Below, in pieces: positions 1 through 64,000 of a DNA stretch of 64,000 nucleotides. The stretch comes from Anaeromyxobacter dehalogenans 2CP-C (lineage in GTDB: Bacteria > Myxococcota > Myxococcia > Myxococcales > Anaeromyxobacteraceae). Both the position numbers and the translations under genes were made by a program. The DNA lies in contig NC_007760.1 in assembly GCF_000013385.1 (NCBI RefSeq), forward strand, positions 4,748,001 through 4,812,000, in the 5' to 3' direction. A model generated the notes under the pieces. The model was given only the letters and a program-made list of their open reading frames with translations. It ran no database searches and had not been told where the DNA came from. Numbering within the stretch: position 1 is the stretch's first letter; the number at the start of each line of letters is the position of its first letter.

Positions 1-2
1 GG

Positions 3-458
3 GTCTCGCCGGCCGACCTCATCTCCATCGAGCGGCTCATGCGGACGTTCTACGAGTCGGCGTCCGGCGCGCCGTCGGAGAAGCGGTGGGGTCGGTTCAC
101 CGCGCTGTTCGCGCCGGGCGCGCGGATCGAGACCGGGCGCGGCGGGCCGTCCGACCCCGGCCTGCCGGTGGACCGCTACGTGGCGCTGGCGCGGCTGGAG
201 GGGCGCGAGGTGTGGCTCCGCGAGGTCGAGCGGACGCTGCACCTGCTCGGCGACGCGGGGGTGGCGCTGAGCGCGTTCGAGGCGCACGAGCCGGACGCCC
301 CGGCGCCGACGCGCGGGGTGAACGTGCTGCGGCTGCGCAAGGCGCGCGGCGCGTGGGAGGTGGAGGGGGTCACCTCGCGGCCGCTGGAGCGCGCCGTCAC
401 GCTCCGGCGCACGCTCGCGCCGTCGTCCGGCCCGCGGCCGCCGCCGCGCGCCGCGTGA
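3..458 (+). CDS. SnoaL/NTF2-like small protein, 5' truncated by the window edge
   Basis: The frame is open to the left edge. The residues before the first in-frame ATG (position 39) read as continuous protein, so the gene probably starts outside the window. The visible part has an NTF2/SnoaL-like pattern: an N-terminal helix with FYES, then LFAPGARIE, and a C-terminal strand reading AWEVEGVTSRPL. Members of this fold range from small-molecule isomerases to orphan scaffolds, and no catalytic residue can be assigned here. It is convergent with the next gene, and their stops are one base apart. The family call is tentative. Confidence 0.5.
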   Translation, partial: VSPADLISIERLMRTFYESASGAPSEKRWGRFTALFAPGARIETGRGGPSDPGLPVDRYVALARLEGREVWLREVERTLHLLGDAGVALSAFEAHEPDAPAPTRGVNVLRLRKARGAWEVEGVTSRPLERAVTLRRTLAPSSGPRPPPRAA

Positions 459-459
459 C

Positions 460-1101
460 TCACCCGACGCCCCACGGCGCGGAGAGCCCGCCGGTGGCCT
501 CCAGCCAGTCCGCCACCCGGTCGGCCGCGCCGGCCACGTCGCCGTCGGTGACGTCCAGCTCGAGCCAGGGCAGCGACGACTCGCGCACCAGGCGGCGGAA
601 CAGGTCCTGCTCGCGCACGAACGCGTCGAGGTCGTCGTACTGCGAGGGCTTGCCGGAGATCTTCAGCCGCTCGGCGCGCGCGGCCGCGAAGGTCTCCGGC
701 CGGCGCGTGCAGAGCACGTGGCGGAAGCCGAGCACGCGCAGGCGCGGGTCGAGCCAGGAGAAGTCCGGGTCGCGGCGGCCGGCCTGGAGCTGGTACGCGC
801 GGGTGGAGACGTGGAAGCGGTCCACGATCCACGAGTAGTACCGGTTCAGCTCGAACAGGCGCGCCCAGGTGGCGTACGTCTCCATCGCCTGCGCCTCCTC
901 CTCCGGCGCGTAGTTGATGGGCCCGCGGCCCCAGGGCACGTCGGTGAACGCGCACCACTCCGCCGACACGAGCGGCGAGTGGTACCGGTACCTGCGCGGC
1001 CCCACGATGCGCGGGTGCTCGTTCAGCGCGAACGCGAGGTCGGTCTTGTGCGTGAGGCGGGTGCCCTCGAGGATGATCTTCGGCGTGAGCTTCGCGCCCA
1101 T
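460..1101 (-). CDS. P-loop kinase-like protein with a degenerate Walker A
   Basis: The protein has 213 residues. The ATG at 1101 is chosen because AAGGAGG lies just upstream; longer in-frame extensions lack this site. The N-terminus reads KIILEGTRLTHKTDLAFAL, which sits where a nucleotide-kinase P-loop would be but has HKT instead of GKT/GKS. A later IVDRFHVSTRAYQ resembles the DR-type motif of thymidylate and deoxynucleoside kinases. The likely fold is a P-loop NTPase of the thymidylate-kinase kind. Substrate and activity are unknown. It is divergent from the downstream amylase-family gene. Confidence 0.45.
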   Translation of the reverse strand: MGAKLTPKIILEGTRLTHKTDLAFALNEHPRIVGPRRYRYHSPLVSAEWCAFTDVPWGRGPINYAPEEEAQAMETYATWARLFELNRYYSWIVDRFHVSTRAYQLQAGRRDPDFSWLDPRLRVLGFRHVLCTRRPETFAAARAERLKISGKPSQYDDLDAFVREQDLFRRLVRESSLPWLELDVTDGDVAGAADRVADWLEATGGLSAPWGVG

Positions 1102-1294
1102 GCGGCCTCCTTGCGGCGCCGAGGATAGCGCCGTCCTCGCCCGCGCCCGCCCGCCGCGTGGGGCGTCCGCCGCGCTCCCCCGCGCGCGGGGCGCCCCGCC
1201 CCGCCGGCGCGCCTGCGCCCTTTTCGACCGCAGGTGATCGCCGCGCGGCGCGCTACAGTCTCCGCTCCGGCGCCCTGGCGCCCCCGGAGGCCGC

Positions 1295-2932
1295 ATGACC
1301 CCGTCCCGCCGCCCCGCCGCGCTCCTCGCCGTCGCCCTCGCCGTCGCCCTCGCCGCGCTCGCCTGCGCGCATGCGCCCGCCGGCCCCCCGGCCGCCGGCG
1401 GCGCGCGGGCGGCCTCCGCACCGGCGGCGCCCTGGTGGAAGGGCGCGGTCTTCTACGAGGTGTTCGTGCGCAGCTTCGCGGACTCCGACGGCGACGGGAA
1501 GGGCGACCTCCGCGGCCTCACCGCGAAGCTCGACTACCTGAACGACGGCGACCCGGCCACCTCCACCGACCTCGGCGTGGACGCGCTCTGGCTCATGCCG
1601 GTGTTCGCCTCGCCGAGCTACCACGGCTACGACGTCACCGATTACCTGAAGGTCAACCCCGACTACGGCACCGAGGCCGACCTCGACCGGCTCGTCGCCG
1701 AGGCGCACCGGCGCGGCGTCCGCGTGGTCCTCGACCTCGTCCTCAACCACACCTCCGACCAGCACCCCTGGTTCCGCGAGTCGGCGTCGTCGCGCACCTC
1801 GCCGCGCCGCGACTGGTACGTGTGGCGCCAGGACGACCCGGGCTGGACGCAGCCGTGGAACCCGGCGCAGGGCACCTGGTACCGCCGCGGCGGCGAGTGG
1901 TACTACGCCGTCTTCTGGAGCGGGATGCCGGACCTGAACTACCGGAACCCGGCGGTGCGCGAGGAGGCGAAGCGGATCGCGGCGCGCTGGCTGGCGAAGG
2001 GCGTGGACGGGTTCCGCCTGGACGCCATCCGCCACCTCATCGAGACCGGCCCGGGGGCGGGCCAGTCCGGCTCGGCGGAGAACCACGTGTTCCTGCGCGA
2101 GTTCGCGGCGGCGGTTTGGGCCGCGAAGCCGGACGCGGTGCTGGTGGGCGAGGTCTGGTCGGAGACCGACGACATCGCCCGCTACTACGGGGACGGGAAG
2201 GACGAGTTGCAGCTCCTGTTCGACTTCCCGCTCGCGAAGGCGATCGTGGAGGGGGTGGACGCGGGCGACGGCGGCTTCACCGCGCACGTGCTCCGCGAGG
2301 TCGCCGCGGCCTACCCGCCGGGCGCGGTGGACGCCCCGTTCCTCACCAACCACGACCAGTTCCGGGTCGCGACGCAGCTCGCGAACGACGCCGGGAAGCT
2401 CCGGCTCGCGGCGGCCATCCTGCTCACGCTGCCGGGCGCGCCGTTCGTCTACTACGGCGAGGAGCTGGGGATGCAGAACGGCCCCGGCCGCGAGGACGAG
2501 TGGAAGCGGACGCCCATGCCCTGGGACCGCTCGGAGCACGGCGGCTTCACCACCGGTGACCCGTGGATGCCGCTCGCGCCGGGGCACGAGAGCGCCAACG
2601 TGGCCGCGGAGGCGGGCGATCCGGCGTCGCTGCTGTCGAGGTACCGGGCGCTGGTCCGGGCGCGGAGGGCGTCGGCGGCGCTGTCGCGCGGGGATGCGGT
2701 GCCGCTGTCCACGCCGGGGGCGGCGCTCGCGTACGTGCGGCGGGCCGAGGGGGAGACGGTGCTGGTGGTGCACAACATGGGCGCCGCGCCGCTCGAGCTG
2801 GGCGGGCTGGAGGCGCCGGGGGCGGCGGCGGAGGCGGTGTTCGTGGATGCGGGGGCCGTGGCGGTGCGGGAGGCGGGTGGGTGGCGGGTCGTGCTGCCGC
2901 CGCGGGCCTCCGGGGTTTGGAGGGTGAGGTAG
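1295..2932 (+). CDS. GH13 alpha-amylase-family lipoprotein
   Basis: The protein has 545 residues with an N-terminal lipoprotein signal ending ALAC (Cys24), so it is probably anchored in the envelope. The GH13 barrel motifs are clear: region I VLDLVLNH, nucleophile Asp243 in GFRLDAIRHL, acid/base Glu286 in GEVWSE, and Asp354 in NHDQFR. YHGYDVTDYLKVNPDYGTE near the N-terminus is typical of the oligo-1,6-glucosidase/trehalose-synthase branch, so a role on short alpha-glucans is likely. GGAGG precedes the ATG. It is monocistronic and 10 kb from the maltodextrin importer, which it may feed. Exact specificity cannot be read from sequence. Confidence 0.85.
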   Translation: MTPSRRPAALLAVALAVALAALACAHAPAGPPAAGGARAASAPAAPWWKGAVFYEVFVRSFADSDGDGKGDLRGLTAKLDYLNDGDPATSTDLGVDALWLMPVFASPSYHGYDVTDYLKVNPDYGTEADLDRLVAEAHRRGVRVVLDLVLNHTSDQHPWFRESASSRTSPRRDWYVWRQDDPGWTQPWNPAQGTWYRRGGEWYYAVFWSGMPDLNYRNPAVREEAKRIAARWLAKGVDGFRLDAIRHLIETGPGAGQSGSAENHVFLREFAAAVWAAKPDAVLVGEVWSETDDIARYYGDGKDELQLLFDFPLAKAIVEGVDAGDGGFTAHVLREVAAAYPPGAVDAPFLTNHDQFRVATQLANDAGKLRLAAAILLTLPGAPFVYYGEELGMQNGPGREDEWKRTPMPWDRSEHGGFTTGDPWMPLAPGHESANVAAEAGDPASLLSRYRALVRARRASAALSRGDAVPLSTPGAALAYVRRAEGETVLVVHNMGAAPLELGGLEAPGAAAEAVFVDAGAVAVREAGGWRVVLPPRASGVWRVR

Positions 2933-2999
2933 GGGGGCGCGGGCTGTGCTGGCGCGGCGGGCTCGGAAGCGGAGCTGGAGGTCGGGCAGCGGGCTTGCG

Positions 3000-3049
3000 G
3001 GACGGGCCTCGCTGGCCGGAACCGGCGCGGCGCGATCGGCTTGCGAGAG
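3000..3049 (+). repeat. HNH-element left-end repeat, copy 1
   Basis: This 50-base segment ends in GATCGGCTTGCGAGAG and contains CCGGAACCGGCGC. It matches 35497-35546, the inner part of the left inverted repeat of the second HNH gene, apart from a few substitutions and a one-base gap. It shows that the two HNH genes share upstream noncoding sequence as well as coding homology. No matching inverted copy was found downstream of this first gene. Confidence 0.6.
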
Positions 3050-3098
3050 GCCTGCGGGCGAGGCGGGCTGGCGTTCGGTGGCCGCGGCCCGGGCTTCT

Positions 3099-3131
3099 CC
3101 GCTCATGGTGAGCGCCGTCGAACCATGAGCG
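3099..3131. repeat. REP-like palindrome (GTCGAA family)
   Basis: GCTCATGGT (3101-3109) pairs perfectly with ACCATGAGC (3122-3130) across a 12-base loop containing GAGC and GTCGAA. The loop words and the outer CCGCTC/GAGCG arms match the elements at 35.4, 39.0 and 44.0 kb. The inner stem bases differ but still pair. Confidence 0.6.
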
Positions 3132-3162
3132 AGATGCTGGTGGGGCGTCACCGTGCGTGATT

Positions 3163-3176
3163 GCTTGCAGCCCAAC
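3163..3176 (+). repeat. 14-base box shared by both HNH upstream regions
   Basis: GCTTGCAGCCCAAC is identical to 35610-35623. Both copies lie 200-230 bases before the region where the HNH homology begins. It may be part of a conserved leader or promoter region of this HNH gene family; function unknown. Confidence 0.5.
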
Positions 3177-3386
3177 TGAGACGATCGTCGCGCTTGACTC
3201 GACTTTACTGTCGGAGAACGCGCGCGGCGCTGCTGCGCTGGGATGGGCGCCCTGGCGTCGCAGCGGCGGGCATGGCGTGCGCACCGACCGTGCGAGCCTG
3301 TCGGCGGAGGCGCCCTCGCGTTCTCGCGCCTGGCGCCGAATGCGTGCGTCCTGCGACGACCCGGAAACGCGTGAGACAGTGTCGGC

Positions 3387-4391
3387 ATGGACACTGCGCG
3401 TGAACTCTCGGATCGGCTGGCCACCCTGCTCCGGCGTGAGCGCTCGGCGCTCGCGGAGTTCCTGGTCGCGCTCGCGGGCTTCGATGCGCGGCGCGCGTGG
3501 GCGGAGCTGGGGTACGCCTCGCTCTTCCACTACCTGCACCGGGAGCTCGGGCTGTCGAAGGGCTCGGCGCAGTACCGGAAGGTCGCGGCGGAGCTGATCC
3601 AGGCGGTCCCGGCGGTCGTCGAGCCGCTGCGGGACGGGCGGCTGTGCTTCACGACGATCATCGAGGTGGCGCGGGTCGTCACGGCGGAGAACTGGGCGGC
3701 GGTGCTGCCTCGGTTCTACGGGCTGTCGCGACACGAGGCGGCGGAGGTCGTCGCGGCGCTCGCGCCGCACCCGGCACCGCCGGTGCGGACGGTGCTCACG
3801 GCGGTGCCTCGGGCGCCGGCTGGTTCAACTGTTGAACTGAATGTCCCTGCCGTGATGTCTGGTTCAACTGTTGAACCGGTCGCTCCGGCACCGGGGTCGT
3901 CCCGCTCGGCGGCGCTCACGCCGCTCACGGCGGACCTTCAGCGGCTCCACGTCACGGTAAGTGAACGTTTCAGGCGCAAGCTGGAGCGGCTCCGCGATCT
4001 TCGCCCGGACCTCTCCGACGACGCGCTGCTCGAGGCGGCGGTGGACCTCCTCCTCGCCAAGGCGGAGAAGCGGAAGGGCGCGCTCACGGAGCGGCCTCGG
4101 GCGTCGGTCCGGCCTTCCCGCGATCCGCGTCACATCCCGGCCCATGTTCGCCGCGAGGTCTGGGAGCGGGACCGGGGGTGCTGCCAGTGGCGGCTCGCGA
4201 ACGGCGAGATCTGCGGCTCCACGCACGCGCTTCAGCTCGACCACGTCGTGCCGCGGGCGCGGGGCGGGGAGCCCACCGCGGGCAACCTACGCGTGCTCTG
4301 CGCGGCGCACAACCTCGAGGCGGCGCGGCGGGTGTTCGGCGACGCGCTGATCGACGCGTACGCGCCGGGACGGCGCGTCGGCTCAAGCTGA
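3387..4391 (+). CDS. HNH endonuclease, intact copy
   Basis: The protein has 334 residues. An N-terminal helical region (about 1-125) is followed by a Pro/Ala-rich linker (about 130-185), a second helical region containing LHVTVSERFRRKLERL, and a C-terminal HNH domain. That domain begins HIPAHVRREVWERDRG and carries paired cysteines (GCCQW, EICGS), LDHVVPRARGG and LCAAHN. HNH domains cut DNA with a His-metal centre; the target is unknown. It is homologous to the broken copy at 35.8-36.8 kb, and its upstream region shares repeats with that copy. Two near-identical palindromes sit in the linker coding sequence. The ATG at 3387 has only a weak upstream site. Confidence 0.8.
   Translation: MDTARELSDRLATLLRRERSALAEFLVALAGFDARRAWAELGYASLFHYLHRELGLSKGSAQYRKVAAELIQAVPAVVEPLRDGRLCFTTIIEVARVVTAENWAAVLPRFYGLSRHEAAEVVAALAPHPAPPVRTVLTAVPRAPAGSTVELNVPAVMSGSTVEPVAPAPGSSRSAALTPLTADLQRLHVTVSERFRRKLERLRDLRPDLSDDALLEAAVDLLLAKAEKRKGALTERPRASVRPSRDPRHIPAHVRREVWERDRGCCQWRLANGEICGSTHALQLDHVVPRARGGEPTAGNLRVLCAAHNLEAARRVFGDALIDAYAPGRRVGSS
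3822..3838. repeat. Palindrome in the HNH linker, copy a
   Basis: GGTTCAACTGTTGAACT is a near-perfect inverted repeat with one central base and one mismatch in the last position. It encodes GSTVEL in frame and recurs 39 bases downstream. Confidence 0.7.
3861..3877. repeat. Palindrome in the HNH linker, copy b
   Basis: GGTTCAACTGTTGAACC is a perfect 8-base inverted repeat around a single T. It encodes GSTVEP in frame, exactly 13 codons after copy a. The broken HNH copy has a different palindrome in the corresponding linker (36246-36265). Confidence 0.75.
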
Positions 4392-4431
4392 GGCCGCGCC
4401 TCGGTGGACACCACGGGCCTCGCGTGCTGTC

Positions 4432-4680
4432 ATGCCGGCCGCCATGGGTGGCATGGGTCGCACCGAGCTGTTCCTCGTCGTCCTGCTCGCGCTCGCCGTC
4501 GTCGGCGTGGCGTGGTTCCTGCGCACGGGCGCCTGGAAGCGCGGGCGGATCGGGATCGTCGCGGCGGGGCTGCTGGTGGGGCTGCTGCTGCTCACCCGCC
4601 GCGTGGGCTGGGGCGAGCTGGCGGTGGTGCTCGTGCTCGCAGGAATCCCGTTCTTCCTGCTGGCGCCGCGGCGACGCTGA
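4432..4680 (+). CDS. Small integral membrane protein
   Basis: The protein has about 82 residues and two or three hydrophobic segments: LFLVVLLALAVVGVAWFL, IGIVAAGLLVGLLLL and ELAVVLVLAGIPFFLLA. A short Arg-rich tail (PRRR) follows, so the C-terminus is probably cytoplasmic. Starts at 4432, 4444 or 4453 are all possible. It follows the HNH gene by 40 bases. No family was recognised; the hydrophobic profile and typical codon use are the main support. Confidence 0.5.
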   Translation: MPAAMGGMGRTELFLVVLLALAVVGVAWFLRTGAWKRGRIGIVAAGLLVGLLLLTRRVGWGELAVVLVLAGIPFFLLAPRRR

Positions 4681-4696
4681 CGCCTCGGCCGGCGGC

Positions 4697-5728
4697 CTAC
4701 CGGCCGGTGCAGGTACCGGAGGGTGACGCGAGCATCATCGGCTTGCCGGAGATCCGGTCCAGGAACATCTGGTAGCCGCTGGAGCAGCCGCGCGAGTACC
4801 CGAGGTACGCGCCGGGGTACTGAGGCGAGCAGGTCGCGTCGGCCTGCACGCCGTACTGCAGCACGAAGGTTTCGCCCTTCGCGAGCGGGACCGCGGTCTC
4901 GGCCAGCACCTCGAACGCCTCGGGATCCTCGCACGGGGCCCAGTGGTACCGCACGCCCGTTCGCTGACCGTCGATCAGGACCCCGGGCTCGAGGAACCGG
5001 TATCGGTCGGAGATCGGCGGCCCGGCGACGCGCTCGTCGAACGCCACGATCTCCGCACGGCCATCTGCACCGAGTCCGGCGAGATAGGCGTCGAGCCAGT
5101 CCGTTCCCGAGCCGCCGCCTTCCTGAAGCGTGCGCACCAGGATCGAGATCCCCTGGTAGACGCCGCGCATCCTCTCAGGCCCCGATCCGAGCGACCAGTG
5201 CACGGTCCTCGCACCCGAGGCGTCCGTCTCGAGGGTCGCCACGGCGTTCATCCACAGCTCGATGGTATCCCTTCCAGGATCCGAGACGTCCACGGGCTCG
5301 AGCTCCAGGCCCAGGGTGATGACCCGGTGGGTCCGAAGCACGCTGCCCGTGACGCGCTCCAGTCCGGCGCCCGGGTCCACGGTGCCCACGCGCGCCACCT
5401 GCTCGTGGCCGTCGAGGGGCCGGACCACGGCGCGGACGTTCGTCCCCTCGCTCGTGTCGGAGTAGCGGTCCAGCAAGGGGATCCAGGCATGCCCGGTGAT
5501 GAAGAAGCTGCTCGCGCCGAACGGCTGGTAGCTGACGTCGGTCACCACGTACGGCAGGGACACCGTCTGCGTGTCCACGATCTCCCACTCGGCGCAGCCG
5601 CAGGACCCGCCGCTTCGCTCGGCGCGAAGGCAGCCGGTGGGGGCCTCGCAGTCGGCCTGACCGCAGCCTGAAAGCACGGCCGGGACGACGGCGAGCAGCG
5701 CGACGGCGAGGATCGGGAGCGTGCGCAT
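4697..5728 (-). CDS. Lipoprotein of unknown function
   Basis: The 343-residue protein begins with a lipoprotein signal ending VLSGC (Cys22), so it should be lipid-anchored. Many cysteines near the mature N-terminus (CEAPTGC, GSCGCAEW) suggest disulfides. No family was recognised. The rest is beta-rich, with repeated aromatic/hydroxyl strands and a C-terminal SPSGTC. The ATG at 5728 follows a GAAAGGTG site; upstream reading is in the intergenic region. It lies beyond the terminator at 5812-5835, so it is probably its own unit and not part of the starch operon. Its codon use looks less GC-rich than its neighbours. Confidence 0.65.
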   Translation of the reverse strand: MRTLPILAVALLAVVPAVLSGCGQADCEAPTGCLRAERSGGSCGCAEWEIVDTQTVSLPYVVTDVSYQPFGASSFFITGHAWIPLLDRYSDTSEGTNVRAVVRPLDGHEQVARVGTVDPGAGLERVTGSVLRTHRVITLGLELEPVDVSDPGRDTIELWMNAVATLETDASGARTVHWSLGSGPERMRGVYQGISILVRTLQEGGGSGTDWLDAYLAGLGADGRAEIVAFDERVAGPPISDRYRFLEPGVLIDGQRTGVRYHWAPCEDPEAFEVLAETAVPLAKGETFVLQYGVQADATCSPQYPGAYLGYSRGCSSGYQMFLDRISGKPMMLASPSGTCTGR

Positions 5729-5811
5729 CGTGGCACCTTTCGAGGCGGGGCGTGCCCGCACCGATGGAGAAGATACCGCGCCAGCACGATCCGTGAGAAC
5801 ACCCAAAGAGA

Positions 5812-5835
5812 AACGGCCGGGTCCCCCCGGCCGTT
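5812..5835 (-). terminator. Intrinsic terminator of the starch/maltodextrin operon
   Basis: A perfect 10-base stem, AACGGCCGGG with CCCGGCCGTT, closes a four-base loop. On the minus strand it is followed by TCTCTTTGGG. It lies 24 bases after the stop of the PUD-domain gene. Confidence 0.75.
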
Positions 5836-5859
5836 CCCCTGCGTCGTTCCGTCGCGCGG

Positions 5860-6342
5860 CTACTTCTTCATCGCCTTCTCGGCGTCCGCCTTCGACGTGT
5901 AGACCTTGCAGTCGCCGGAGACGACCCAGGCCTCCTTGGAGTCCTTGATCATCCAGAACATGTCCTTGTTGCACTGATCCTTCTTGTCGCCCTTGTGGAT
6001 GATGTAGTTCACCCGGCCGTTCTCGTACTCGCTCGCCGGGATCGTCCAGAAAACGCCGAAGTCGTCCTTGCCGCTCGGCTGCATGGGCTTGAACCAGGTC
6101 ACGCCCTTCAGCGGACGGTCCGACATCTGCTTCGCCGCCCACTCGTCGGACGCCTCCGACTTCGCCTGGAAGCTCTCCCAGGTGTGGAGCGCCCAGCCGT
6201 CGTAGCTGCCGTCGGCGCGGTGGTAGTGGAGCGTGACGTTGTCACCCGCGGCCGCCGCCTTCTCCTCGGCCGCCGCCGGCCCCGCGAACCCCATCACGGC
6301 GGCGATCAGGCCGGCCGCGAGCATTTCGACGATACGCTTCAT
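5860..6342 (-). CDS. Secreted stand-alone pullulanase-associated (PUD/CBM41-type) protein
   Basis: The 160-residue protein starts at the ATG at 6342, which follows GGAGGG. A signal peptide ends near GPAAAEE. The mature part begins VTLHYHRADGSYDGWALHTW, the signature of the PUD domain usually found at the N-terminus of pullulanases, where it binds alpha-glucan. Aromatic residues WALHTW, VTWFKP and FGVFWTIP are candidate glucan contacts; two cysteines (QCNK, GDCK) may form a disulfide. No catalytic domain is present. As the last gene of the maltodextrin operon it probably captures starch fragments outside the inner membrane; function is inferred from family and context. Confidence 0.75.
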   Translation of the reverse strand: MKRIVEMLAAGLIAAVMGFAGPAAAEEKAAAAGDNVTLHYHRADGSYDGWALHTWESFQAKSEASDEWAAKQMSDRPLKGVTWFKPMQPSGKDDFGVFWTIPASEYENGRVNYIIHKGDKKDQCNKDMFWMIKDSKEAWVVSGDCKVYTSKADAEKAMKK

Positions 6343-6385
6343 GACGGTTCCCTCCTGCACTGTCTGTAATCGGCGAGGCCGCCGA

Positions 6386-6410
6386 GGCCGGGGGAAGCTG
6401 CCCCCCGGCC
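6386..6410 (-). other. Intercistronic hairpin between the porin and PUD genes
   Basis: GGCCGGGGG pairs with CCCCCGGCC over a seven-base loop. No T-run follows on the minus strand. It may adjust expression or mRNA ends between the two genes. Confidence 0.45.
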
Positions 6411-6430
6411 CCGCCGGTGATGCGCCTCGG

Positions 6431-7822
6431 CTAGAACCAGGTCTCCACCTGGGCGCCGAAGGTGAGGCCGTGCCGCTGGTCGCCGTAGACCGACGCCGGC
6501 CCGTTGCCGTTCGGGCCTGCGAACCAGACCACGCTGTTGTAGTTCTGCAGGTAGTTCGCCTCCGCCTTGTTCCAGGCGGCGTACGTCGCGAACAGCCGCA
6601 GCTCGGGGCGGGTGAAGAAGCTGCCGCCCGGGCTGGGCAGCGGCGCGATGGTCGGGGCGATGGTGAACTTCCAGAGATCGCCGCGGTCCTTGTTGGGCAG
6701 GCTGCCCTGGTTCTTCGGCTTGAAGCTCTGGTAGCCGACCTCGGCCTGGAGCTTGAAGTAGTCCATCACGTTCCACACCGGCCGGACGCCGGCGGAGAGC
6801 GAGCGGAAGCTGTTGTACATGTCCTCGCCGCCGTACTGCATGCTCGAGTCCTCGTACACGACGGCGAGCATGCCCGAGAACCGATCGTTCGGCTGGGCGA
6901 CGAGCTGCTCCACGATGCGCCAGTGCTTCGCGTCCTTGGTGTTCTGCGGCTCGGGCATGCGCGACAGCGGCGCGATCGTGCCCTGGCCCCACTGGAACGC
7001 GAGCTTGTTGAAGCCGCCCAGCAGGCCGGACTGCACGTGCTGCACGGTCACCATGGGGCTGACGTGCTGCGAGTCGGCCTGGCTGCCGATGGCGGTGTTC
7101 TGCCCGCTCATGATGTTGAGGTCGAGGCCGACCTCGAGGCTGCCGCCGCCGAAGAACGGGATGCCGTACACGCGGATGTCGGGGCGCCACACCGAGAGCT
7201 TGTCGTTGCCGGTGTAGCCGGTGCCCCAGCCGCCCTTGCTCTGGAACACGGAGACCGCGAGCTTGGCGAAGCCGGCGAGGTCGATGTCCTCGACGCCGGC
7301 GCCGGGGCCGGAGGGATCCCAGTAGTAGAAGTCGAGGATGTGGAGGTCGTTGCGGTGGAAGTACCGGCTGCCAGCCCACACGCTCGCGCCGCCCAGGAAC
7401 GGGATGCCGGTCGCCTGGACGTAGTTCTGGCGGAGCAGGAAGTCGGTGCCGGGGACGCGGCGCGCCGCCGGGAACCAGTTGCCGTCGTTGTCCGGGATCC
7501 ACTTGTCGACGCCGTTCAGGTACTCGGCGTCGCGCATGCCGCCGGTCTTGTAGGCGAGCATGCCGACGTAGCTGAACTGCACCCCGCTGCGGTCCTTGTA
7601 CAGCACCTGCGAGAACTCGAGCTCGCCGTAGGTCTCGCACTCGTTGCCGAGGCGGAACTTGTAGTTGAGCGGCGCGGTGCCGAAGCACACCTGGTTGCCG
7701 CTCTTTTCGTTGCCGCCGATGCCGCTGCGCAGGTACCCGTGAAGCTCGAGGGCCTGCGCCGGGATCGCCGTGAAGGCGATCGCCGCCGCGAGGATGCCGA
7801 CCAACGTCTTTCTGGCGTTCAT
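6431..7822 (-). CDS. lamB: LamB-type maltoporin
   Basis: The 463-residue protein has a signal peptide ending PAQA. The mature N-terminus LELHGYLRSGIGGNEKSG matches LamB, where this region forms the first barrel strand, and the C-terminus ends in VETWF with the terminal Phe expected of an outer-membrane barrel. FGTAPLNYKFRLGNECETYGE is also LamB-like. The protein should allow diffusion of maltodextrins across the outer membrane. It is placed after malG and one binding-type gene, so it is probably cotranscribed with the importer. The ATG at 7822 follows AGGGAG. Confidence 0.88.
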   Translation of the reverse strand: MNARKTLVGILAAAIAFTAIPAQALELHGYLRSGIGGNEKSGNQVCFGTAPLNYKFRLGNECETYGELEFSQVLYKDRSGVQFSYVGMLAYKTGGMRDAEYLNGVDKWIPDNDGNWFPAARRVPGTDFLLRQNYVQATGIPFLGGASVWAGSRYFHRNDLHILDFYYWDPSGPGAGVEDIDLAGFAKLAVSVFQSKGGWGTGYTGNDKLSVWRPDIRVYGIPFFGGGSLEVGLDLNIMSGQNTAIGSQADSQHVSPMVTVQHVQSGLLGGFNKLAFQWGQGTIAPLSRMPEPQNTKDAKHWRIVEQLVAQPNDRFSGMLAVVYEDSSMQYGGEDMYNSFRSLSAGVRPVWNVMDYFKLQAEVGYQSFKPKNQGSLPNKDRGDLWKFTIAPTIAPLPSPGGSFFTRPELRLFATYAAWNKAEANYLQNYNSVVWFAGPNGNGPASVYGDQRHGLTFGAQVETWF

Positions 7823-7909
7823 GTGATCTCCCTGTGATGCTCCCGTGCTGCTCCAGCGGGCCGTGCCGGCCCCGCCCTCCTCCCACACTCGTTCGCCGCC
7901 CCTCCCCCG

Positions 7910-8713
7910 CTACTTGCGGACCATCTTCAGCGTGGCCGGCTTCTTGACGGTGCCGTCCGGGTTGCACTCGTAGGCGAGCATCTCGTGCTGCGCCGCGATC
8001 TCCGACTTGTCGCCCACCGCCTTGCCGGCGAGCACGTCCATCACGTGCGGATCGCAGTCGGTGTCGGTGCCGCCGCCGAAGCGGTGCTGGCCCTCGTACT
8101 CGTTCACCTTGCGGGTGAGCAGGTCGGTCTTGTCCGGGAAGCCCTCGTTCGACTGCATCAGCACCTGGTAGCCCCACTTCGCGATCGAGCCCTCGCCCAG
8201 GTCCTTCTTGCTCACCGTGCCGGTGATGGTGCGCCCCTTCCCGATGGTCTCGTCGGGCACCACGATCGCGGCGAGCAGGTCGGCCGCCTTCTGCTTCGCC
8301 TCCGAGCGCACGCGCCCCGCCGGCTGCGGCGAGAGGATCACCACCTTGTTCCAGGCGGAGTCCTTGGCGAACACGACGTTCGTGCCGGGGATCCCCTTGG
8401 TGAAGCTCGGGCCCTTGCCGGTCTGGATGTGGATGATCGCCATCTGCACCGAGAAGTTCGCCGGCGCCGGCATGCCCCACGGGTCCTCGAGGTCGGAGTT
8501 CACCGTGATCTCGAAGGTGACCTTGTCGCCCTTCTCGGTGACCTTGAGTTGCGTGAGGTCGAACGAGCCGGCCTTGTACACGGGGTCGGTCGGGTAGACG
8601 TACTTGCCGGGCCCGTTGTCGTCGCCGACCGGATCCTTGAACACGACCTCCTGCGCCGCGGCGGTGGTGGCCGCGATCGCGGCGAGCGCTGCCAGCACGA
8701 GACGGTGAATCAT
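7910..8713 (-). CDS. Secreted glucodextranase C-terminal-type (DOMON-like) binding protein
   Basis: The 267-residue protein has a signal peptide ending TAAAQE. The mature N-terminus reads VVFKDPVGDDNGPG, then KYVYPTDPVYKAGSFDLTQL and DPWGMPAPANFSVQM. This pattern belongs to the C-terminal module of glucodextranases and some amylopullulanases. No hydrolase domain is fused to it. Its position between malG and lamB suggests a periplasmic or surface alpha-glucan-binding accessory protein. GGGAGGAG precedes the ATG at 8713. The family match is by pattern; binding has not been shown. Confidence 0.75.
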   Translation of the reverse strand: MIHRLVLAALAAIAATTAAAQEVVFKDPVGDDNGPGKYVYPTDPVYKAGSFDLTQLKVTEKGDKVTFEITVNSDLEDPWGMPAPANFSVQMAIIHIQTGKGPSFTKGIPGTNVVFAKDSAWNKVVILSPQPAGRVRSEAKQKAADLLAAIVVPDETIGKGRTITGTVSKKDLGEGSIAKWGYQVLMQSNEGFPDKTDLLTRKVNEYEGQHRFGGGTDTDCDPHVMDVLAGKAVGDKSEIAAQHEMLAYECNPDGTVKKPATLKMVRK

Positions 8714-8751
8714 GGTTCGACTCCTCCCAGTGCCGCGGGACGCGGCGTGGT

Positions 8752-9639
8752 TCAGCCCTTCACGCTGCCGGCGGTGAGGCCGGACACGAGGTACTTCTGG
8801 AGGTACAGGAACAGCACCACGACCGGGATCGACACGATGATCGAGCCGGCCGCGAAGTACCCCCACTGCTGCGAGAACCCGCCGACGAAGAAGCGCAGGC
8901 CGACGGGGGCCGTGTACATGTCCTCCTTGTCCATGAACGTCGCCGCGAGGATGAACTCGTTCCACGCGGTCATGAACGAGAACAGCGCGGTGATGGCGAT
9001 GGCCGGCTTCGCGAGCGGCACCACCACCACCCAGAAGACGCGCGCCGGGCCGGCGCCCTCGATGATGGCCGCCTCCTCCAGCTCGCGCGGGATGGTGTCG
9101 AAGTAGCCCTTCAGCATCCACACGCAGAACGGGATGGCGGTGGTGGCGTAGGTGAGCACCAGGCCGATGCGCGTCGAGCCGAGCCCCAGCCACTTCACGA
9201 TGATGATGTAGAGCGGGATGAGCATCAGCGTGCCGGGGAACATCTGCGACACGAGGAACGACATCATCCCGGTGCGCCGCCCGGGGAAGCGGAAGCGCGA
9301 GAACGCGTAGGCGGCGGTGGACGCCAGGAACACGCCCAGCACGGTGGTCGCGGCGGACACGATCACGCTGTTCAGCATCCAGCGGCCGAACGGCTGGTCG
9401 CGGAACACCGCGGTGAAGTTCGCGGCGCTGAAGCGCTCGGGCCACGGGACCACGGCGCGCAGCAGGTCGAGCTTGCCCGGGTCCGCCGGGAGCGAGGCGA
9501 GCGCCAGGCTCTGCCCGCCGGAGAGCGCGATGCTGATGACCCAGAGCAGCGGGTAGACGGTGACGAGCACCATCAGCACCAGCACGGCGTGCAGGATCCA
9601 GTGCGGGATCCGCTCCTCGCGGCGCGACGCCATCGCCAT
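8752..9639 (-). CDS. malG: Maltodextrin ABC transporter permease MalG
   Basis: The 295-residue inner-membrane protein has six predicted TM segments and the cytoplasmic EAA loop EEAAIIEGAGPARVFWVVVV that docks on the ATPase. It pairs with MalF to form the translocation channel. The ATG at 9639 follows GGAGGGG and overlaps the malF stop by one base (TGATG), implying coupled translation. The C-terminus GLTAGSVKG is typical of MalG. Confidence 0.93.
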   Translation of the reverse strand: MAMASRREERIPHWILHAVLVLMVLVTVYPLLWVISIALSGGQSLALASLPADPGKLDLLRAVVPWPERFSAANFTAVFRDQPFGRWMLNSVIVSAATTVLGVFLASTAAYAFSRFRFPGRRTGMMSFLVSQMFPGTLMLIPLYIIIVKWLGLGSTRIGLVLTYATTAIPFCVWMLKGYFDTIPRELEEAAIIEGAGPARVFWVVVVPLAKPAIAITALFSFMTAWNEFILAATFMDKEDMYTAPVGLRFFVGGFSQQWGYFAAGSIIVSIPVVVLFLYLQKYLVSGLTAGSVKG

Positions 9640-11348
9640 CAGATCCCCTCCGTGGCGCGCGTGACCCGGTTCTGGAACACGCCGTAGGCGAGCAGGATGA
9701 GGAAGATGACGGTCGAGTACGCGGCCGCGTAGCCGTAGCGGTACTGCTGGAACGCGTACTTGTACGCCTGGGTGATGAGGATCTCGGTGGTGCCGTTCGG
9801 CTCGCCGCCCGTGACGAGGAAGATGATGTTGAACATGTTGAAGGTCCACACCACCGAGAGGATCACGGCGGGGACCAGCGCGGGCTTGAGCGACGGGAGC
9901 GTGATGGCCTTGAACTGCTGCCAGCGCGTGGCGCCGTCCACCCGCGCCGCCTCGTAGAGGTCGGCCGGGATCGACTGCAGGGCGCCGAGCGAGACCACCA
10001 TCATGAACGGGAAGGAGAGCCAGCCGTTGGTGGCGAGCGCGGTGAGGTAGGACGTGAACGGCTGGTCGAACCAGGAGAGCGGCTCGAGCCCGAACAGCAT
10101 CCGCGCGTAGTTCACCACGCCGAACTGCCGGTGGAACATGCCGCGCCAGATGAGCGCGGTGATGTAGTTCGGCATGGCCCAGGGCAGGATGAGGAGCACG
10201 CGGTAGATCGGCCGGAACGCCAGCCCCCTCGTGTTGAGGATGAGCGCCAGCACCAGCCCCACGGAGACGCCGATGGCGACGTTCGTGACCGTCCAGATGA
10301 CGTTGAAGGCGAGCGTCCAGTAGAACGACGGGCTCCCGTCGGGCATGCGGAACGCGAAGGTCCGCAGGATCTCGACGTAGTTCTGCAGCCCCACCCAGAT
10401 CTCGGTGAGCGGCGCGCTGGTGTTGTAGATGGTCTGCCCGGTGAACGAGAGCACCACCCCGTAGAGGAACGGGAAGAACACCAGCACCAGCATCCCGATC
10501 ATCGCCGGGACGGCGTACGCGTAGGCGACCCGGTGGCGGCGCAGCGCCGCGCCGGCCCGACCCGCGCCGCCGAGCGCGACGAACAGCAGGAGCGCGAGCC
10601 CGAGCGCCGCCGACAGCGCGAGCGCGCGGACGCCCTCGCCGCTGCCGCCCGCGAGGCGCAGCGCCCAGGCCGCGAACCCGCCCACCCCGGCCGCGTAGAG
10701 GGCGAGCGCCGCCGCCACCGCCGGGCCGCGCCGGGCCGCGGCGCGGCGGAGCGGCAGGAACGCGAGGAGCGGCAGCGCCACCGCCGCGAGCGCGGCCGGC
10801 GCGCCCGGGGGGGCCGGCGGCGGCTTCGCGGGCCGGTCCACCTCCACGGCGCCCACCACCGCGCCGTCCTTCCGCACGGGCGCGCCGAGCGCGTACCGGC
10901 CCTCGAGGCGCTCCACCTCCACCTCGGCGCGCGCGAAGCCCTGCTCCGCGTTCTCCATCACGACGCCGCGGAGGCGCTGGGCCTGGTCGTAGGCCCACTT
11001 CTCGTCGCGCTGCAGCCGGCGCGGCGCGGCGCGCTCGCCCACGTCGCGCGGGTCGGTCGAGCCCTCGAGCCGCGCGCCGGACACGATCACCAGGCGCGCC
11101 ACCGTGCCGGCCGGCTGGCCCGCCTGCCAGGCGGTGAGCGCGGCGCGCGCGGCGTCGCCCTCGGCCCCGGCCTGCTCCACCGCCTTCGCGAGCTGCGTGA
11201 CCGCCCCCACCGCCTCCGCCCTGGCCCGCTCCTCGTACCCGCCGGCCGAGGCCGCGCGCAGCCACGCCCAGGAGAGCGCGACCGCGATCGCGAGGCCGGC
11301 GGCGAGGCCCGCGAGCGCGCGGGGCCAGTGGGAGGCGGGCCGGGTCAC
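9639..11348 (-). CDS. malF: Maltodextrin ABC transporter permease MalF with N-terminal extracytoplasmic domain
   Basis: The 569-residue protein starts at a GTG that overlaps the malE stop (GTGA). About 275 residues precede the canonical permease, which begins near HRVAYAYAVPAMIGML and contains the EAA loop EAARVDGATRWQQFKAITLP. The extension has one TM segment (about 10-30), an extracytoplasmic region (about 31-175) with LVIVSGARLEGSTDP and VRKDGAVVGAVEV, then three further TM segments. The extracytoplasmic part resembles a Cache-like sensor fold by pattern only. In E. coli MalF the large periplasmic domain is instead the P2 loop inside the permease. The extension may contact MalE or sense ligand. 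Confidence 0.88.
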   Translation of the reverse strand: MTRPASHWPRALAGLAAGLAIAVALSWAWLRAASAGGYEERARAEAVGAVTQLAKAVEQAGAEGDAARAALTAWQAGQPAGTVARLVIVSGARLEGSTDPRDVGERAAPRRLQRDEKWAYDQAQRLRGVVMENAEQGFARAEVEVERLEGRYALGAPVRKDGAVVGAVEVDRPAKPPPAPPGAPAALAAVALPLLAFLPLRRAAARRGPAVAAALALYAAGVGGFAAWALRLAGGSGEGVRALALSAALGLALLLFVALGGAGRAGAALRRHRVAYAYAVPAMIGMLVLVFFPFLYGVVLSFTGQTIYNTSAPLTEIWVGLQNYVEILRTFAFRMPDGSPSFYWTLAFNVIWTVTNVAIGVSVGLVLALILNTRGLAFRPIYRVLLILPWAMPNYITALIWRGMFHRQFGVVNYARMLFGLEPLSWFDQPFTSYLTALATNGWLSFPFMMVVSLGALQSIPADLYEAARVDGATRWQQFKAITLPSLKPALVPAVILSVVWTFNMFNIIFLVTGGEPNGTTEILITQAYKYAFQQYRYGYAAAYSTVIFLILLAYGVFQNRVTRATEGI

Positions 11349-12547
11349 TTGCTCTTGCGCAGCTTCGCGACGTCCTCGGCGACCTTGGCCTGGGCCTTCG
11401 CGAGCGCGGCCTTCGCGTCGCCGCCGCGGGTGATCGAGCCCATGGCGGTGGTCGCGGGGGACCAGACCATCGTCATCTCGGGCAGGTTGGGCATGGGCAC
11501 CGCCACGTCCACCTGCTTCTTGAACGCGGCCAGCACCGGGTCGGCCGCCACCTTCGCGTCCGCGTAGATCTTCGCGTTGGCGGGGCTCTGCCGGCCGTCG
11601 AGCGCCATGATCCGCGCGGCGTCCAGGTCGGTGACGAACTTCACGAAGTCGAACGCGGCGTCCTTGTGCTTGGAGGGCGCGGCCACGTAGACGCCCTCCA
11701 CCGTGGTCCAGGGGCGCATGGGCTTCCCGCCCGCCTCGGTGAGCGCCGGCAGGGTGGTGACGGCCCAGTCGATGCCAGGGGCGATCTCGCCCAGGAACCA
11801 GTTGCCCGAGAACACCATCGCCGCCTTGCCCTCGTTGAACAGCGAGGTGATGAGCGCGGTGGACGGCTCCGCCGGCATGAAGCCCGCCTTGATCCAGGCC
11901 TGCAGCAGCTCCGCCGCCTTCACGTTCTCGGGCGCGTCGAGCACCGGCTTGCCGGCGTCGAACACCCGGCCCCCGAACGTGTTCTGGAGGGCCGCGTGGT
12001 AGTAGTAGTCGGAGTAGGAGTACGCGAGGCCGAAGCGGCCGGCGGCGCGCTGGGTGAGCTTCTTCGCGAGCGCCTCCAGCTCCGCGCTGGTCCTCGGCGG
12101 CGCCTTCACCAGCTTCTTGTTGTAGACGAGCGCGATGCACTTGTAGTTGAGCGGCAGCCCCCACACGCTGCCGCGGTAGGTCATCGCCTCGAGGGTGGAG
12201 GGGATGAAGCGCGCCTTCAGCGCGTCGTCCATGAAGAAGTCGATCGACTCGACCGTGTTGCCCGCCTCGATCCAGCCGCCCAGGCGGTCCTGCGCGAAGA
12301 TGAAGACGTCCGGCCCCTTGCCGCGCGGCACCGCCGCCGAGATCTTGTCGGCGAATGCGTCGTACGGGACCGCCAGCGTGGTCACCTTGTTCGGGTTGCC
12401 CGGGCGCGCGTTGTACGCGGCCGCGACCTTCTCGAAGGCGGCCTTCTCGGCGCCGCGGTAGGCGTGCCACACCACCACCTCCGCCGCGGAGGCGAGGCCG
12501 GGGAGCAGCAGGGCGGCGAGCAGGGCGAGCAGCGAGCGGTTCCGCAT
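11345..12547 (-). CDS. malE: Maltodextrin-binding protein MalE
   Basis: The 400-residue periplasmic solute-binding protein has a signal peptide ending GLASA. The mature start EVVVWHAYRGAEKAAFEKV and later AQDRLGGWIEAGN and GLPLNYKCIALVYNKKLV follow the MalE family. It should deliver maltodextrins to MalFGK. The gene lies between malK (22 bases upstream) and malF (overlapping), as in a standard importer operon. Confidence 0.92.
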   Translation of the reverse strand: MRNRSLLALLAALLLPGLASAAEVVVWHAYRGAEKAAFEKVAAAYNARPGNPNKVTTLAVPYDAFADKISAAVPRGKGPDVFIFAQDRLGGWIEAGNTVESIDFFMDDALKARFIPSTLEAMTYRGSVWGLPLNYKCIALVYNKKLVKAPPRTSAELEALAKKLTQRAAGRFGLAYSYSDYYYHAALQNTFGGRVFDAGKPVLDAPENVKAAELLQAWIKAGFMPAEPSTALITSLFNEGKAAMVFSGNWFLGEIAPGIDWAVTTLPALTEAGGKPMRPWTTVEGVYVAAPSKHKDAAFDFVKFVTDLDAARIMALDGRQSPANAKIYADAKVAADPVLAAFKKQVDVAVPMPNLPEMTMVWSPATTAMGSITRGGDAKAALAKAQAKVAEDVAKLRKSK

Positions 12548-12569
12548 GGTTCTCCTCCTCGCGCCGCCG

Positions 12570-13658
<1,089 letters not shown>

Positions 13659-13751
13659 GCCCCACCTCTCGGCCGCCTCGGCCCAGGCCCGTCCGATGGG
13701 CGCCCATGTCTAGACCGCCGCGCTCCGCGTGAGGGTCAGCCAGATGGGGCC

Positions 13752-13777
13752 TGCGAACAATGCGGCCAATGTACGCA
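13752..13777. promoter_or_regulatory. Operator-like dyad upstream of malK
   Basis: TGCGAACAATG and CAATGTACGCA form 11-base arms around CGGC, with 9 of 11 positions complementary. It lies about 95 bases upstream of malK, in the least GC-rich part of this intergenic region. A LacI-family or similar maltose regulator is a possible ligand; no regulator gene is in the window. Confidence 0.45.
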
Positions 13778-13796
13778 AACCCCCATTTACGCGGGG

Positions 13797-15398
13797 TTAG
13801 CGACGAATCGCCGCGCCGGGTGCTGGCCTCGCCACCACGACGCGGGCGCCGTGACCCGGGAGCTCCAGCGCCACCCCGCCGGCGCCGACCGATATCGCCT
13901 CGCCCTCCAGGGCGTCCTCCAGCTCCCGCCCCTCCCAGCCGGCCGGCACGGGGATCCGCAGCGAGAGTGGCGACTTGCCGCGGTTCACCGCGACCAGCAC
14001 CGCGTCGTCCCCGTCGCGCCGCAGGAAGGCCAGGCCGTCACCGTCGGTGGACACCGGCTCGTGGGTTCCGCGGGACAGGGCGGGGTGGGCGCGACGCAGG
14101 GCGATGACCCGTCGGTAGAACGCGCGCATTGCCTCGTCGCGCGGCTTTCCGGCGCCGGGGAGCACGTCCATTTGCCCCCATGGCATGTCGGAACGATTGT
14201 CCGGCCACTCGCCGATGGGCCGCGCCACCTCCTCGCCGTAGAAGATCGTCGGGACGCCCAGGGTGGTGAGCTGCAGGAGCGCGGCGAGGCGGAACAGCGC
14301 GCGGTCGCCGCCGAGCAGGTGCAGCGCGCCGGGCTGGTCGTGCGAGGAGAGGTAGTGCGCGAGGAGGTGCCCGGGCCGGACCTTGTGGCGCGACGCGAGG
14401 TACCGCTCGTAGGCGATGGTGCGGCCGCGCCCGAGCAGCCAGCCCACGGTCGAGCCCTGGAAGCCGAAGTCGAGGCCGGCGTCGAGCGTGTCGGCGGCGA
14501 AGTACGGATCGAGGGACTCGCGGTCGCCGCCCCACAGCTCGCCGAGCAGGAAGAACCCCGGGACGAGCTCGGCGCGCACCCGCCGCCGGTGGAGCGCCCA
14601 GAAGTCCGGCTCGACGTGCTTCACGGTGTCGAGCCGGAAGCCGTCCACGCCCGAGCGCTTCGCCCAGCCGAACTGGGCGGCGAGCAGGAACTCGCGGACC
14701 TCGGGCAGCTCGGTCTTCCAGTCGGGCAGGCCGGCCAGGCAGCTCGTCAGGTCGTCGTCGCCGCAGTCGCCCACCACGTTGTTGCGCAGCCACGGGCGCG
14801 TGCGGGGATCGCGCAGGTAGGCGGTGTCGTAGCCGGCGTGGTTGTAGACCACGTCGAGCAGCACGCGGATGCCGCGCGCGTGGCAGGCGTTCACGAAGGC
14901 GGCCAGGTCGGCCTCGCTGCCGAAGCGCGGGTCGAGGCGCGACAGGTCGTCCATCCAGTAGCCGTGGTAGGCCCAGTCCGGGAACCCGGCGCCGCTCACG
15001 TAGCCGGGGATGTTGCGCACCAGCGGGTTCACCCAGATCGCGGTCACGCCCAGCGCGGCGAGGTCGTCGAGGTGCGCGGTGAGGCCGCGCAGGTCGCCGC
15101 CGTGGAACGTGCCCTTGCCGGCGAGGTCCACGTCCTGGTCGTTGCCGCGGTCGCCGTCGGCGAAGCGGTCCACCAGCACGAAGTAGAGGACCTCGTCCTG
15201 CCACGGGCGCGGCGGCAGCGGCCGGGGCGGCGCCTCGGCGAGCGCGGCCGCCGCGGCGGCGCCGGCCGGCGGGCCGGAGGGTGCGCGCGGCGCGCAGGCC
15301 GCGAGCCCCACGAGCCCGAGGACCGCGCAGGCGGCGAGCGCGACGGTCGCGAGGCGGGGCGCGCTGCGGGCGCGGCGGAGACCGGGCATGAGCGGCAT
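13797..15398 (-). CDS. GH13 alpha-amylase-family lipoprotein of the maltodextrin locus
   Basis: The 533-residue protein has a lipoprotein signal ending VGLAAC (Cys35). GH13 residues are nucleophile Asp257 in GFRLDTVKHV, acid/base Glu287 in LLGELWGG and Asp354 in LSSHDQPG, with VLLDVVYNHAGYD for region I. A C-terminal beta domain ends near ARVVVARP. Anchored in the envelope, it probably trims starch to maltodextrins for LamB and MalEFGK. It is the promoter-proximal gene of the locus. The ATG at 15398 is used; 15389 is an alternative. The gene lies 62 bases after encapsulin, so read-through from the ferritin/encapsulin pair is possible. Confidence 0.87.
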   Translation of the reverse strand: MPLMPGLRRARSAPRLATVALAACAVLGLVGLAACAPRAPSGPPAGAAAAAALAEAPPRPLPPRPWQDEVLYFVLVDRFADGDRGNDQDVDLAGKGTFHGGDLRGLTAHLDDLAALGVTAIWVNPLVRNIPGYVSGAGFPDWAYHGYWMDDLSRLDPRFGSEADLAAFVNACHARGIRVLLDVVYNHAGYDTAYLRDPRTRPWLRNNVVGDCGDDDLTSCLAGLPDWKTELPEVREFLLAAQFGWAKRSGVDGFRLDTVKHVEPDFWALHRRRVRAELVPGFFLLGELWGGDRESLDPYFAADTLDAGLDFGFQGSTVGWLLGRGRTIAYERYLASRHKVRPGHLLAHYLSSHDQPGALHLLGGDRALFRLAALLQLTTLGVPTIFYGEEVARPIGEWPDNRSDMPWGQMDVLPGAGKPRDEAMRAFYRRVIALRRAHPALSRGTHEPVSTDGDGLAFLRRDGDDAVLVAVNRGKSPLSLRIPVPAGWEGRELEDALEGEAISVGAGGVALELPGHGARVVVARPAPGAAIRR

Positions 15399-15460
15399 GG
15401 CGGCATCTTCCGCCCGCCCCCCGGGCCCGTCAGCATTCCGTTCGGGGACGCCGCGCCGCG

Positions 15461-16279
15461 CTACCGCACCACCGCCACCGAGCCCGGCGCGCCGGGGAGC
15501 AGCGTCACCGACTCGGCGAGCGAGACGAGGTGGAAGATGCCCTCGCGCCCGTCGTAGGCGGCGGTGAGCTCCTGGCCGACCACGGCCTGCGGGCCGGAGG
15601 CGGAGCGGACCACCACCACCGCGCCGTCGCGGAGGCCGGGCGCCTTCACGATGCCGCCCTCGAACGCGGGGAGGAGCTGCTGGTAGGGCGTGAGCGCGGT
15701 GCCCGCGAACGGCCGGAAGAGCTGGTAGAAGCGCGCCGGCGACACCGCCGCGGCGTACGGCCCGTGGCGGCCGGCGTCGTCGAGCGCGGTCAGCGCCGCG
15801 AGCAGCGCGTCGCCGGCGCGGCCGGGGTCGGCCCAGTCGCCCGCCGGCACCTCGACGAGGCCGGGGTGTTCGAGCAGCCCGCGCACGCCGGCGCCCGCGT
15901 GCCCCTCGAACAGCAGCCGGTCCTCGGCGCGCGCGATCCGGCGCGCCGCCTCGGCGGCCTCGGTGAGCGTGAGCGGCTCGCCGCGGCGCTCGAGCGCCTC
16001 CACCGCGCGCGCGCCCAGCCGGAAGGTCCGGTGCAGCACCGGCAGCGCGCGGACGCTCGGCACGTGCACGTGCGTCTCGTCGCCCGCCTCCGGCTCGTCC
16101 TCCCCGCCGGCCGGCGCGTCGTCCGCCACCCCGGCGCGCGCCTCGAACCCGAGCGGCCCGATCACCCTGAGGAGCCGCCGCCCGGCGCGCGCCTCGGCGG
16201 CCGCCGCCTCGATCGCCTCGTCGATCCGGTCCCACACCTGCTGCCCGAAGGGCGCGCCGTCGCGGTCCTGCCAGCTCAT
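15461..16279 (-). CDS. Family 1 encapsulin shell protein
   Basis: The 272-residue protein is close to the usual length of about 265. It begins WQDRDGAPFGQQVWDRIDEA, as HK97-fold encapsulins do, followed by GRRLLRVIGPLGFEA, a central AEDRLLFEGHAGAGVRGLL, and the C-terminal ENC pattern DGAVVVVRSASGPQAVV and ESVTLLPG. It assembles a protein nanocompartment. Residues about 58-78 carry an acidic, His-containing insertion (DETHVHV) in the expected E-loop area. The ATG overlaps the stop of the encapsulated-ferritin gene (ATGA), so shell and cargo are translated together. Confidence 0.93.
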   Translation of the reverse strand: MSWQDRDGAPFGQQVWDRIDEAIEAAAAEARAGRRLLRVIGPLGFEARAGVADDAPAGGEDEPEAGDETHVHVPSVRALPVLHRTFRLGARAVEALERRGEPLTLTEAAEAARRIARAEDRLLFEGHAGAGVRGLLEHPGLVEVPAGDWADPGRAGDALLAALTALDDAGRHGPYAAAVSPARFYQLFRPFAGTALTPYQQLLPAFEGGIVKAPGLRDGAVVVVRSASGPQAVVGQELTAAYDGREGIFHLVSLAESVTLLPGAPGSVAVVR

Positions 16280-16635
16280 CGGCCGCCCTCCCGGCCCGCC
16301 CGGCCCCCGGCGTCCGCCGCCCCGGCGGCCTCCCCGGCCTCCTCCTCGCGCGCGATCGGCCCGGCGTGGCCGGTGTGCATCCGCAGCATCCGCGCGAACA
16401 CCACGTCGTGGCGCCGGATCCACTCGAGGATCATCATGGCGTGCTCGACCTCCTCGTCCCGGTTGTGCTGCAGCACGCGCTTCAGCTCGGGATCCGAGGC
16501 GGCGTCCACCCGCTGCTGGTACCAGTCGATCGCCTCCAGCTCCTCCTGCAGGGAGACGAGCGCCCGGTGGAGATCCTTCGTCCGTGCGGAGAGCGCGTCC
16601 TCGCGCTCGTGGAAGCCCTGCGATGCACCGGCCAT
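16276..16635 (-). CDS. Encapsulated ferritin-like cargo protein (EncFtn)
   Basis: The 119-residue protein has the two-helix EncFtn pattern: SLQEELEAIDWYQQR and HNRDEEVEHAMMILEW. Counting from the ATG at 16635, the iron ligands fall at Glu32, Glu62 and His65, the positions known for R. rubrum EncFtn, which supports this start over an upstream TTG. It should oxidise Fe(II) for mineral storage inside encapsulin. The C-terminal tail (about 92-119) is Gly/Ala/Arg-rich. It lacks a recognisable cargo-loading motif of the GSL type, which is unusual. The gene is divergent from the DedA gene. Confidence 0.9.
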   Translation of the reverse strand: MAGASQGFHEREDALSARTKDLHRALVSLQEELEAIDWYQQRVDAASDPELKRVLQHNRDEEVEHAMMILEWIRRHDVVFARMLRMHTGHAGPIAREEEAGEAAGAADAGGRAGREGGR

Positions 16636-16715
16636 GTCGGTAGGGGTGCGCAGGCGGGCGCGGCGCGCCAAGCCCCCGCGCGAACCGTCGCTTCCGCGCC
16701 GGCGCCGTTCGTGGC

Positions 16716-17378
16716 ATGGAAGCGTGGGTGGACAGCCCCGCTTCCTTCCTCGAGCGCTGGCACTACGGCGGCCTGTTCGCGGTGATCCTCGCCGAGGAGG
16801 CGGGCATCCCGCTGCCCCTCCCCGGCGACCTCTTCATCGCGGCCATGGGCTTCCTCGCCCACTCGCACCGCGCCGCGTTCCTGCCCACCGCGGCGGTGGT
16901 GACGTCGGCGACGGTGCTCGGCGCGACCGTGCTCTACCTCGTCTCGCGCCACGCCGGCCGGCCGCTGCTGCTCCGGGTGGCGCGGCGCTTCGGCTACACC
17001 GAGGCGCGGGAGGCGCGCCTCGAGGCGTGGCTCACCCGCCGCGGCGCGGCGGCGGTGGTGATCGGCCGGCTCATCCCCGGGCTGCGGATCGTGATGACGG
17101 TGGTCGCGGGCGCGCTCCGCCTGCGCCAGGGCACGTTCGTGGCCGGCACGCTGGTCGCCGGCGCGCTCTGGGCGACGATCTACTTCTGGCTGGGGTGGGC
17201 GCTCGGCGCCGGCTACGAGCGGCTCGCCGGCGAGGTGCGCCTCGAGGCGCTCTGGCCCTGGGCGGCCGCGGGCGGGGTGCTCGCGGCGGGCGCGGTGCTC
17301 GCCTGGCGCGCGCGGCGGCGGGCCGCTGCGACCGCGGCCGGTTCCGTCGAGAGCCCGCCCTCCGGGTCGGCCGGCTGA
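16716..17378 (+). CDS. DedA-family membrane protein
   Basis: The 220-residue protein shows DedA features: an N-terminal LAEEAGIPLPLPGDLFIAA, a central GRLIPGLRIVMTVVAGALR and several TM segments. DedA proteins are linked to undecaprenyl-phosphate or phospholipid flipping and envelope homeostasis. The ATG at 16716 is close to the first conserved residues. It is transcribed away from the ferritin/encapsulin pair. Confidence 0.85.
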   Translation: MEAWVDSPASFLERWHYGGLFAVILAEEAGIPLPLPGDLFIAAMGFLAHSHRAAFLPTAAVVTSATVLGATVLYLVSRHAGRPLLLRVARRFGYTEAREARLEAWLTRRGAAAVVIGRLIPGLRIVMTVVAGALRLRQGTFVAGTLVAGALWATIYFWLGWALGAGYERLAGEVRLEALWPWAAAGGVLAAGAVLAWRARRRAAATAAGSVESPPSGSAG

Positions 17379-17450
17379 AGGGGCCGCTGCGTCTCGCGGC
17401 CGGGTGGGTCGGCGGTCGCGCGGCGGCCCCGCCCTGTCTAGCTTCGGTAC

Positions 17451-17825
17451 GTGGAAACCGCCGGCAACGTCGTTCGCAGGGTGATCCTGGTGGAGGACGA
17501 TCCGGGGATGCGGGAGGCCATCCGTGCGCTGCTCGTGCGGGTTGGCTACCAGGTGGCGCCCGCCGTGGACGGCGCCGAGGCCTGGGAGCTGCTGGCGCGC
17601 GGCCCGCGGCCTGCGGCGGTGCTGGTGGATCTCTACACCCCGCGCATGACCGGCCACGACCTGGTGGCGCGCATCCGCCGGACGCCCCGCCTCGCGGTGG
17701 TGCCCATCATCGCCATGAGCGGCGAGCGCGCCTCGCGCGACCGCCCCGCGGCCGAGGCCTTCCTGGAGAAGCCCTTCTCCCGCGAGCAGCTCGAGTGGGC
17801 GCTCGAGCAGGTGGGCGCGGACTGA
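17451..17825 (+). CDS. Stand-alone response-regulator receiver domain
   Basis: This 124-residue CheY-like protein has the acidic pocket VEDD (15-17), phospho-acceptor Asp60 in VLVDLYTP, Ser90 and Lys107 in EKPFS. There is no output domain and no neighbouring histidine kinase, so it probably acts by protein interaction with partners encoded elsewhere. A GTG start is used, with no clear ribosome site. The CTAGCTT just upstream may be a -10-like element of a near-leaderless transcript. Confidence 0.88.
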   Translation: METAGNVVRRVILVEDDPGMREAIRALLVRVGYQVAPAVDGAEAWELLARGPRPAAVLVDLYTPRMTGHDLVARIRRTPRLAVVPIIAMSGERASRDRPAAEAFLEKPFSREQLEWALEQVGAD

Positions 17826-17853
17826 TCCACCCCCGGGGCGGCCGCCCGGCCGC

Positions 17854-20376
17854 TCAGGGTTGCGGCTCGGCGTCGGTGCCGCCGCGCGTCGCGGCCGCCC
17901 GGGCCGCCGCCGCGCGGGCGCGCGACCGCTCCCGCCAGCGCATCGCGGCGGGCAGCGCCAGCAGCGCCGCCGCCAGGCACGCCACCTCGCCGAGCACCGC
18001 CAGGAGCCCGAACGAGATGAGCGCCTGGTTCCGGGCGATGAGCAGCGACGAGTAGCCGATGATGGTGGTGAGCGAGCAGAGCGCCACCGCGCCGCCGGTG
18101 GTCCGGACGATGTCCGCGACCGACCCGGCGTGATCGACCCGCCGGCGCTGGAAGATGTTGGTCGCGTAGTCCACGCCGATGCCGAACGTGATGGGCAGCG
18201 CGATGAAGTTCAGCATGTTGAGCCGGAGCTGGAGCGCGCCCGCGAGCCCCATGAACCAGAGCACGCCGACGCCCAGCGCCGCGAGCACGCCCAGGGCGTC
18301 CCCGAGCGAGCGCACCGAGCGGCGCCCGAGCCCGAACGCCAGCATCACCAGCGCCACCACGCCGAGGAGCGACAGCACCGTGGCGCGCGGGCCGTCGTGC
18401 TCGATGGCGTCGAGCACGTCCGCGAACACCAGGGTGGAGCTGGCCATGGGCAGGTCGGGGCGCGGCATCGGCACCGAGCGCAGCTCGCGCGCGAAGCGGC
18501 GCACGTCGAGCCCGTTCCAGACGTCCATCCGGCCCGACGGGTAGACAAGCACCGGGGTGCCGACGCGCCCGTCCACCTCGGTGAGCTGGCGCCGGATCAT
18601 GTCCGGCAGGTCCTTCGCGCCGAACGGGCGCAGGTCCGCCGGCGGGAGCACCTGCTCGATGGCCAGGCGCTTCTCCGGCGAGAGGAAGGAGAGGTTCTCC
18701 GGGGTGGCGAGCGCGCGCAGCTCGCGGATGAGCGGGAGCTTCGCCTCCTGGCCCTCCGGCACGAACGCGGCGACGGAGAGCACGTGGCCGAAGGTGGTGT
18801 CGGGCGTCGCCCGCATGTGCGCGTCGAGCGCCTTCGCGATGGCGCGCGCCTCGCCCTCGTCGCGGGCCAGGATCGCGGTGGGCGAGAGGTGGTCGCCGTG
18901 CAGCGCGTCCACCCGCTGGTCCCACCAGCCCGGGCCGCCGTCGGCGAGCGCCGACTGATCGCGCAGGCGGCGGAAGTCGTGCTCGATGGGATCCCGCGCC
19001 CAGCGGACCACCATCACCACCGAGGCGATCGAGAGCAGCACCGCCACCGTGACCATGCGGCGCGGCGCGCGCTCCACGATGGCCGAGATGGCGTAGGTGA
19101 AGACGGGGCGCGCCGGGCGCTGCCCCTGCCGCGGGATGGGCGCGCGGCGCTCCCAGGCGAGCACCAGCGCCGGCGTGACCGCGTACGCGGACACCCAGGA
19201 CAGCGCCATGCCCAGCCCGCCGATCAGGCCGAACTGGTTGAAGCCGCGGAAGTCGGTGGAGAGCAGCGAGGCGTAGGACACGCCCGCGGCGAGCGCCGCG
19301 GTGAGCGTCGCGAGCCAGGTGTTCGCGAGCGCGGTCACCATGGCGGGCCCGGGGGCCTGCCCGCGCCGGCGGTCCTCGAGGTAGCGCGCGAACAGGATCA
19401 GCCCGACGTTGATCCCGTTGCCCACCACGATGGAGCCGAGGAAGGCGGTGTTGGAGTTGAGGTGGCCGACGAAGATCTCGGCCAGGCCGAACGTCGCGAA
19501 GGTGCCCACGAGGAGCGGCGCGCCCACCGCGAACACGGCCTTCCAGGTGCGGTTGTAGACGACCACCGAGGCCGCCACCGCGAGCAGCACCAGGATGGTG
19601 GCCCACACCAGGTCCTCGGCGAGCGCGTCGTGCTCGAGGATGTTGTTGGCCACGTACCCGCCGTAGCCCACCTCGATGCCGGCCTTCGCGGGGTCGAGCC
19701 GCCCGACGGTCTCCTTCACCACCCGCTCGAGCGCCACCACGTCGCGGTAGTCGCCGGGCGGCGCGTCGAGCCGGATGACCATGGCGAGCGCGGTCATGGT
19801 CTCGCCCGGCGCGTGGCCGGGCACCTCGCCCATCACGTAGCCGCTCGGGAACTTGCCGAGCAGCCCCTTCCGCTCGCCGGCGATCCGATCGACCAGCCCC
19901 TCCACGTCCGGCGCCGGCCCCTCCGCCTTCCCCGCCAGCCGCGCCCGCTCCCACGCCACCCGCGCGCCGAGCGTGTCGCGCAGCGTGGCCAGCTCCTCGC
20001 GCGACAGGAACAGCAGCAGGCGCGGCTTGAAGAAGTCGCGCGCCTCGTCCACGCGGTACTCGACCCACCGCAGCAGGCCGGGCGGCGCGTCGTCCAGCGC
20101 GTCCGCGAGGTCGTCCGCGAAGAGCTGCAGCGCGAGCGGGTCCTTCCCCGCCAGCACCACCGACAGCTCGGCGAAGCCGCCGATGCGCTTCGTGAGCGCC
20201 TCCAGGTCGCGGGCGCTCCGGCTGTTCGCGGGGAGCAGCTCCGACATGTCCGGGCGCAGGTCGGCGTACAGGCGGAACGTGCCGTACCCGCCGGCGAGCG
20301 CCACCAGGGCGGCGACGGCGAGGATGGCGGCGCGGCGCCGCTCGGAGAACCGGACGAAGGCTTCGATGATGCGCAT
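17854..20376 (-). CDS. MMPL/RND-superfamily lipid exporter-like protein
   Basis: The 840-residue protein has one TM near the N-terminus, two large extracytoplasmic loops and two clusters of five or so TMs, as in MMPL/HpnN-type RND proteins. DLRPDMSELLPANS opens the first loop; FGIGVDYATNIFQRRR and SSTLVFADVLDAIEHDG are typical. Such proteins move lipids between membranes. It lies 12 bases after the metallophosphoesterase and at the end of the inositol-lipid cluster, so it is a good candidate exporter of that lipid. Substrate is inferred from context. Confidence 0.85.
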   Translation of the reverse strand: MRIIEAFVRFSERRRAAILAVAALVALAGGYGTFRLYADLRPDMSELLPANSRSARDLEALTKRIGGFAELSVVLAGKDPLALQLFADDLADALDDAPPGLLRWVEYRVDEARDFFKPRLLLFLSREELATLRDTLGARVAWERARLAGKAEGPAPDVEGLVDRIAGERKGLLGKFPSGYVMGEVPGHAPGETMTALAMVIRLDAPPGDYRDVVALERVVKETVGRLDPAKAGIEVGYGGYVANNILEHDALAEDLVWATILVLLAVAASVVVYNRTWKAVFAVGAPLLVGTFATFGLAEIFVGHLNSNTAFLGSIVVGNGINVGLILFARYLEDRRRGQAPGPAMVTALANTWLATLTAALAAGVSYASLLSTDFRGFNQFGLIGGLGMALSWVSAYAVTPALVLAWERRAPIPRQGQRPARPVFTYAISAIVERAPRRMVTVAVLLSIASVVMVVRWARDPIEHDFRRLRDQSALADGGPGWWDQRVDALHGDHLSPTAILARDEGEARAIAKALDAHMRATPDTTFGHVLSVAAFVPEGQEAKLPLIRELRALATPENLSFLSPEKRLAIEQVLPPADLRPFGAKDLPDMIRRQLTEVDGRVGTPVLVYPSGRMDVWNGLDVRRFARELRSVPMPRPDLPMASSTLVFADVLDAIEHDGPRATVLSLLGVVALVMLAFGLGRRSVRSLGDALGVLAALGVGVLWFMGLAGALQLRLNMLNFIALPITFGIGVDYATNIFQRRRVDHAGSVADIVRTTGGAVALCSLTTIIGYSSLLIARNQALISFGLLAVLGEVACLAAALLALPAAMRWRERSRARAAAARAAATRGGTDAEPQP

Positions 20377-20388
20377 GGATGGCGTCTT

Positions 20389-21120
20389 CTACCTCATCCC
20401 GCGCCCGGGGCGCGGATCCTCGATCTGCGGCCTCGGCGCCGGGTCCGTGCCCGGCTCGGCCAGGTCGGCGGCGTGCAGCACCGCGAGCCGCGGCCCGCCG
20501 GGGCCGAGCTCCAGGTACTCGAGGGCCTCGCCGTGGAGCGAGCCCGCGTTGGCGTAGCGATCGCCCGGCGCCAGGTGGGCCCGGTGCACGTGCCCGAACA
20601 CGCCGAGCGAGAAGCCGTCGCGCTCCACCTCGGCCAGGCACCGGCGCCGGAAGGTCGCCACCATCCAGTCCTCGGCCACGGCGCGCGCGGCCGCCTCGGC
20701 GAACCATGCCGCGCCCCGCACCACCCCGAACCGGCCGAAGCGCCGGGAGATTCCGTCGCCGAGCCGCCCCAGCGCGGAGGCGTTCACCGGGTCGGCGGCG
20801 TGCCCGTGGGCCACCAGGACGCGGCCGGTCCCGGGGACCTCCAGGACCACCCGCTCCTCGCCCGCGTCCGGATCGTGGTTGCCGCGCGTGCGCCGGAGCC
20901 GGCCCTCGCGGCCGAGCGCCTCCAGCTCGGCGACGACCAGCGGGTGCGCCGCCTCGGCCCGTCCACCGCCGGTGAACAGCTCGTCGAAGGCGTCGCCGTT
21001 CAGCACCACCGACGCGCCGTCGGCGCGCGCGCGCGCCAGGAAGGCGCGCGCCAGCCGCCCGTGCACCGCCGGGCTGCCCGGCGCGAGGTGCCAGTCGCTC
21101 GCGACGCGCCAGACGGTCAC
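20389..21120 (-). CDS. Metallophosphoesterase
   Basis: The 243-residue protein carries calcineurin-type motifs: SDWHL, LNGDAFDEL, RTRGNHDPDAGE and FGHVHRAHL. The pattern is like UDP-diacylglucosamine hydrolase and related membrane-lipid phosphatases. In this cluster it could remove the 3-phosphate from a phosphatidylinositol-phosphate intermediate, but this is inference. The GTG start overlaps the stop of the upstream acyltransferase (GTGA). Confidence 0.82.
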   Translation of the reverse strand: MTVWRVASDWHLAPGSPAVHGRLARAFLARARADGASVVLNGDAFDELFTGGGRAEAAHPLVVAELEALGREGRLRRTRGNHDPDAGEERVVLEVPGTGRVLVAHGHAADPVNASALGRLGDGISRRFGRFGVVRGAAWFAEAAARAVAEDWMVATFRRRCLAEVERDGFSLGVFGHVHRAHLAPGDRYANAGSLHGEALEYLELGPGGPRLAVLHAADLAEPGTDPAPRPQIEDPRPGRGMR

Positions 21121-21863
21121 CGCCCCGCCCTCCGCCTCGCGACCAGCCGGTCGTACAGCGCCTGCGTGCGCTCGCGCGCCAGCTCCTGGAGCGGCTTCAC
21201 GACCGCCGGATCCCGCGCCGAGCCCGGCCGCCGCTCCACCGGGATGGGCTCGCCGATCGCCATCTCCATCCGCGCGGGCAGCGGCAGCGGCGACCAGAAC
21301 GACAGCTTGCCCCACCGCACGCCCGGGTACGCCTCCGCGCCGCCCACCACCGCCACCGGGACGATGGGCACGCCGGTGCGCACCGCCATGCGCGCGAAGC
21401 CGAGCCGCCCGTCCCAGCGCAGCCGGTAGAAGTCGCGGGAGGGCTGCGCCTCGCGCATGCCGCCGGGGGTCACGAGCAGCGACTCGCCGCGCTCCAGCAC
21501 CGCGACGCAGTCCTCCTCGTCGGTCCCGACGATCCCGGCGTGCTCCTTCACGCGCGGCAGGCCGGGCAGGAAGCGCTCGATCTGCGACTCCGCCCCGACG
21601 ATGCGCAGCGGGCGCCAGTCCTCCAGCCGCCCGCTCTCGTGGAACTCCTTCCAGCCGAGGAAGTAGCAGGCCATCACGAGGTCGAGCACCAGGTACCCGG
21701 CGCCGTGCAGCGCCACGTAGATGCACGGGCCCTTCGGCACCGCGCCCTCGACGGTCATGCGGTGGTAGCGGACGAGCCGCCGCGCGCCGCCGAGGATCCA
21801 GCGGTAGGCGGGGTGCCGCGGGTCGAGCGGCGGCGGTGGGGCGTGGGGGGCTTGGCGGCTCAC
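21117..21863 (-). CDS. PlsC-like acyltransferase, second copy
   Basis: The 248-residue protein has PlsC-superfamily features: YVALHGAGYLVLDLV, GESLLVTPGGMREA and VPIVPVAVVGGAEAY. The first block has the HGAGYLVLD spacing rather than the strict HX4D motif, as in DAGAT/lysophospholipid acyltransferase-like branches. It is adjacent to a paralogue and downstream of a glycosyltransferase, so it probably acylates a glycolipid of the cluster. The GTG start overlaps the previous stop (GTGA). Confidence 0.8.
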   Translation of the reverse strand: MSRQAPHAPPPPLDPRHPAYRWILGGARRLVRYHRMTVEGAVPKGPCIYVALHGAGYLVLDLVMACYFLGWKEFHESGRLEDWRPLRIVGAESQIERFLPGLPRVKEHAGIVGTDEEDCVAVLERGESLLVTPGGMREAQPSRDFYRLRWDGRLGFARMAVRTGVPIVPVAVVGGAEAYPGVRWGKLSFWSPLPLPARMEMAIGEPIPVERRPGSARDPAVVKPLQELARERTQALYDRLVARRRAGR

Positions 21864-22564
21864 GTGCGGCTCCAGGGGGGTGCGCGCCGCGCGCGGACGG
21901 CCTCGTCGAGCAGCGCCTGCGTGGTCGCCGCGACCCCGTCGGCGAAGGCGGCCACCGCGGCCGCGTCGCCGGGCGGCGGCGGCGGCAGGGGGGCGCCGAA
22001 CCAGAAGTCGAGCGCCACCGGCAGCGGCACGGGCGGGAGCCACAGGGAGCCGTTCTTGCCGAGCGGGAGGCGGAGCGGGTGCTGCTGGTCGGCGCCGGCG
22101 ATCGCCACCGGCACCACCGGCACGCCGGCGGCGGCGGCGATGCGGGCGTAGCCGCGGCGCCCGGCCCAGTCGAGCGCGTCCTCGTCGCCGTACAGCTCGC
22201 GTGCGCCGCCCGGGAACACGAGCAGCGACTCGCCGCCCGCGAGCGCCGCGAGCGCCGCCTCCTCGGTCGCCTCGATGGTGCCGACGTGGCGCCGGACCCA
22301 GGCGAGGCCGGGGATGCGGTGCAGCGAGGTGCCGCGCTTCTCCATGGGGCGGAACGGGATCCGGTCGGCGTCCCAGAACGTGAGCAGGCCGAGCAGGAAG
22401 ATCTCGAAGTAGAGCCAGGTGCGCGGGTGCTTCGCGACGTAGATCACCGGCCGGTCGCGCGGGACCGCGTCGAGCCCGTGCACGCGCGGGCGGTACCAGA
22501 GCTTGAGGCCGCGCGCGAACGGGACGAGCACCGCCTTCTGGCGCCAGGTGCGGGGGAAGGCCAT
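21860..22564 (-). CDS. PlsC-like acyltransferase, first copy
   Basis: The 234-residue protein has YVAKHPRTWLYFEIFLLG, GESLLVFPGGARELY and VPVVPVAIAGADQQHP. These follow the PlsC fold, with KHPRTWLYFE in the place of the HX4D/E block. Its partner downstream is similar in length and motif spacing, suggesting an old duplication or a pair acting in sequence. It follows the glycosyltransferase by 18 bases. A PatA-like role on a glycosylated inositol lipid is proposed from context only. Confidence 0.8.
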   Translation of the reverse strand: MAFPRTWRQKAVLVPFARGLKLWYRPRVHGLDAVPRDRPVIYVAKHPRTWLYFEIFLLGLLTFWDADRIPFRPMEKRGTSLHRIPGLAWVRRHVGTIEATEEAALAALAGGESLLVFPGGARELYGDEDALDWAGRRGYARIAAAAGVPVVPVAIAGADQQHPLRLPLGKNGSLWLPPVPLPVALDFWFGAPLPPPPPGDAAAVAAFADGVAATTQALLDEAVRARRAPPWSRT

Positions 22565-22582
22565 CGCGCGCTCCCGCCGCGG

Positions 22583-23722
22583 CTAGCCCCGCGCCGCGCG
22601 CGCCACCGGCGCGAGCGGGGGGACGGCCAGCGCGGGGCTCCCGGCGCCGGCCACCTGGTAGATGTGCAGCACGCGGGCCGCCACCCGCGACCAGCACAGC
22701 GCGTCGGCGCGCGCGCGCCCGCGGGCGCACAGCCGCGCCCGCAGCCCGGCGTCGAGCCCCGCCCGCCACAGCGCCGCGGCGAGCGCGTCCGGATCGCCGG
22801 CCCGCACCAGCAGCGCGGCGCCGCGGGCCGCCTCGGCGTAGCCGGGGATGTCGCTCGCCACCACCGGGCAGCCCGCCGCCATGGCCTCGGCGAGCACCAT
22901 CCCGAAGCTCTCGCCGCCGAGCGACGGCGCGCAGAACACGTCGCTGTCGCGGTAGGCCCGGGCCAGCGCGTCGTCGCTCACCCGGCCCAGGAAGCGGACC
23001 CCGGCGCGGGCGGCCCGCCCGGCCCAGCGCTCCACCGGTCCGTCGCCGACCACCTCGACCTCCACCGCCTGGCCGCGGGCGCGCAGGCGCTCCGCCGCCT
23101 CGAGCAGCACCGCCAGGCCCTTGCGCGGCTCGCCGAAGCGCCCGACGAACAGGACGCGCGGCGGCGCGTGCGGCGGGCGCGGCCCGGCGTCGGCGTCCGC
23201 CCCGAACCGCCACCGCTCCACGCCGTTCGGGATGACGGCGATGCGGCCGCGGAAGATGGGGCGCGCGAAGCGCTTCGCCTGGCGCGAGACCGCGATGCCG
23301 AAGTCCACGCGGGCCAGGCCCGCGGAGGCGAAGCGGCGCAGCACCGACTGCAGCCACGGCTCGCGCTCGGCGTTCGCGTGGAACGTCGCCACCACCGGCC
23401 CGCGCGCGTGGCGCAGCGCGTGGCGCCCCGGCCCGGGCACGATGGGCTCGTGCACGTGGACGACGTCGAAGTCGTGCGCGTCGAGGTAGGCGCGGGTGGC
23501 GCGCTCCGACACGAGCAGGCCGATGCGCGCGACCGAGCCGTTCGCCGGCACCGGCAGCACGCCCCGGAGCCCGTCGCAGCCGTCCGGCACCGCGCCGCTC
23601 GCCGGCCCCAGCACCCGCGCCTCGACGCCGAGCCCGCCCAGCGCGCGGGCGAGGCCGAGCGCGTGGCGGTTCACGCCGCCGTCGTGGGACAGGTCGTACG
23701 GCGTGACGATGCAGACGCGCAC
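22583..23722 (-). CDS. GT4-family glycosyltransferase (PimA/PimB-like)
   Basis: The 379-residue retaining glycosyltransferase has the GT-B fold. The N-terminal VTPYDLSHDGGVNRHALGLA is a glycine-rich acceptor-side motif close to mycobacterial PimA. The C-terminal half has VGRFGEPRKGLAVLLEA and the EX7E-type donor block ESFGMVLAEAMAAGCPVVAS. It probably adds a sugar, possibly mannose, to the inositol lipid made by its two upstream neighbours. A GTG start at 23722 lies nine bases after the upstream gene's stop. Donor and acceptor are inferred. Confidence 0.88.
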   Translation of the reverse strand: MRVCIVTPYDLSHDGGVNRHALGLARALGGLGVEARVLGPASGAVPDGCDGLRGVLPVPANGSVARIGLLVSERATRAYLDAHDFDVVHVHEPIVPGPGRHALRHARGPVVATFHANAEREPWLQSVLRRFASAGLARVDFGIAVSRQAKRFARPIFRGRIAVIPNGVERWRFGADADAGPRPPHAPPRVLFVGRFGEPRKGLAVLLEAAERLRARGQAVEVEVVGDGPVERWAGRAARAGVRFLGRVSDDALARAYRDSDVFCAPSLGGESFGMVLAEAMAAGCPVVASDIPGYAEAARGAALLVRAGDPDALAAALWRAGLDAGLRARLCARGRARADALCWSRVAARVLHIYQVAGAGSPALAVPPLAPVARAARG

Positions 23723-23731
23723 GGCCGATCC

Positions 23732-24511
23732 CTAGGGCGTGCCGGCCGGCGGCGCGCCCGGGGCGCCGTGCTGGGCCCCGCCCGCGGCCGCACCCTCGCC
23801 GTGGCGGAGCATCTGGTGGATCACCCACAGGCGCCCGAGCGCGGTGCCGCCCGCGCCCAGGGCGACGAGCGCGCAGGTCGTCTCGAGCAGCGGCAGCACG
23901 GCCGGCGCGGGCACGAACGACGCCGCGAGCAGCGCCGCCATGAGCATCACCACCCGGTGCGGCCGCTCCAGCCCGAACGTCGGGCAGGAGACGCCCAGGC
24001 CCTCGCCGCGGGCCCGGGTGTACGAGACCATCATCGAGGCGGAGAGCGCGCCCACCGCCCACAGCATCCCGGAGCGATCCGGGAACGCCGCGGCCAGGCC
24101 GGCGAACATCGCGATCTCGGAGACGCGATCGAGGTTGGAGTCGAGGAACGCGCCGGCCCGGGTCTGGGTCCCGGTGCGGCGGGCCAGCTCGCCGTCGAGC
24201 AGGTCGCACCAGGAGCCGTAGACCAGCAGCAGGAACGCCCACCCGAAGCCCCCCAGCCCGACCGCGACGCCGGCGGCCGCGGTCAGCGCGGTGCCGATGG
24301 CGGTCACGCCGTTCGCGGAGAGCCCGACCGCGTTCGCGGCGCGCAGCAGCGGCCCGCTCACGAAGTAGGCCCACCGGCCCAGGATCCCGATGATCCCGCG
24401 CCGGCCGGTGAAGCGGGCCGGCTCGGGCGGGCGCACCACCGCGTAGGCGAGGGCGGTGGCCGCGCCGAGGGCCAGGTGGGCGAGGATCGCGAGTCGCGCG
24501 CCGGTGGGCAT
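23732..24511 (-). CDS. CDP-alcohol phosphatidyltransferase (phosphatidylinositol-phosphate synthase-like)
   Basis: The 259-residue membrane protein contains the full DG-x2-AR-x8-G-x3-D-x3-D catalytic signature, preceded by SWCDLLDGELARR. Several TM helices surround it. This family joins CDP-diacylglycerol to an alcohol. Lying six bases after inositol-phosphate synthase, it probably uses inositol-1-phosphate to make phosphatidylinositol phosphate, as mycobacterial PgsA1 does. The long Ala/Gly/Pro-rich C-terminus is probably disordered. Confidence 0.87.
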   Translation of the reverse strand: MPTGARLAILAHLALGAATALAYAVVRPPEPARFTGRRGIIGILGRWAYFVSGPLLRAANAVGLSANGVTAIGTALTAAAGVAVGLGGFGWAFLLLVYGSWCDLLDGELARRTGTQTRAGAFLDSNLDRVSEIAMFAGLAAAFPDRSGMLWAVGALSASMMVSYTRARGEGLGVSCPTFGLERPHRVVMLMAALLAASFVPAPAVLPLLETTCALVALGAGGTALGRLWVIHQMLRHGEGAAAGGAQHGAPGAPPAGTP

Positions 24512-24517
24512 CGCCGG

Positions 24518-25825
24518 CTAGCCGACCGCGGCCTGCTTGGCGGCCTGCGCGGCCGCGTCGGCGTAGCTGCGCAGCTTCGCGAACAGGTTGGTCTGCTGCT
24601 GGAAGAGGTCGTGCACCGCGCCGTTGCCGGCCGCGGTCACCGGGCTCTTGAAGAAGAAGGAGAGCCACTCCTGCGGCCCCTTCTCCCCGGCCCGCTGCGC
24701 CAGGTCGGCGAGGATGGCGAGATCGACCGCGAGCGGCGCCGCCAGGATCGAGTCCCGGCACTGGAAGTTGACCTTGATCTGCATCGGGTAGCCGAGCCAC
24801 CCGTAGAGATCGATCGCGTCCCAGCCTTCCTTGTTGTCGCCGCGCGGCGGGTAGTAGTGGATCGTGACCTTGTGGTCGATGTCCCCGTAGAGCTCGGGGT
24901 GCTGCTTCGGCGACAGGATCGAGTCGAGCACCGAGAGCTTCGAGACCTCCTTGGTCTTGAAGCTGGCGGCGTCGTCGAGCACCTCGCCGTCTCGGTTGCC
25001 GAGGATGTTGGTGGAGAACCAGCCGTCGAGCCCGAGCAGCCGCGCGTGCAGCATGGGGGCGATGGTGGTCTTCATCAGCGTCTGGCCGGTCTTGAAGTCC
25101 TTGCCGCCGGTGACGATGCCCTCGCGCTCGGCCAGCTCGCGGAGCGCGGGGGTGTCCTGCGACAGGTTCGGCGCGCCGTTCATGAACGGCAGCCCGGTCT
25201 TCATCGCGGCGTAGGCGTAGACCATCGACGGCGCGATGGTCGGGTCGTTCCGGTCGAGCGCGGCCTCGAACGCCTCCAGCGAGGCATGGGCCGGGCCGAT
25301 CTCGGCGTAGACCTCGGTCGAGCCGGTCCACACCATCACGCCGCGGGCGCAGCGGTGCTTCTCCATGAAGCCGCGGATGTCGGCCTGGAGCGCCTCCGCC
25401 TTCTCGCGCAGCGAGCCCTTCTTGACGTTCGGGCCGTCGAGGCGGCGCACCCACTCGGTGTCGAACACCGCCGGCATGGGCTTGATGGCCTCGAGCTCCG
25501 CCTTGAGCGGCTCGAGGTGGTCGCGGTTCAGCACCCGGGCGCGACACGCGGCCGCATACACGTCGTCCGGGATGGGATCCCAGCCGCCGAACACGAGGTC
25601 GTCGAACGACGCGAGCGGCAGCACGTCCTTGATGAGGCGGCCGTGGTTGTGGCCGTCGTCCAGGAAGTGGCCGAGCTGGGTGAGCGACCCCACCGGCTGC
25701 GCCAGCTTCTTGCGGACGGCGTGGACCCCGGCGATGGCGGTGGTGGCGACGGCGCCCATGCCAGGCATGAGCACCGCCAGCTTTTCCCCCTTGCGCAGGG
25801 GCTTGAGACCGGAAACGAGTTTCAT
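24518..25825 (-). CDS. ino1: Inositol-3-phosphate synthase
   Basis: The 435-residue NAD-dependent enzyme converts glucose-6-phosphate to L-myo-inositol-3-phosphate. Family features include the Rossmann start LAVLMPGMGAVATT, GWDPIPDDVY, GGKDFKTGQTLMKTTIAPML and GWFSTNILGNRDG, followed by KTKEVSK. The ATG at 25825 follows AGAGGTG. It is the first gene of the inositol-lipid cluster. The 179 bases upstream separate it from the same-strand AlkZ-like gene and probably hold the promoter. Confidence 0.93.
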   Translation of the reverse strand: MKLVSGLKPLRKGEKLAVLMPGMGAVATTAIAGVHAVRKKLAQPVGSLTQLGHFLDDGHNHGRLIKDVLPLASFDDLVFGGWDPIPDDVYAAACRARVLNRDHLEPLKAELEAIKPMPAVFDTEWVRRLDGPNVKKGSLREKAEALQADIRGFMEKHRCARGVMVWTGSTEVYAEIGPAHASLEAFEAALDRNDPTIAPSMVYAYAAMKTGLPFMNGAPNLSQDTPALRELAEREGIVTGGKDFKTGQTLMKTTIAPMLHARLLGLDGWFSTNILGNRDGEVLDDAASFKTKEVSKLSVLDSILSPKQHPELYGDIDHKVTIHYYPPRGDNKEGWDAIDLYGWLGYPMQIKVNFQCRDSILAAPLAVDLAILADLAQRAGEKGPQEWLSFFFKSPVTAAGNGAVHDLFQQQTNLFAKLRSYADAAAQAAKQAAVG

Positions 25826-26004
25826 GTGCACACCTCTGGGCGGTGGCCGCGAAGGGCGCGGCGCCTCCTCTTCCTGCCCCCGCGCTCCGGAAGGCTGCAC
25901 GCCGCCCAGGAACGCATGACGGCAGAACGGGCTGCCGGTGGCCGGGTTTCTACCTCATGGCGGGCCGGGGCGAAAGGGTAAGGCGCACCCCGTGGGAGCC
26001 GCGC

Positions 26005-27129
26005 TCATCGGCGGCCTGCCGCGTTCGGCCGGGCGAAGCGCACGTCGTGAACCCGCGCGCCGGGCTCCATGAAGCGCAGGAGCGCCTCGCCCTCGGCGCC
26101 CAGCGCCAGCCGCGCGGCGCCGTCGAGCGTCGCGAACGGCTCCACCACCAGCGCCGTCCCGCGCCGCCCGCGCTCGGTGCGCCAGGTCCCCTCCACCCGC
26201 CCGTCCACCAGGAAGCACGCGCGCACCAGCCCGTTGTTCGTCACCACCAGCGGCCGGTGCGCGTCGTCGATGAACCGCCGCCGGTCGGCGTGGGCGAGGA
26301 GGATGGCGTCGAACTCCCCCAGGAACCGCACCGGCGCCGCCACGTCCTCGGACGGGCGCGGCGCGTCGGCGAGATCGAGGAGCTCGCGCCCGTCCTCGTC
26401 GCGAAAGGTGCGCAGGCCGGCCCCGGGCCCCTCGAGCGCCTCGCGCACCGCGCGGAGGCCGGTGAACGTGGCGAGGTCGGCCACGCTGGCCGGGCCGACC
26501 GCGGCGAGCGCGCGCCGCAGGAGCGCCTGCGGCGCCGCCGCGGCCTCGCAGGGCCGTCCCAGCCAGGCCTCCGCGTCCGCGAACGACGCCGCGCCCGGCC
26601 ATCCCCAGGGCGCGCCCGCCTCCGGCACCTGCACGAGCGGCAGGGTGTAGCGCACCGCGAGCAGCGCCACGTCGGCGTCCGCCCCGGGGAAGCGGTCCGC
26701 CACGAGCGTCCGCAGCGCGTCGAACGTGCACGGCGCGTCCGCCAGGCAGCCGCGGGCCGCCCCCTCCAGCGCCGGCCGGTCGAAGGTCTCCAGCCGCCGC
26801 CCCCGGCCGGCGCGCAGCGCGGCCTCGAGCGACGGGCCGAGCGCGGCCCGCAGGCGCAGGAGATCGCGGGCGGAGAGCAGCTGCAGCGTGCCGCGCAGGA
26901 ACGGGGCGCGCACCACCTCCCGCGCCAGGGCGGCGCGCGAGAGGTCCGCCGGCGCGAAGCCGTCGAGGCGCGCCCAGAGCGCGAGGAACGGCGGGCGGGC
27001 GAGCTGGGCCTGGACGCAGAGGAGCCGCTCCAGCGCGCGCACCGGCCCGGCCCGCTCGCGCGCGAGGAGGAGCTGACGGGCGAGCGTGGCGCGGTTCAGG
27101 GCGCGGCGGGTGAGGAGCGGCGGGGGCAT
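26005..27129 (-). CDS. AlkZ-like (HTH_42) winged-helix DNA glycosylase family protein
   Basis: The 374-residue protein has the HTH_42 layout of winged helices. A conserved QAQ lies in LLCVQAQLARPPFLALWARL, the position of the catalytic QxQ motif in AlkZ-type glycosylases. The later FLGEFDAILLAHADRRRFI and VFVDGRVEGTW-like segment (FLVDGRVEGTWRTERG) are family-typical. AlkZ removes alkylated or interstrand-crosslinked bases, so a DNA repair role is possible. The ATG at 27129 is chosen over an upstream frame extension that runs into low-complexity sequence. Confidence 0.72.
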   Translation of the reverse strand: MPPPLLTRRALNRATLARQLLLARERAGPVRALERLLCVQAQLARPPFLALWARLDGFAPADLSRAALAREVVRAPFLRGTLQLLSARDLLRLRAALGPSLEAALRAGRGRRLETFDRPALEGAARGCLADAPCTFDALRTLVADRFPGADADVALLAVRYTLPLVQVPEAGAPWGWPGAASFADAEAWLGRPCEAAAAPQALLRRALAAVGPASVADLATFTGLRAVREALEGPGAGLRTFRDEDGRELLDLADAPRPSEDVAAPVRFLGEFDAILLAHADRRRFIDDAHRPLVVTNNGLVRACFLVDGRVEGTWRTERGRRGTALVVEPFATLDGAARLALGAEGEALLRFMEPGARVHDVRFARPNAAGRR

Positions 27130-27247
27130 TCCGCCGACAGTGTAACCCGCCGCCCCGACGCGCGGGCGCCCGGCCGCCCGGCGGCGCGCGGCCGCGCGGT
27201 TGCGGCCCGGCGCGCCGGTGCGGATCGTCGTCGCGGAGGGGAACGCG

Positions 27248-27751
27248 ATGCGGACTGCGGACGGTCGCTGGCGGCGGCGGGCGGTGGCGGTGGCGGACCT
27301 GCCCGCACGGCTCGCGCTCGGGAGCACCATGCTCTACCACGGGCTGTCCAAGCTGCGCGGCGAGGGCCCGGCGCAGACGGCCCGGATGTTCGAGGGGCTC
27401 GGGCTCCGCCCCGGCCGCGCGCTCGCGGTGGCGACCGGCGTCGCCGAGACGTTCGCCGGCGCCGCGGCGATCCTCGGGATCGCCACCGCGCCGGCGGCGC
27501 TGGCGGTGATCGTGACGCAGGCGGTCGCCATCGGGAAGGTGCACGCGCCGAAGGGCTTCAGCGTCGGGCAGGGAGGCATGGAGTTCAACCTCGCGCTCGT
27601 CGCGATGGCGCTCGCGCTGCTCGCCGAGGGGCCGAGGACCGTCTCGGCGCACCACGCGGCGCGGCGGCTGGCGCGGCGGCGCGGCCTCCCGGGCCTCCTC
27701 GCCGCGGCGCGGCCGGGCCGCGTCGAGCGCGCGCTCGCGATGCTCGGCTGA
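27248..27751 (+). CDS. DoxX-family membrane protein
   Basis: The 167-residue protein shows the DoxX pattern: PARLALGSTMLYHGLSKLRG, a central GVAETFAGAAAILGI and four TM helices, with VGQGGMEFNLALVAMALALL near the end. DoxX proteins often associate with redox or respiratory functions, but the role here is unknown. The ATG at 27248 follows GGAGGGG, making it better than a start at 27200. It is divergent from the AlkZ-like gene. Confidence 0.82.
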   Translation: MRTADGRWRRRAVAVADLPARLALGSTMLYHGLSKLRGEGPAQTARMFEGLGLRPGRALAVATGVAETFAGAAAILGIATAPAALAVIVTQAVAIGKVHAPKGFSVGQGGMEFNLALVAMALALLAEGPRTVSAHHAARRLARRRGLPGLLAAARPGRVERALAMLG

Positions 27752-27815
27752 CCGCCCGGCCTGCGCCGGCCCGGCGCCGGCGACCCCCGGAGCGGGGCCG
27801 GCGGGTGCGCGGCAG

Positions 27816-27837
27816 CGCCCACCCACGCGGGTGGGCG
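27816..27837 (+). other. Hairpin after doxX
   Basis: CGCCCACCC and GGGTGGGCG form a nine-base stem around ACGC. No T-run follows, so it may be a pause site, a factor-dependent terminator boundary or an RNA-stabilising hairpin. Confidence 0.4.
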
Positions 27838-27955
27838 ATGGTGGACCTGGGCCGAATGTCACGGGATTATGCGCTCGGCCTCCTTGTTTCCCGACGGGCG
27901 AGCGCGCGAAGCGTGAAATACGCGGTCCGCCTGCCCCGTAGGGCCGGGCACGCAC

Positions 27956-28687
27956 ATGACCGCATCCGAGCTTTCCACCGACGGTTCCATCCTCCTCCGC
28001 GCGCTCGCGGTGCCGCAGCACGGGTTCTCGCTCGTGACCACGCGCCGGCGCGCCGGCCTCGCGCTCGCGCTCGCCACCGCGGCCGCGCTCGCCACCGCGG
28101 CCGCGGTGCTCCCGAGCACCGACTTCGGCGCCTCGGCGCTGGCGGCCGACCGCAGCCCGGAGGGCGCCGAGCTCACCGTCAGCCAGCGCGAGGAGAACGC
28201 CGCCACCGCGCGCAAGCTCGGCCTCATCGCCGGCTGGGCCGGCGCCGCCGCGCTGCCCGCGCTGCTCGCGGTGGCCGCCGCCGGCTGCCTGTTCGTCGGG
28301 TTCCGCGTGGCCGGGTCGCGGCCGGACTTCAAGGCGACGCTGGCGGTGACCGCGCACGGCATGCTGCCGGTGTGGCTCGGCGGGCTGCTCGCCATCCCCG
28401 CCGCGCTGGTGCACGCCCCGCTCGCGCCGGCGGACGTGCCGCGGCTGGTGCCGTCGAGCCTGGCCGCGCTCGTCCCCTCGGCCCCGCCGCCGCTCGCCGC
28501 CGCGCTCGGCGCCGCCGACCTGTTCACGGTGTGGGCGCTCGCGCTGGTGGCGCTCGGCATGGCCCGCGCGGCCGGGACCTCGCGCCTGCGCGCCGCGGTG
28601 GTGACGCTGGTGCTCTTCGCCGCCTACGTGGCGCTCCTCAAGGTGGTCCCCGCCGCGCTGTCGGCGGGCGGCCCCGGCCCCCGCTAG
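27956..28687 (+). CDS. YIP1-like membrane protein
   Basis: The 243-residue protein has a short N-terminal soluble part (VPQHGFSLVTTRR) and about five TM helices, with the central FRVAGSRPDFKATLAVTAHGMLP typical of YIP1-domain proteins. It is the first gene of a six- or seven-gene export operon and lies 19 bases before tolC. YIP1 proteins have no established enzymatic role; an assembly or trafficking role is possible. Confidence 0.7.
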   Translation: MTASELSTDGSILLRALAVPQHGFSLVTTRRRAGLALALATAAALATAAAVLPSTDFGASALAADRSPEGAELTVSQREENAATARKLGLIAGWAGAAALPALLAVAAAGCLFVGFRVAGSRPDFKATLAVTAHGMLPVWLGGLLAIPAALVHAPLAPADVPRLVPSSLAALVPSAPPPLAAALGAADLFTVWALALVALGMARAAGTSRLRAAVVTLVLFAAYVALLKVVPAALSAGGPGPR

Positions 28688-28706
28688 CACAAGGACCCGA
28701 GACCGC

Positions 28707-30050
28707 ATGCGCTCCCTCGCCGCCGCGCTCCTCCTCGCCCTCGCCTCCGCGACGCGCGCCCAGGCGCCCATCACGCTCGACGACGCGCTCGCGCAGGCCG
28801 CGCGCGCGAACGCGGACCTCTCCATGGCGCGCGCCGACCGCGGCATCGCCGCCGCCGACCGCGGCCAGGCCCGCGCGGCGGTGCTGCCCCGCCTCGACCT
28901 CGACGCCGGCTTCGGCCACAGCTTCATCGGCCGCGCCACCGGCGCCGGCGCGCTCATCGACCCCATCACCGGGCAGGTGACGGTGGTCGGCGCCGCGAGC
29001 GACTCCGAGGCCTACAGCGCCTCGCTCTCGCTGTCGCAGCCGCTCTTCGACTGGGCCCGCTTCAAGGACCTCGACCGCGCCCGCTGGGGCGCCCGCGCCA
29101 CCGACCGCGGCTACGACGAGACCGCGCTCTCCGTCTCCTTCGAGGTCACGCGCCGGTTCTACGACCTCGTGAAGCAGGAGCGGAGCCTCGAGGTGCTGCA
29201 GAAGACGGTGACGCGCTCGCAGGAGCTGGTGGACCGCGCCGAGGCGCTGTTCACGGCGGGGCGCGCGCCGAAGAGCGACACCTACTCGGCCCGCGTGAAC
29301 CTGCAGAACGACCGCATCGCGGTGGAGGGGCAGCGCATGCGGGTGGCGCAGGCGCGCACCGCGCTGGCCCAGGTGCTGGGGCGCATCGACGCCGAGGCGA
29401 TCTCGGTGGTCGCGCCCGCGGCCATCGACGCGCCCGGCGTCCCCGGCGCCGAGCCTCCCGCGGCCGACGCGCTCGTCGCCCGGGCCCGGGAGCGCCGCCC
29501 GGCGGTGCTGGCGCAGGCGGCCTCCGTGCACGCGGCCCGCGCCGCGGTGGGCGGCGCGCAGGCCGGCTACCTGCCCACGGTCTCGGCGGTGGGCTCCTAC
29601 GCGCGCCAGGGCACCGTGCTCGGCGGCCAGGGCGGCGTCTACGGCGATCCCGGGCGCGACTACAGCGCCTCCGCCCAGGTGGTCCTGTCCTGGAACCTGT
29701 TCGAGGGGTTCGGCACCTCCGCCCGCGTGCAGCGCGCCTCGGCCTCGCTCGACCGCGCCCGCGCCGACGAGGACCGGACGCTGCAGGCGGTCGCGAAGGA
29801 GATCGGCGACGCGCGGGCCGCGGCGGTGACGCTCGCGCAGCAGGTGGCGCTCGCCACCGACACGCTCGCCATCGCGCAGCAGTCCCTGGCGCTCGCGACC
29901 GAGCGGCTGGAGGCGGGCCTCGCCAACCAGCTCGAGCTCCGCGACGCAAATCTCAAGCTGACGCAGGCGGAGCTCTCGCTCCTGGAGTCCCGCATCGATC
30001 ACGCCGTGGCGATCGCCGACCTGGCGCGCGCCGCGGGAGGAACGCTCTAG
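28707..30050 (+). CDS. TolC-family outer-membrane efflux protein
   Basis: The 447-residue protein has a signal peptide ending [23 protein letters not shown] begins the TolC repeat, and the second half repeats the coiled-coil/barrel pattern. It should form the outer-membrane channel of the MacAB-like system encoded directly downstream. AAGGA precedes the ATG. Confidence 0.9.
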
Positions 30051-31427
30051 ATGGCCACGCAGAACCCGCTCCCGATGCCCTCCCCCGACCACGCCGCGCC
30101 GGCCCCGGAGGGCCCGGTGCTGGCGGCCCTCCCGCCGCAGCCGCGCATGAGCTGGGGCAAGCGGATCGTCGCCGGCCTGTTCGTGGTGGCGGTGGTCGCC
30201 ATCACCGTGTCCGCGCTGCGCCCCAAGCCGCCGCCGCCCATCGGCATCCAGGCGGTGGCCGCGAAGCGCGGGCCCATCACCCGCCTCGTCACCGCCGCCG
30301 GCAAGCTCCAGGCGGCCACCGAGGTGAAGCTCTCCGCGAACGTCTCGGGCGACCTGCTCGAGCTCGACGCGCACGAGGGCGACCTGGTGAAGAAGGGCCA
30401 GGTGCTCGGCAAGGTGGACTCGCGGCGCTACACCGCGCAGGTGGCGCAGCAGACCGCCGCGCGGGCCAGCGCCGCCGCCGACGTCGAGCTGGAGAAGGTG
30501 AAGGTCGCGCAGCTCGAGCAGGAGCTGGCCCGGGTGGAGCGGCTGGTGAAGACCGGCAACGCCAGCGCGGCCGAGCTCGACACGGCCCGCTCCAACCTCG
30601 GGGCCGAGCGGGCCCGCCAGCAGGCCGCGGTCGAGCGGGTCGCCCAGGCCGACGCGGCGCTCAGCGAGGCGCGCCACGCGCTCTCGCTCACCACGCTCGC
30701 CTCGCCCATCGACGGCGTCATCACCAAGCGCCAGAAGACCGCGGGCGAGCGCGTGCGCGGCTCGGACCTGTCCGAGGACGTGGTGCTCATCATCTCCACG
30801 CTCTCCAAGATGGAGGCGAAGATCGAGGTGGGCGAGCACGAGGTGGTCTACGTGAAGGAGGGCGACACCGCCGAGGTCGAGATCGACGCCTTCCCGGACC
30901 AGAAGTTCCCGGCCACGGTGGTGGAGGTGGCGCGCAACGCGACGGTGAAGAACCAGGGCACCGAGGGCGAGGTGACCACGTTCTTCGTGCGGCTCGCGCT
31001 CGACCACCCGGTCCAGAACGCGCTCCCCGGCATGAGCGCGCAGGCGTCCATCGCCACCGACACGCGCGCCAGCGCGGTGGTGGTGCCGATCCAGGCGGTG
31101 ACGGTCCGGCCCGAGCGCGAGCTGACCGGCGCCGGCCCCGCGCCCGAGGGCCCGCCCACCCCGGCGCAGGGCGCCGGGCAGAAGAAGGCCAAGCGCGATC
31201 CGCTGCGCAAGGTGGTGTTCGTGATCGAGGACGGGGTGGCGAAGATCCGCCCGGTCGAGACGGGCCTCGCCAGCGACACCGAGCTCGAGATCACCTCCGG
31301 CCTGAAGGAGGGCGAGAAGGTGGTGGAGGGCCCGTACCGCGTGCTCTCGCGCGAGCTCGCCGACGGCAAGCGCGTCGTCGAGGAGCCGCTGGGCGGCAAG
31401 CCGGGCGCCGGCGGGAAGAAGGGGTAG
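30051..31427 (+). CDS. MacA-like periplasmic adaptor
   Basis: The 458-residue protein has one N-terminal TM (about 40-60), then [22 protein letters not shown], a coiled-coil hairpin, and the lipoyl-like return [20 protein letters not shown]. These are hallmarks of HlyD/MacA membrane-fusion proteins. A Lys/Gly-rich C-terminus is present. Its ATG immediately follows the tolC stop. It bridges the ABC permeases and TolC. Confidence 0.9.
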
Positions 31428-31429
31428 CC

Positions 31430-32155
31430 GTGGCCGAGCCGCTCATCGTCGTCGAGGAGCTTCACCGGCACTACGTGGTGGGCGGCGAGACCGTGCGCGC
31501 GCTCGACGGCGTGTCGTTCACCATCGAGCGCGGGGAGTGGGTCGCGATCGTGGGCCAGTCCGGCTCGGGCAAGTCCACGCTCATGAACCTGCTCGGCTGC
31601 CTCGACACGCCCAGCGCCGGCGTCTACCGCCTGAACGGCTCGGACGTGGAGGGGCTCGCCGACGACCAGCTCGCAGACCTGCGCAACCGCGAGATCGGGT
31701 TCGTGTTCCAGACGTTCCAGCTGCTGCCGCGCGCCAGCGCGGTGCAGAACGTGGAGCTGCCGCTCGTGTACCGCGGGGTGCCGCGCCGCGAGCGCCGCGC
31801 CCGCGCCGAGGGGGCGCTGCGCGCCGTGGGCCTCGGCCACCGCATGACCCACCGGCCCAACGAGCTGTCCGGCGGCCAGCGGCAGCGCGTGGCCATCGCC
31901 CGCGCGCTGGTGGGCGAGCCGTCGATCCTGCTCGCCGACGAGCCCACCGGCAACCTGGACTCCGCCACCGGCGAGGAGATCATCCGCCTGTTCTCCGAGC
32001 TGCACCAGCGCGGCCACACCATCATCCTCGTCACCCACGAGCCGCGGCTGGCGGCGCGCTGCCCGCGCGCCATCCGGCTGTCCGACGGCCGCGTGGTGGG
32101 CGACGGCCCCGGCGCCGAGGTGGCGCTGTCCGGCGCCCGGGCGGTCCACGCATGA
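31430..32155 (+). CDS. MacB/LolD-type ABC transporter ATPase
   Basis: The 241-residue ATPase has Walker [10 protein letters not shown], signature [19 protein letters not shown] and Walker [14 protein letters not shown]. It lacks a permease domain, unlike E. coli MacB, and is followed by two separate permeases. A GTG start is used; its stop overlaps the next gene (ATGA). Confidence 0.93.
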
Positions 32156-33414
32156 ACCGCGCCGTCCGGGCCTTCGTCCGCGCCGGCGCGGAGCTCGCGG
32201 AGGCGGTGCGCATCGCGCTCGAGTCGCTGGTCGGCGCGCGGCTGCGCAGCTTCCTCACCACGCTCGGCATCGTCATCGGCGTGATGACGGTGATCGCGAT
32301 CGTCGCCATCATCCAGGGGCTGAACCGCTCGTTCGAGGGGCAGATCGCGAACCTGGGCGCGAACACGCTCTACGTCTCCAAGTTCGCCTGGCTGGCGCAG
32401 GGCCGCGGCGAGTGGTGGGAGATGCGGAACCGCAAGGACCTGGGCAAGCGCGAGCTGGCCGCGGTGGAGCGCGAGGTGACGCTCGCCACGGCGGTGGCGC
32501 CGCAGGCCGGCACGCGCGGCACGGTCACCCGGCTCGACAAGGAGCTTTCCGGCGTCCAGCTCATCGGCACGAACGCGCGCTACCTCGACACCGGGGCCGG
32601 CTCGGTGCAGGCCGGGCGCTTCCTCACCGACACCGACGTGGACCTGGAGCGCGCGGCCGCGGTGCTGGGGTACGCGGTGGCGGAGCGGCTGTTCCCGGGC
32701 GCCTCGCCGGAGACCGTCCTCGGCCAGCGCGTCACGCTGGAGGGCCACCCGTTCACGGTGGTGGGGGTGATGGCGAAGCGCGGGCAGATGCTCGGCATGG
32801 ACATGGACAGCAACGTCATCCTGCCGTTCACCACGTTCCTGCGCGACCTCGGCTCGAAGCGCTCGCTCAACCTGGCGGTGGCCGCCGCGCCGGAGAACCT
32901 CTCCGCGCTCGAGGACCAGATCGTCGGCGTGCTGCGCCGGGTCCGGCAGGTGGCGCCGGACAAGAAGGACGACTTCGCCATCAACCGGCAGGAGCAGTTC
33001 CTGCGCATCTACCGCCAGCTCACCGGCGCGCTCTACGGCGTCGCCATCGGCGTGGGGCTCATCACGCTGGTGGTGGGCGGCATCGGCATCATGAACATCA
33101 TGCTGGTGTCGGTGACCGAGCGGACCCGCGAGATCGGGGTGCGGCGGGCGCTGGGCGCCCGGCGGCGCACCATCCTGCTCCAGTTCCTGATCGAGTCCTC
33201 GGTGGTGGCGGCGCTGGGCGGCGCGGTCGGCACCACGCTCGGCCTCGGGGTGGCGCAGCTCGTGGCGCTGCTCACGCCGCTCGCGGCCGCGGTGACGCCC
33301 TCGGCGGTGGCGCTCGGGCTCGGCTTCTCCGCGGGCGTGGGCCTGCTGTTCGGCTCCTGGCCGGCCTGGCGCGCCGCGCGCCTCGATCCGGTCGAGGCGC
33401 TGAGGTACGAATGA
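32152..33414 (+). CDS. FtsX/MacB-type ABC permease 1
   Basis: The 420-residue permease has one N-terminal TM ([20 protein letters not shown]), a large periplasmic domain and three C-terminal TMs including [20 protein letters not shown]. This is the MacB layout without the ATPase. It overlaps the ATPase gene by four bases and the second permease by four. Confidence 0.9.
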
Positions 33415-34652
33415 ACGCCTTCCTCGACACGCTGGCGATGGCCATCGGCACGCTGCGCGGCAACGTGCTGCGGTCGATGCTGACGCTGCTCGGCATCGTG
33501 ATCGGCGCCTGCACCGTGGTGGCGATGATGTCGCTCACCGAGGGGCTCCGCCTCAAGATGACGACCGACTTCGCCATGCTGGGCGCCGGCGCGTTCCAGG
33601 TCCAGAAGTGGCCGCACATGAACTTCGGGCCGATCGACTGGCGCAAGTACGAGCAGCGCAAGCCGCTCACCCGCGAGCAGGGCGAGGCGCTCCGGTCGCT
33701 CCCGCACGTGAAGTTCGTGTCGATCGAGGAGTACCCGAGCGGCGACGGCAACGGCGCGGCGGTGGTCTCCACGCCGGAGCGGGCCACCCGGCGCGAGGTC
33801 GCGTTCGGCGGGGTGCTCCCCGACTACGAGCCCGCCAACGGCGTCACCGTCGGCCAGGGCCGGTTCATCACCACCACCGACGTGCTGCTCGGCCGCCGGG
33901 TGACGTTCGTGGGCACCGACGTGGTGGACGTGCTGTTCCCGAAGATGGACCCCATCGGCCGCGAGGTGCGCATCCGCGGCGTGCCGTTCGAGATCATCGG
34001 CGTCTCGGTGAAGCAGGGCAGCATCTTCGGCCAGTCGAAGGACTCCTGGGCGGTGGTGCCCTGGACCGCCTACGAGGTCGCGTTCGGGAGGAACCGCAAC
34101 AACAACATCGCCATCCAGGCCACCTCGGCGGAGGACCTGCCGCTCGCCATGGACGAGGTGGTCGCGACCCTGCGGCGGCTGCGCGGGCTCGGGCCGCAGG
34201 ACGAGAACGACTTCGAGCTGTTCTCGAACGACACCTCGGCCGAGATGTTCGACAACCTGGCGCGGATGGTGGGCGCGGCCACGTTCGGCGTGTGCGCGCT
34301 GGCGCTGCTGGTCGGCGGCATCGGCGTCATGAACATCATGCTCGTGTCGGTGACCGAGCGGACCCGCGAGATCGGCGTCCGGATGGCGCTCGGCGCCCGC
34401 CGCGGCCGCATCCTGATGCAGTTCCTGCTCGAGTCGATCACCCTGTCCGGCCTGGGCGGCCTGGTGGGCGTGCTGGTCGGCGCCGGGCTGGCCCTGGGGG
34501 CCCGGACCGTGTTCGACGTTCCCGCGAGCATCCCGGCGTGGGCGGTGATACTCTCCCTCGCCTCTGCCTGCGGGGCCGGGCTGCTGTTCGGCATCTACCC
34601 GGCCGCCCGAGCCTCGAAGCTCGACCCGGTGGAGGCGATGCGGATCGAATAG
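33411..34652 (+). CDS. FtsX/MacB-type ABC permease 2
   Basis: The 413-residue permease is paralogous to its neighbour, with MLTLLGIVIGACTVVAMMSL, a periplasmic domain and [20 protein letters not shown], then DPVEAMRIE at the end. The two probably form a heterodimer driven by the single ATPase, so the exporter would be asymmetric. Its substrate is unknown. It overlaps permease 1 by ATGA. Confidence 0.9.
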   Translation: MNAFLDTLAMAIGTLRGNVLRSMLTLLGIVIGACTVVAMMSLTEGLRLKMTTDFAMLGAGAFQVQKWPHMNFGPIDWRKYEQRKPLTREQGEALRSLPHVKFVSIEEYPSGDGNGAAVVSTPERATRREVAFGGVLPDYEPANGVTVGQGRFITTTDVLLGRRVTFVGTDVVDVLFPKMDPIGREVRIRGVPFEIIGVSVKQGSIFGQSKDSWAVVPWTAYEVAFGRNRNNNIAIQATSAEDLPLAMDEVVATLRRLRGLGPQDENDFELFSNDTSAEMFDNLARMVGAATFGVCALALLVGGIGVMNIMLVSVTERTREIGVRMALGARRGRILMQFLLESITLSGLGGLVGVLVGAGLALGARTVFDVPASIPAWAVILSLASACGAGLLFGIYPAARASKLDPVEAMRIE

Positions 34653-34666
34653 GAGAGCGGCGGCGC

Positions 34667-35356
34667 GTGGACAGAGCGAAGGTGATGAGAGAGGTACGGG
34701 GCTGGACGCTCACCATCCTCGCGGTGCTCGCCTTCCGGACGTTCCTCTACGAGGCCGTCTACATCCCGTCGGGCTCGATGCTGCCGACGCTGGAGATCGG
34801 CGACTACGTCATCGTGGAGAAGTGGGCCTACGGCGCGCGGCTGCCGTTCACGGCGACCGCCCAGGCCACCTGGGCCACCCCGAAGCGCGGCGACATCGTG
34901 GTGCTGCTCGCGCCGCCGGGGAACCCGCGCGACGACGACCTCATCAAGCGGGTGGTGGCGGTCGGCGGCGACACGGTCGAGATCGTGGACGGGCACCTGG
35001 TGCTGAACGGCCAGCCCGTGCCCCGCGAGCGGATCGCCGGCTCGTGCGGCTACTGGGACCGCCCCGAGGGCAGCGGCTGGCGCGAGGAGCCGTGCGTGGA
35101 CGCGGTCGAGCAGCTCGGGCCGCACCGCTACCACACGTACTGCACCCCGTACCAGGAGTGCGGTGACGTGCCGCCGCAGAAGGTGCCGGAGGGCACGGTG
35201 TGGCTCGCCGGCGACCACCGCGACCACTCCGCCGACAGCCGCGTGTTCGGCCCCGTCCCCGTCGGCCGCATCAAGGGCCGCGCCTGGATCGCGCTCGCGT
35301 CCTGGGGGCCGGGCGGGCCGCGGTGGAATCGGCTGTTCCACTTCGTGAATCATTAG
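34667..35356 (+). CDS. lepB: Signal peptidase I
   Basis: The 229-residue protease has a single N-terminal TM, catalytic Ser37 in PSGSMLPTL and catalytic Lys94 in DDDLIKRVVAVGGD. GDHRDHSADSR is the conserved C-terminal box. It cuts signal peptides on the outer face of the inner membrane. AGGAG precedes the GTG at 34667; ATG at 34685 is an alternative. It sits 14 bases after the permease, as the last gene of the export operon. Confidence 0.93.
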   Translation: MDRAKVMREVRGWTLTILAVLAFRTFLYEAVYIPSGSMLPTLEIGDYVIVEKWAYGARLPFTATAQATWATPKRGDIVVLLAPPGNPRDDDLIKRVVAVGGDTVEIVDGHLVLNGQPVPRERIAGSCGYWDRPEGSGWREEPCVDAVEQLGPHRYHTYCTPYQECGDVPPQKVPEGTVWLAGDHRDHSADSRVFGPVPVGRIKGRAWIALASWGPGGPRWNRLFHFVNH

Positions 35357-35358
35357 GC

Positions 35359-35463
35359 GTCCGCTCGCCCTGAGCTCGTCGAAGGGCGTGGGTGTCCGCT
35401 CGCCCTGAGCTTGTCGAAGGGCGTGGGTGTCCGCTCGCCCTGAGCTTGTCGAAGGGCGAGCGT
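35359..35463. repeat. Three tandem 35-base REP-like palindromes
   Basis: Units start at 35359, 35394 and 35429. Each holds CCGCTCGCCCTGAGC, a C/TTGTCGAA core and GGGCG on the return arm. Units 2 and 3 are nearly identical; unit 1 has one C-for-T change. They immediately follow lepB and abut the HNH element. Confidence 0.85.
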
Positions 35464-35469
35464 GGGGTC

Positions 35470-35546
35470 GGCTTCGAGGGGGAAGCGACGCTCGGGAGCC
35501 GGCCCGCGTGACCGGAACCGGCGCTGCGGGGATCGGCTCGCGAGAG
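35470..35546 (+). repeat. Left inverted repeat flanking the broken HNH gene
   Basis: This 77-base sequence begins GGCTTCGAGGG and ends GATCGGCTCGCGAGAG. Both ends are perfectly repeated, inverted, at 36922-36932 and 36857-36872; the middle matches with scattered substitutions (about 70-75 percent overall by eye). Confidence 0.72.
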
Positions 35547-35609
35547 CTCGTGGGTGCGGCGCGGGGCGCGGAGGGCGTGCGCCAGGTCACTCACTGAAAG
35601 TGACTATCC

Positions 35610-35623
35610 GCTTGCAGCCCAAC
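35610..35623 (+). repeat. 14-base box shared by both HNH upstream regions
   Basis: GCTTGCAGCCCAAC is identical to 3163-3176. Confidence 0.5.
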
Positions 35624-35815
35624 GGGAACGCGCTGCGCGCTTGACGGAGTTGGCGCCGGGAGCGAAGCCCGCGAGCGGGATCGCTGGGGCGCAGGGGCCT
35701 GGTGAGCCTGAACGGCGTGGCGGCGGTGCCGGGCAACGAGCGGAGGGGTCGCGGAACCCTGATGGCGTTCGCCCGTCCTGTGCGATCCTCGTGCGTTTCA
35801 CGATGGGCGAACTGA

Positions 35816-35890
35816 CTCCGCCATGGCGTGGCGCTCGGCACGGAGCAGGTCGACGAGACGCTTCGTGAACTCGGTGGCGTTGTCCCATGC
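35816..35890 (-). other. Inverted 5' fragment of the broken HNH gene
   Basis: Read on the minus strand, this segment encodes DNATEFTKRLVDLLRAERHA followed by MAE. It aligns with the first residues of the intact HNH protein (MDTARELSDRLATLLRRERS, then ALAE), with 13 of 24 residues identical. An ATG at 35888 has one extra G after it, which would frameshift even a restored gene. Confidence 0.72.
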
Positions 35891-36245
35891 CCGAAGCATC
35901 GCACGCGAAGGCTCTCGGCGGGCTCGGCCCAGCTTCGCAAGACGGCCGCCGAGCTCATCAACCGGTACCCGGCGATCGAGGAGGCGCTTCGCGAAGGGAA
36001 GCTCTGCCTGTCGTCCGTCTGCGAGCTGGCGAAGGTGGTGACGTCCGAGAACTGCGCGGAGGTCCTGCCGCGGTTCTTCGGACTGTCGAGCCGGGATGCA
36101 GCGGGCGTGGCTGCGTCCATCCGTCCAGTCGAGAACCCGCCCCACCGCGAGCTCGTGGTGCCGCTCCGGGCCAACGCGCTCGTGGCCGTCCCGGAGCCGG
36201 CATCACGCGACGCCGCGTCCTCGTCGGAACCCGACCGGGTCGTTT

Positions 36246-36265
36246 CATTTCATGCGCATGAAATG
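36246..36265. repeat. Perfect 20-base palindrome in the broken HNH linker
   Basis: CATTTCATGCGCATGAAATG is identical to its reverse complement. It lies in the linker-coding part, the region where the intact copy carries its own two palindromes with a different sequence. Confidence 0.8.
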
Positions 36266-36856
36266 GGTTCGGCCGTCTCCGTGCCGGAGCCGCTCGCGCC
36301 CGTGCCGCAGGCGGCCTGCGCCGTGGTGCCGGTCGCGAAACGGAGCTCGGTGGACTGGCTCTGCGCGGACCAGGCCCGCATGCACCTCACGGTCTCCAAA
36401 GCCTTCCTCAGGAAGCTCGATGCCGCCCGCGATGCGCTCTCCCACTCGATGCCGGGCGCCACCCGGGAGAACGTCCTCGAGGCGGCGCTGGACCAGCTCC
36501 TGGCCGAGCGGGCACGCCGCACGGGGCTCACAGCCAAGCCGAAGGAGCGCGTCCGTCCTTCGAAGCCGGACCACATCTCGGCCCACGTCCGCCGCGCGGT
36601 CTGGGAGCGCGACGGCGGGCGGTGCACGTTCGTCCTCGCGTCCGGCGAGCGATGCGGCTCCACGCATCGGCTCGAGCTCGACCACGTCGTGCCGCGGGCG
36701 CGCGGCGGGGCCTCGACCGTGGACAACCTCCGGATCCGCTGCCGAGGTCACAACCTCGAGGAAGCGCGCCGGGTCCTCGGGGACGCGCTGATGGATTCGT
36801 ACGCGGGGACACGCCACGCCAGCTCCGCCTGACGCGCCCCCGCCCCGCCCTCGGGC

Positions 36857-36932
36857 CTCTCGCGAGCCGATCGCTCCGCCGCGGCTCCGGGCACGCGGAC
36901 CCGGTCCCGGACGCCCTCGCACCCTCGAAGCC
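36857..36932 (-). repeat. Right inverted repeat flanking the broken HNH gene
   Basis: This 76-base sequence is the inverted partner of 35470-35546. It begins CTCTCGCGAGCCGATC and ends CCCTCGAAGCC, both exact complements of the left repeat ends. It lies 24 bases after the HNH stop and 17 bases before the ligase stop. Confidence 0.72.
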
Positions 36933-36949
36933 CGCCCGATTCGCCCCCC

Positions 36950-38491
36950 TCACCCTCCGTACAGCCCCCGCACCGTCTCGATCGTGTCCGCGTCCTCGGG
37001 GCGCTTGTCCTCGCGGTAGCGCTTCACGCGCGCGAAGCGGAGGGCGAGGCCGCCGGGGTACCGGGGGCTGGACTGGATCCCGTCGAACGCGACCTCCACG
37101 ACCAGCTCCGGGCGCACCGGGACCTGCCAGGCGTCGAGCGGCCCGGTGGCGAGCGCCTTCAGCCGGTCGGTCTGCCACGCGAGCATGGCGTCGGTCATGC
37201 CCTTGAACGTCTTCCCGAGCATCACGAAGCCGCCGGAGGCGGGGTCGCGCGCGCCGAGGTGCAGGTTCGAGAGCCAGCCGCGGCGCCGGCCGCTCCCCCA
37301 CTCCGCGGCGAGCACCACGAGGTCGAGCGTGTGCGCGCGCTTCACCTTGAGCCACGCGGCGCCGCGGCGGCCGGCCTCGTAGGGTGCGTCGAGCGCCTTC
37401 GCCACCACGCCTTCCTGGCCGCGGGCGAGCGCGTCCTCGAGGAACGCGCGGGCCTCGGCGGGATCGCGGGTGACGAGCCGCGGGACGCGGCGCTCCGCCG
37501 GGATGGCCCGCGCGAGCGCGGCCCAGCGCTCGCGCTCGGGGCGCGCCAGCAGCTCCGCGCCGCCGGCCACCAGCGCGTCGAAGAAGAACGCGGTCAGCGG
37601 CAGCTCGGGCGCGAGCCGCTCCACGTCCAGCTTCCGGCCGAAGCGGCGCATGGTGACCTGGAACGGCTCGGGCGTGCCGTCGGCGCGGAGCGCGATGGCC
37701 TCGCCGTCGAGCACGAGCCGCGGCTCGGGCGCGGCGCGCAGGAGCGCCACCACCTCCGGCACCGCCGCGGTCACGTCGCGCAGCGAGCGCGAGAACACCC
37801 GCACCGCCTCGCCGTCGCGGTGCGCCTGGATCCGCGCGCCGTCGAGCTTCCACTCCAGCGCGGCCTCGCCGCCGAGCGCCCGGAGCGCCTCGTCCACGTC
37901 CGCCGCGGTCTGGGCCAGCATGGGCGACACCGGCTCCCCCACCCGCAGCCGGAAGCGCGCCAGCCCGGCGGCGCCCTCGGAGAGCGCCGCCTCCGCGACG
38001 GGCGGGAGCGCGCCCGCGAGCATGGCCGCGCGCCGGACCTCCGCCGCGGGGAGCCCCGCCGCCTTCGCCACCGCATCGGCGAGGACGCCCTCCAGCGCGC
38101 CCTGGCGCAGCTCGCCGAGGACGAGCGCCGCGAGGAACCGGCGCTCGGGGTTGCCGGCGCGGGCGAGGAGCGCGTCCAGCTCCCGGCGGCGCGCGGCGCC
38201 GGAGCCCGGGCCGGCCACGGCCGCGATGCGGCGGAGGGCGGCGTCCACCTCCGCCACCGTGAGCCCCGGCCCGCTGCGCTCCGGCGGCGCCGCCTCGAGC
38301 GCCGCCCGCAGCGTGGCCGCGCCGATGCCGACGCGCCCACCGGGCAGGTCGCCGGCGAGCCAGCTCGCGCCCACCGCGCGCTCGTCCGGCGCGAGCCGGC
38401 CGAGCGCGTCGGCGAGGCGCGCGATCTTCTCCAGGCGCGCCGGGGTGGCGGCCACCGCGCGGGAGACCTCGGCGAGCTCGGCGAGCAGCAC
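36950..38491 (-). CDS. ATP-dependent DNA ligase
   Basis: The 513-residue protein has an N-terminal DNA-binding domain (about 1-180), then [11 protein letters not shown] and the adenylation motif [13 protein letters not shown] with nucleophile Lys215. [10 protein letters not shown] is motif [20 protein letters not shown] motif IV and WLKVKR motif V. The layout resembles archaeal-type ligase I found in some bacteria. It would seal nicks in repair rather than replace the NAD-dependent replicative ligase. A GTG start at 38491 lies 10 bases after the hydrogenase protease stop. Confidence 0.9.
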
Positions 38492-38501
38492 GCCGGATCG
38501 T

Positions 38502-38972
38502 CTAACCGGCGGCGCCCGCCAGCGCGCGGGCGGCGGCGCGCGCGGCCGACTCCACGGCCGGGACGGCCGCGGCCACCGCGGGGGTGAGCCCCTCGCCCAC
38601 CTCGTCCAGGATCTCGACCTCGACCGCCACGAGCTGGATCCGCGACGGCACCGGCGCGCCGGCGGCGCGGGCGCGGGCGACGGCCGAGGGGAGGCCGATG
38701 GCGTGCGGCGACGGCCCCTCGGGCGCGTGGATCGCCTCGAGCGGCAGCGCGTGCACGGTGCCGGGCGGCGCCGCCCCGGTGCGCACCGCGTCCACCACCA
38801 CCACGCGGTCGAAGCCTTCCATGTCGTCGAGCAGGTACAGCCCGGCCCGGGCGCTGGTCCGGACCTCGACGCCGGGCTCGGGGCGGGCCGAGAGCCGCGC
38901 CGCCACGTGCAGCGCCACCGCGTCGTCGCGGCGGAGCGGGTTGCCGAGGCACAGGATCAGGACCGGGCCCAT
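38502..38972 (-). CDS. Hydrogenase maturation protease (HycI/FrhD type)
   Basis: The 156-residue peptidase has the family start [20 protein letters not shown] with the nickel-sensing Asp, and [20 protein letters not shown] in the middle. It trims the C-terminal extension of a NiFe large subunit after metal insertion. The substrate is probably the large subunit encoded directly upstream, whose sequence continues 32 residues past its last metal ligand. ATG 38972 is chosen over an upstream GTG. Confidence 0.88.
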
Positions 38973-39024
38973 GGCCACCCGTGGCGGGCTCGAGGCGGGG
39001 CCCGGCCGGACCGAGCGCCATCCA

Positions 39025-39051
39025 CTCGCCCCTCGACAGGCCGGGGGCGAG
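39025..39051. repeat. REP-like palindrome, variant
   Basis: CTCGCCC and GGGCGAG arms enclose CTCGACAGG, a variant of the reverse complement of the 35.4-kb unit. It lies between the maturation protease and the large subunit. Confidence 0.5.
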
Positions 39052-39066
39052 CGGCCGTTCGAAGCG

Positions 39067-39099
39067 CCGCTCGAGGTGAGCCCGTCGAACCGCGAGCGG
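39067..39099. repeat. REP-like palindrome
   Basis: CCGCTCG and CGAGCGG arms enclose GAGCCCGTCGAA. The GTCGAA loop is shared with the other REP-like elements; inner arm bases differ. Confidence 0.55.
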
Positions 39100-39123
39100 G
39101 ACCGAGGCGCGCGTGCGCCGCCA

Positions 39124-40608
39124 TCAGTCCGCGTCCTCCGGCACGCGCCGCCGGATCACCTCGCGCACCGCGCCGTCGGCGCCGCGCACCGTGACCACCA
39201 GCGGCAGCTCGCCGGGCAGCGCGTGCGACGCGCAGGCGTTGCAGGGATCGTAGGCGCGGAACGCCATCTCCAGGCGGTTCAGGAGCGCCGCGTCCACCTT
39301 CCCGCCGCGGATGAGCCCCTTCGCCGCCTTGCGCACCGAGACCTGCACCGGCGCGGCGTTGTGCTGGGACGCGACCACCAGGTTCGCGGCGGTGAGGATC
39401 CCGTCCGCGTCGGCGGCGTAGTGGTGGAACAGCGTGCCCCGCGGCGCCTCCACCGCCCCCACGCCCTCGCGCGGCCCGGGGAGCGGCGCCGGCACCTCGC
39501 GCACGTGCGGATCGCCGAGGCGCGGATCGCCCGCCAGCTGCTGCGCGGTCTCCGCCGCCTGGAGCGCCTCGACCAGCCGCGCCCAGTGGAACGCCAGCGT
39601 CTGGTGCGCCGGCCAGCCCAGCGCCTCGAACAGCCGCTGCCGCTCCGCCTCGGCGCGCGGCGTGGCCATCGCGCGCGCCACGTTCAGCCGCGCCAGCGGG
39701 CCGACGCGGTAGAGCCCGGTGTCGTCGCCCTCGGTGAACCCCGTCCAGCCCTTCGCCTTCAGGTAGGTGAGCTTCGCGTACGTCCAGGGCTCGACCCGCT
39801 CGGCCAGGTGGTCGAGCCAGTCGCGCGGCGCGAACGCCGCCAGCTCGCGGCCGGCCGGGTCGATCACCCGCAGCCGCCCGTCCAGGAACGCGAGCCGGCC
39901 GCCGCCGTCCACCATGCCCATCGAGTGGCAGCGGACCCGGTACGCCTCGCTCGCGAGCGCCTCCGAGTACTCCGGGTGGTCGAGCACCGCGGCGCGGAAC
40001 GACGCGAGCGTGTCCTCCGCGAACCGCACCAGCCCGGGCGCGAGCGCGCGGGCGCGCTCCACCGTGGCGGCGTCCACCGCCTTCGAGATCCCGCCCGGCA
40101 GCGCGAACACCGGGTGCACGGTGCGCCCGGCCAGCGCCGCCATCAGCTCGCGCGCCTCGCGCCGGGCCGAGAGGATCCGCTTGCCCAGGTCGGCGCCGAC
40201 CTTCGCGAGCACGCCGAGGATGTTGCGCATGGGCGCGGGCGCGTCCGAGCCCGCGTAGAAGTCCGGGCCGCCCATGTACCAGTAGTGGAGGAGGTGATCC
40301 TCGAAGATGAAGAGCTGGTAGTAGAGCGCGCGGGCGAGCCGGGCCGCCGCCGGCGGCGCGACGCCGTAGAGCGCGTCGAGCGCCTGCACCGCGGCGATGT
40401 GGTGCGCCGCCGGGCACACGCCGCACACGTGCGCCGTGAGCTGCGGCATCTCCTCGGCCGGGCGGCCCACGCAGAAGCGCTCGAAGCCGCGCAGCTCCGG
40501 GACCTGCAGGAACGCGCTCTCCACGTCGCCGCGGTCGTCGAGGAGGATCTCGATCTTCCCGTGCCCCTCGAGCCGGGTGATGGGGTCGATGGTGATCCGC
40601 CGGGTCAC
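39124..40608 (-). CDS. mvhA: NiFe hydrogenase large subunit (MvhA-type, group 3)
   Basis: The 494-residue subunit has the L1 motif in LTAHVCGVCPAAHH and the L2 motif DPCNACASH, which supply the four Cys ligands of the NiFe centre. The C-terminus runs on for 32 residues after the final His, the part expected to be removed by the neighbouring protease. ITRLEGHGKIEI at the N-terminus is typical. It pairs with the small-subunit domain encoded upstream. The GTG start overlaps that stop (GTGA). Confidence 0.92.
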   Translation of the reverse strand: MTRRITIDPITRLEGHGKIEILLDDRGDVESAFLQVPELRGFERFCVGRPAEEMPQLTAHVCGVCPAAHHIAAVQALDALYGVAPPAAARLARALYYQLFIFEDHLLHYWYMGGPDFYAGSDAPAPMRNILGVLAKVGADLGKRILSARREARELMAALAGRTVHPVFALPGGISKAVDAATVERARALAPGLVRFAEDTLASFRAAVLDHPEYSEALASEAYRVRCHSMGMVDGGGRLAFLDGRLRVIDPAGRELAAFAPRDWLDHLAERVEPWTYAKLTYLKAKGWTGFTEGDDTGLYRVGPLARLNVARAMATPRAEAERQRLFEALGWPAHQTLAFHWARLVEALQAAETAQQLAGDPRLGDPHVREVPAPLPGPREGVGAVEAPRGTLFHHYAADADGILTAANLVVASQHNAAPVQVSVRKAAKGLIRGGKVDAALLNRLEMAFRAYDPCNACASHALPGELPLVVTVRGADGAVREVIRRRVPEDAD

Positions 40609-42080
40609 GCGCCCTCCCCGGCCGGCCCGGCCGGCCGCACGCGCCGCGGCAGCAGCGCCGCCGCGTAGGAGTAGCGCCAGAACGTGCCCGCCGGATCCGG
40701 CACCGCCGCCCCGAGCGCGGCCGGGTCGGCGCCGCCCAGCAGCGAGGCGAAGCCGGAGAGCATCGCCGCGCCGCCGTCGCGCACGCCGTCGAGCGGCCCG
40801 AAGCAGCCGCGGCAGGGCATCCCCGCCTCGACGCAGCCGGGCTGGCAGCCCTGGCGCGTCGCCGGGCCCATGCACACGAGCCCCTGGGCGAGGAAGCACA
40901 GCTCGGGATCGACGGCGGAGGTGGCGAGCCGGCGCAGCGCGTGGAGCTCGATGCGCTCCGGCCGCGAGCCCTTGCGCGGGCAGTCCTCGCAGAGCGAGAC
41001 GTCCGGCGCGAGCACCGCGCCGCGCGGCGGGGGAGCGTCGCCGAGCAGCGCGTCGAGCGCGGCCTGCACCACCGCGGGCGAGGGCGGGCAGCCGGGGATG
41101 GTGTAGTCCACCGAGACCACGTCGGCGAGCGTGAGCGTGCGCGGCAGGAGCACCGGCAGGGAGAGCGTCGCGCCGTCCGCGCGGACCGGCCCCCCCGGCA
41201 GCGGCGCCTCCGGGTTCGAGACGCTGGGCGGCGCGCGGTAGGCGGCCTCGAGCAGCGCCTCCGGCTCGGACAGGTTCCCCAGCCCCACCACGCCGCCGAG
41301 GTGCGCGCAGGCGCCGAACGCGACCACCGTGCGCGCCTTCCGGCGCAGCAGCCGCGCCCACTCCTCCTGCTCGTCGAGGCGCACCGCGCCGTTCACGAAC
41401 GCGAGGTCGATCCCGCCGTCGGGCAGCGCCTCCACGTCGGCGCGCTTGTGGTCGGTCGCGACCGGCCAGAGCACCACCTCGACGCGCTCCAGCAGGCCGG
41501 CGAAGCCGTCGCCCAGGTCCACCACCGCCTCCTCGCAGCCGCCGCAGGAGGCGTTCCAGTAGAAGGCGACGCGCGGCTTCCCGGGCGCGCGCGGCGGCAG
41601 CGCGGCGGCGGCCCCGGGGCCGGCCCCGGCGAGCGCGGCGTCGAGCCCGGCGCCGTCGAGCGCGCGGCGCGGGTAGTCGAGCGGCCCGAGCGCGCGGAGC
41701 GCGGCGGTCATCTCGCGGACCTCGCCGGCGAGCCGCTCGGCCTCGTTCGCGCCCGCCCAGGTCATCCGGAAGCGCTCCGGCTCGATCCCGGCCTGCTCGA
41801 GCGCCCGCGCCAGCACCGCGCCGCGGGCGGCGGCGCGCAGGTTGCCGTCGAGGTAGTGGCATTCGCCCGGGTGGCAGCCGGCCACCAGCACGCCGTCGGC
41901 GCCCTCGCGGAAGGCCTGGAGCACGAAGCCCGGCTCCACCCGCCCCGTGCACATCACGCGCACGGTGAGCAGGCTCTGCGGCATCTCCAGGCGCTGCTGC
42001 CCGGCGCGGTCCGCGGCGGCGTACGCGCACCAGTTGCACAGGAACGCCACGATGCGCGGCTGGTGCGCCACCCCGCTCAC
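40605..42080 (-). CDS. MvhD-MvhG fusion: [2Fe-2S] delta subunit joined to hydrogenase small subunit
   Basis: The 491-residue protein has two parts. Residues about 1-135 match MvhD: VAFLCNWCAYAAADRAG, LLTVRVMCTGRVEPGFV and VAGCHPGECHYLDGN. Residues about 175-491 match a NiFe small subunit, with WNASCGGCEEAVVDLGDGF, FGACAHLGGV, YTIPGCPPSP, and late clusters CEDCPRKGS and CMGPATRQGCQPGCV then CRGCFGP. In methanogens these are separate genes and MvhD links hydrogenase to HdrA. The fusion would fix electron transfer from the NiFe site towards HdrA. The GTG start overlaps hdrA (GTGA). Confidence 0.87.
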   Translation of the reverse strand: MSGVAHQPRIVAFLCNWCAYAAADRAGQQRLEMPQSLLTVRVMCTGRVEPGFVLQAFREGADGVLVAGCHPGECHYLDGNLRAAARGAVLARALEQAGIEPERFRMTWAGANEAERLAGEVREMTAALRALGPLDYPRRALDGAGLDAALAGAGPGAAAALPPRAPGKPRVAFYWNASCGGCEEAVVDLGDGFAGLLERVEVVLWPVATDHKRADVEALPDGGIDLAFVNGAVRLDEQEEWARLLRRKARTVVAFGACAHLGGVVGLGNLSEPEALLEAAYRAPPSVSNPEAPLPGGPVRADGATLSLPVLLPRTLTLADVVSVDYTIPGCPPSPAVVQAALDALLGDAPPPRGAVLAPDVSLCEDCPRKGSRPERIELHALRRLATSAVDPELCFLAQGLVCMGPATRQGCQPGCVEAGMPCRGCFGPLDGVRDGGAAMLSGFASLLGGADPAALGAAVPDPAGTFWRYSYAAALLPRRVRPAGPAGEGA

Positions 42081-43975
42081 CTCCCCGCCAGCAGCGCGGA
42101 GATCTCCGCCGCGATCTGCGCGCGGGTGAAGTGGCGGGCGCTGGCCGCGCCGGTCGGGCAGGCCGCCGCGCACGTGCCGCAGCCGCGGCAGTCCCCCGCC
42201 AGCACCCTCGCCTTCCCGTCCGCGCCGTCGATCACCATCGCGCCGAACGGGCAGGCGGCGACGCACATTCCGCAGCCGCCGCACAGCGCCGCGTCCACCT
42301 CGGCCGCGAGCGGCTCGAGCGCGCGCCGCTCCCCGGGCCGCAGGGTGGCGAGCACCTGGCCGGCCGCCGCGGCGCCGTCGCGGATGGCCTCGCGGATGCT
42401 CCGCGGGCCGGCGGCCGCGCCCGCCACGTAGACGCCGGCGGTGCGGGTGGCGGTGGGCTCGAACGGGCTCGCGCCGCCGTCGCCCAGGAACCCGCGGCCG
42501 TCGGGCGCGAGGCGCAGGAGCGCGGCGAGCGCCGCGGCGCCGCTCGAGCCGCGCGAGGGCGCGTGCACGGCGACGAGGTCAGCCCGCCGGCGCGTGGTGC
42601 CGCCGCCGGGCTCGGCCAGCCGGACCTCGAGCGCGCCCGCCGCCGCCGCCGCGACGCCGCCCTCGACGAGCGCCCCCGGGAGCAGCTCGACCCCGTCGCG
42701 CCGGAGCGCGGCCGCCAGGCCGGCGAGCTGCGGCGCGCGATCGAGCCCGCCCGCGACCGCGACCCGCGCCGAGGGCAGCCGGGCGCGGACGCGCTGCGCG
42801 AGCTTCAGCACCTCCCGCAGCGCCAGCTCCCCGTCGGCCTCCGCCGCGGTGGTGGCGAGCAGCACGGCCTCCGGCGTCCGCCCGCCCGCGCCGCGCAGCG
42901 CGCCGCCGGTGGGACCGTCCGGGTGGAGCATCCGCTCGAGCTGGTAGGAGGACACGAGGCCCTCCGGCCCGTCCACCGCGCCGGGCTCGAGGCCGGTCGC
43001 GATCACGATCGCGCCCACCTCCACCTCGCCCAGGCGCGGGGCCTCGCCGAGGCGCACCGCGCCGAACGGGCAGGCGCCCGCGCACGCGTCGCAACCGGGC
43101 AGGCACGCGGCGCGGTCCACCACCGCCGCGTGCGGCAGGCACCCCGGGTACGGCAGGTGGATGGCCTTGCGGGCCGGCCCGCCGCCCGGCGGATCGGCCA
43201 GCTCGACCGGGCAGGCGGCGCCGCACACCTCCGCGCAGCCCAGGCACGCGGCCGGATCCACGTGGCGCGGCGCGACGGCCAGCTCCACCGTGAACCGCCC
43301 GGCCGAGCCCCGCACCCGCCGGACCTCGGCGCCGGTCACCACCTCGACGCGGTCCGAGTGCAGGACGCGATCGAGCGCCGGCTCCATGAAGCAGCTCGCG
43401 CAGGCGAGGTCCGGGAACACCTCGTCGAGCCGGTTCGCGAGCCCGCCCAGCGCGTGCGCGCGCTCCACCAGCACGACCTTGCGGTCCTTCTGCGCGAGCG
43501 CCAGCGCCGCCGAGATCCCCGCCGCGCCGCCGCCCACCACCAGCGCGTCGGCGCTCACCTCCACGTCGGCCTCGGGCAGCGGCCGCTGCAGCGCCACCCG
43601 CGCCAGGCCGGCGGCCACGAGGCGCCGGGCGCGCGCGGTCACGTCCGCGGGCGCGCCGCCCAGCCACTCGACCTGCTCGCGCAGGTTCACCATGTGGAGC
43701 TGCCAGGGCGAGCGCCCCGCGCCGGCGAGGACGCCGCGGAACGTGTGCTCGTGCTCGCGCGGCGAGCAGGCGCCCAGCACCACGCGATCCAGCCCGCGGG
43801 CGCGGATCCGCTCGGCGAGCCACGCCTGGCCCTCCGGCGAGCAGAGCACGTCGTGGACGGCGACGTCGGCGGCGGCCGGGAACGCGCCGGGCGCGGAGAG
43901 ATCGGGCAGCCGCACCGCGCGCCCGAGGTTCGGGCCGCAGCGGCAGAAGTAGAGGCCGATCCGGCTCGACGCCAT
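42077..43975 (-). CDS. hdrA: HdrA-like FAD and iron-sulfur electron-transfer protein
   Basis: The 632-residue protein has the HdrA N-terminus (IGLYFCRCGPNLG, GACSPREHEHTFR, MVNLREQVEWL), a Rossmann FAD site VVGGGAAGISAALALA, and a CASC motif. Further Cys groups occur at CLGCAEVCGAACP and CLPGCDACAGACPF, and two ferredoxin clusters lie at the C-terminus (CGGCGMCVAACPF, CRGCGTCAAACP). HdrA is the flavin site of electron bifurcation in Mvh-Hdr complexes. No hdrB or hdrC is adjacent, so its electron acceptor is unknown. Confidence 0.9.
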   Translation of the reverse strand: MASSRIGLYFCRCGPNLGRAVRLPDLSAPGAFPAAADVAVHDVLCSPEGQAWLAERIRARGLDRVVLGACSPREHEHTFRGVLAGAGRSPWQLHMVNLREQVEWLGGAPADVTARARRLVAAGLARVALQRPLPEADVEVSADALVVGGGAAGISAALALAQKDRKVVLVERAHALGGLANRLDEVFPDLACASCFMEPALDRVLHSDRVEVVTGAEVRRVRGSAGRFTVELAVAPRHVDPAACLGCAEVCGAACPVELADPPGGGPARKAIHLPYPGCLPHAAVVDRAACLPGCDACAGACPFGAVRLGEAPRLGEVEVGAIVIATGLEPGAVDGPEGLVSSYQLERMLHPDGPTGGALRGAGGRTPEAVLLATTAAEADGELALREVLKLAQRVRARLPSARVAVAGGLDRAPQLAGLAAALRRDGVELLPGALVEGGVAAAAAGALEVRLAEPGGGTTRRRADLVAVHAPSRGSSGAAALAALLRLAPDGRGFLGDGGASPFEPTATRTAGVYVAGAAAGPRSIREAIRDGAAAAGQVLATLRPGERRALEPLAAEVDAALCGGCGMCVAACPFGAMVIDGADGKARVLAGDCRGCGTCAAACPTGAASARHFTRAQIAAEISALLAGR

Positions 43976-43990
43976 CGTGGTGCCCGCTCT

Positions 43991-44117
43991 GCTCGCGGTT
44001 CGACAGGCTCACCGCGAGCGGTCTCCGGGTCCGCTCACCCTGAGCCCCGCCGAAGGGCAGGCTCACCGCGAGCGGTCCGTCCGGCTCCGCTCGCCCGAGC
44101 CCGTCGAAGGGCGGGCG
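43991..44117. repeat. Cluster of three REP-like palindromes
   Basis: Elements lie at about 43991-44021 (GCTCGCGG ... CCGCGAGC), 44031-44075 and 44087-44117. All carry the GAGC/GTCGAA-type loop words or their complement. They fill the gap between tusA and hdrA. Confidence 0.7.
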
Positions 44118-44125
44118 GATCCCGT

Positions 44126-44338
44126 TCAGTACTGTATCTGGATCACCGTCTTCACGCCGTCGCCGCGGACCGAGAGCAGGGTCTTGCGGCGGCGCTCGCA
44201 GAAGGTGCGGATGTCCTTCTCGAACGTGGGGCAGTCGCCGGTGATCTCGACCATCGTGCCGGACGGCGTCTCGGCGGTCTCGACCGCCAGCTTCAGCACC
44301 GGCTGCGGGCAGCGCATGCCGCTGCAGTCGATCTTCAT
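44126..44338 (-). CDS. tusA: TusA-family sulfur carrier
   Basis: The 70-residue protein has the TusA core MKIDCSGMRCPQPVLKLA, with the active Cys in MRCPQP, and EITGDCPTFEKDI, so a second Cys is present. TusA proteins carry persulfide sulfur for tRNA thiolation or sulfur redox. It lies on the same strand just downstream of a good promoter and upstream of hdrA, with REP elements between; a link to the hydrogenase is possible but unproven. ATG 44338 is chosen at the conserved N-terminus. Confidence 0.85.
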   Translation of the reverse strand: MKIDCSGMRCPQPVLKLAVETAETPSGTMVEITGDCPTFEKDIRTFCERRRKTLLSVRGDGVKTVIQIQY

Positions 44339-44377
44339 GATGGATCCCACCGCTCGCTTCCTCCCGGGCCGGGCGCG

Positions 44378-44407
44378 ACCATACCCGGCCGCTCCGCTCC
44401 ACGTCAA
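44378..44407 (-). promoter_or_regulatory. Sigma-70-type promoter of tusA
   Basis: On the minus strand, TTGACG (44402-44407) and TATGGT (44378-44383) are separated by 18 bases. The expected start is about 30 bases before the tusA ATG. Confidence 0.6.
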
Positions 44408-44522
44408 ACCCAGACGGGGCACCCCCCGAGCGCCGCGGCGACGCAGGGAATCCCCGTGTAGACGCGGAGTTACGGCGCAGCGTGGCGGATGGCCGGCGAC
44501 CGGGCGGGCGCCCGGCGGGACG

Positions 44523-44981
44523 TCAGTACTTCGCGTCCTCCGCCTCGATGAGGCGGTAGATCTCGGCCGACCCGGGCGCCTTCATGATCGCCTCGCGGAA
44601 GGCCGGGTTCTTGAAGATCCGGCTGATCCGGGCGAGCGCCTTGAGGTGCGTGCCGGCCGAGTTCTCGGGGGCGAACAGGGCGAAGAACAGGTGCGTGGGC
44701 TTCCCGTCGATGGCCCGGAAGTCCACGCCGCCGGCGGATCGGCCGAAGCTCGCCATCAGGCCGGGCAGGCCCGGGACCTTGCCGTGCGGGATGGCCACGC
44801 CCTCGCCGATGCCGGTGGAGCCGAGCTTCTCGCGATCGAGCAGCGTCTCGACGAGCCGCTGCCCGTCCACCTTCTGGCTGGCCGCGAGCGGGCGGACCAG
44901 CTCGGCCAGCACGGCGGGCGCCGCCTGCCCGGAGAGGCTGGCGATCACGGCGTCGGACCGGAGGAACTCGACGATCTTCAT
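44523..44981 (-). CDS. ptsN: PTS IIA-Ntr-like regulator PtsN
   Basis: The 152-residue protein has the IIA-Ntr fold with phospho-acceptor His in GIGEGVAIPHGKVPGL and GKPTHLFFALFAPE. It is a regulator linking nitrogen and carbon status in Proteobacteria. It follows hpf and rpoN, the usual neighbourhood. No other PTS component is nearby. Confidence 0.9.
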   Translation of the reverse strand: MKIVEFLRSDAVIASLSGQAAPAVLAELVRPLAASQKVDGQRLVETLLDREKLGSTGIGEGVAIPHGKVPGLPGLMASFGRSAGGVDFRAIDGKPTHLFFALFAPENSAGTHLKALARISRIFKNPAFREAIMKAPGSAEIYRLIEAEDAKY

Positions 44982-45107
44982 GGCGGACCGGCGTCAGCTA
45001 ACACAGGTGGCAACGTGTGGGCAAGAAGGCAAGGCGGCCGCGGCGTCGCGCCGGAGCCGCGACGGGCGGGACGCGGCGCCCGGGGACGCCGCGCCCCGCC
45101 GCCGCGA

Positions 45108-45662
45108 TCAGGCCGGGCGCGCCTCGATGAGGCCGACGTTCCCGTCGTCGCGCCGGTACACCACGTTGATGCTCCGGTCCTCCGTGTTCTGGAACACGTA
45201 GAAGTTCGCGTCGAGGAGGTCGAGCTGGAGGATCGCCTCGTCGAGCGACATGGGCTTCGCCTGGAACTCGGTGCTCTTGATGACCTTGTGGCTCGGGCGC
45301 GAGGGGTCCTCGAGGATCCCGAGCACGTCGTGCCGGACGTCCAGCGTCGGGCGCTCCGTGCCCGCGGCGGCGGCCTTGTGGTTGAGGAGCTTCTCCTTGT
45401 GCTTCTTCAGCTGCCGCTCGATCTTGTCGGCGGCCGCGTCGATCGACGCGTACATGTCCCCGGTCTTGGCGGTGCCGCGCAGCAGGAAGCGCCCCGCCTT
45501 CACGGTCAGCTCTGCGTGGTGCTTCAGGTTCTCCAGGTGGAGGACCGCGTACGCCTCGGTCGGCCGGTCGATGTACTTCTGCACCCGTTCGACGCGATCG
45601 CGGACGTGGGCCTTGAGGGCTTCGGTGGGATCCAGATGCCGGAAGGTGATGTTCACCTGCAT
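45108..45662 (-). CDS. hpf: Ribosome hibernation promoting factor, long form
   Basis: The 184-residue protein begins MQVNITFRHLDPTEALKAHV and has the basic RNA-binding helix ADKIERQLKKHKEKL, then the C-terminal dimerisation domain (about 125-184, SLDEAILQLDLLDANFYVFQ). Long HPF dimerises 70S ribosomes into 100S particles. AAGGAGG precedes the ATG. It lies between rpoN and ptsN. A TATTAT hexamer at 45774-45779 (minus) might be its -10, without a clear -35. Confidence 0.92.
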   Translation of the reverse strand: MQVNITFRHLDPTEALKAHVRDRVERVQKYIDRPTEAYAVLHLENLKHHAELTVKAGRFLLRGTAKTGDMYASIDAAADKIERQLKKHKEKLLNHKAAAAGTERPTLDVRHDVLGILEDPSRPSHKVIKSTEFQAKPMSLDEAILQLDLLDANFYVFQNTEDRSINVVYRRDDGNVGLIEARPA

Positions 45663-45918
45663 GAACCGCCTCCTTGGGAGGACCGCAAATGCTTCGGCCG
45701 CGGTCCGGCGGGCGCTGTTTCCCGTCGGTGCCGCGGCCGCGAATGCTGCCGGAGCTGGCAACATGTCGAGGTCATAATACCCCAGGGCCGCCGCGATCGA
45801 TCCGGCGTTCGCCCCTGCCTCGGGCCTGACGGGGCGTGCGCGCTGCCGCGATCGGGCGCCCGGCCGGCCGCCGCGCGCGGGGCCGCCCCGTCGCCGGTTC
45901 CCGGGACGCCGCGGGCGG

Positions 45919-47424
45919 CTAGAAGTACTTCTTGCGCTTCGAGCTGGGCAGGATCCCCAGCACCTCGCGGTACTTCGCGACGGTGCGGCGGGCGATCTCG
46001 ATGTTCTGGCCCTTCAGGAGCTCGACGATCTTCTGGTCCGAGTGCGGGTGCTTCGGGTCCTCGGCCGCCACGATCTGGCGGATGTGGTTCTTCACCGCCT
46101 CGCTCGCGATCTCGTCGCCGCCGGTCTTCTGGATGGCCGAGTTGAAGAAGAACTTCAGCTCGTAGATGCCCTGCGGCGTGTGGACGTACTTGTTCGTGGT
46201 GACGCGCGAGACGGTGGACTCGTGCATCCCGATGTCCTCGGCCACGTCGCGCAGGATGAGCGGCTTCAGGTGCGCGATCCCCTTGTCGAGGAAGTCGCGC
46301 TGGAACTTCACGATCGACTCGGTGACCTTGTAGATGGTCCGCTGCCGCTGGTGGATGGAGCGGATGAGCCACACCGCGCTGCGCAGCTTCTCCTGGATGT
46401 ACTCCTTCGCCTTGCCCGCCTCGCCGTTCTTGAGCGCGGCGCGGTACATGCCGGAGATGCGCAGCTTCGAGAGGCCGTCGTCGTTGAGGACCGTGACGTA
46501 CTTGTCGCCCATCTTGTGGACGTAGACGTCGGGGGTGATGTACTGCGCCTCCTCGCCGGAGTAGGCGCGGCCCGGCTTCGGCTCGAGGCGGCTGATCACC
46601 TTCACCGCCTTCACCACCTCCTCGATGGGAACCTTCAGGTCCTTGGCGATGGCCTGGTAGTTCTTCGACTCGAGGTGCTTCAGGTGGCGCTCGATGATCG
46701 CGACGATCTCGGGCGTGTCGGCGTTGAGCGCGTCCACCTGGATCATCAGGCACTCGCGCAGGTTGCGGGCGGCGACGCCCAGCGGATCGAACGTCTGCAC
46801 CTTGCGCAGCACCCGCTCGGCGACCTCGATCCCCTGCCCCGACTCGAACGCGACCCGCACCAGCGGGTCGCGCGAGGTGGCCTCGTCGGCCTCGCCCTCC
46901 ACCGCCGGCATCTTGAAGTAGCCGTCGTCGTCGAGGTTCCCGATGATGAGCATCGCGACCTGCTCCTCCTCGGGCGTGAAGTTCGAGAGGCGCAGCTGCC
47001 ACACCAGGTGATCGACGAGGTCGGTCTTCTTGGTGAGCGTGGCCTCGTAGCCGGGCATCTCCTCGTCGGAGAGGCCGCGGTTGGACGGCGCGGTGTGGCC
47101 CTGGAGCTGGTACTGGTCGAGGTACTGGTCCCAGTCGATCTCGTTCGCGCCCTCCTCGCCCTTCACCTCCTCGGCCTTCTCCGCCTCCTTGTGCTCGGGC
47201 TTCGCCTCGATCTCGGCCTGCTCGGCGGGGCTGGCGCCGTCGGGCACCGCCTGCTCGTCGTTCTCGTCCGCCCCCTCCAGCATGGGGTTCTCGGTCATCT
47301 CGGTGCGGATGAGATCGACCAGCTCCATGCGCGAGAGCTGCAGGAGCTTGATGGCCTGCTGCAGCTGGGGCGTCATCACCAGCTGCTGGGTCATCTTGAG
47401 GTGCTGCTTCAGCTCGAGGCTCAT
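45919..47424 (-). CDS. rpoN: RNA polymerase sigma-54 factor
   Basis: The 501-residue protein has the Gln-rich N-terminal activator region ([20 protein letters not shown]), an acidic region II (about 45-100), the core-binding region, and the RpoN box [10 protein letters not shown] near the C-terminus. It directs transcription from -24/-12 promoters with AAA+ activators. It overlaps lptB by ATGA, the arrangement common in Proteobacteria. Confidence 0.96.
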
Positions 47425-48188
47425 CGAGGCTCCGCTGGCTGGTGGTCGTCCAGCCTGAACTTGTCGCCGAGGTACACGGCCCGCGCGCGGGGGCTGGCGG
47501 CGATCTCGACCGGCGTGCCCTGCTCGAGGATCGAGCCCGAGGAGAGGATGTACGCGCGCCCGCAGATGCCGAGCGCCTCGCGCACGTTGTGGTCGGTGAT
47601 GAGGACGCCGATGCCGCGATCGCGCAGGCCGCCGATGAGGCGCTGCAGCTCGCCCACCGCGATCGGGTCCACGCCGGCGAACGGCTCGTCGAACAGGATG
47701 TACCGGGGGCTGGAGAGCAGGCTCCGCGCCACCTCGGCGCGGCGGCGCTCGCCGCCGGAGAGCTGCTCGCCCAGCGAGTCCGCGACCTTCTCCAGGCGGT
47801 ACTCGGCGAGCAGCGCCGCGGCGCGCGCGTTGCGCTCGGCCCGCCCGACGCCGAGCGCCTCCAGCACGCCCACGAAGTTCTGCCGGACGGTGAGCTTGCG
47901 GAAGATCGACGCCTCCTGCGGCAGGTACCCGACGCCGAGCCGCGCGCGGCGGTGCATGGGAAGCCGGGTGACATCGTGCTCGCCGAGCGTCACCTTCCCC
48001 TTCTCCGGCACCACCAGCCCCACCACCATGTTGAACGAGGTGGTCTTGCCGGCGCCGTTCGGGCCGAGCAGCCCCACCACCTCGCCCGGCGCGACGTGGA
48101 AGGACACGCCGTCCACCACGCGGCGGCCGCGGTAGGACTTCACCAGCCCCTCGGCCCTGAGGAGCCCGTCGCCGGCGGCCGCGGTCAC
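47421..48188 (-). CDS. lptB: LPS export ATPase LptB
   Basis: The 255-residue ATPase has [30 protein letters not shown] and [12 protein letters not shown]. It powers LPS extraction with LptFG. A GTG start overlaps the lptA stop (GTGA), and its own stop overlaps rpo[21 protein letters not shown] is LptB-typical. Confidence 0.95.
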
Positions 48189-48727
48189 TTCCCCCGCTCC
48201 TTGCGCTGCGCGTCCAGCTCGCGCCGCCGCTGCTCCACCTCGGCGCCCGGCACGGTGATCCGGACCGGCGCGCCGCCGCCCTCCAGCTTCACCTCGTCGG
48301 TGCGCAGCTCGTACACGAGCCGCTGACCGTGCGCCTCGGTGCCGCGATCGCGCAGCACCGCCGCGCCGTCGCAGGTCACCCGCGCGGGCGCGTTCTCGTA
48401 GGTGGCGGTCTGGCAGGTGACGGTGCGCTCCCCGCGGACCAGCTTCACGTCGCCGCGGCACACCGCGGTCTCGATCACGCCCGCCTCGTCGTTCTTCGCC
48501 TCGAGGCGCGCGCAGGTCAGCACCGCGTCGTCGCGGGTGAGCGTCACCGGCTTGCCGGTGAACACCACCTCGCGGCGCTGGAACGCGTACCGGACCTCGG
48601 CGGCGTCCACGCGGTAGTCGGGGGCCGTCCGCGCCGCGCCCCTCGCGGCGGGCCGCACGGCGGCGGGCTTGCCCTGGGCCGGCGCCGGAGCGGCGGCGAG
48701 CAGCGCGGCGGCGAGGAGCGCGATCAC
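48185..48727 (-). CDS. lptA: LPS transport periplasmic protein LptA
   Basis: The 180-residue protein has a signal peptide ending APAQG and an OstA-like beta-jellyroll ([38 protein letters not shown]). It bridges inner and outer membranes for LPS. A GTG start overlaps lptC (GTGA). Confidence 0.88.
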
Positions 48728-49266
48728 CGCGGCTCCCCCCCGCCGGTCAGCCGCGGGCTGCCGCCCAGCGTCAGCTCGCCGGTGCCGGCGTCGAGCACGA
48801 ACCCGGTGCCCTGGAGCCGGTAGCCGCGCCCGTCCACGGTGAGCGCCTGGTCGCCGCGGACCATCCCGCCCTCTCCCTCGGGCGTGTACCGGGCGCTGGG
48901 CGTCCGGGCGACGTCGTCCTGGTGACGCACCGTGACACCGCCGCGCGCCTCGAAGGTGTGAGCAGACAGGACCCCCGAGCCTTCCGGCGCGGCGATCCGC
49001 ACCGGGTCCCCAGCGCGCGGGAGGACCGCCACGACGTCGCGGGCCCGGAGCAGGGTCGAGTCGCGCTCCAGGGTCGCGGTGCGCGCCTCGCCCTCGACGC
49101 GCAGGTCCGCCTCCCGCCAGACGCGGAACCGAACCCCCTCGAGCATCAGCTCAGGCACCACGTCACGCGCCTCCACGGGCTGGGCGGGCTGGCATCCGGT
49201 GCCGAGCCCGAGCGCGAGAGCGGCGGCCAACCCGGCCGCCGTCCGCATCCAAAGCCGCTGAAACAT
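48724..49266 (-). CDS. lptC: LPS transport protein LptC
   Basis: The 180-residue protein has an N-terminal hydrophobic segment and an LptC-like beta-jellyroll including [18 protein letters not shown]. The segment ends GLGTGC (Cys25), which resembles a lipobox, whereas E. coli LptC keeps an uncleaved TM. AAGGAAAG precedes the ATG. It is the first of the lptC-lptA-lptB-rpoN-hpf-ptsN series. Confidence 0.82.
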
Positions 49267-49322
49267 AGCATTCTTTCCTTGCTGGATCGACAGGCACAGA
49301 CCTTGCTTTATGCCCGGGCGCC

Positions 49323-50300
49323 CTAGCCGCGTGAAAGCTCAGCGCTTTTCGGCATTGCCTTTGCTTGGGGACCGCCGGCCTGGGCCTCGCCTTCGGGGCG
49401 CGTCTTCCAGCGCTGGTGCATCCACACCCACTCGGCGGGGTTCCGCCGGATGGCTGCCTCCAGGGCGGCAGAGCAGGCGGCGGTGAGCCGCACCGCCTCG
49501 GCCTCGCGGTCGGGCGGGTCGGCGGCGAACGGGATCTCCACGCACTCGAGGAGGTGGCCGTCCCCGGCGCGCGGCCCGCGGCGCCGGATCGTGCCGACCA
49601 CCACCGGCGCGCCGAAGCGCAGCGCGAGGTCGGCCGCGGCGCGCGGCGTGTACGCGAGCCGGCCGAAGAACGGGACGAACACGCCCTGGACCTTCGTGTC
49701 CTGGTCGATGAGCAGCCCGAGCGCCTTCCCCTGCCGGAAGGTGCGGATGATGGCGCGGCCGGTGTCGGGGTTCTCGCGCCAGAGCGTGGTGACCCCGCCG
49801 GCGGCCCGGAAGCGCTCCGCCACCCGGTTCAGCCCGGCGTCGCCGCCGGCCTTGGCGATCACGGCGTTCGGGATGCCGGCCCGGGCGATGCGGCGGGCGA
49901 GGAGCTCCCAGCTCCCCACGTGGCCGGTGACGAACACCATGCCGCGCCCGCGCGCGATGACCTCCTGGAGCAGCCCGGGCGGCGACAGCTCGACGTAGGT
50001 CTCGAGCCGCGCGTCGTAGCTGCGGATCGCGGCGAGCTCGAGCGCGGTGCGCCCGAGGTGCACGAACATGGCGCGGGCGATGGCCTCGCGCTCGGCCTCG
50101 GGCTTCTCCGGGAACGCGACGGCGAGGCTCCCGAGCGCGAGCCGGCGGGTGCCGCGGGCGAGGTGGTAGGCGGCGCGGCCCACCAGCCCGCCGAGCGCGA
50201 GCGCGGGGCCGAGGGGCAGCAGGCCCAGAATCCAGAGGGCGGCGCGGACCAGCGCGGAGCGGACGCTCCTCTTGATCCGCTTGCGGAGCGGTACGGCCAT
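49323..50300 (-). CDS. lpxL: Lipid A late acyltransferase (LpxL/HtrB family)
   Basis: The 325-residue protein has one N-terminal TM, the catalytic HX4E motif in VTGHVGSWELLARR, and GLLIDQDTKVQGVFVPFFG and NPAEWVWMHQRWK near the end. It transfers a secondary acyl chain to Kdo-lipid A. It sits between kdsC and lptC in the LPS gene row. Confidence 0.92.
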   Translation of the reverse strand: MAVPLRKRIKRSVRSALVRAALWILGLLPLGPALALGGLVGRAAYHLARGTRRLALGSLAVAFPEKPEAEREAIARAMFVHLGRTALELAAIRSYDARLETYVELSPPGLLQEVIARGRGMVFVTGHVGSWELLARRIARAGIPNAVIAKAGGDAGLNRVAERFRAAGGVTTLWRENPDTGRAIIRTFRQGKALGLLIDQDTKVQGVFVPFFGRLAYTPRAAADLALRFGAPVVVGTIRRRGPRAGDGHLLECVEIPFAADPPDREAEAVRLTAACSAALEAAIRRNPAEWVWMHQRWKTRPEGEAQAGGPQAKAMPKSAELSRG

Positions 50301-50371
50301 GGCGGGCGCACGCTAGCACGGGATCCGGGGCGATCGTCAGCCCCGCGCGGCCTCGGCCCTGGAGGTCGCGC

Positions 50372-50866
50372 CTACAGCCCGCGGGCGCGGAGCAGCAGGT
50401 CGCACAGCTCGCGCACCGCGCCGCGGCCGCCCGGCGCGGCGGTGACGAGGTGCGCGACCGCCTTCGCCTCGGGCCGCGCGTCGGCGGGGCAGGCGGCGAG
50501 GCCCACCTTCGCGAGCAGCGGCACGTCGTTCACGTCGTCGCCCATGTACGCCACCTCGGCGTCGGGGACGCCGAGGTGCGCCAGGCGCGCGTAGCCGGCC
50601 AGCTTGTCGCGCTCTCCGAACACCAGGTGCTGGAAGCGCAGCTCGCGCAGGCGCGCCTCCGAGGCCTTGCCCGGCCGGCCGGAGACGACGCCGAACGGCA
50701 CGTGCTCGCGCAGGAGCACGATGCCGTGGCCGTCCTTCACGTCGAACACCTTCAGCGCCTCGCCGTCCGGGCCGTAGTAGAGCCGGCCGTCGGTGAGCAC
50801 GCCGTCCACGTCCAGCAGCACCAGCCGGACGCGCGCGGCGCGGGCGAGGAGCTCGGCCTCGGTCAC
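50372..50866 (-). CDS. kdsC: Kdo-8-phosphate phosphatase KdsC
   Basis: The 164-residue HAD phosphatase has LLDVDGVLTDGRLYY (nucleophile Asp), VSGRPGKAS, and the metal motif YMGDDVNDVPLL. It makes free Kdo. A GTG start overlaps kdsA (GTGA). The length is normal for the tetrameric KdsC family. Confidence 0.93.
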   Translation of the reverse strand: MTEAELLARAARVRLVLLDVDGVLTDGRLYYGPDGEALKVFDVKDGHGIVLLREHVPFGVVSGRPGKASEARLRELRFQHLVFGERDKLAGYARLAHLGVPDAEVAYMGDDVNDVPLLAKVGLAACPADARPEAKAVAHLVTAAPGGRGAVRELCDLLLRARGL

Positions 50867-51693
50867 GGCTGCCCCAGCGCGCGCCGGACGGCCAGCACCT
50901 CGCGGAGCACGCGGTCGGCGGTGGGGAAGTCGAGCGAGTTGGGCCCGTCGGACTTCGCCACCGCCGGGTCCTCGTGGATCTCCATGAACAGCGCGTCGAT
51001 GCCGACGGCGGCGGCCGCGCGCGCCAGCGGCGCCACGAACTGCCGGTCGCCGGCGGTGGTGTCGCCGCCCGAGCCCGGCATCTGCACGCTGTGGGTGGCG
51101 TCCATGCACACCGGGACGCCCAGCTCGCGCATCTGCACCAGCGCGCGCATGTCCACCACCAGGTTGCCGTAGCCGAAGGTGGCGCCGCGCTCGGTGAGGA
51201 ACACGTTCTCGTTGCCGCCCTCGCGGCACTTGGCGATCGCGTGGCGCATCTCGCGCGGCGCGAGGAACTGCCCCTTCTTCACGTTCACGGCGCGCCCGTG
51301 GCGCGCGCAGGCGATGACGAGGTCGGTCTGCCGGCACAGGAACGCGGGCACCTGCAGCACGTCCACCACCCGCCCGGCCGGCTCGGCCTGCCAGGTCTCG
51401 TGCACGTCGGTGAGGCACGGCAGCCCGGTCTCGCGCTTCACCGCCTGGAACGCGGCCAGCCCCGCCTCCAGGCCGGGGCCGCGGTAGCTCTTGCCGGAGG
51501 AGCGGTTCGCCTTGTCGAAGCTGGCCTTGAACACCACCGGCACGCCGTGCTGCGCGGCGAGCTCCTTCACGCGGCGGGCGTGGCGGAGGCCGTGCGCCTC
51601 GTCCTCCATGACGCACGGCCCGGCGATGAGCAGGAGCGGCTGCCCGTCGCCCACGAGGTGCCCGCCCACGCGGGCCAGGATCGGCTGGGACAT
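50863..51693 (-). CDS. kdsA: Kdo-8-phosphate synthase KdsA
   Basis: The 276-residue enzyme condenses PEP with arabinose-5-phosphate. Family motifs are LIAGPCVMEDEA, FKASFDKANRSS, NVKKGQFLAP and DATHSVQMPGSGGDTTAG. It follows pyrG by three bases. Confidence 0.96.
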   Translation of the reverse strand: MSQPILARVGGHLVGDGQPLLLIAGPCVMEDEAHGLRHARRVKELAAQHGVPVVFKASFDKANRSSGKSYRGPGLEAGLAAFQAVKRETGLPCLTDVHETWQAEPAGRVVDVLQVPAFLCRQTDLVIACARHGRAVNVKKGQFLAPREMRHAIAKCREGGNENVFLTERGATFGYGNLVVDMRALVQMRELGVPVCMDATHSVQMPGSGGDTTAGDRQFVAPLARAAAAVGIDALFMEIHEDPAVAKSDGPNSLDFPTADRVLREVLAVRRALGQP

Positions 51694-51696
51694 CGG

Positions 51697-54171
<2,475 letters not shown>

Positions 54172-54257
54172 TCATTCGGAACGGCCCCCGGGCCGCGCGT
54201 CGGGCCGGTGCGCTCGCGGGTCATTTCGGGCGAACGCCGGGCCGCCTAGCTTTCGAC

Positions 54258-55358
54258 ATGGCCCTCGTGCTCCACGTGGTCGGCGCCCGCCCCAACTTCA
54301 TGAAGGTCGCCCCGCTCATGGCGGCGCTGTCCCGGCGGGGCGCGGCGCAGCGCCTCGTCCACACCGGCCAGCACTTCGACGAGCGGATGAGCGGCGTGTT
54401 CTTCGCCGAGCTCGGGCTGCCCCGCCCCGACCTCGACCTGGGGGTCGGCTCCGGCACGCACGGCGAGCAGACGGGCCGGGTGATGATCGCGTTCGAGCGG
54501 GCGCTGCTCGAGGCGGCGCCGCGGCCGGACCTGGTGGTCGTGCCCGGCGACGTGAACTCGACGGTGGCGGCCGCGCTGGTGGCGGCGAAGCTCGGGATCC
54601 CGGTGGCGCACCTCGAGGCGGGCCTGCGCAGCTTCGACCGGACCATGCCGGAGGAGCTGAACCGGGTGGTCACCGACCACCTCTCCGACCTGCTGCTCAC
54701 CCCGAGCCCCGACGCCGACGAGAACCTCGCGCGCGAGGGCGTCCCCGCGGCGCGCGTGGCCCGGGTCGGCAACCTCATGATCGACACGCTCCGCGAGCAC
54801 CTGCCGCGCGCCCGCGCGCTCTCGACCTGGCGCGGGCTGGGCCTCGCCGAGGGCGGGTACGCGGTGCTCACGCTCCACCGGCCCTCCAACGTGGACGATC
54901 CCGCCGCGCTCGGGCGGCTGCTCGGCGCGCTGGCGGAGGTCGCGCGCGCGCTGCCGGTGGTCTTCCCGGTCCACCCGCGCACCCGCGCCCGCCTCGCCGA
55001 CCCGGCGCTGGCCGGCGCCGCCGCCGCGCTCCGCCTGGTCGAGCCGCTCGGCTACCTCGAGTTCCTCTCGCTCACGAGCGCCGCGCGCCTGGTGCTCACC
55101 GACTCCGGCGGCCTGCAGGAGGAGTCCACCGCGCTCGGCGTCCCCTGCCTCACGCTGCGCGAGAACACCGAGCGCCCGATCACCGTCGCCGAGGGCACGA
55201 ACCACGTGGTGGGCACCGACCCCGGGCGCATCGTGGCGGAGGCCCGCCGCGCGCTCGACGCGGGCCCGGGACGCGGCCGCATCCCGGCGCTCTGGGACGG
55301 CCGGGCGGGGGAGCGGGCCGCGGACGCGGTGCTCGCGTTCCTGGCGGCGCGGGCCTGA
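54258..55358 (+). CDS. wecB: UDP-N-acetylglucosamine 2-epimerase
   Basis: The 366-residue enzyme has HVVGARPNFMKVAPLM, HTGQHFDERMS, PGDVNSTVAAAL, HLEAGLRSFDRTMPEELNR and TDSGGLQEESTALGVP. It produces UDP-ManNAc for surface polysaccharide. No polysaccharide cluster surrounds it. CTAGCTT lies seven to ten bases before the ATG with no clear ribosome site, so the transcript may be leaderless. Confidence 0.93.
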   Translation: MALVLHVVGARPNFMKVAPLMAALSRRGAAQRLVHTGQHFDERMSGVFFAELGLPRPDLDLGVGSGTHGEQTGRVMIAFERALLEAAPRPDLVVVPGDVNSTVAAALVAAKLGIPVAHLEAGLRSFDRTMPEELNRVVTDHLSDLLLTPSPDADENLAREGVPAARVARVGNLMIDTLREHLPRARALSTWRGLGLAEGGYAVLTLHRPSNVDDPAALGRLLGALAEVARALPVVFPVHPRTRARLADPALAGAAAALRLVEPLGYLEFLSLTSAARLVLTDSGGLQEESTALGVPCLTLRENTERPITVAEGTNHVVGTDPGRIVAEARRALDAGPGRGRIPALWDGRAGERAADAVLAFLAARA

Positions 55359-55412
55359 CCGGGCCTCGCGGGGACGGGGGCGCGGCGGCGGCCGCCGGTG
55401 TATGGTGCGCCG

Positions 55413-56369
55413 GTGACGCAGCAGGTCCGGGTCCGCTTCACGGTCGAGCCGAACTACGCCGGGTGGCGCCTCGATCGCTACCTGCAGGAGAAGATCCGCC
55501 GGCTGTCGCGCGAGCGGGTGCAGCGGCTCATCGCGCAGCGCCTCGAGACGGACGACGGCCGCCGGCTGAAGCCGTCCACCCGCGTCGCGCCGGGCCTCTC
55601 CTTCGCGCTCCTCAAGGACGCCGAGGCCGAGCCGGACACGCCCCAGGAGTTCGGGGTGGTGCACGACGACGGCGCGCTGCTGGTGGTGGACAAGCCGGCC
55701 GGGCTGCCGGTCCACCCCACCGCGCGCTACGCGGCGAACACGTTCACCTCGCTCGCGAAGCTCCGCTACCCCGACCGCAAGGTCGATCCGGCGCACCGGC
55801 TCGATCGCGAGACCTCCGGCCTGCTCGCCTGCGGGACCGCGCCCGAGGTGACGAAGGTCCTGAAGCGCGACTTCGCGCACGCCCGCGTGCACAAGACCTA
55901 CCTCGCGCTCGCGCTGGGCGCGCCGGCGGAGGACGCGTTCACGGTGGACGCGCCGCTCGCGCTCACCGGCGCGTCCGCCGTGCGGGTGCGGATGCACGTG
56001 GCCGCGGAGGGGCTGCCCTCGCAGACCGCGTTCGAGGTGCTGGCCCGGCGCCGGGCGCCGGACGGGGCGCCGGTGGCGCTGCTCGCCTGCCGCCCGCGCA
56101 CCGGGCGCCAGCACCAGATCCGCGCGCACCTCGCGCACGCCGGGCTGCCCATGGTGGGCGACAAGATCTACGGGCCGGACGAGGAGATCTTCGACCGGTT
56201 CACCCGCCGTGCGATGACCGACGCGGACCTCGCGCTGCTCCGGCTGCCGCGCCACGCGCTGCACGCCTGGCGGCTCGAGCTGCCGCACCCGCTCACCCGC
56301 GCGCCGGTCCGGCTGGAGGCGCCGCTCCCGCCGGACCTGGCCGCGTTCTGGGAGGGCTGCGCGCCGTGA
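55413..56369 (+). CDS. RluA-family pseudouridine synthase
   Basis: The 318-residue enzyme has an N-terminal S4 domain (WRLDRYLQEKIRRLSRERVQ), the catalytic Asp in PAHRLDRETSGLLAC, and CRPRTGRQHQIRAHLAH. It modifies uridines in rRNA or tRNA. Two GTG codons (55398, 55413) could start it. TATGGT at 55401-55406 resembles a -10 for a leaderless start at 55413, which is preferred with low certainty. Confidence 0.88.
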   Translation: MTQQVRVRFTVEPNYAGWRLDRYLQEKIRRLSRERVQRLIAQRLETDDGRRLKPSTRVAPGLSFALLKDAEAEPDTPQEFGVVHDDGALLVVDKPAGLPVHPTARYAANTFTSLAKLRYPDRKVDPAHRLDRETSGLLACGTAPEVTKVLKRDFAHARVHKTYLALALGAPAEDAFTVDAPLALTGASAVRVRMHVAAEGLPSQTAFEVLARRRAPDGAPVALLACRPRTGRQHQIRAHLAHAGLPMVGDKIYGPDEEIFDRFTRRAMTDADLALLRLPRHALHAWRLELPHPLTRAPVRLEAPLPPDLAAFWEGCAP

Positions 56370-56722
56370 ACGCGTACGACTTCGCCGGCCTCGTGGGCGG
56401 GCTCACCGGCGCGTGGATGGCGATCGGGGCCGGGCTCGTCGGGATCGCGGCCGGGCTGCGGCTCGCGGCGGTCCGGGGCCGGCCGGGGAAGGGCCGGGTG
56501 TCGCGCGGCGCGCTCGCGTTCTCGCTGGTGATGGGGATCGCCGGGCTGGCGCTGTTCGCGGCCGCGGAGCGCGCCCCGTTCCGCCGCGCGCTCGACCACG
56601 CCGCGCCCTGGGTGCTGGGCGCCGCCGCGCTGGTGGGCGCCGTCGCGGGGTGGCGCGCCGCGCAGAAGCGCCCCGCGCCGCTCTCACCGGACGCACCACC
56701 CGGGCCGCCGGCGCAGCGCTAG
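56366..56722 (+). CDS. Small hypothetical membrane protein
   Basis: The 118-residue protein has about three TM segments (GAWMAIGAGLVGIAAGLRLA, ALAFSLVMGIAGLALFAAAE, APWVLGAAALVGAVAGWRAA) and a Pro-rich tail. No family was recognised. Its GTG overlaps the pseudouridine-synthase stop (GTGA). Its stop shares a CTAG with the convergent trmH gene. Confidence 0.6.
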   Translation: MNAYDFAGLVGGLTGAWMAIGAGLVGIAAGLRLAAVRGRPGKGRVSRGALAFSLVMGIAGLALFAAAERAPFRRALDHAAPWVLGAAALVGAVAGWRAAQKRPAPLSPDAPPGPPAQR

Positions 56723-57396
56723 CGGCGCGTGCGCGCGTGCCGCGCGATCCGGTCGCGGACCGCCTCGGCCTTCGCGATGCGGCTGCGCTGCTTCACCGCC
56801 AGCAGGTAGAAGCGCTCCCGCAGCACCTGCGCCTCGTCGTCGGGCAGGTCCCCGTGCCGGCCGCGCTCGACCTCGCGCCGCTCCACCGCGTGGGCGAGCG
56901 AGATGGCCGCCGCCACCGAGACGTTCAGCGACTGGACGAAGCCGCGCATGGGGATCGCGTAGCAGGCGTCGGCGACCGCCAGCGCCTCCTCCGAGACGCC
57001 GCGCTGCTCGTTCCCGAACACGAGCGCCACCTTGCCGGCGAAGGAGAGCCCGGCCATCGGCGTGGAGCGCTCGCCCAGGTGCGTGGCGTAGATCGCGAAC
57101 CCCTCCGAGCGGAGGTGGGCGAGGCACTCGGCGGTGGAGGACCAGCGCCGCACGTCCAGCCACTTGTCGGCGTTCTGGCTGATCTTCTTGTTGCGGTCGT
57201 AGGGCTTCATGGGCCCCTCGACGGCGTGCAGCGTCTGGATCCCGAACGCCTCGCAGGTGCGCAGCACCGCGTTCACGTTCTGCGGATCGCAGAACGCCTC
57301 CATCACCACCGTGAGCGTGCGGGTGCGGTTCGCCACCACCGCGTCGATGCGGGCCCGGCGCTCCGGGAGCACGAACGCGGGGTCGCCCAGCTTCAC
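56719..57396 (-). CDS. trmH: TrmH-type tRNA/rRNA 2'-O-methyltransferase
   Basis: The 225-residue SPOUT methyltransferase has DPQNVNAVLRTCEAFGI, VALVFGNEQRGVSEEAL and IPMRGFVQSLNVSVAAAISL, the three SpoU motifs. The C-terminal extension resembles TrmH (tRNA Gm18). The GTG start overlaps the obg stop (GTGA). Confidence 0.88.
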   Translation of the reverse strand: MKLGDPAFVLPERRARIDAVVANRTRTLTVVMEAFCDPQNVNAVLRTCEAFGIQTLHAVEGPMKPYDRNKKISQNADKWLDVRRWSSTAECLAHLRSEGFAIYATHLGERSTPMAGLSFAGKVALVFGNEQRGVSEEALAVADACYAIPMRGFVQSLNVSVAAAISLAHAVERREVERGRHGDLPDDEAQVLRERFYLLAVKQRSRIAKAEAVRDRIARHARTRR

Positions 57397-58457
57397 GCGC
57401 GCGCCCTCGGCTTCGCCAGCTTCTTGCCGCCGCCGCCGCGGTGCGGCCGCGCCTCCTTGAAGAGCGCGCGCCCGACCGCGTCGAGGAGGGCGTCCAGCCC
57501 CTCCCCGGTGACGGCCGAGACGAGGTGCACCGGCACCGGCTTCTTGCGCCGGCCCAGCAGCTTCTGCAGCTTCACGCCGGCGGCGCGCGCCTCGGGGACG
57601 TCGATCTTGGTCACCGCCACGATCTGCGGCTTCTTCGCCAGCTCGTCGGAGTAGGCGGCGAGCTCCGCGTTGATCGCGTCGAGGTCCGCCTTGGGCGCGC
57701 GGCCCGGCTCCGGGTTCGCGCCCTCCACCAGGTGGATGAGGACGCGGCAGCGCTCCACGTGGCGGAGGAACTGGTGCCCCAGGCCGGCGCCGGCGTGCGC
57801 GCCCTCGATGAGCCCGGGGATGTCGGCGACCACGAAGCTCCGCTCGCGCCAGCCGACCACGCCGAGGTTCGGCGTGAGCGTGGTGAACGGGTAGTCCGCG
57901 ATCTTCGGGCGCGCGCGCGAGATGCGGCTGATGAGGGTGGACTTCCCGGCGTTCGGGTAGCCCACGATCCCCACGTCGGCGAGCAGCTTCAGCTCGAGGA
58001 CGAGGTCCCGCTCCGCGCCCGGCGTGCCGTCCTCGGCGTAGCGCGGCGCCTGGTTGGTCGAGCTCGCGAAGTTCATGTTGCCGAGGCCGCCGCGGCCGCC
58101 CTTCGCGATCACGACGCGCTCGCCCGCGGTCCCCAGGTCGCAGAGCTGCTCGCCGGTGGCCGCGTCCTTCACCACCGTGCCCGGCGGGACGCGCAGGACC
58201 AGGTCCGCGCCGTCCTTGCCGTTCATGTCCGAGCCGCTGCCCTTCTCGCCGTTCCGCGCCTTGTGCTCGCGGATGTAGCGGTAGTCGAGCAGGGTGGAGA
58301 GCTGCGGATCGACCTCCAGCACCACGTCGCCGCCGTTGCCGCCGTCGCCGCCGGCCGGGCCGCCTCGCGGGATGAACTTCTCGCGACGCCACGCGACGGC
58401 GCCGTCGCCGCCGTCGCCGGCCTTCACGTGGATCTTCACCTCGTCGACGAACTTCAC
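57393..58457 (-). CDS. obg: Ribosome-assembly GTPase Obg
   Basis: The 354-residue GTPase has the glycine-rich Obg fold ([37 protein letters not shown]) and G motifs [23 protein letters not shown] and VTKIDVPEA. It acts in 50S maturation. It follows rpmA at 93 bases, with a hairpin between. Confidence 0.95.
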
Positions 58458-58480
58458 GAGCGACCTCGAGAAACGCGAAG

Positions 58481-58506
58481 CGCCGCGGACCCGAGGATCC
58501 GCGGCG
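58481..58506 (-). terminator. Hairpin between rpmA and obg
   Basis: CGCCGCGGA and TCCGCGGCG form a nine-base stem around an eight-base loop. On the minus strand it is followed by CTTCGCGTTTCTC, a weak T-rich run. It may be a partial terminator lowering obg relative to the ribosomal protein genes. Confidence 0.5.
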
Positions 58507-58550
58507 CGCGCAGTGCCGTCGCCCCGAGCCGTGCCGGAGGCGAGGGGAGC

Positions 58551-58808
58551 TTACGCCCCGGGGAGCACCGACACCACGCGGCGGTCGCCGCGGGTCCGGC
58601 TGTACTTCACGGTGCCGTCGATGAGGGCGAACAGCGTGAAGTCCTTGCCCATGCCGACGTTCTGGCCGGGGTGGACGAGCGTGCCGACCTGGCGGACGAG
58701 GATGTTGCCCGCGACCACCTTCTCGGACCCGTAGACCTTGATCCCGCGGCGCTGGCCGGGAGAGTCGCGCCCGTTGCGCGAAGAGCCCTGTCCCTTTTTG
58801 TGAGCCAT
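58551..58808 (-). CDS. rpmA: 50S ribosomal protein L27
   Basis: The 85-residue protein begins [20 protein letters not shown] and continues with [17 protein letters not shown], typical of bacterial L27. It reaches the peptidyl-transferase centre. It is cotranscribed with rplU. Confidence 0.97.
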
Positions 58809-58832
58809 TTCCTGCTCCGTTCGCCCCGGGCC

Positions 58833-59138
58833 TTAGGCCCGGACCGTGGTGATGAGGACCTCGGTGTAGGGCTGACGGTGGCCCCGCTTCTTGGTCCAGC
58901 CTTCCTTCTTCTTCCGGAAGTGGATGACCTTCTTGTGCTTGCCCTGGGCGACGATCTCGCCCTCGACGGTGACGCCGGCCAGGGTCGGCTTGCCGACCTT
59001 CGCCTCGCCCTCGCCGCCGACGAGCAGCACGTCGAAGTTCACCTTCCCGCCGACGTCGCCGGCGAGCTTCTCGATCTTCACCCGGTCGCCCTGGGCGACG
59101 CGATACTGCTTCCCGCCGGTCCGAATCACCGCGTACAT
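58833..59138 (-). CDS. rplU: 50S ribosomal protein L21
   Basis: The 101-residue protein starts [20 protein letters not shown] and has [20 protein letters not shown] near the end, as in L21. It is the first gene of rplU-rpmA-obg-trmH, driven by the promoter at 59218-59247. Confidence 0.97.
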
Positions 59139-59217
59139 CGCTTCTCCTCGGAATCTGGGGAGGAAAACACGGCCGCGCGCATGGGAGCGCGACGAACCGG
59201 CCCTCCGGAAGGGCGGT

Positions 59218-59247
59218 CATATACGATCGCGCCGCGGCACCTGTCAA
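59218..59247 (-). promoter_or_regulatory. Strong sigma-70 promoter of rplU-rpmA-obg
   Basis: Minus-strand TTGACA (59242-59247) and TATATG (59218-59223) are 18 bases apart (17 to GTATAT). The leader to the rplU ATG is about 70 bases; its CCCTTCCGGAGGG forms a small hairpin. Confidence 0.75.
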
Positions 59248-59360
59248 GGAATGCCGGGCGGTTGGATCGGCGCACCCGGACTGCCGCCGGAGGGGGGGCG
59301 CCGATGTGGGCACCCCTCCGCCTTGCGGCGTGCGGCCGATCGACCGATCCTCCGCGTCCT

Positions 59361-59792
59361 ATGAACAAGCGACACCTGATCGCCCTCGCGGGCGCCCTCG
59401 CGCTCCCCTGCCTCGCGGAGGCCCAGGCCTCGGTGCAGCTTCGCCTGGACCTTCCGGTCGTCATCCCGCAGCTCGTGGTGGTCTCCCCCGGCGTGCAGGT
59501 GGTGCCCGACGTCGAGGAGGAGGTCTTCTTCGTGGACAGCTGGTACTGGGTCCGCCACGACGGCGGCTGGTACCGCGCCCGCAGCCCGCGCGGCGGCTGG
59601 GTCTACATGCAGCCGCGCTACGTGCCGGCCCGCCTCGTCCAGGTCCCGCCCGGCAAGTACAAGCGCTACCACCCGGGCAAGGGCCACGGCGCGCCCGCCC
59701 GCTACGAGGGTGGCGGCCACGGCGGCGGCCATGGCGGGCACGGCGGCGAGTACGGCCACCCCGGCAAGGGGAAGGGCCACGGCAAGCACTGA
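59361..59792 (+). CDS. Secreted protein with Gly/His-rich C-terminus
   Basis: The 143-residue protein has a signal peptide ending LAEAQA. The middle has VDSWYWVRHDGGWYRARSPR, a YXXW-type envelope motif also seen in small secreted bacterial proteins. The last 45 residues are Gly/His/Lys-rich (GHGGGHGGHGG), suggesting metal binding. No family was established. The gene is divergent from rplU. Confidence 0.7.
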   Translation: MNKRHLIALAGALALPCLAEAQASVQLRLDLPVVIPQLVVVSPGVQVVPDVEEEVFFVDSWYWVRHDGGWYRARSPRGGWVYMQPRYVPARLVQVPPGKYKRYHPGKGHGAPARYEGGGHGGGHGGHGGEYGHPGKGKGHGKH

Positions 59793-59819
59793 CGCGCGCG
59801 CCTGACGCGTGCGGCACCG

Positions 59820-59850
59820 GCGGGCGGTGGGGTCGATCCCCGCCGCCCGC
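59820..59850. terminator. Bidirectional hairpin between convergent genes
   Basis: GCGGGCGG and CCGCCCGC are extended by GGGG and CCCC to a stem of about 12 pairs around TCGAT, with one T-G pair. No T-run follows on either strand. Confidence 0.45.
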
Positions 59851-59870
59851 GCCGCGTCCGGCGCCCGCGA

Positions 59871-60335
59871 TCAGAGCCCGAAGTGCGCCGGCGACAGCCC
59901 CTTCCACTGGCAGTACTCGCGCAGCTCGCGCTTCACGAGCCCCCAGGTCAGCGCGAGCGCCAGGACGTCGTCGGTGAAGCCGAACGGCACCAGGAAGTCG
60001 GGGACGAGGTCGATGGGCGAGACCACGTACACCACCGCCGCCGCCAGCGCGGCGACCGCCTTCCACGGGACCTTGCGGTAGGTGCCGTTCGCGTAGTCGC
60101 GGATCACCATCCAGAGCAGGCGCAGCTTGCTGCGCAGCTTCGCCGGCGCGGTCTTCGCGTACCAGGGCGGGCGCGCCAGGAAGCGCCGCGCCGACTCGGC
60201 GTGCGCGGCGGCCGTCTCCGGCGTCACGTCGCGCGCGTCGCGGGCGAGCTCGCGGGCGGCCGCGTCGCGGCAGGAGATGCAGTCGCCGTTCGTGCCCTGG
60301 GGGCGGCCGCAGGCGGGGCAGGTGCGGGGGGCCAT
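59871..60335 (-). CDS. Zinc-ribbon DUF1232 (YkvA-like) protein
   Basis: The 154-residue protein has an N-terminal CPACGRPQGTNGDCISC zinc ribbon and a DUF1232 core YVVSPIDLVPDFLVPFGFTD, followed by a hydrophobic helix. DUF1232 proteins are small membrane-associated proteins of unknown function. It is convergent with the Gly/His-rich gene. Confidence 0.78.
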   Translation of the reverse strand: MAPRTCPACGRPQGTNGDCISCRDAAARELARDARDVTPETAAAHAESARRFLARPPWYAKTAPAKLRSKLRLLWMVIRDYANGTYRKVPWKAVAALAAAVVYVVSPIDLVPDFLVPFGFTDDVLALALTWGLVKRELREYCQWKGLSPAHFGL

Positions 60336-60396
60336 GCCGAGGATCCTAATCCGGGGGGCGGCTCGCGGGGAGCGCCCCGGCCGCGTCGCGCCGGGC

Positions 60397-61314
60397 TCAC
60401 CCTTCGCGGGCGCGGCGCCGCGCGCGCTCGGGGCGGCCCGCGGGCTCCGCCTCGACCACCTCGTGGAAGCGGCGGTAGTCCACCGCGCGCCGCCCGTCGG
60501 GCAGCGTGCTCACGATCGGCGCGAAGCGGGCGCCCCAGCGGATGCGCGCGGCCGCGTAGACGTGGCGGGCGTAGATGACGCGGGTGAGCGCCTCGTCGTA
60601 GCCGCTGAAGGTGACGATGATCTCCGCCTCGGCGGCGGCGAGCGCCCCGCCGTCCGCGCCGGCGAGCGGGCTCGCCGGGCCGATGGGGTGGGCCGCCGTC
60701 CAGGCGTGCGAGAACAGCGCGGTGCCGCCGCGCAGGAGCGGCAGGTCGTGCGCGCGCCGGACCGGCTCGCCCTCGTCGTCGAGCTCGTCGCGCACCAGCA
60801 TCACCGAGACCTTCGCGTCCACCACGTGGCTGGTGCGCTCGTTCGCCATGCGGAACTGGAGCGCCTCGCCGCCGCGGTGCGGGCCGACGACCGCCACCTC
60901 GCTGAACAGCACCCGGGCCCGGAGCAGCGAGAACTTCGCGAGCACGATGCCCGCGCCGATCACGAGCTCCGCCCAGCGCACGAACCCCTCCGCGCCGGCC
61001 ACCAGCCCGGCCGCGAGCGCGCGGGGCGCGAGCGCCGCCCGCACCTCGTCCGCCGAGGCGCCGCGCGCGAGCGCAACCAGCGCCGCCACCGCCGAGCCGC
61101 GCGCCGCCGGCCCCGCCTCGCCGAGCGCGTAGTGCGCCGCCTCGAACAGCGCCGCGGTGACGAAGTAGACGAGCGCGTACACGGCGCAGAGGCGCGCCCA
61201 CGGGCCGGTGACGAGCAGGTGGTACAGGTCGGCGAGCGGGCGCCGCCGCAGGCCGATCGCGACCAGGCCGCGGGTGGCCTGACCGAACACGCGGGTGTGG
61301 GTGAGATCCGCCAT
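60397..61314 (-). CDS. Inward-rectifier K+ channel-like protein lacking the selectivity filter
   Basis: The 305-residue protein matches KirBac proteins outside the pore. It has the slide-helix/TM1 region DLYHLLVTGPWARLCAVYAL, TM2 ending FSLLRARVLFSEVAVV, and a cytoplasmic domain with LQFRMANERTSHVVDAKVSV, HDLPLLRGGTALFSHAWTAA and HPIGPASPLAG. Between TM1 and TM2, where Kir channels have a pore helix and TVGYG, it has an Ala/Leu-rich stretch (about 70-115) with no T-x-G-Y/F-G. It therefore probably does not conduct K+ in the usual way. It could be a sensor or a modified channel. Confidence 0.82.
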   Translation of the reverse strand: MADLTHTRVFGQATRGLVAIGLRRRPLADLYHLLVTGPWARLCAVYALVYFVTAALFEAAHYALGEAGPAARGSAVAALVALARGASADEVRAALAPRALAAGLVAGAEGFVRWAELVIGAGIVLAKFSLLRARVLFSEVAVVGPHRGGEALQFRMANERTSHVVDAKVSVMLVRDELDDEGEPVRRAHDLPLLRGGTALFSHAWTAAHPIGPASPLAGADGGALAAAEAEIIVTFSGYDEALTRVIYARHVYAAARIRWGARFAPIVSTLPDGRRAVDYRRFHEVVEAEPAGRPERARRRAREG

Positions 61315-61378
61315 GCGGCCGCGGATCCTAGACGCCGGGTGCGAGGCGCGGCTAGGCGCCGGACCGCCTACCCCGTCG

Positions 61379-62398
61379 CTACCGCGCGGTCGCGAGCGCG
61401 GCCAGCCCGGCCGCGTGCGGCGCGCGCACCACGCCGCGCTCGGTCACGATGGCGGTGACGAGCGCCGCCGGCGTGACGTCGAACGCCGGGTAGCGCGCCG
61501 GGACCCCGGCCGGCGCGATGCGCTGGCCGGCCAGCACGACCACCTCGTCGGAGGCGCGCTCCTCGATGGGGATGTCCGCGCCGGTGGGCGTGGCGAGGTC
61601 CACGGTGGACCACGGGGCGGCCACGTAGAACGGCAGCCGGTGGTGCGCCGCGAGGACCGCCAGCGCGTAGGTGCCGATCTTGTTCGCCACGTCGCCGTTC
61701 GCGGCGATGCGGTCGGCGCCCACCACCACGCAGCCGATCTCGCCGCGCGCCATGAGCCAGCCGGCCATGCCGTCGGTGAGCACCGTCACCGGGATGCCGT
61801 CGCGGTGCAGCTCCCAGGCGGTGAGCCGCGCGCCCTGGAGGAACGGGCGCGTCTCGTCGGCGAACACCGAGATGGCGTTCCCGGCCTCGACCGCGGCGCG
61901 CACCACGCCGAGCGCGGTGCCGTAGCCGGCGGTGGCGAGCGCGCCGGCGTTGCAGTGGGTGAGCACCCGGGCGCGGGCGGGCACGAGCGGCGCGCCGAGC
62001 GCGCCGATGCGGCGGCAGGCCGCCTCGTCCTCGTCGCGGATGGCGTGCGCCTCGGCCAGCACGTCCGAGGCCGGCGCGCCGATCCGCGCCGACATGCGCC
62101 GCACCGCCCAGGCCAGGTTCACCGCGGTGGGCCGGGCGCGGGCGAGCAGGTCCGCCGCGGCGCGCAGCCGCTCCGGGCCGGCGCCCCGCCGCGCCTCGAC
62201 CGCCAGCGCGTAGGCCGCCGCCACGCCGATGGCGGGCGCGCCGCGCACGGTGAGGTCCTGGATCGCGGCCGCCACCGCCTCGGCGGTGGACAGCTCGAGC
62301 CAGCGCTCCTCCGCGGGCAGCGCCTTCTGGTCGAGCAGGCGCACCAGGTCGCGGGCGTCGTCGTACAGCACCGGCCGGAGGGGTTCACGCACCGTCAT
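61379..62398 (-). CDS. mtnA: Methylthioribose-1-phosphate isomerase MtnA
   Basis: The 339-residue enzyme of methionine salvage has [17 protein letters not shown] with the catalytic Cys, [20 protein letters not shown] with the catalytic Asp, and [18 protein letters not shown]. It interconverts methylthioribose-1-P and methylthioribulose-1-P. It overlaps the small membrane protein stop (ATGA). No other salvage gene is in the window. Confidence 0.94.
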
Positions 62399-62610
62399 CG
62401 TTCTCCCTTGCCGAGGCCGGCGAAGAGCCGCAGCGCGAAGTACCCGGCCGCGCTCGCGGCCACGCCCGCGGCCGGCCAGCGCCCCTGCGTCGCCAGCACC
62501 CCGGCCATCACCGCCGAGCCCGCCAGCGCCAGCGAGAGGAAGAGCTTGCTCGGGCCGCCGGTCGCGCCGGCGCCCGCCGGTCCCGCACCCCACCCTGCCC
62601 AGCGCGCCAC
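62395..62610 (-). CDS. Small membrane protein between gatB and mtnA
   Basis: The 71-residue protein has two short hydrophobic segments ([38 protein letters not shown]). Its GTG start lies two bases after the gatB stop, and its stop overlaps the mtnA ATG. No family recognised; tight packing between two genes supports translation. Confidence 0.5.
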
Positions 62611-62612
62611 GG

Positions 62613-64000
62613 TCAGTCCCCCAGCTTCCTGCGCAGCAGCGCGTTCACCACCGCGGGGTTGCCCTTGCCGCGCATCTCCTTCATGACCTGCCCGACGAAG
62701 AAGCCGACGAGGTTCTTGCGGCCGCCGCGGTACTTCTCCACCTCGCCCGGGTTCGCGGCGAGCACCTTGTCCACCGCCGCCTCGATGGCGCCCTCGTCGG
62801 AGACCTGCGCCAGCCCCTTCGCCTTCACCACCGCGTCGGGCTCGGCGCCGGTGCGGAAGACCTCCTCCACCACCTGCTTCGCGCCCGGGCCGCCGATGGT
62901 GCCGGCGTCGATGAGGCGCAGCACCGCGGCGAGCCGCGCCGGCGTCAGCTTCCAGGCGGCGGGCGCCTCGCCGGTCTCGTTCGCGAGGCGGGCCAGCTCG
63001 CCGATCACCCAGTTCGCGACCTTCTTCGCCGCCTCCGGGCCGGCGCCGTACGCGGCGACCGCCGCGTCGAACCAGGCCGACACCGCCGCGTCCGCCACCA
63101 GGTTCCCGGCGTCCTGGGCGGAGAGGCCCAGGCTGCGCTGGTAGCGCTCGGCCTTCGCGCGCGGCAGCTCCGGCAGCTCGCCGCGGAGCCGCTCCACCAG
63201 CGCCGCCTCCACGATCACCGGCGGCAGGTCCGGCTCCGGGAAGTAGCGGTAGTCGTGCGCCTCCTCCTTCGAGCGCATCGAGCGGGTCTCGCCGCGGTCC
63301 GGGTCGAACAGCCGCGTCTCCTGCACCACCGGCTCGCCCGCCTCGATCAGCTCCACCTGGCGGCGGGCCTCGAACTCGATCGCCTGCTTCAGGAAGCGGA
63401 ACGAGTTCATGTTCTTGATCTCGCAGCGCGTGCCCAGCTCGGAGGCGCCCTTGCGCATCACCGACACGTTCGCGTCGCAGCGGAGCGAGCCCTCCTGCAT
63501 GTTCCCGTCGTTCACCCCGAGCGCCATCAGGATCGCCCGCAGCGCCTTCAGGTACTCGACCGCCTCCTCCGCGGAGCGCAGGTCCGGGCGCGAGACGATC
63601 TCGACGAGCGGCACGCCGGCGCGGTTCAGGTCCACGCCGGACGAGCCGTCGGCGGCGACGTCGTGCACGTTCTTTCCGGCGTCCTCCTCCATGTGGATCC
63701 GGACCAGCCGCGCGGTGTGGTCGCGGCCGTCGAGCGTGAACGTCACCTCGCCGCCCTCGCAGATGGGCAGCTCGTACTGCGAGATCTGGTAGCCCTTCGG
63801 GAGGTCCGGGTAGAAGTAGTTCTTCCGCGCGAACACGCTCTTCGGGCGGATCTCGCAGCCGAGCGCGAGGCCGGTCCGCACCGCCATCTCGACCACCGAG
63901 CGGTTCAGGGCCGGGAGCGCGCCGGGGAGGCCCAGGCACACCGGGCAGGTGTGCGCGTTGGGCGCGCCGCCGAACGCGGTGGAGCAGCCGCAGAAGATCT
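62613..64000 (-). CDS. gatB: Asp/Glu-tRNA amidotransferase subunit B, 5' part missing
   Basis: The frame is open to the right window edge, where [20 protein letters not shown] followed by [12 protein letters not shown] is the GatB zinc-site region, so only the extreme N-terminus is outside. Further motifs are [31 protein letters not shown] and the C-terminal YqeY-like domain (about the last 150 residues). GatB with GatC and GatA converts Asp- or Glu-tRNA to the amide form. Confidence 0.96.

Follow-up and report, generated by a model that had tools for sequence, protein, structure and literature searches.

Genes that join an N-terminal DUF222-like domain to a C-terminal HNH nuclease domain, present in many copies per genome, are known as the DUF222-HNH family (REP13E12, or 13E12 repeat, family) of actinobacteria; the link between REP13E12, HNH and DUF222 is drawn in PMC10589994. 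The titles and first lines of abstracts in the open-access literature yielded no description of in-gene palindromes or of a ParB-like fold for DUF222. Free-standing HNH homing endonucleases likewise have their genes scattered over many sites, and near relatives seem to acquire and lose them. Proteins with the DNA-binding fold of ParB, Noc and KorB have palindromic sites, namely parS, NBS and the KorB operator. Both ParB and Noc bind palindromes with a specificity set by four interface residues (PMC7383237). Fusions of a ParB part, with its CTPase fold, to HNH have been described as well (Kaljevic et al. 2025, PMC12704722).

The window, by which we mean the whole stretch of 64,000 nucleotides that was analyzed (G000:C1:4748001-4812000; genomes are labelled G and loci L, G000 being the genome that holds the window), has a G+C content of 74.4% and lies in a genome of one contig of 5,013,479 bases. 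Two of its HNH genes match each other: copy A at 3387-4391 and, at 35828-36832, copy B, which has the gene for a signal peptidase on one side and that for an ATP-dependent DNA ligase on the other. There are 17 protein matches of the family in G000, some of which are pieces of one copy, and relatives were found by sequence in Anaeromyxobacter and other Myxococcota. The genes share the domain order and multiplicity of the DUF222-HNH family, although copy A stays below the DUF222 cut-off (21.9 versus 24.4 bits). The N-terminal domain has a weak DUF222 match in 20 of 21 members (best E 2.9e-6), and several copies of G000 and G004 score above the cut-off. Scores for the HNH domain (PF01844, cut-off 21.4 bits) are 23.8 bits for copy A, 26.4 for copy B and 19.2 for L048. 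Our overall reading, which we consider fairly probable, is that copy B is an inversion-deletion in decay, and that in intact copies a palindrome in the linker DNA is the site of the protein's own helix-turn-helix, so that the nuclease would be directed at its own gene. Copy A and the flanks of copy B are as follows.

3387-4391, plus strand: copy A, an intact family member of 334 aa, modelled here
35423-35811, plus strand: conserved non-coding 5' flank, which several paralogues match at 74-75% identity over a length of ~390 bp
35470-35570, plus strand: repeat of the 5' flank, with an inverted copy beyond the gene (75% identity)
36833-36932, minus strand: the inverted copy of that repeat, kept at the same locus in G004 and G001

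The 5' flank contains GATCGGCTCGCGAGAG, TTGCAGCCCAAC, GCTTGAC and GTGCGTTT. Its conservation suggested an IscB-like RNA-guided element, a candidate that was rejected: NCBIfam IscB scores are 20.5-28.6 bits against a cut-off of 175, and no omega RNA was found, with no Rfam match at gathering score in the window, L048, L049 or L050. A tandem unit of ~35 bp, similar to TCCGCTCGCCCTGAGCTTGTCGAAGGGCGTGGGTG, is present three times at 35356-35470 and has matches elsewhere too, for example at L053. The matches listed for plasmids and phages cover the HNH part only.

An HNH unit of ~1.7 kb is present in G004 and G001 and absent from G000 (L225 versus L059); even near relatives can thus differ in the copies they have, as with homing endonucleases. 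Comparison with the empty site of the G004 copy at 1746k gave a difference of ~1.7 kb, with 47 bp in G000 and no clear target duplication. As a homing test, this one locus, filled in G004 and G001 and not in G000, implies no site or mechanism. The family further differs from homing endonucleases in two ways: we saw no intron or intein context, and the site proposed here is internal to the gene instead of being an empty insertion site.

In a model of copy A, for which 26 sequences were used (mean pLDDT 79.8), residues 1-125 form a helical domain, followed by a linker and the HNH domain. The linker is disordered, with residues 140-188 below 50 pLDDT. An AlphaFold model of residues 1-133 (mean pLDDT 92.8, pTM 0.84) places a helix at 46-53, a turn and a helix at 58-73. 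When this N-terminal model was aligned structurally, the best 13 matches were all Spo0J, ParB, Noc or KorB, with Z of 6.7-9.2, values which for helical bundles (Z under about 13) may mean only a common arrangement. The top match to the modelled fold (residues 1-128) covers 113 aligned residues at an rmsd of 3.4 Å. The next row has a Z of only 3.9, and because of this gap below the ParB rows we trust the likeness beyond a common helical arrangement. Foldseek returned ParB, Spo0J or Noc chains in 22 of the first 24 rows, with weak E-values (0.77 and up), so the ParB link rests on the structural alignment of the model. A sequence profile of the domain searched against the PDB found no ParB (best E 0.34).

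We model the N-terminal domain as a DNA-binding domain fold of the ParB/Noc/KorB type. ParB proper was rejected, since no Pfam match to the ParB-CTPase domain was found in the family protein, which begins with the DNA-binding domain. The family would share with ParB, Spo0J, Noc and KorB both this modelled fold and palindromic targets. It differs from ParB and Noc in that no CTPase or dimerization domain was found, an HNH nuclease is present instead, and the palindrome is part of the very gene that encodes the protein. The fusions of Kaljevic et al. 2025 have the CTPase fold, whereas only the fold of the DNA-binding domain is modelled here.

Copy B departs from this architecture at its 5' end, where the following features were located.

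35815-35908, minus strand: inverted block made up of pre-start bases, the start codon and the first ~25 codons, with 83-91% DNA identity to paralogue start regions on the opposite strand
35908-35912, no strand: right junction, where 91 bp of the intact copies (about codons 26-55) are absent; the corresponding gap segment of the paralogues is unmatched
35828-36832, plus strand: remaining open frame of 334 aa with a GTG start, its body in frame and without stops
35912-35941, plus strand: the recognition-helix module that is left, LSAGSAQLRK (type 2)
36246-36265, no strand: perfect 20-bp palindrome CATTTCATGCGCATGAAATG in the linker (type 2); no other perfect even palindrome of the window is as long
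36647-36745, plus strand: HNH nuclease domain PF01844, intact in sequence (26.4 bits, cut-off 21.4)

An earlier note on this DNA had proposed that the first ~25 codons of copy B are inverted, and the reverse matches to paralogues bear this out. The best reverse match of the block is L048, 91.5% identical over 94 bp (E 7e-32). On either side of the block, plus-strand matches to the same paralogues cover the left flank (35423-35811) and the body (from 35910/35912). The inversion had been placed at 35816-35890; with the pre-start bases included it extends over 35815-35908. Its minus strand encodes DNATEFTKRLVDLLRAERHAMAE, and the 13 residues said to be identical to copy A were recovered over 23 aligned residues instead of 24. 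A loss of codons beside the inversion was also correctly seen, with ~28 codons to be replaced by the 91 bp (about 30 codons) that lie between segment and body in the paralogues. Once aligned with 14 relatives, the flipped block is in register with normal starts, with an extra G directly after the usual ATG. This alignment and the DNA-level matches dispose of the concern that the N-terminal similarity is coincidental. We examined 41 loci; segment and body are both present at 29 of them, in the normal relative orientation in 28 cases and in the opposite one in a single case, copy B. The inversion is confirmed as real, far beyond chance at the DNA level. We give hardly any credence to an assembly or sequencing artefact at the site: G000 is represented by one assembly only, but that genome was assembled as one contig, and the block has substitutions of its own and the extra base, unlike a misassembly of existing copies.

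The flip had been read as either simple decay or a reversible switch that went wrong. A phase-variation switch inverting the 5' end of the gene and damaged later would account for a block placed over the gene start, where systems with invertible promoters or starts have theirs. Against it, 91 bp are lost, 28 of the 29 comparable copies are in one orientation and no inverted repeats bound the block. The words offered as such repeats, GTGCGAT-CT (near 35781) and GTGCGATGCT, run in the same direction in aligned intact copies and seem inverted in copy B because the second one lies inside the flipped block. The inverted repeats found, of ~100 bp (35470-35570 and 36833-36932), enclose the whole gene and do not lie at the block edges. 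The sister genomes, in which the earlier note had suggested comparing the locus, do not have the other orientation: what remains at the copy B locus is the 3' flank with two palindromes and the last codons in G004, and the 3' flank with one palindrome in G001. As most of the gene is lacking there, the sister loci show decay and not the other orientation. On this evidence a switch is extremely improbable, and simple decay fits both the inversion and the loss. We read copy B as an inversion-deletion in a decaying copy, one-way and not a switch; the inversion itself is ordinary decay. Deletions are found in other family copies too, for example L056, L111 and L128.

Short inversions reportedly arise by template switching, as in a study of human-chimpanzee microinversions. 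Copy B resembles these in its ~94-bp inverted block, the adjoining loss and the few bases shared at the junctions, and differs from them as a multicopy bacterial gene whose mechanism is read from its anatomy only. At the left junction GGGCGAA is followed by (CTG)ACTCCGCC, and at the right one CGCGAA is followed by GGCTCTCGG. Each junction has 3-5 nt in common between the candidate partner sequences (GAA or GAACT on the left, GAA on the right), which lends template switching weak support, as words this short can be chance. The simplest route would be a single template switch during replication that gave inversion and loss together: synthesis would exit the strand before the start codon, copy back along the opposite strand and resume downstream. 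Alternatively, inversion and deletion could have been two events at short shared words.

Either way, copy B has lost its normal start together with helices 1-3 of the DNA-binding domain as modelled, so that it can no longer encode the protein in intact form. Neither the HNH domain nor the linker palindrome was touched by the rearrangement. The first ~28 codons of the frame from 35828 are antisense of the flipped block, and HNH protein is encoded from about residue 57. This frame could be a working chimaera of an antisense-derived N-terminus, the recognition helix and the HNH domain. It is open for 334 codons, and its body has no stops and 24 private residues in 297 codons, inside the range of 6-26 in 16 intact copies. 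However, helices 1-3 of the modelled domain are gone, open antisense frames are common at 74% G+C, and an intact body is in any case what a recent event would leave behind; we regard a working chimaera as improbable. Since the copy B body is no more degraded than intact copies, we take the damage, which is fixed in the one assembly analyzed, to be probably not old.

The palindrome that survives in copy B has counterparts in many other copies. The window contains 35 perfect even palindromes of at least 14 bp, the next longest after CATTTCATGCGCATGAAATG being 16 bp. Other copies have TTCGGGCGCCCGAA, TTCATGCGCATGAA, GTTCAACTGTTGAAC or others at the corresponding place in the linker. Copy A has two, of type 3.

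3823-3837, no strand: type 3 palindrome GTTCAACTGTTGAAC in the copy A linker
3861-3877, no strand: second type 3 palindrome, GGTTCAACTGTTGAACC, in the copy A linker

A perfect linker palindrome of at least 14 bp was found in 24 of 26 copies, against 1.95 expected from codon shuffles, counts that are not independent tests because the copies share ancestry. In a larger set of 83 distinct copies, 43 have a palindrome (counting those with at least 4 A/T) and 40 lack a perfect one. At least ten different perfect cores occupy the corresponding place in the family. More distant copies in Myxococcota have other perfect palindromes of 16-24 bp, for example ACTTCTGACGTCAGAAGT, AGTCCAAACGTTTGGACT and GCGATTCCCGACGTCGGGAATCGC; 11 of the 16 distant loci examined have one. 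The linkers of L198, L199, L211, L192 and L204 have no palindrome, and L139 and L140 have no perfect one. In a survey of 17 DUF222 loci (L226, L227, L232, L235, L236, L241, L243, L247 and L248 were judged), the distant loci L226 and L247 have the same palindrome core twice and L227 and L243 have no palindrome. In A. oryzae the copies have the palindrome only with an interruption, as GTTC-N7-GAAC (in 8 of 8 and in 9 of 10). Those from A. oryzisoli are mostly without a palindrome, and the copies with GAAFYRKT, mostly from this species, have neither a perfect palindrome nor GTTC-N6..8-GAAC (0 of 16).

In the copies that have a palindrome, its type follows the sequence of the helix-turn-helix. All 14 copies with LSAGAAQYRKT have TTCGGGCGCCCGAA, all five with SAGSAQLRKT have TTCATGCGCATGAA, all nine with LSKGSAQYRKV have GTTCAAC-N-GTTGAAC and all three with LSKGAAHYRKT have GTTCAACCGGTTGAAC. 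Among the first 14, L059 also has type 2 and so carries two palindrome types (1 and 2), and L129 comes from another lineage, its locus, L152, being 54% identical to L048. Across the 83 copies, each module found in several copies goes with one core, except for one copy that has a second core too. We compared the two best-sampled types over 291 fully occupied non-linker columns in 15 copies, leaving out L059. Type 1 (n = 11) and type 2 (n = 4) are split at four sites only, 51 (R/H), 55 (G/K), 60 (A/S) and 63 (Y/L), all in or at the helix-turn-helix. Of the 1365 ways of labelling 4 of the 15 copies, only the true one reaches four separating sites. The divergence between the types, over and above that inside each type, peaks at codons 46-69 and in the linker; the separation is 0.10-0.19 in the module versus 0.004-0.07 at codons 76-135 and is near zero beyond codon 192. 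Copy B keeps the type-2 residues S60 and L63 together with the type-2 palindrome, as such a code predicts. In their number the four sites recall the four specificity residues of ParB and Noc.

A palindrome that changes with the helix-turn-helix, in a gene whose modelled domain is of ParB type, is in our view best explained as being recognized by the protein that the surrounding gene encodes. In intact copies the linker palindrome would then most likely be the site of the helix-turn-helix of the same protein, which would direct the nuclease to its own gene and paralogues. The likeliest consequences would be self-regulation, or break-induced gene conversion between copies.

The linker palindromes could instead be dispersed elements, terminators or hairpins unrelated to the protein, and their tie to the helix-turn-helix a matter of common ancestral copies. 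The copies are related by descent, a module and its linker might be alleles linked from long ago, and this shared ancestry is the main rival to self-recognition. Across nine genomes of the genus the 24 type-1 sites comprise 16 in HNH genes or gene fragments, three in remnants and five elsewhere, one locus being beside a tRNA; of the nine type-2 sites, eight are in HNH genes and one is in a remnant. The palindromes also outlive the gene at the sister loci. However, the sequence that separates module from linker scarcely tracks palindrome type, at least ten perfect cores stand at the corresponding place, and the modelled domain resembles proteins that bind palindromic sites. We think unrelated palindromes unlikely rather than far-fetched. 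A general genome repeat was considered for TTTC-N8-GAAA and rejected, as it has seven sites in G000, three of which are the type-2 palindrome in HNH genes.

Self-recognition can be extended to the HNH DUF222 proteins of Myxococcota at large, whose DUF222 may be a DNA-binding domain of ParB/Noc type and whose genes may each contain, in the DNA for the disordered linker, the palindromic site of their own protein; site and recognition helix would change together, the rest would be exchanged freely, and the arrangement may drive gene conversion or copy-number control. We hold this wider proposal tentatively, with slightly more doubt than belief. The family suggests a testable function, tied to the ParB/Noc fold, for DUF222 in multicopy nuclease genes. 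Matched pairs of protein and site would form a natural set for reading a DNA-recognition code, and a nuclease with its target in its own reading frame, if true, would represent an uncommon kind of selfish or self-limiting element.

One type-1 palindrome outside HNH genes, at L123:1579 (G000:C1:3760078), has as neighbours a sequence resembling a tRNA and an open frame resembling an integrase gene, and is also present in G004 and G001.

Follow-up and report, generated by a model that had tools for sequence, protein, structure and literature searches.

The KirBac homologue encoded near one end of the analysed window, by which we mean the whole 64,000-nucleotide stretch of Anaeromyxobacter dehalogenans 2CP-C DNA (GC content 72-76%), is NirBac1.1, a Kir-type protein that lacks the K+ selectivity filter and was described in 2015 (Zubcevic et al., Sci Rep 5:15305, PMC4607889). 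An earlier note on this DNA, made from the sequence alone, had made the right observation on a protein that was already known. At a probability of roughly 0.9, we consider NirBac1.1 to be a homotetrameric channel of the Kir fold, in which the loss of the K+ filter from the P-loop would leave a pore passing monovalent cations with little selectivity, whose activity would be governed by anionic lipid, with POPG raising it and PIP2 lowering it, and which would have arisen in place, in the ancestor of the genus, from an ordinary TIGYG-bearing KirBac at the same locus. Within this reading, we infer which way the change went, what the protein does in the cell and how its pore is shaped. The protein itself brings no novelty; the added value of the present work is modest and consists of gene-order evidence for the loss of the filter in place.

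The reading frame was correctly called intact: it starts with ATG and encodes 305 amino acids (aa) with no internal stop (Table 1). In a PDB sequence search, KirBac3.1 was matched over aa 14-288 (E 7.8e-47) and KirBac1.1 was matched with an E of about 1e-35, so that the alignment takes in both transmembrane (TM) segments in addition to the cytoplasmic domain, as had been proposed for all three parts. The same full-length homology to KirBac is seen in the alignment and in Foldseek, where the top ranks are taken by KirBac3.1 structures (E 4.6e-26). In Pfam, the cytoplasmic domain is recognized by the IRK_C profile of the Kir superfamily, and the IRK transmembrane model PF01007, which marks canonical KirBacs, does not match the window protein; a profile search with PF01007 returned zero matches across the whole host genome.

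Table 1. Coordinates of the NirBac1.1 gene, its parts and its neighbours in the window
Feature	Position	Strand	Evidence
NirBac1.1-type gene, KirBac homologue without TxGYG	60397..61314	-	ORF; IRK_C; KirBac3.1/KirBac1.1 sequence matches; PMC4607889
Slide helix, aa 26-36, kept in common with KirBac	61207..61239	-	AlphaFold2 H26-36; alignment
TM1, aa 39-63	61126..61200	-	AlphaFold2 H39-63, pLDDT mostly >90
P-loop region, aa 67-106, without filter motif	60997..61116	-	Alignment versus 54 filter-bearing sequences
Predicted short helix at the pore-helix position, aa 75-83	61066..61092	-	AlphaFold2, moderate confidence
DEVRA, aa 89-93, aligned to KirBac3.1 TIGYG; predicted helical	61036..61050	-	Alignment; AlphaFold2
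TM2, aa 97-129, including genus-invariant F111-V112-R113-W114	60928..61026	-	Alignment; AlphaFold2
Cytoplasmic Kir (IRK_C) immunoglobulin-like domain, aa 135-290	60445..60912	-	PF17655, E 4e-25; pLDDT mostly >90
Upstream neighbour, mtnA-like (start codon approximate); positional anchor, not channel part	61379..62485	-	Conserved neighbour in family; name recognised from sequence
Downstream neighbour, DUF1232-like membrane protein of 154 aa; positional anchor, not channel part	59871..60335	-	Conserved neighbour; family name putative

The absence of the filter, the central claim of the earlier note, is borne out by the alignment: the window protein contains no TxGYG or similar motif of the kind that characterizes canonical KirBacs, and DEVRA stands at the position of TIGYG in KirBac3.1. 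As in NirBac proteins, the P-loop is also unlike known filters, both in the alignment and in the comparison of reading frames with shuffles described below. The stretch that follows the filter position, APRxLxAxLxxxxE, still aligns with canonical KirBacs, and the part that was truly replaced therefore comprises about 25 residues only.

AlphaFold2 monomer models were built from two inputs, one restricted to the eight filterless sequences (mean pLDDT 66.5) and one of 62 sequences (86.5). Both models agree on the slide helix, TM1 (ending at aa 63 or 64), TM2 and a beta-rich cytoplasmic domain, and both place a short helix (aa 74/75-83) at the pore-helix position, followed by a second short helix (aa 88-94/95) at the filter position. 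Confidence in the loop is moderate (block means of pLDDT about 60-80), and with the same moderate confidence the filter position is predicted to be helical rather than to form an extended filter. The statement that the loop has no recognisable pore helix accordingly holds for the motif, since FFFSVQT is gone, but not for the predicted structure.

An orthologue of the gene is present in eight of the nine genomes of the genus, with 60-100% identity and with all frames intact, and the filter is absent from every one of them. The loss of the filter, which the earlier note had proposed to follow among homologues, is conserved: it is a genus-wide property, fixed in all eight members that hold the gene, and the named relatives in the filterless group are Anaeromyxobacter species. 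In the protein tree, the eight filterless proteins form one NirBac clade with support 100/100. The orthologue from the presumed strain 2CP-1 (genome G001) is 94% identical to the window protein in our alignment, whereas >97% was reported for NirBac1.1 and the 2CP-1 protein (PMC4607889); the orthologue from G005, presumably strain Fw109-5, is 63% identical and lies in the same gene order.

T[IV]GYG is kept in 54/54 other distinct Kir-type sequences, which span further genera of the family, the order and other phyla and include a second Kir of one genus member; matches found only in a phylum-wide search lie outside this count. Among these 54 sequences, no filterless Kir was found outside the genus. 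The second Kir (L018, G002:C1:457243-458049) bears TIGYG and clusters with Kirs from different families of the order, and was thus probably gained separately.

The gene order gatB - mtnA - kir - DUF1232-like gene - rpmA (L27) - obgE is conserved, with a gene for a small protein on the other strand. Beside the same genes, sister genera of the family also have a kir, which there encodes TIGYG. The filterless protein thus occupies the locus at which sister genera have an ordinary KirBac, and the most parsimonious history is an in-place loss of the filter by a TIGYG KirBac in the ancestor of a single genus. The proposal of an origin in place rests on gene order, because the protein tree does not single out any one KirBac as the closest relative of the NirBac clade. 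The direction of change suggested here, from a TIGYG orthologue, goes one step beyond the 2015 paper, whose authors left the origin of the P-loop open (PMC4607889).

In G003, a member of the same genus, there is no kir between mtnA and the DUF1232-like gene, which are separated by a gap of about 300 bases (G003:C126, locus L085, about 5061-5361), and kir was likewise not found in G010, G017 and G022; the gene is therefore dispensable. Among the neighbours, the DUF1232-like protein has N-terminal CxxC pairs, and its gene lies between mtnA and kir in L009, and beyond kir, on the other side, in the genus of the window. A 143-aa protein, whose gene ends at 59792 on the forward strand and keeps its place in the genus on the strand opposite to kir, begins much like a signal peptide and ends in a Gly/His-rich tail (GHGGGHGGHGG).

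The functional properties of NirBac proteins were established by others on NirBac1.1 from strain 2CP-C and NirBac1.2 from Anaeromyxobacter sp. Fw109-5. The purified oligomers are of ~120 kDa, consistent with tetramers, and their activity was measured as 22Na+ uptake into liposomes; the flux through NirBac1.1 discriminated little between Na+, K+, Rb+, Cs+ and Li+ (PMC4607889). POPG raises NirBac flux and PIP2 inhibits NirBac1.1, and Ba2+, spermine and quaternary ammonium ions have no significant effect (PMC4607889). This characterisation is by tracer flux only (PMC5429665). Of the two readings offered in the earlier note, a channel with a different pore is the published one, and a ligand-sensing domain on an altered membrane part that is not a channel is unsupported by the liposome flux data. 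The annotation of these genomes contains no further obvious K+ channel gene (PMC4607889), and, in agreement, neither PF07885 nor PF01007 revealed in the host genome a second K+ channel as a possible partner.

Two features of the sequence would also fit a non-conducting pseudo-channel, that is, a membrane protein that has a dead pore and is retained for sensing lipids or ligands. The loop is the fastest-changing part of the protein: the window protein and L005 share 13 of 37 aligned residues there, against 108 of 160 in the much better kept cytoplasmic domain; in addition, R113 in TM2 is invariant in the genus where KirBac3.1 has Gly. However, this reading appears improbable, as liposomes take up 22Na+ through purified NirBac1.1 and NirBac1.2, and also through a chimera that joins the NirBac1.1 TM/pore part to the cytoplasmic domain of KirBac1.1 (PMC4607889). 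Still less credible is a loop that serves as a conserved new selectivity filter tuned to a particular ion: NirBac1.2 somewhat prefers Na+, K+ and Rb+ over Cs+ and Li+, but NirBac1.1 is reported to be non-selective (PMC4607889), and within the genus the filter position is occupied by DEVRA, AEVRA, PAPAA, PAPAP or DSGPA, so that there is no fixed new filter motif.

The reading of NirBac1.1 as a filterless channel agrees with the signs of selection on its gene. Over aa 1-290, dN/dS values (NG86) of 0.06-0.24 in close pairs indicate purifying selection; distant pairs were set aside because their third positions are 97-99% GC, which makes dS unreliable. Together with the intact frames in eight genomes, these values uphold the earlier view that the protein is not a product of simple decay, and the picture named there as a sign of recent damage, filter-bearing close homologues and a frameshift in this strain, is not what was found, the genus orthologues being filterless as well. 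The frames of NirBac loops were also compared with those of canonical loops against shuffles. No alternative frame scored consistently above shuffles, and a frameshift origin of the loop is thus unsupported; the in-frame comparison gave a weak signal in the L001-L004 lineage only (z about 1.1-2.3), and the nucleotide comparison gave z of 2.2-2.6 for L001 and L004. The absence of the filter is neither chance nor a local error, because eight of nine genus genomes carry a filterless orthologue and the 2CP-C gene was independently re-sequenced, as were the NirBac genes of that study (PMC4607889). A recent pseudogene or local damage in this strain (frameshift, deletion or assembly error) could draw on the dispensability of the gene, missing from G003 and several sister-genus genomes, but is ruled out for practical purposes by genus-wide conservation, close-pair dN/dS far under 1, the frame comparison and the re-sequencing.

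As a tentative extension, the loss of the filter at a single ancestral locus may have been followed by fast divergence of the P-loop in the genus with the gating domain under selection, selectivity being abandoned rather than re-tuned, and the protein may act as a lipid-controlled filterless cation leak. A Kir-fold tetramer that stays assembled and conducts in the absence of a K+ filter demonstrates that selectivity can be uncoupled from fold, assembly and lipid gating, a point made in 2015; our addition is the evolutionary direction suggested by gene order, and the filter-bearing KirBacs at the same locus in sister genera provide natural before/after pairs for experiments.

Compared by description rather than letter for letter, the window protein is like NirBac1.1 (YP_467386) of A. 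dehalogenans 2CP-C in genus, architecture and missing filter, and no difference between the two emerged. NirBac1.2 is a filterless orthologue whose loop is almost wholly different. KirBac3.1 and KirBac1.1 have in common with the window protein the fold, the slide helix, the two TM helices and the cytoplasmic domain, and differ from it by their TIGYG-type filter and aromatic pore helix; moreover, KirBac1.1 is inhibited by high POPG, whereas the NirBacs are activated (PMC4607889). NirBac2.1 of Gemmatimonas aurantiaca is likewise a KirBac homologue with a non-canonical filter, but departs in the filter alone (TTGTD), the other parts of its P-loop being KirBac-like (PMC4607889). TbIRK of Trypanosoma brucei is a Kir homologue that also lacks TxGYG; it carries GGYVG and, unlike NirBac1.1, is still K+ selective (PMC5429665).
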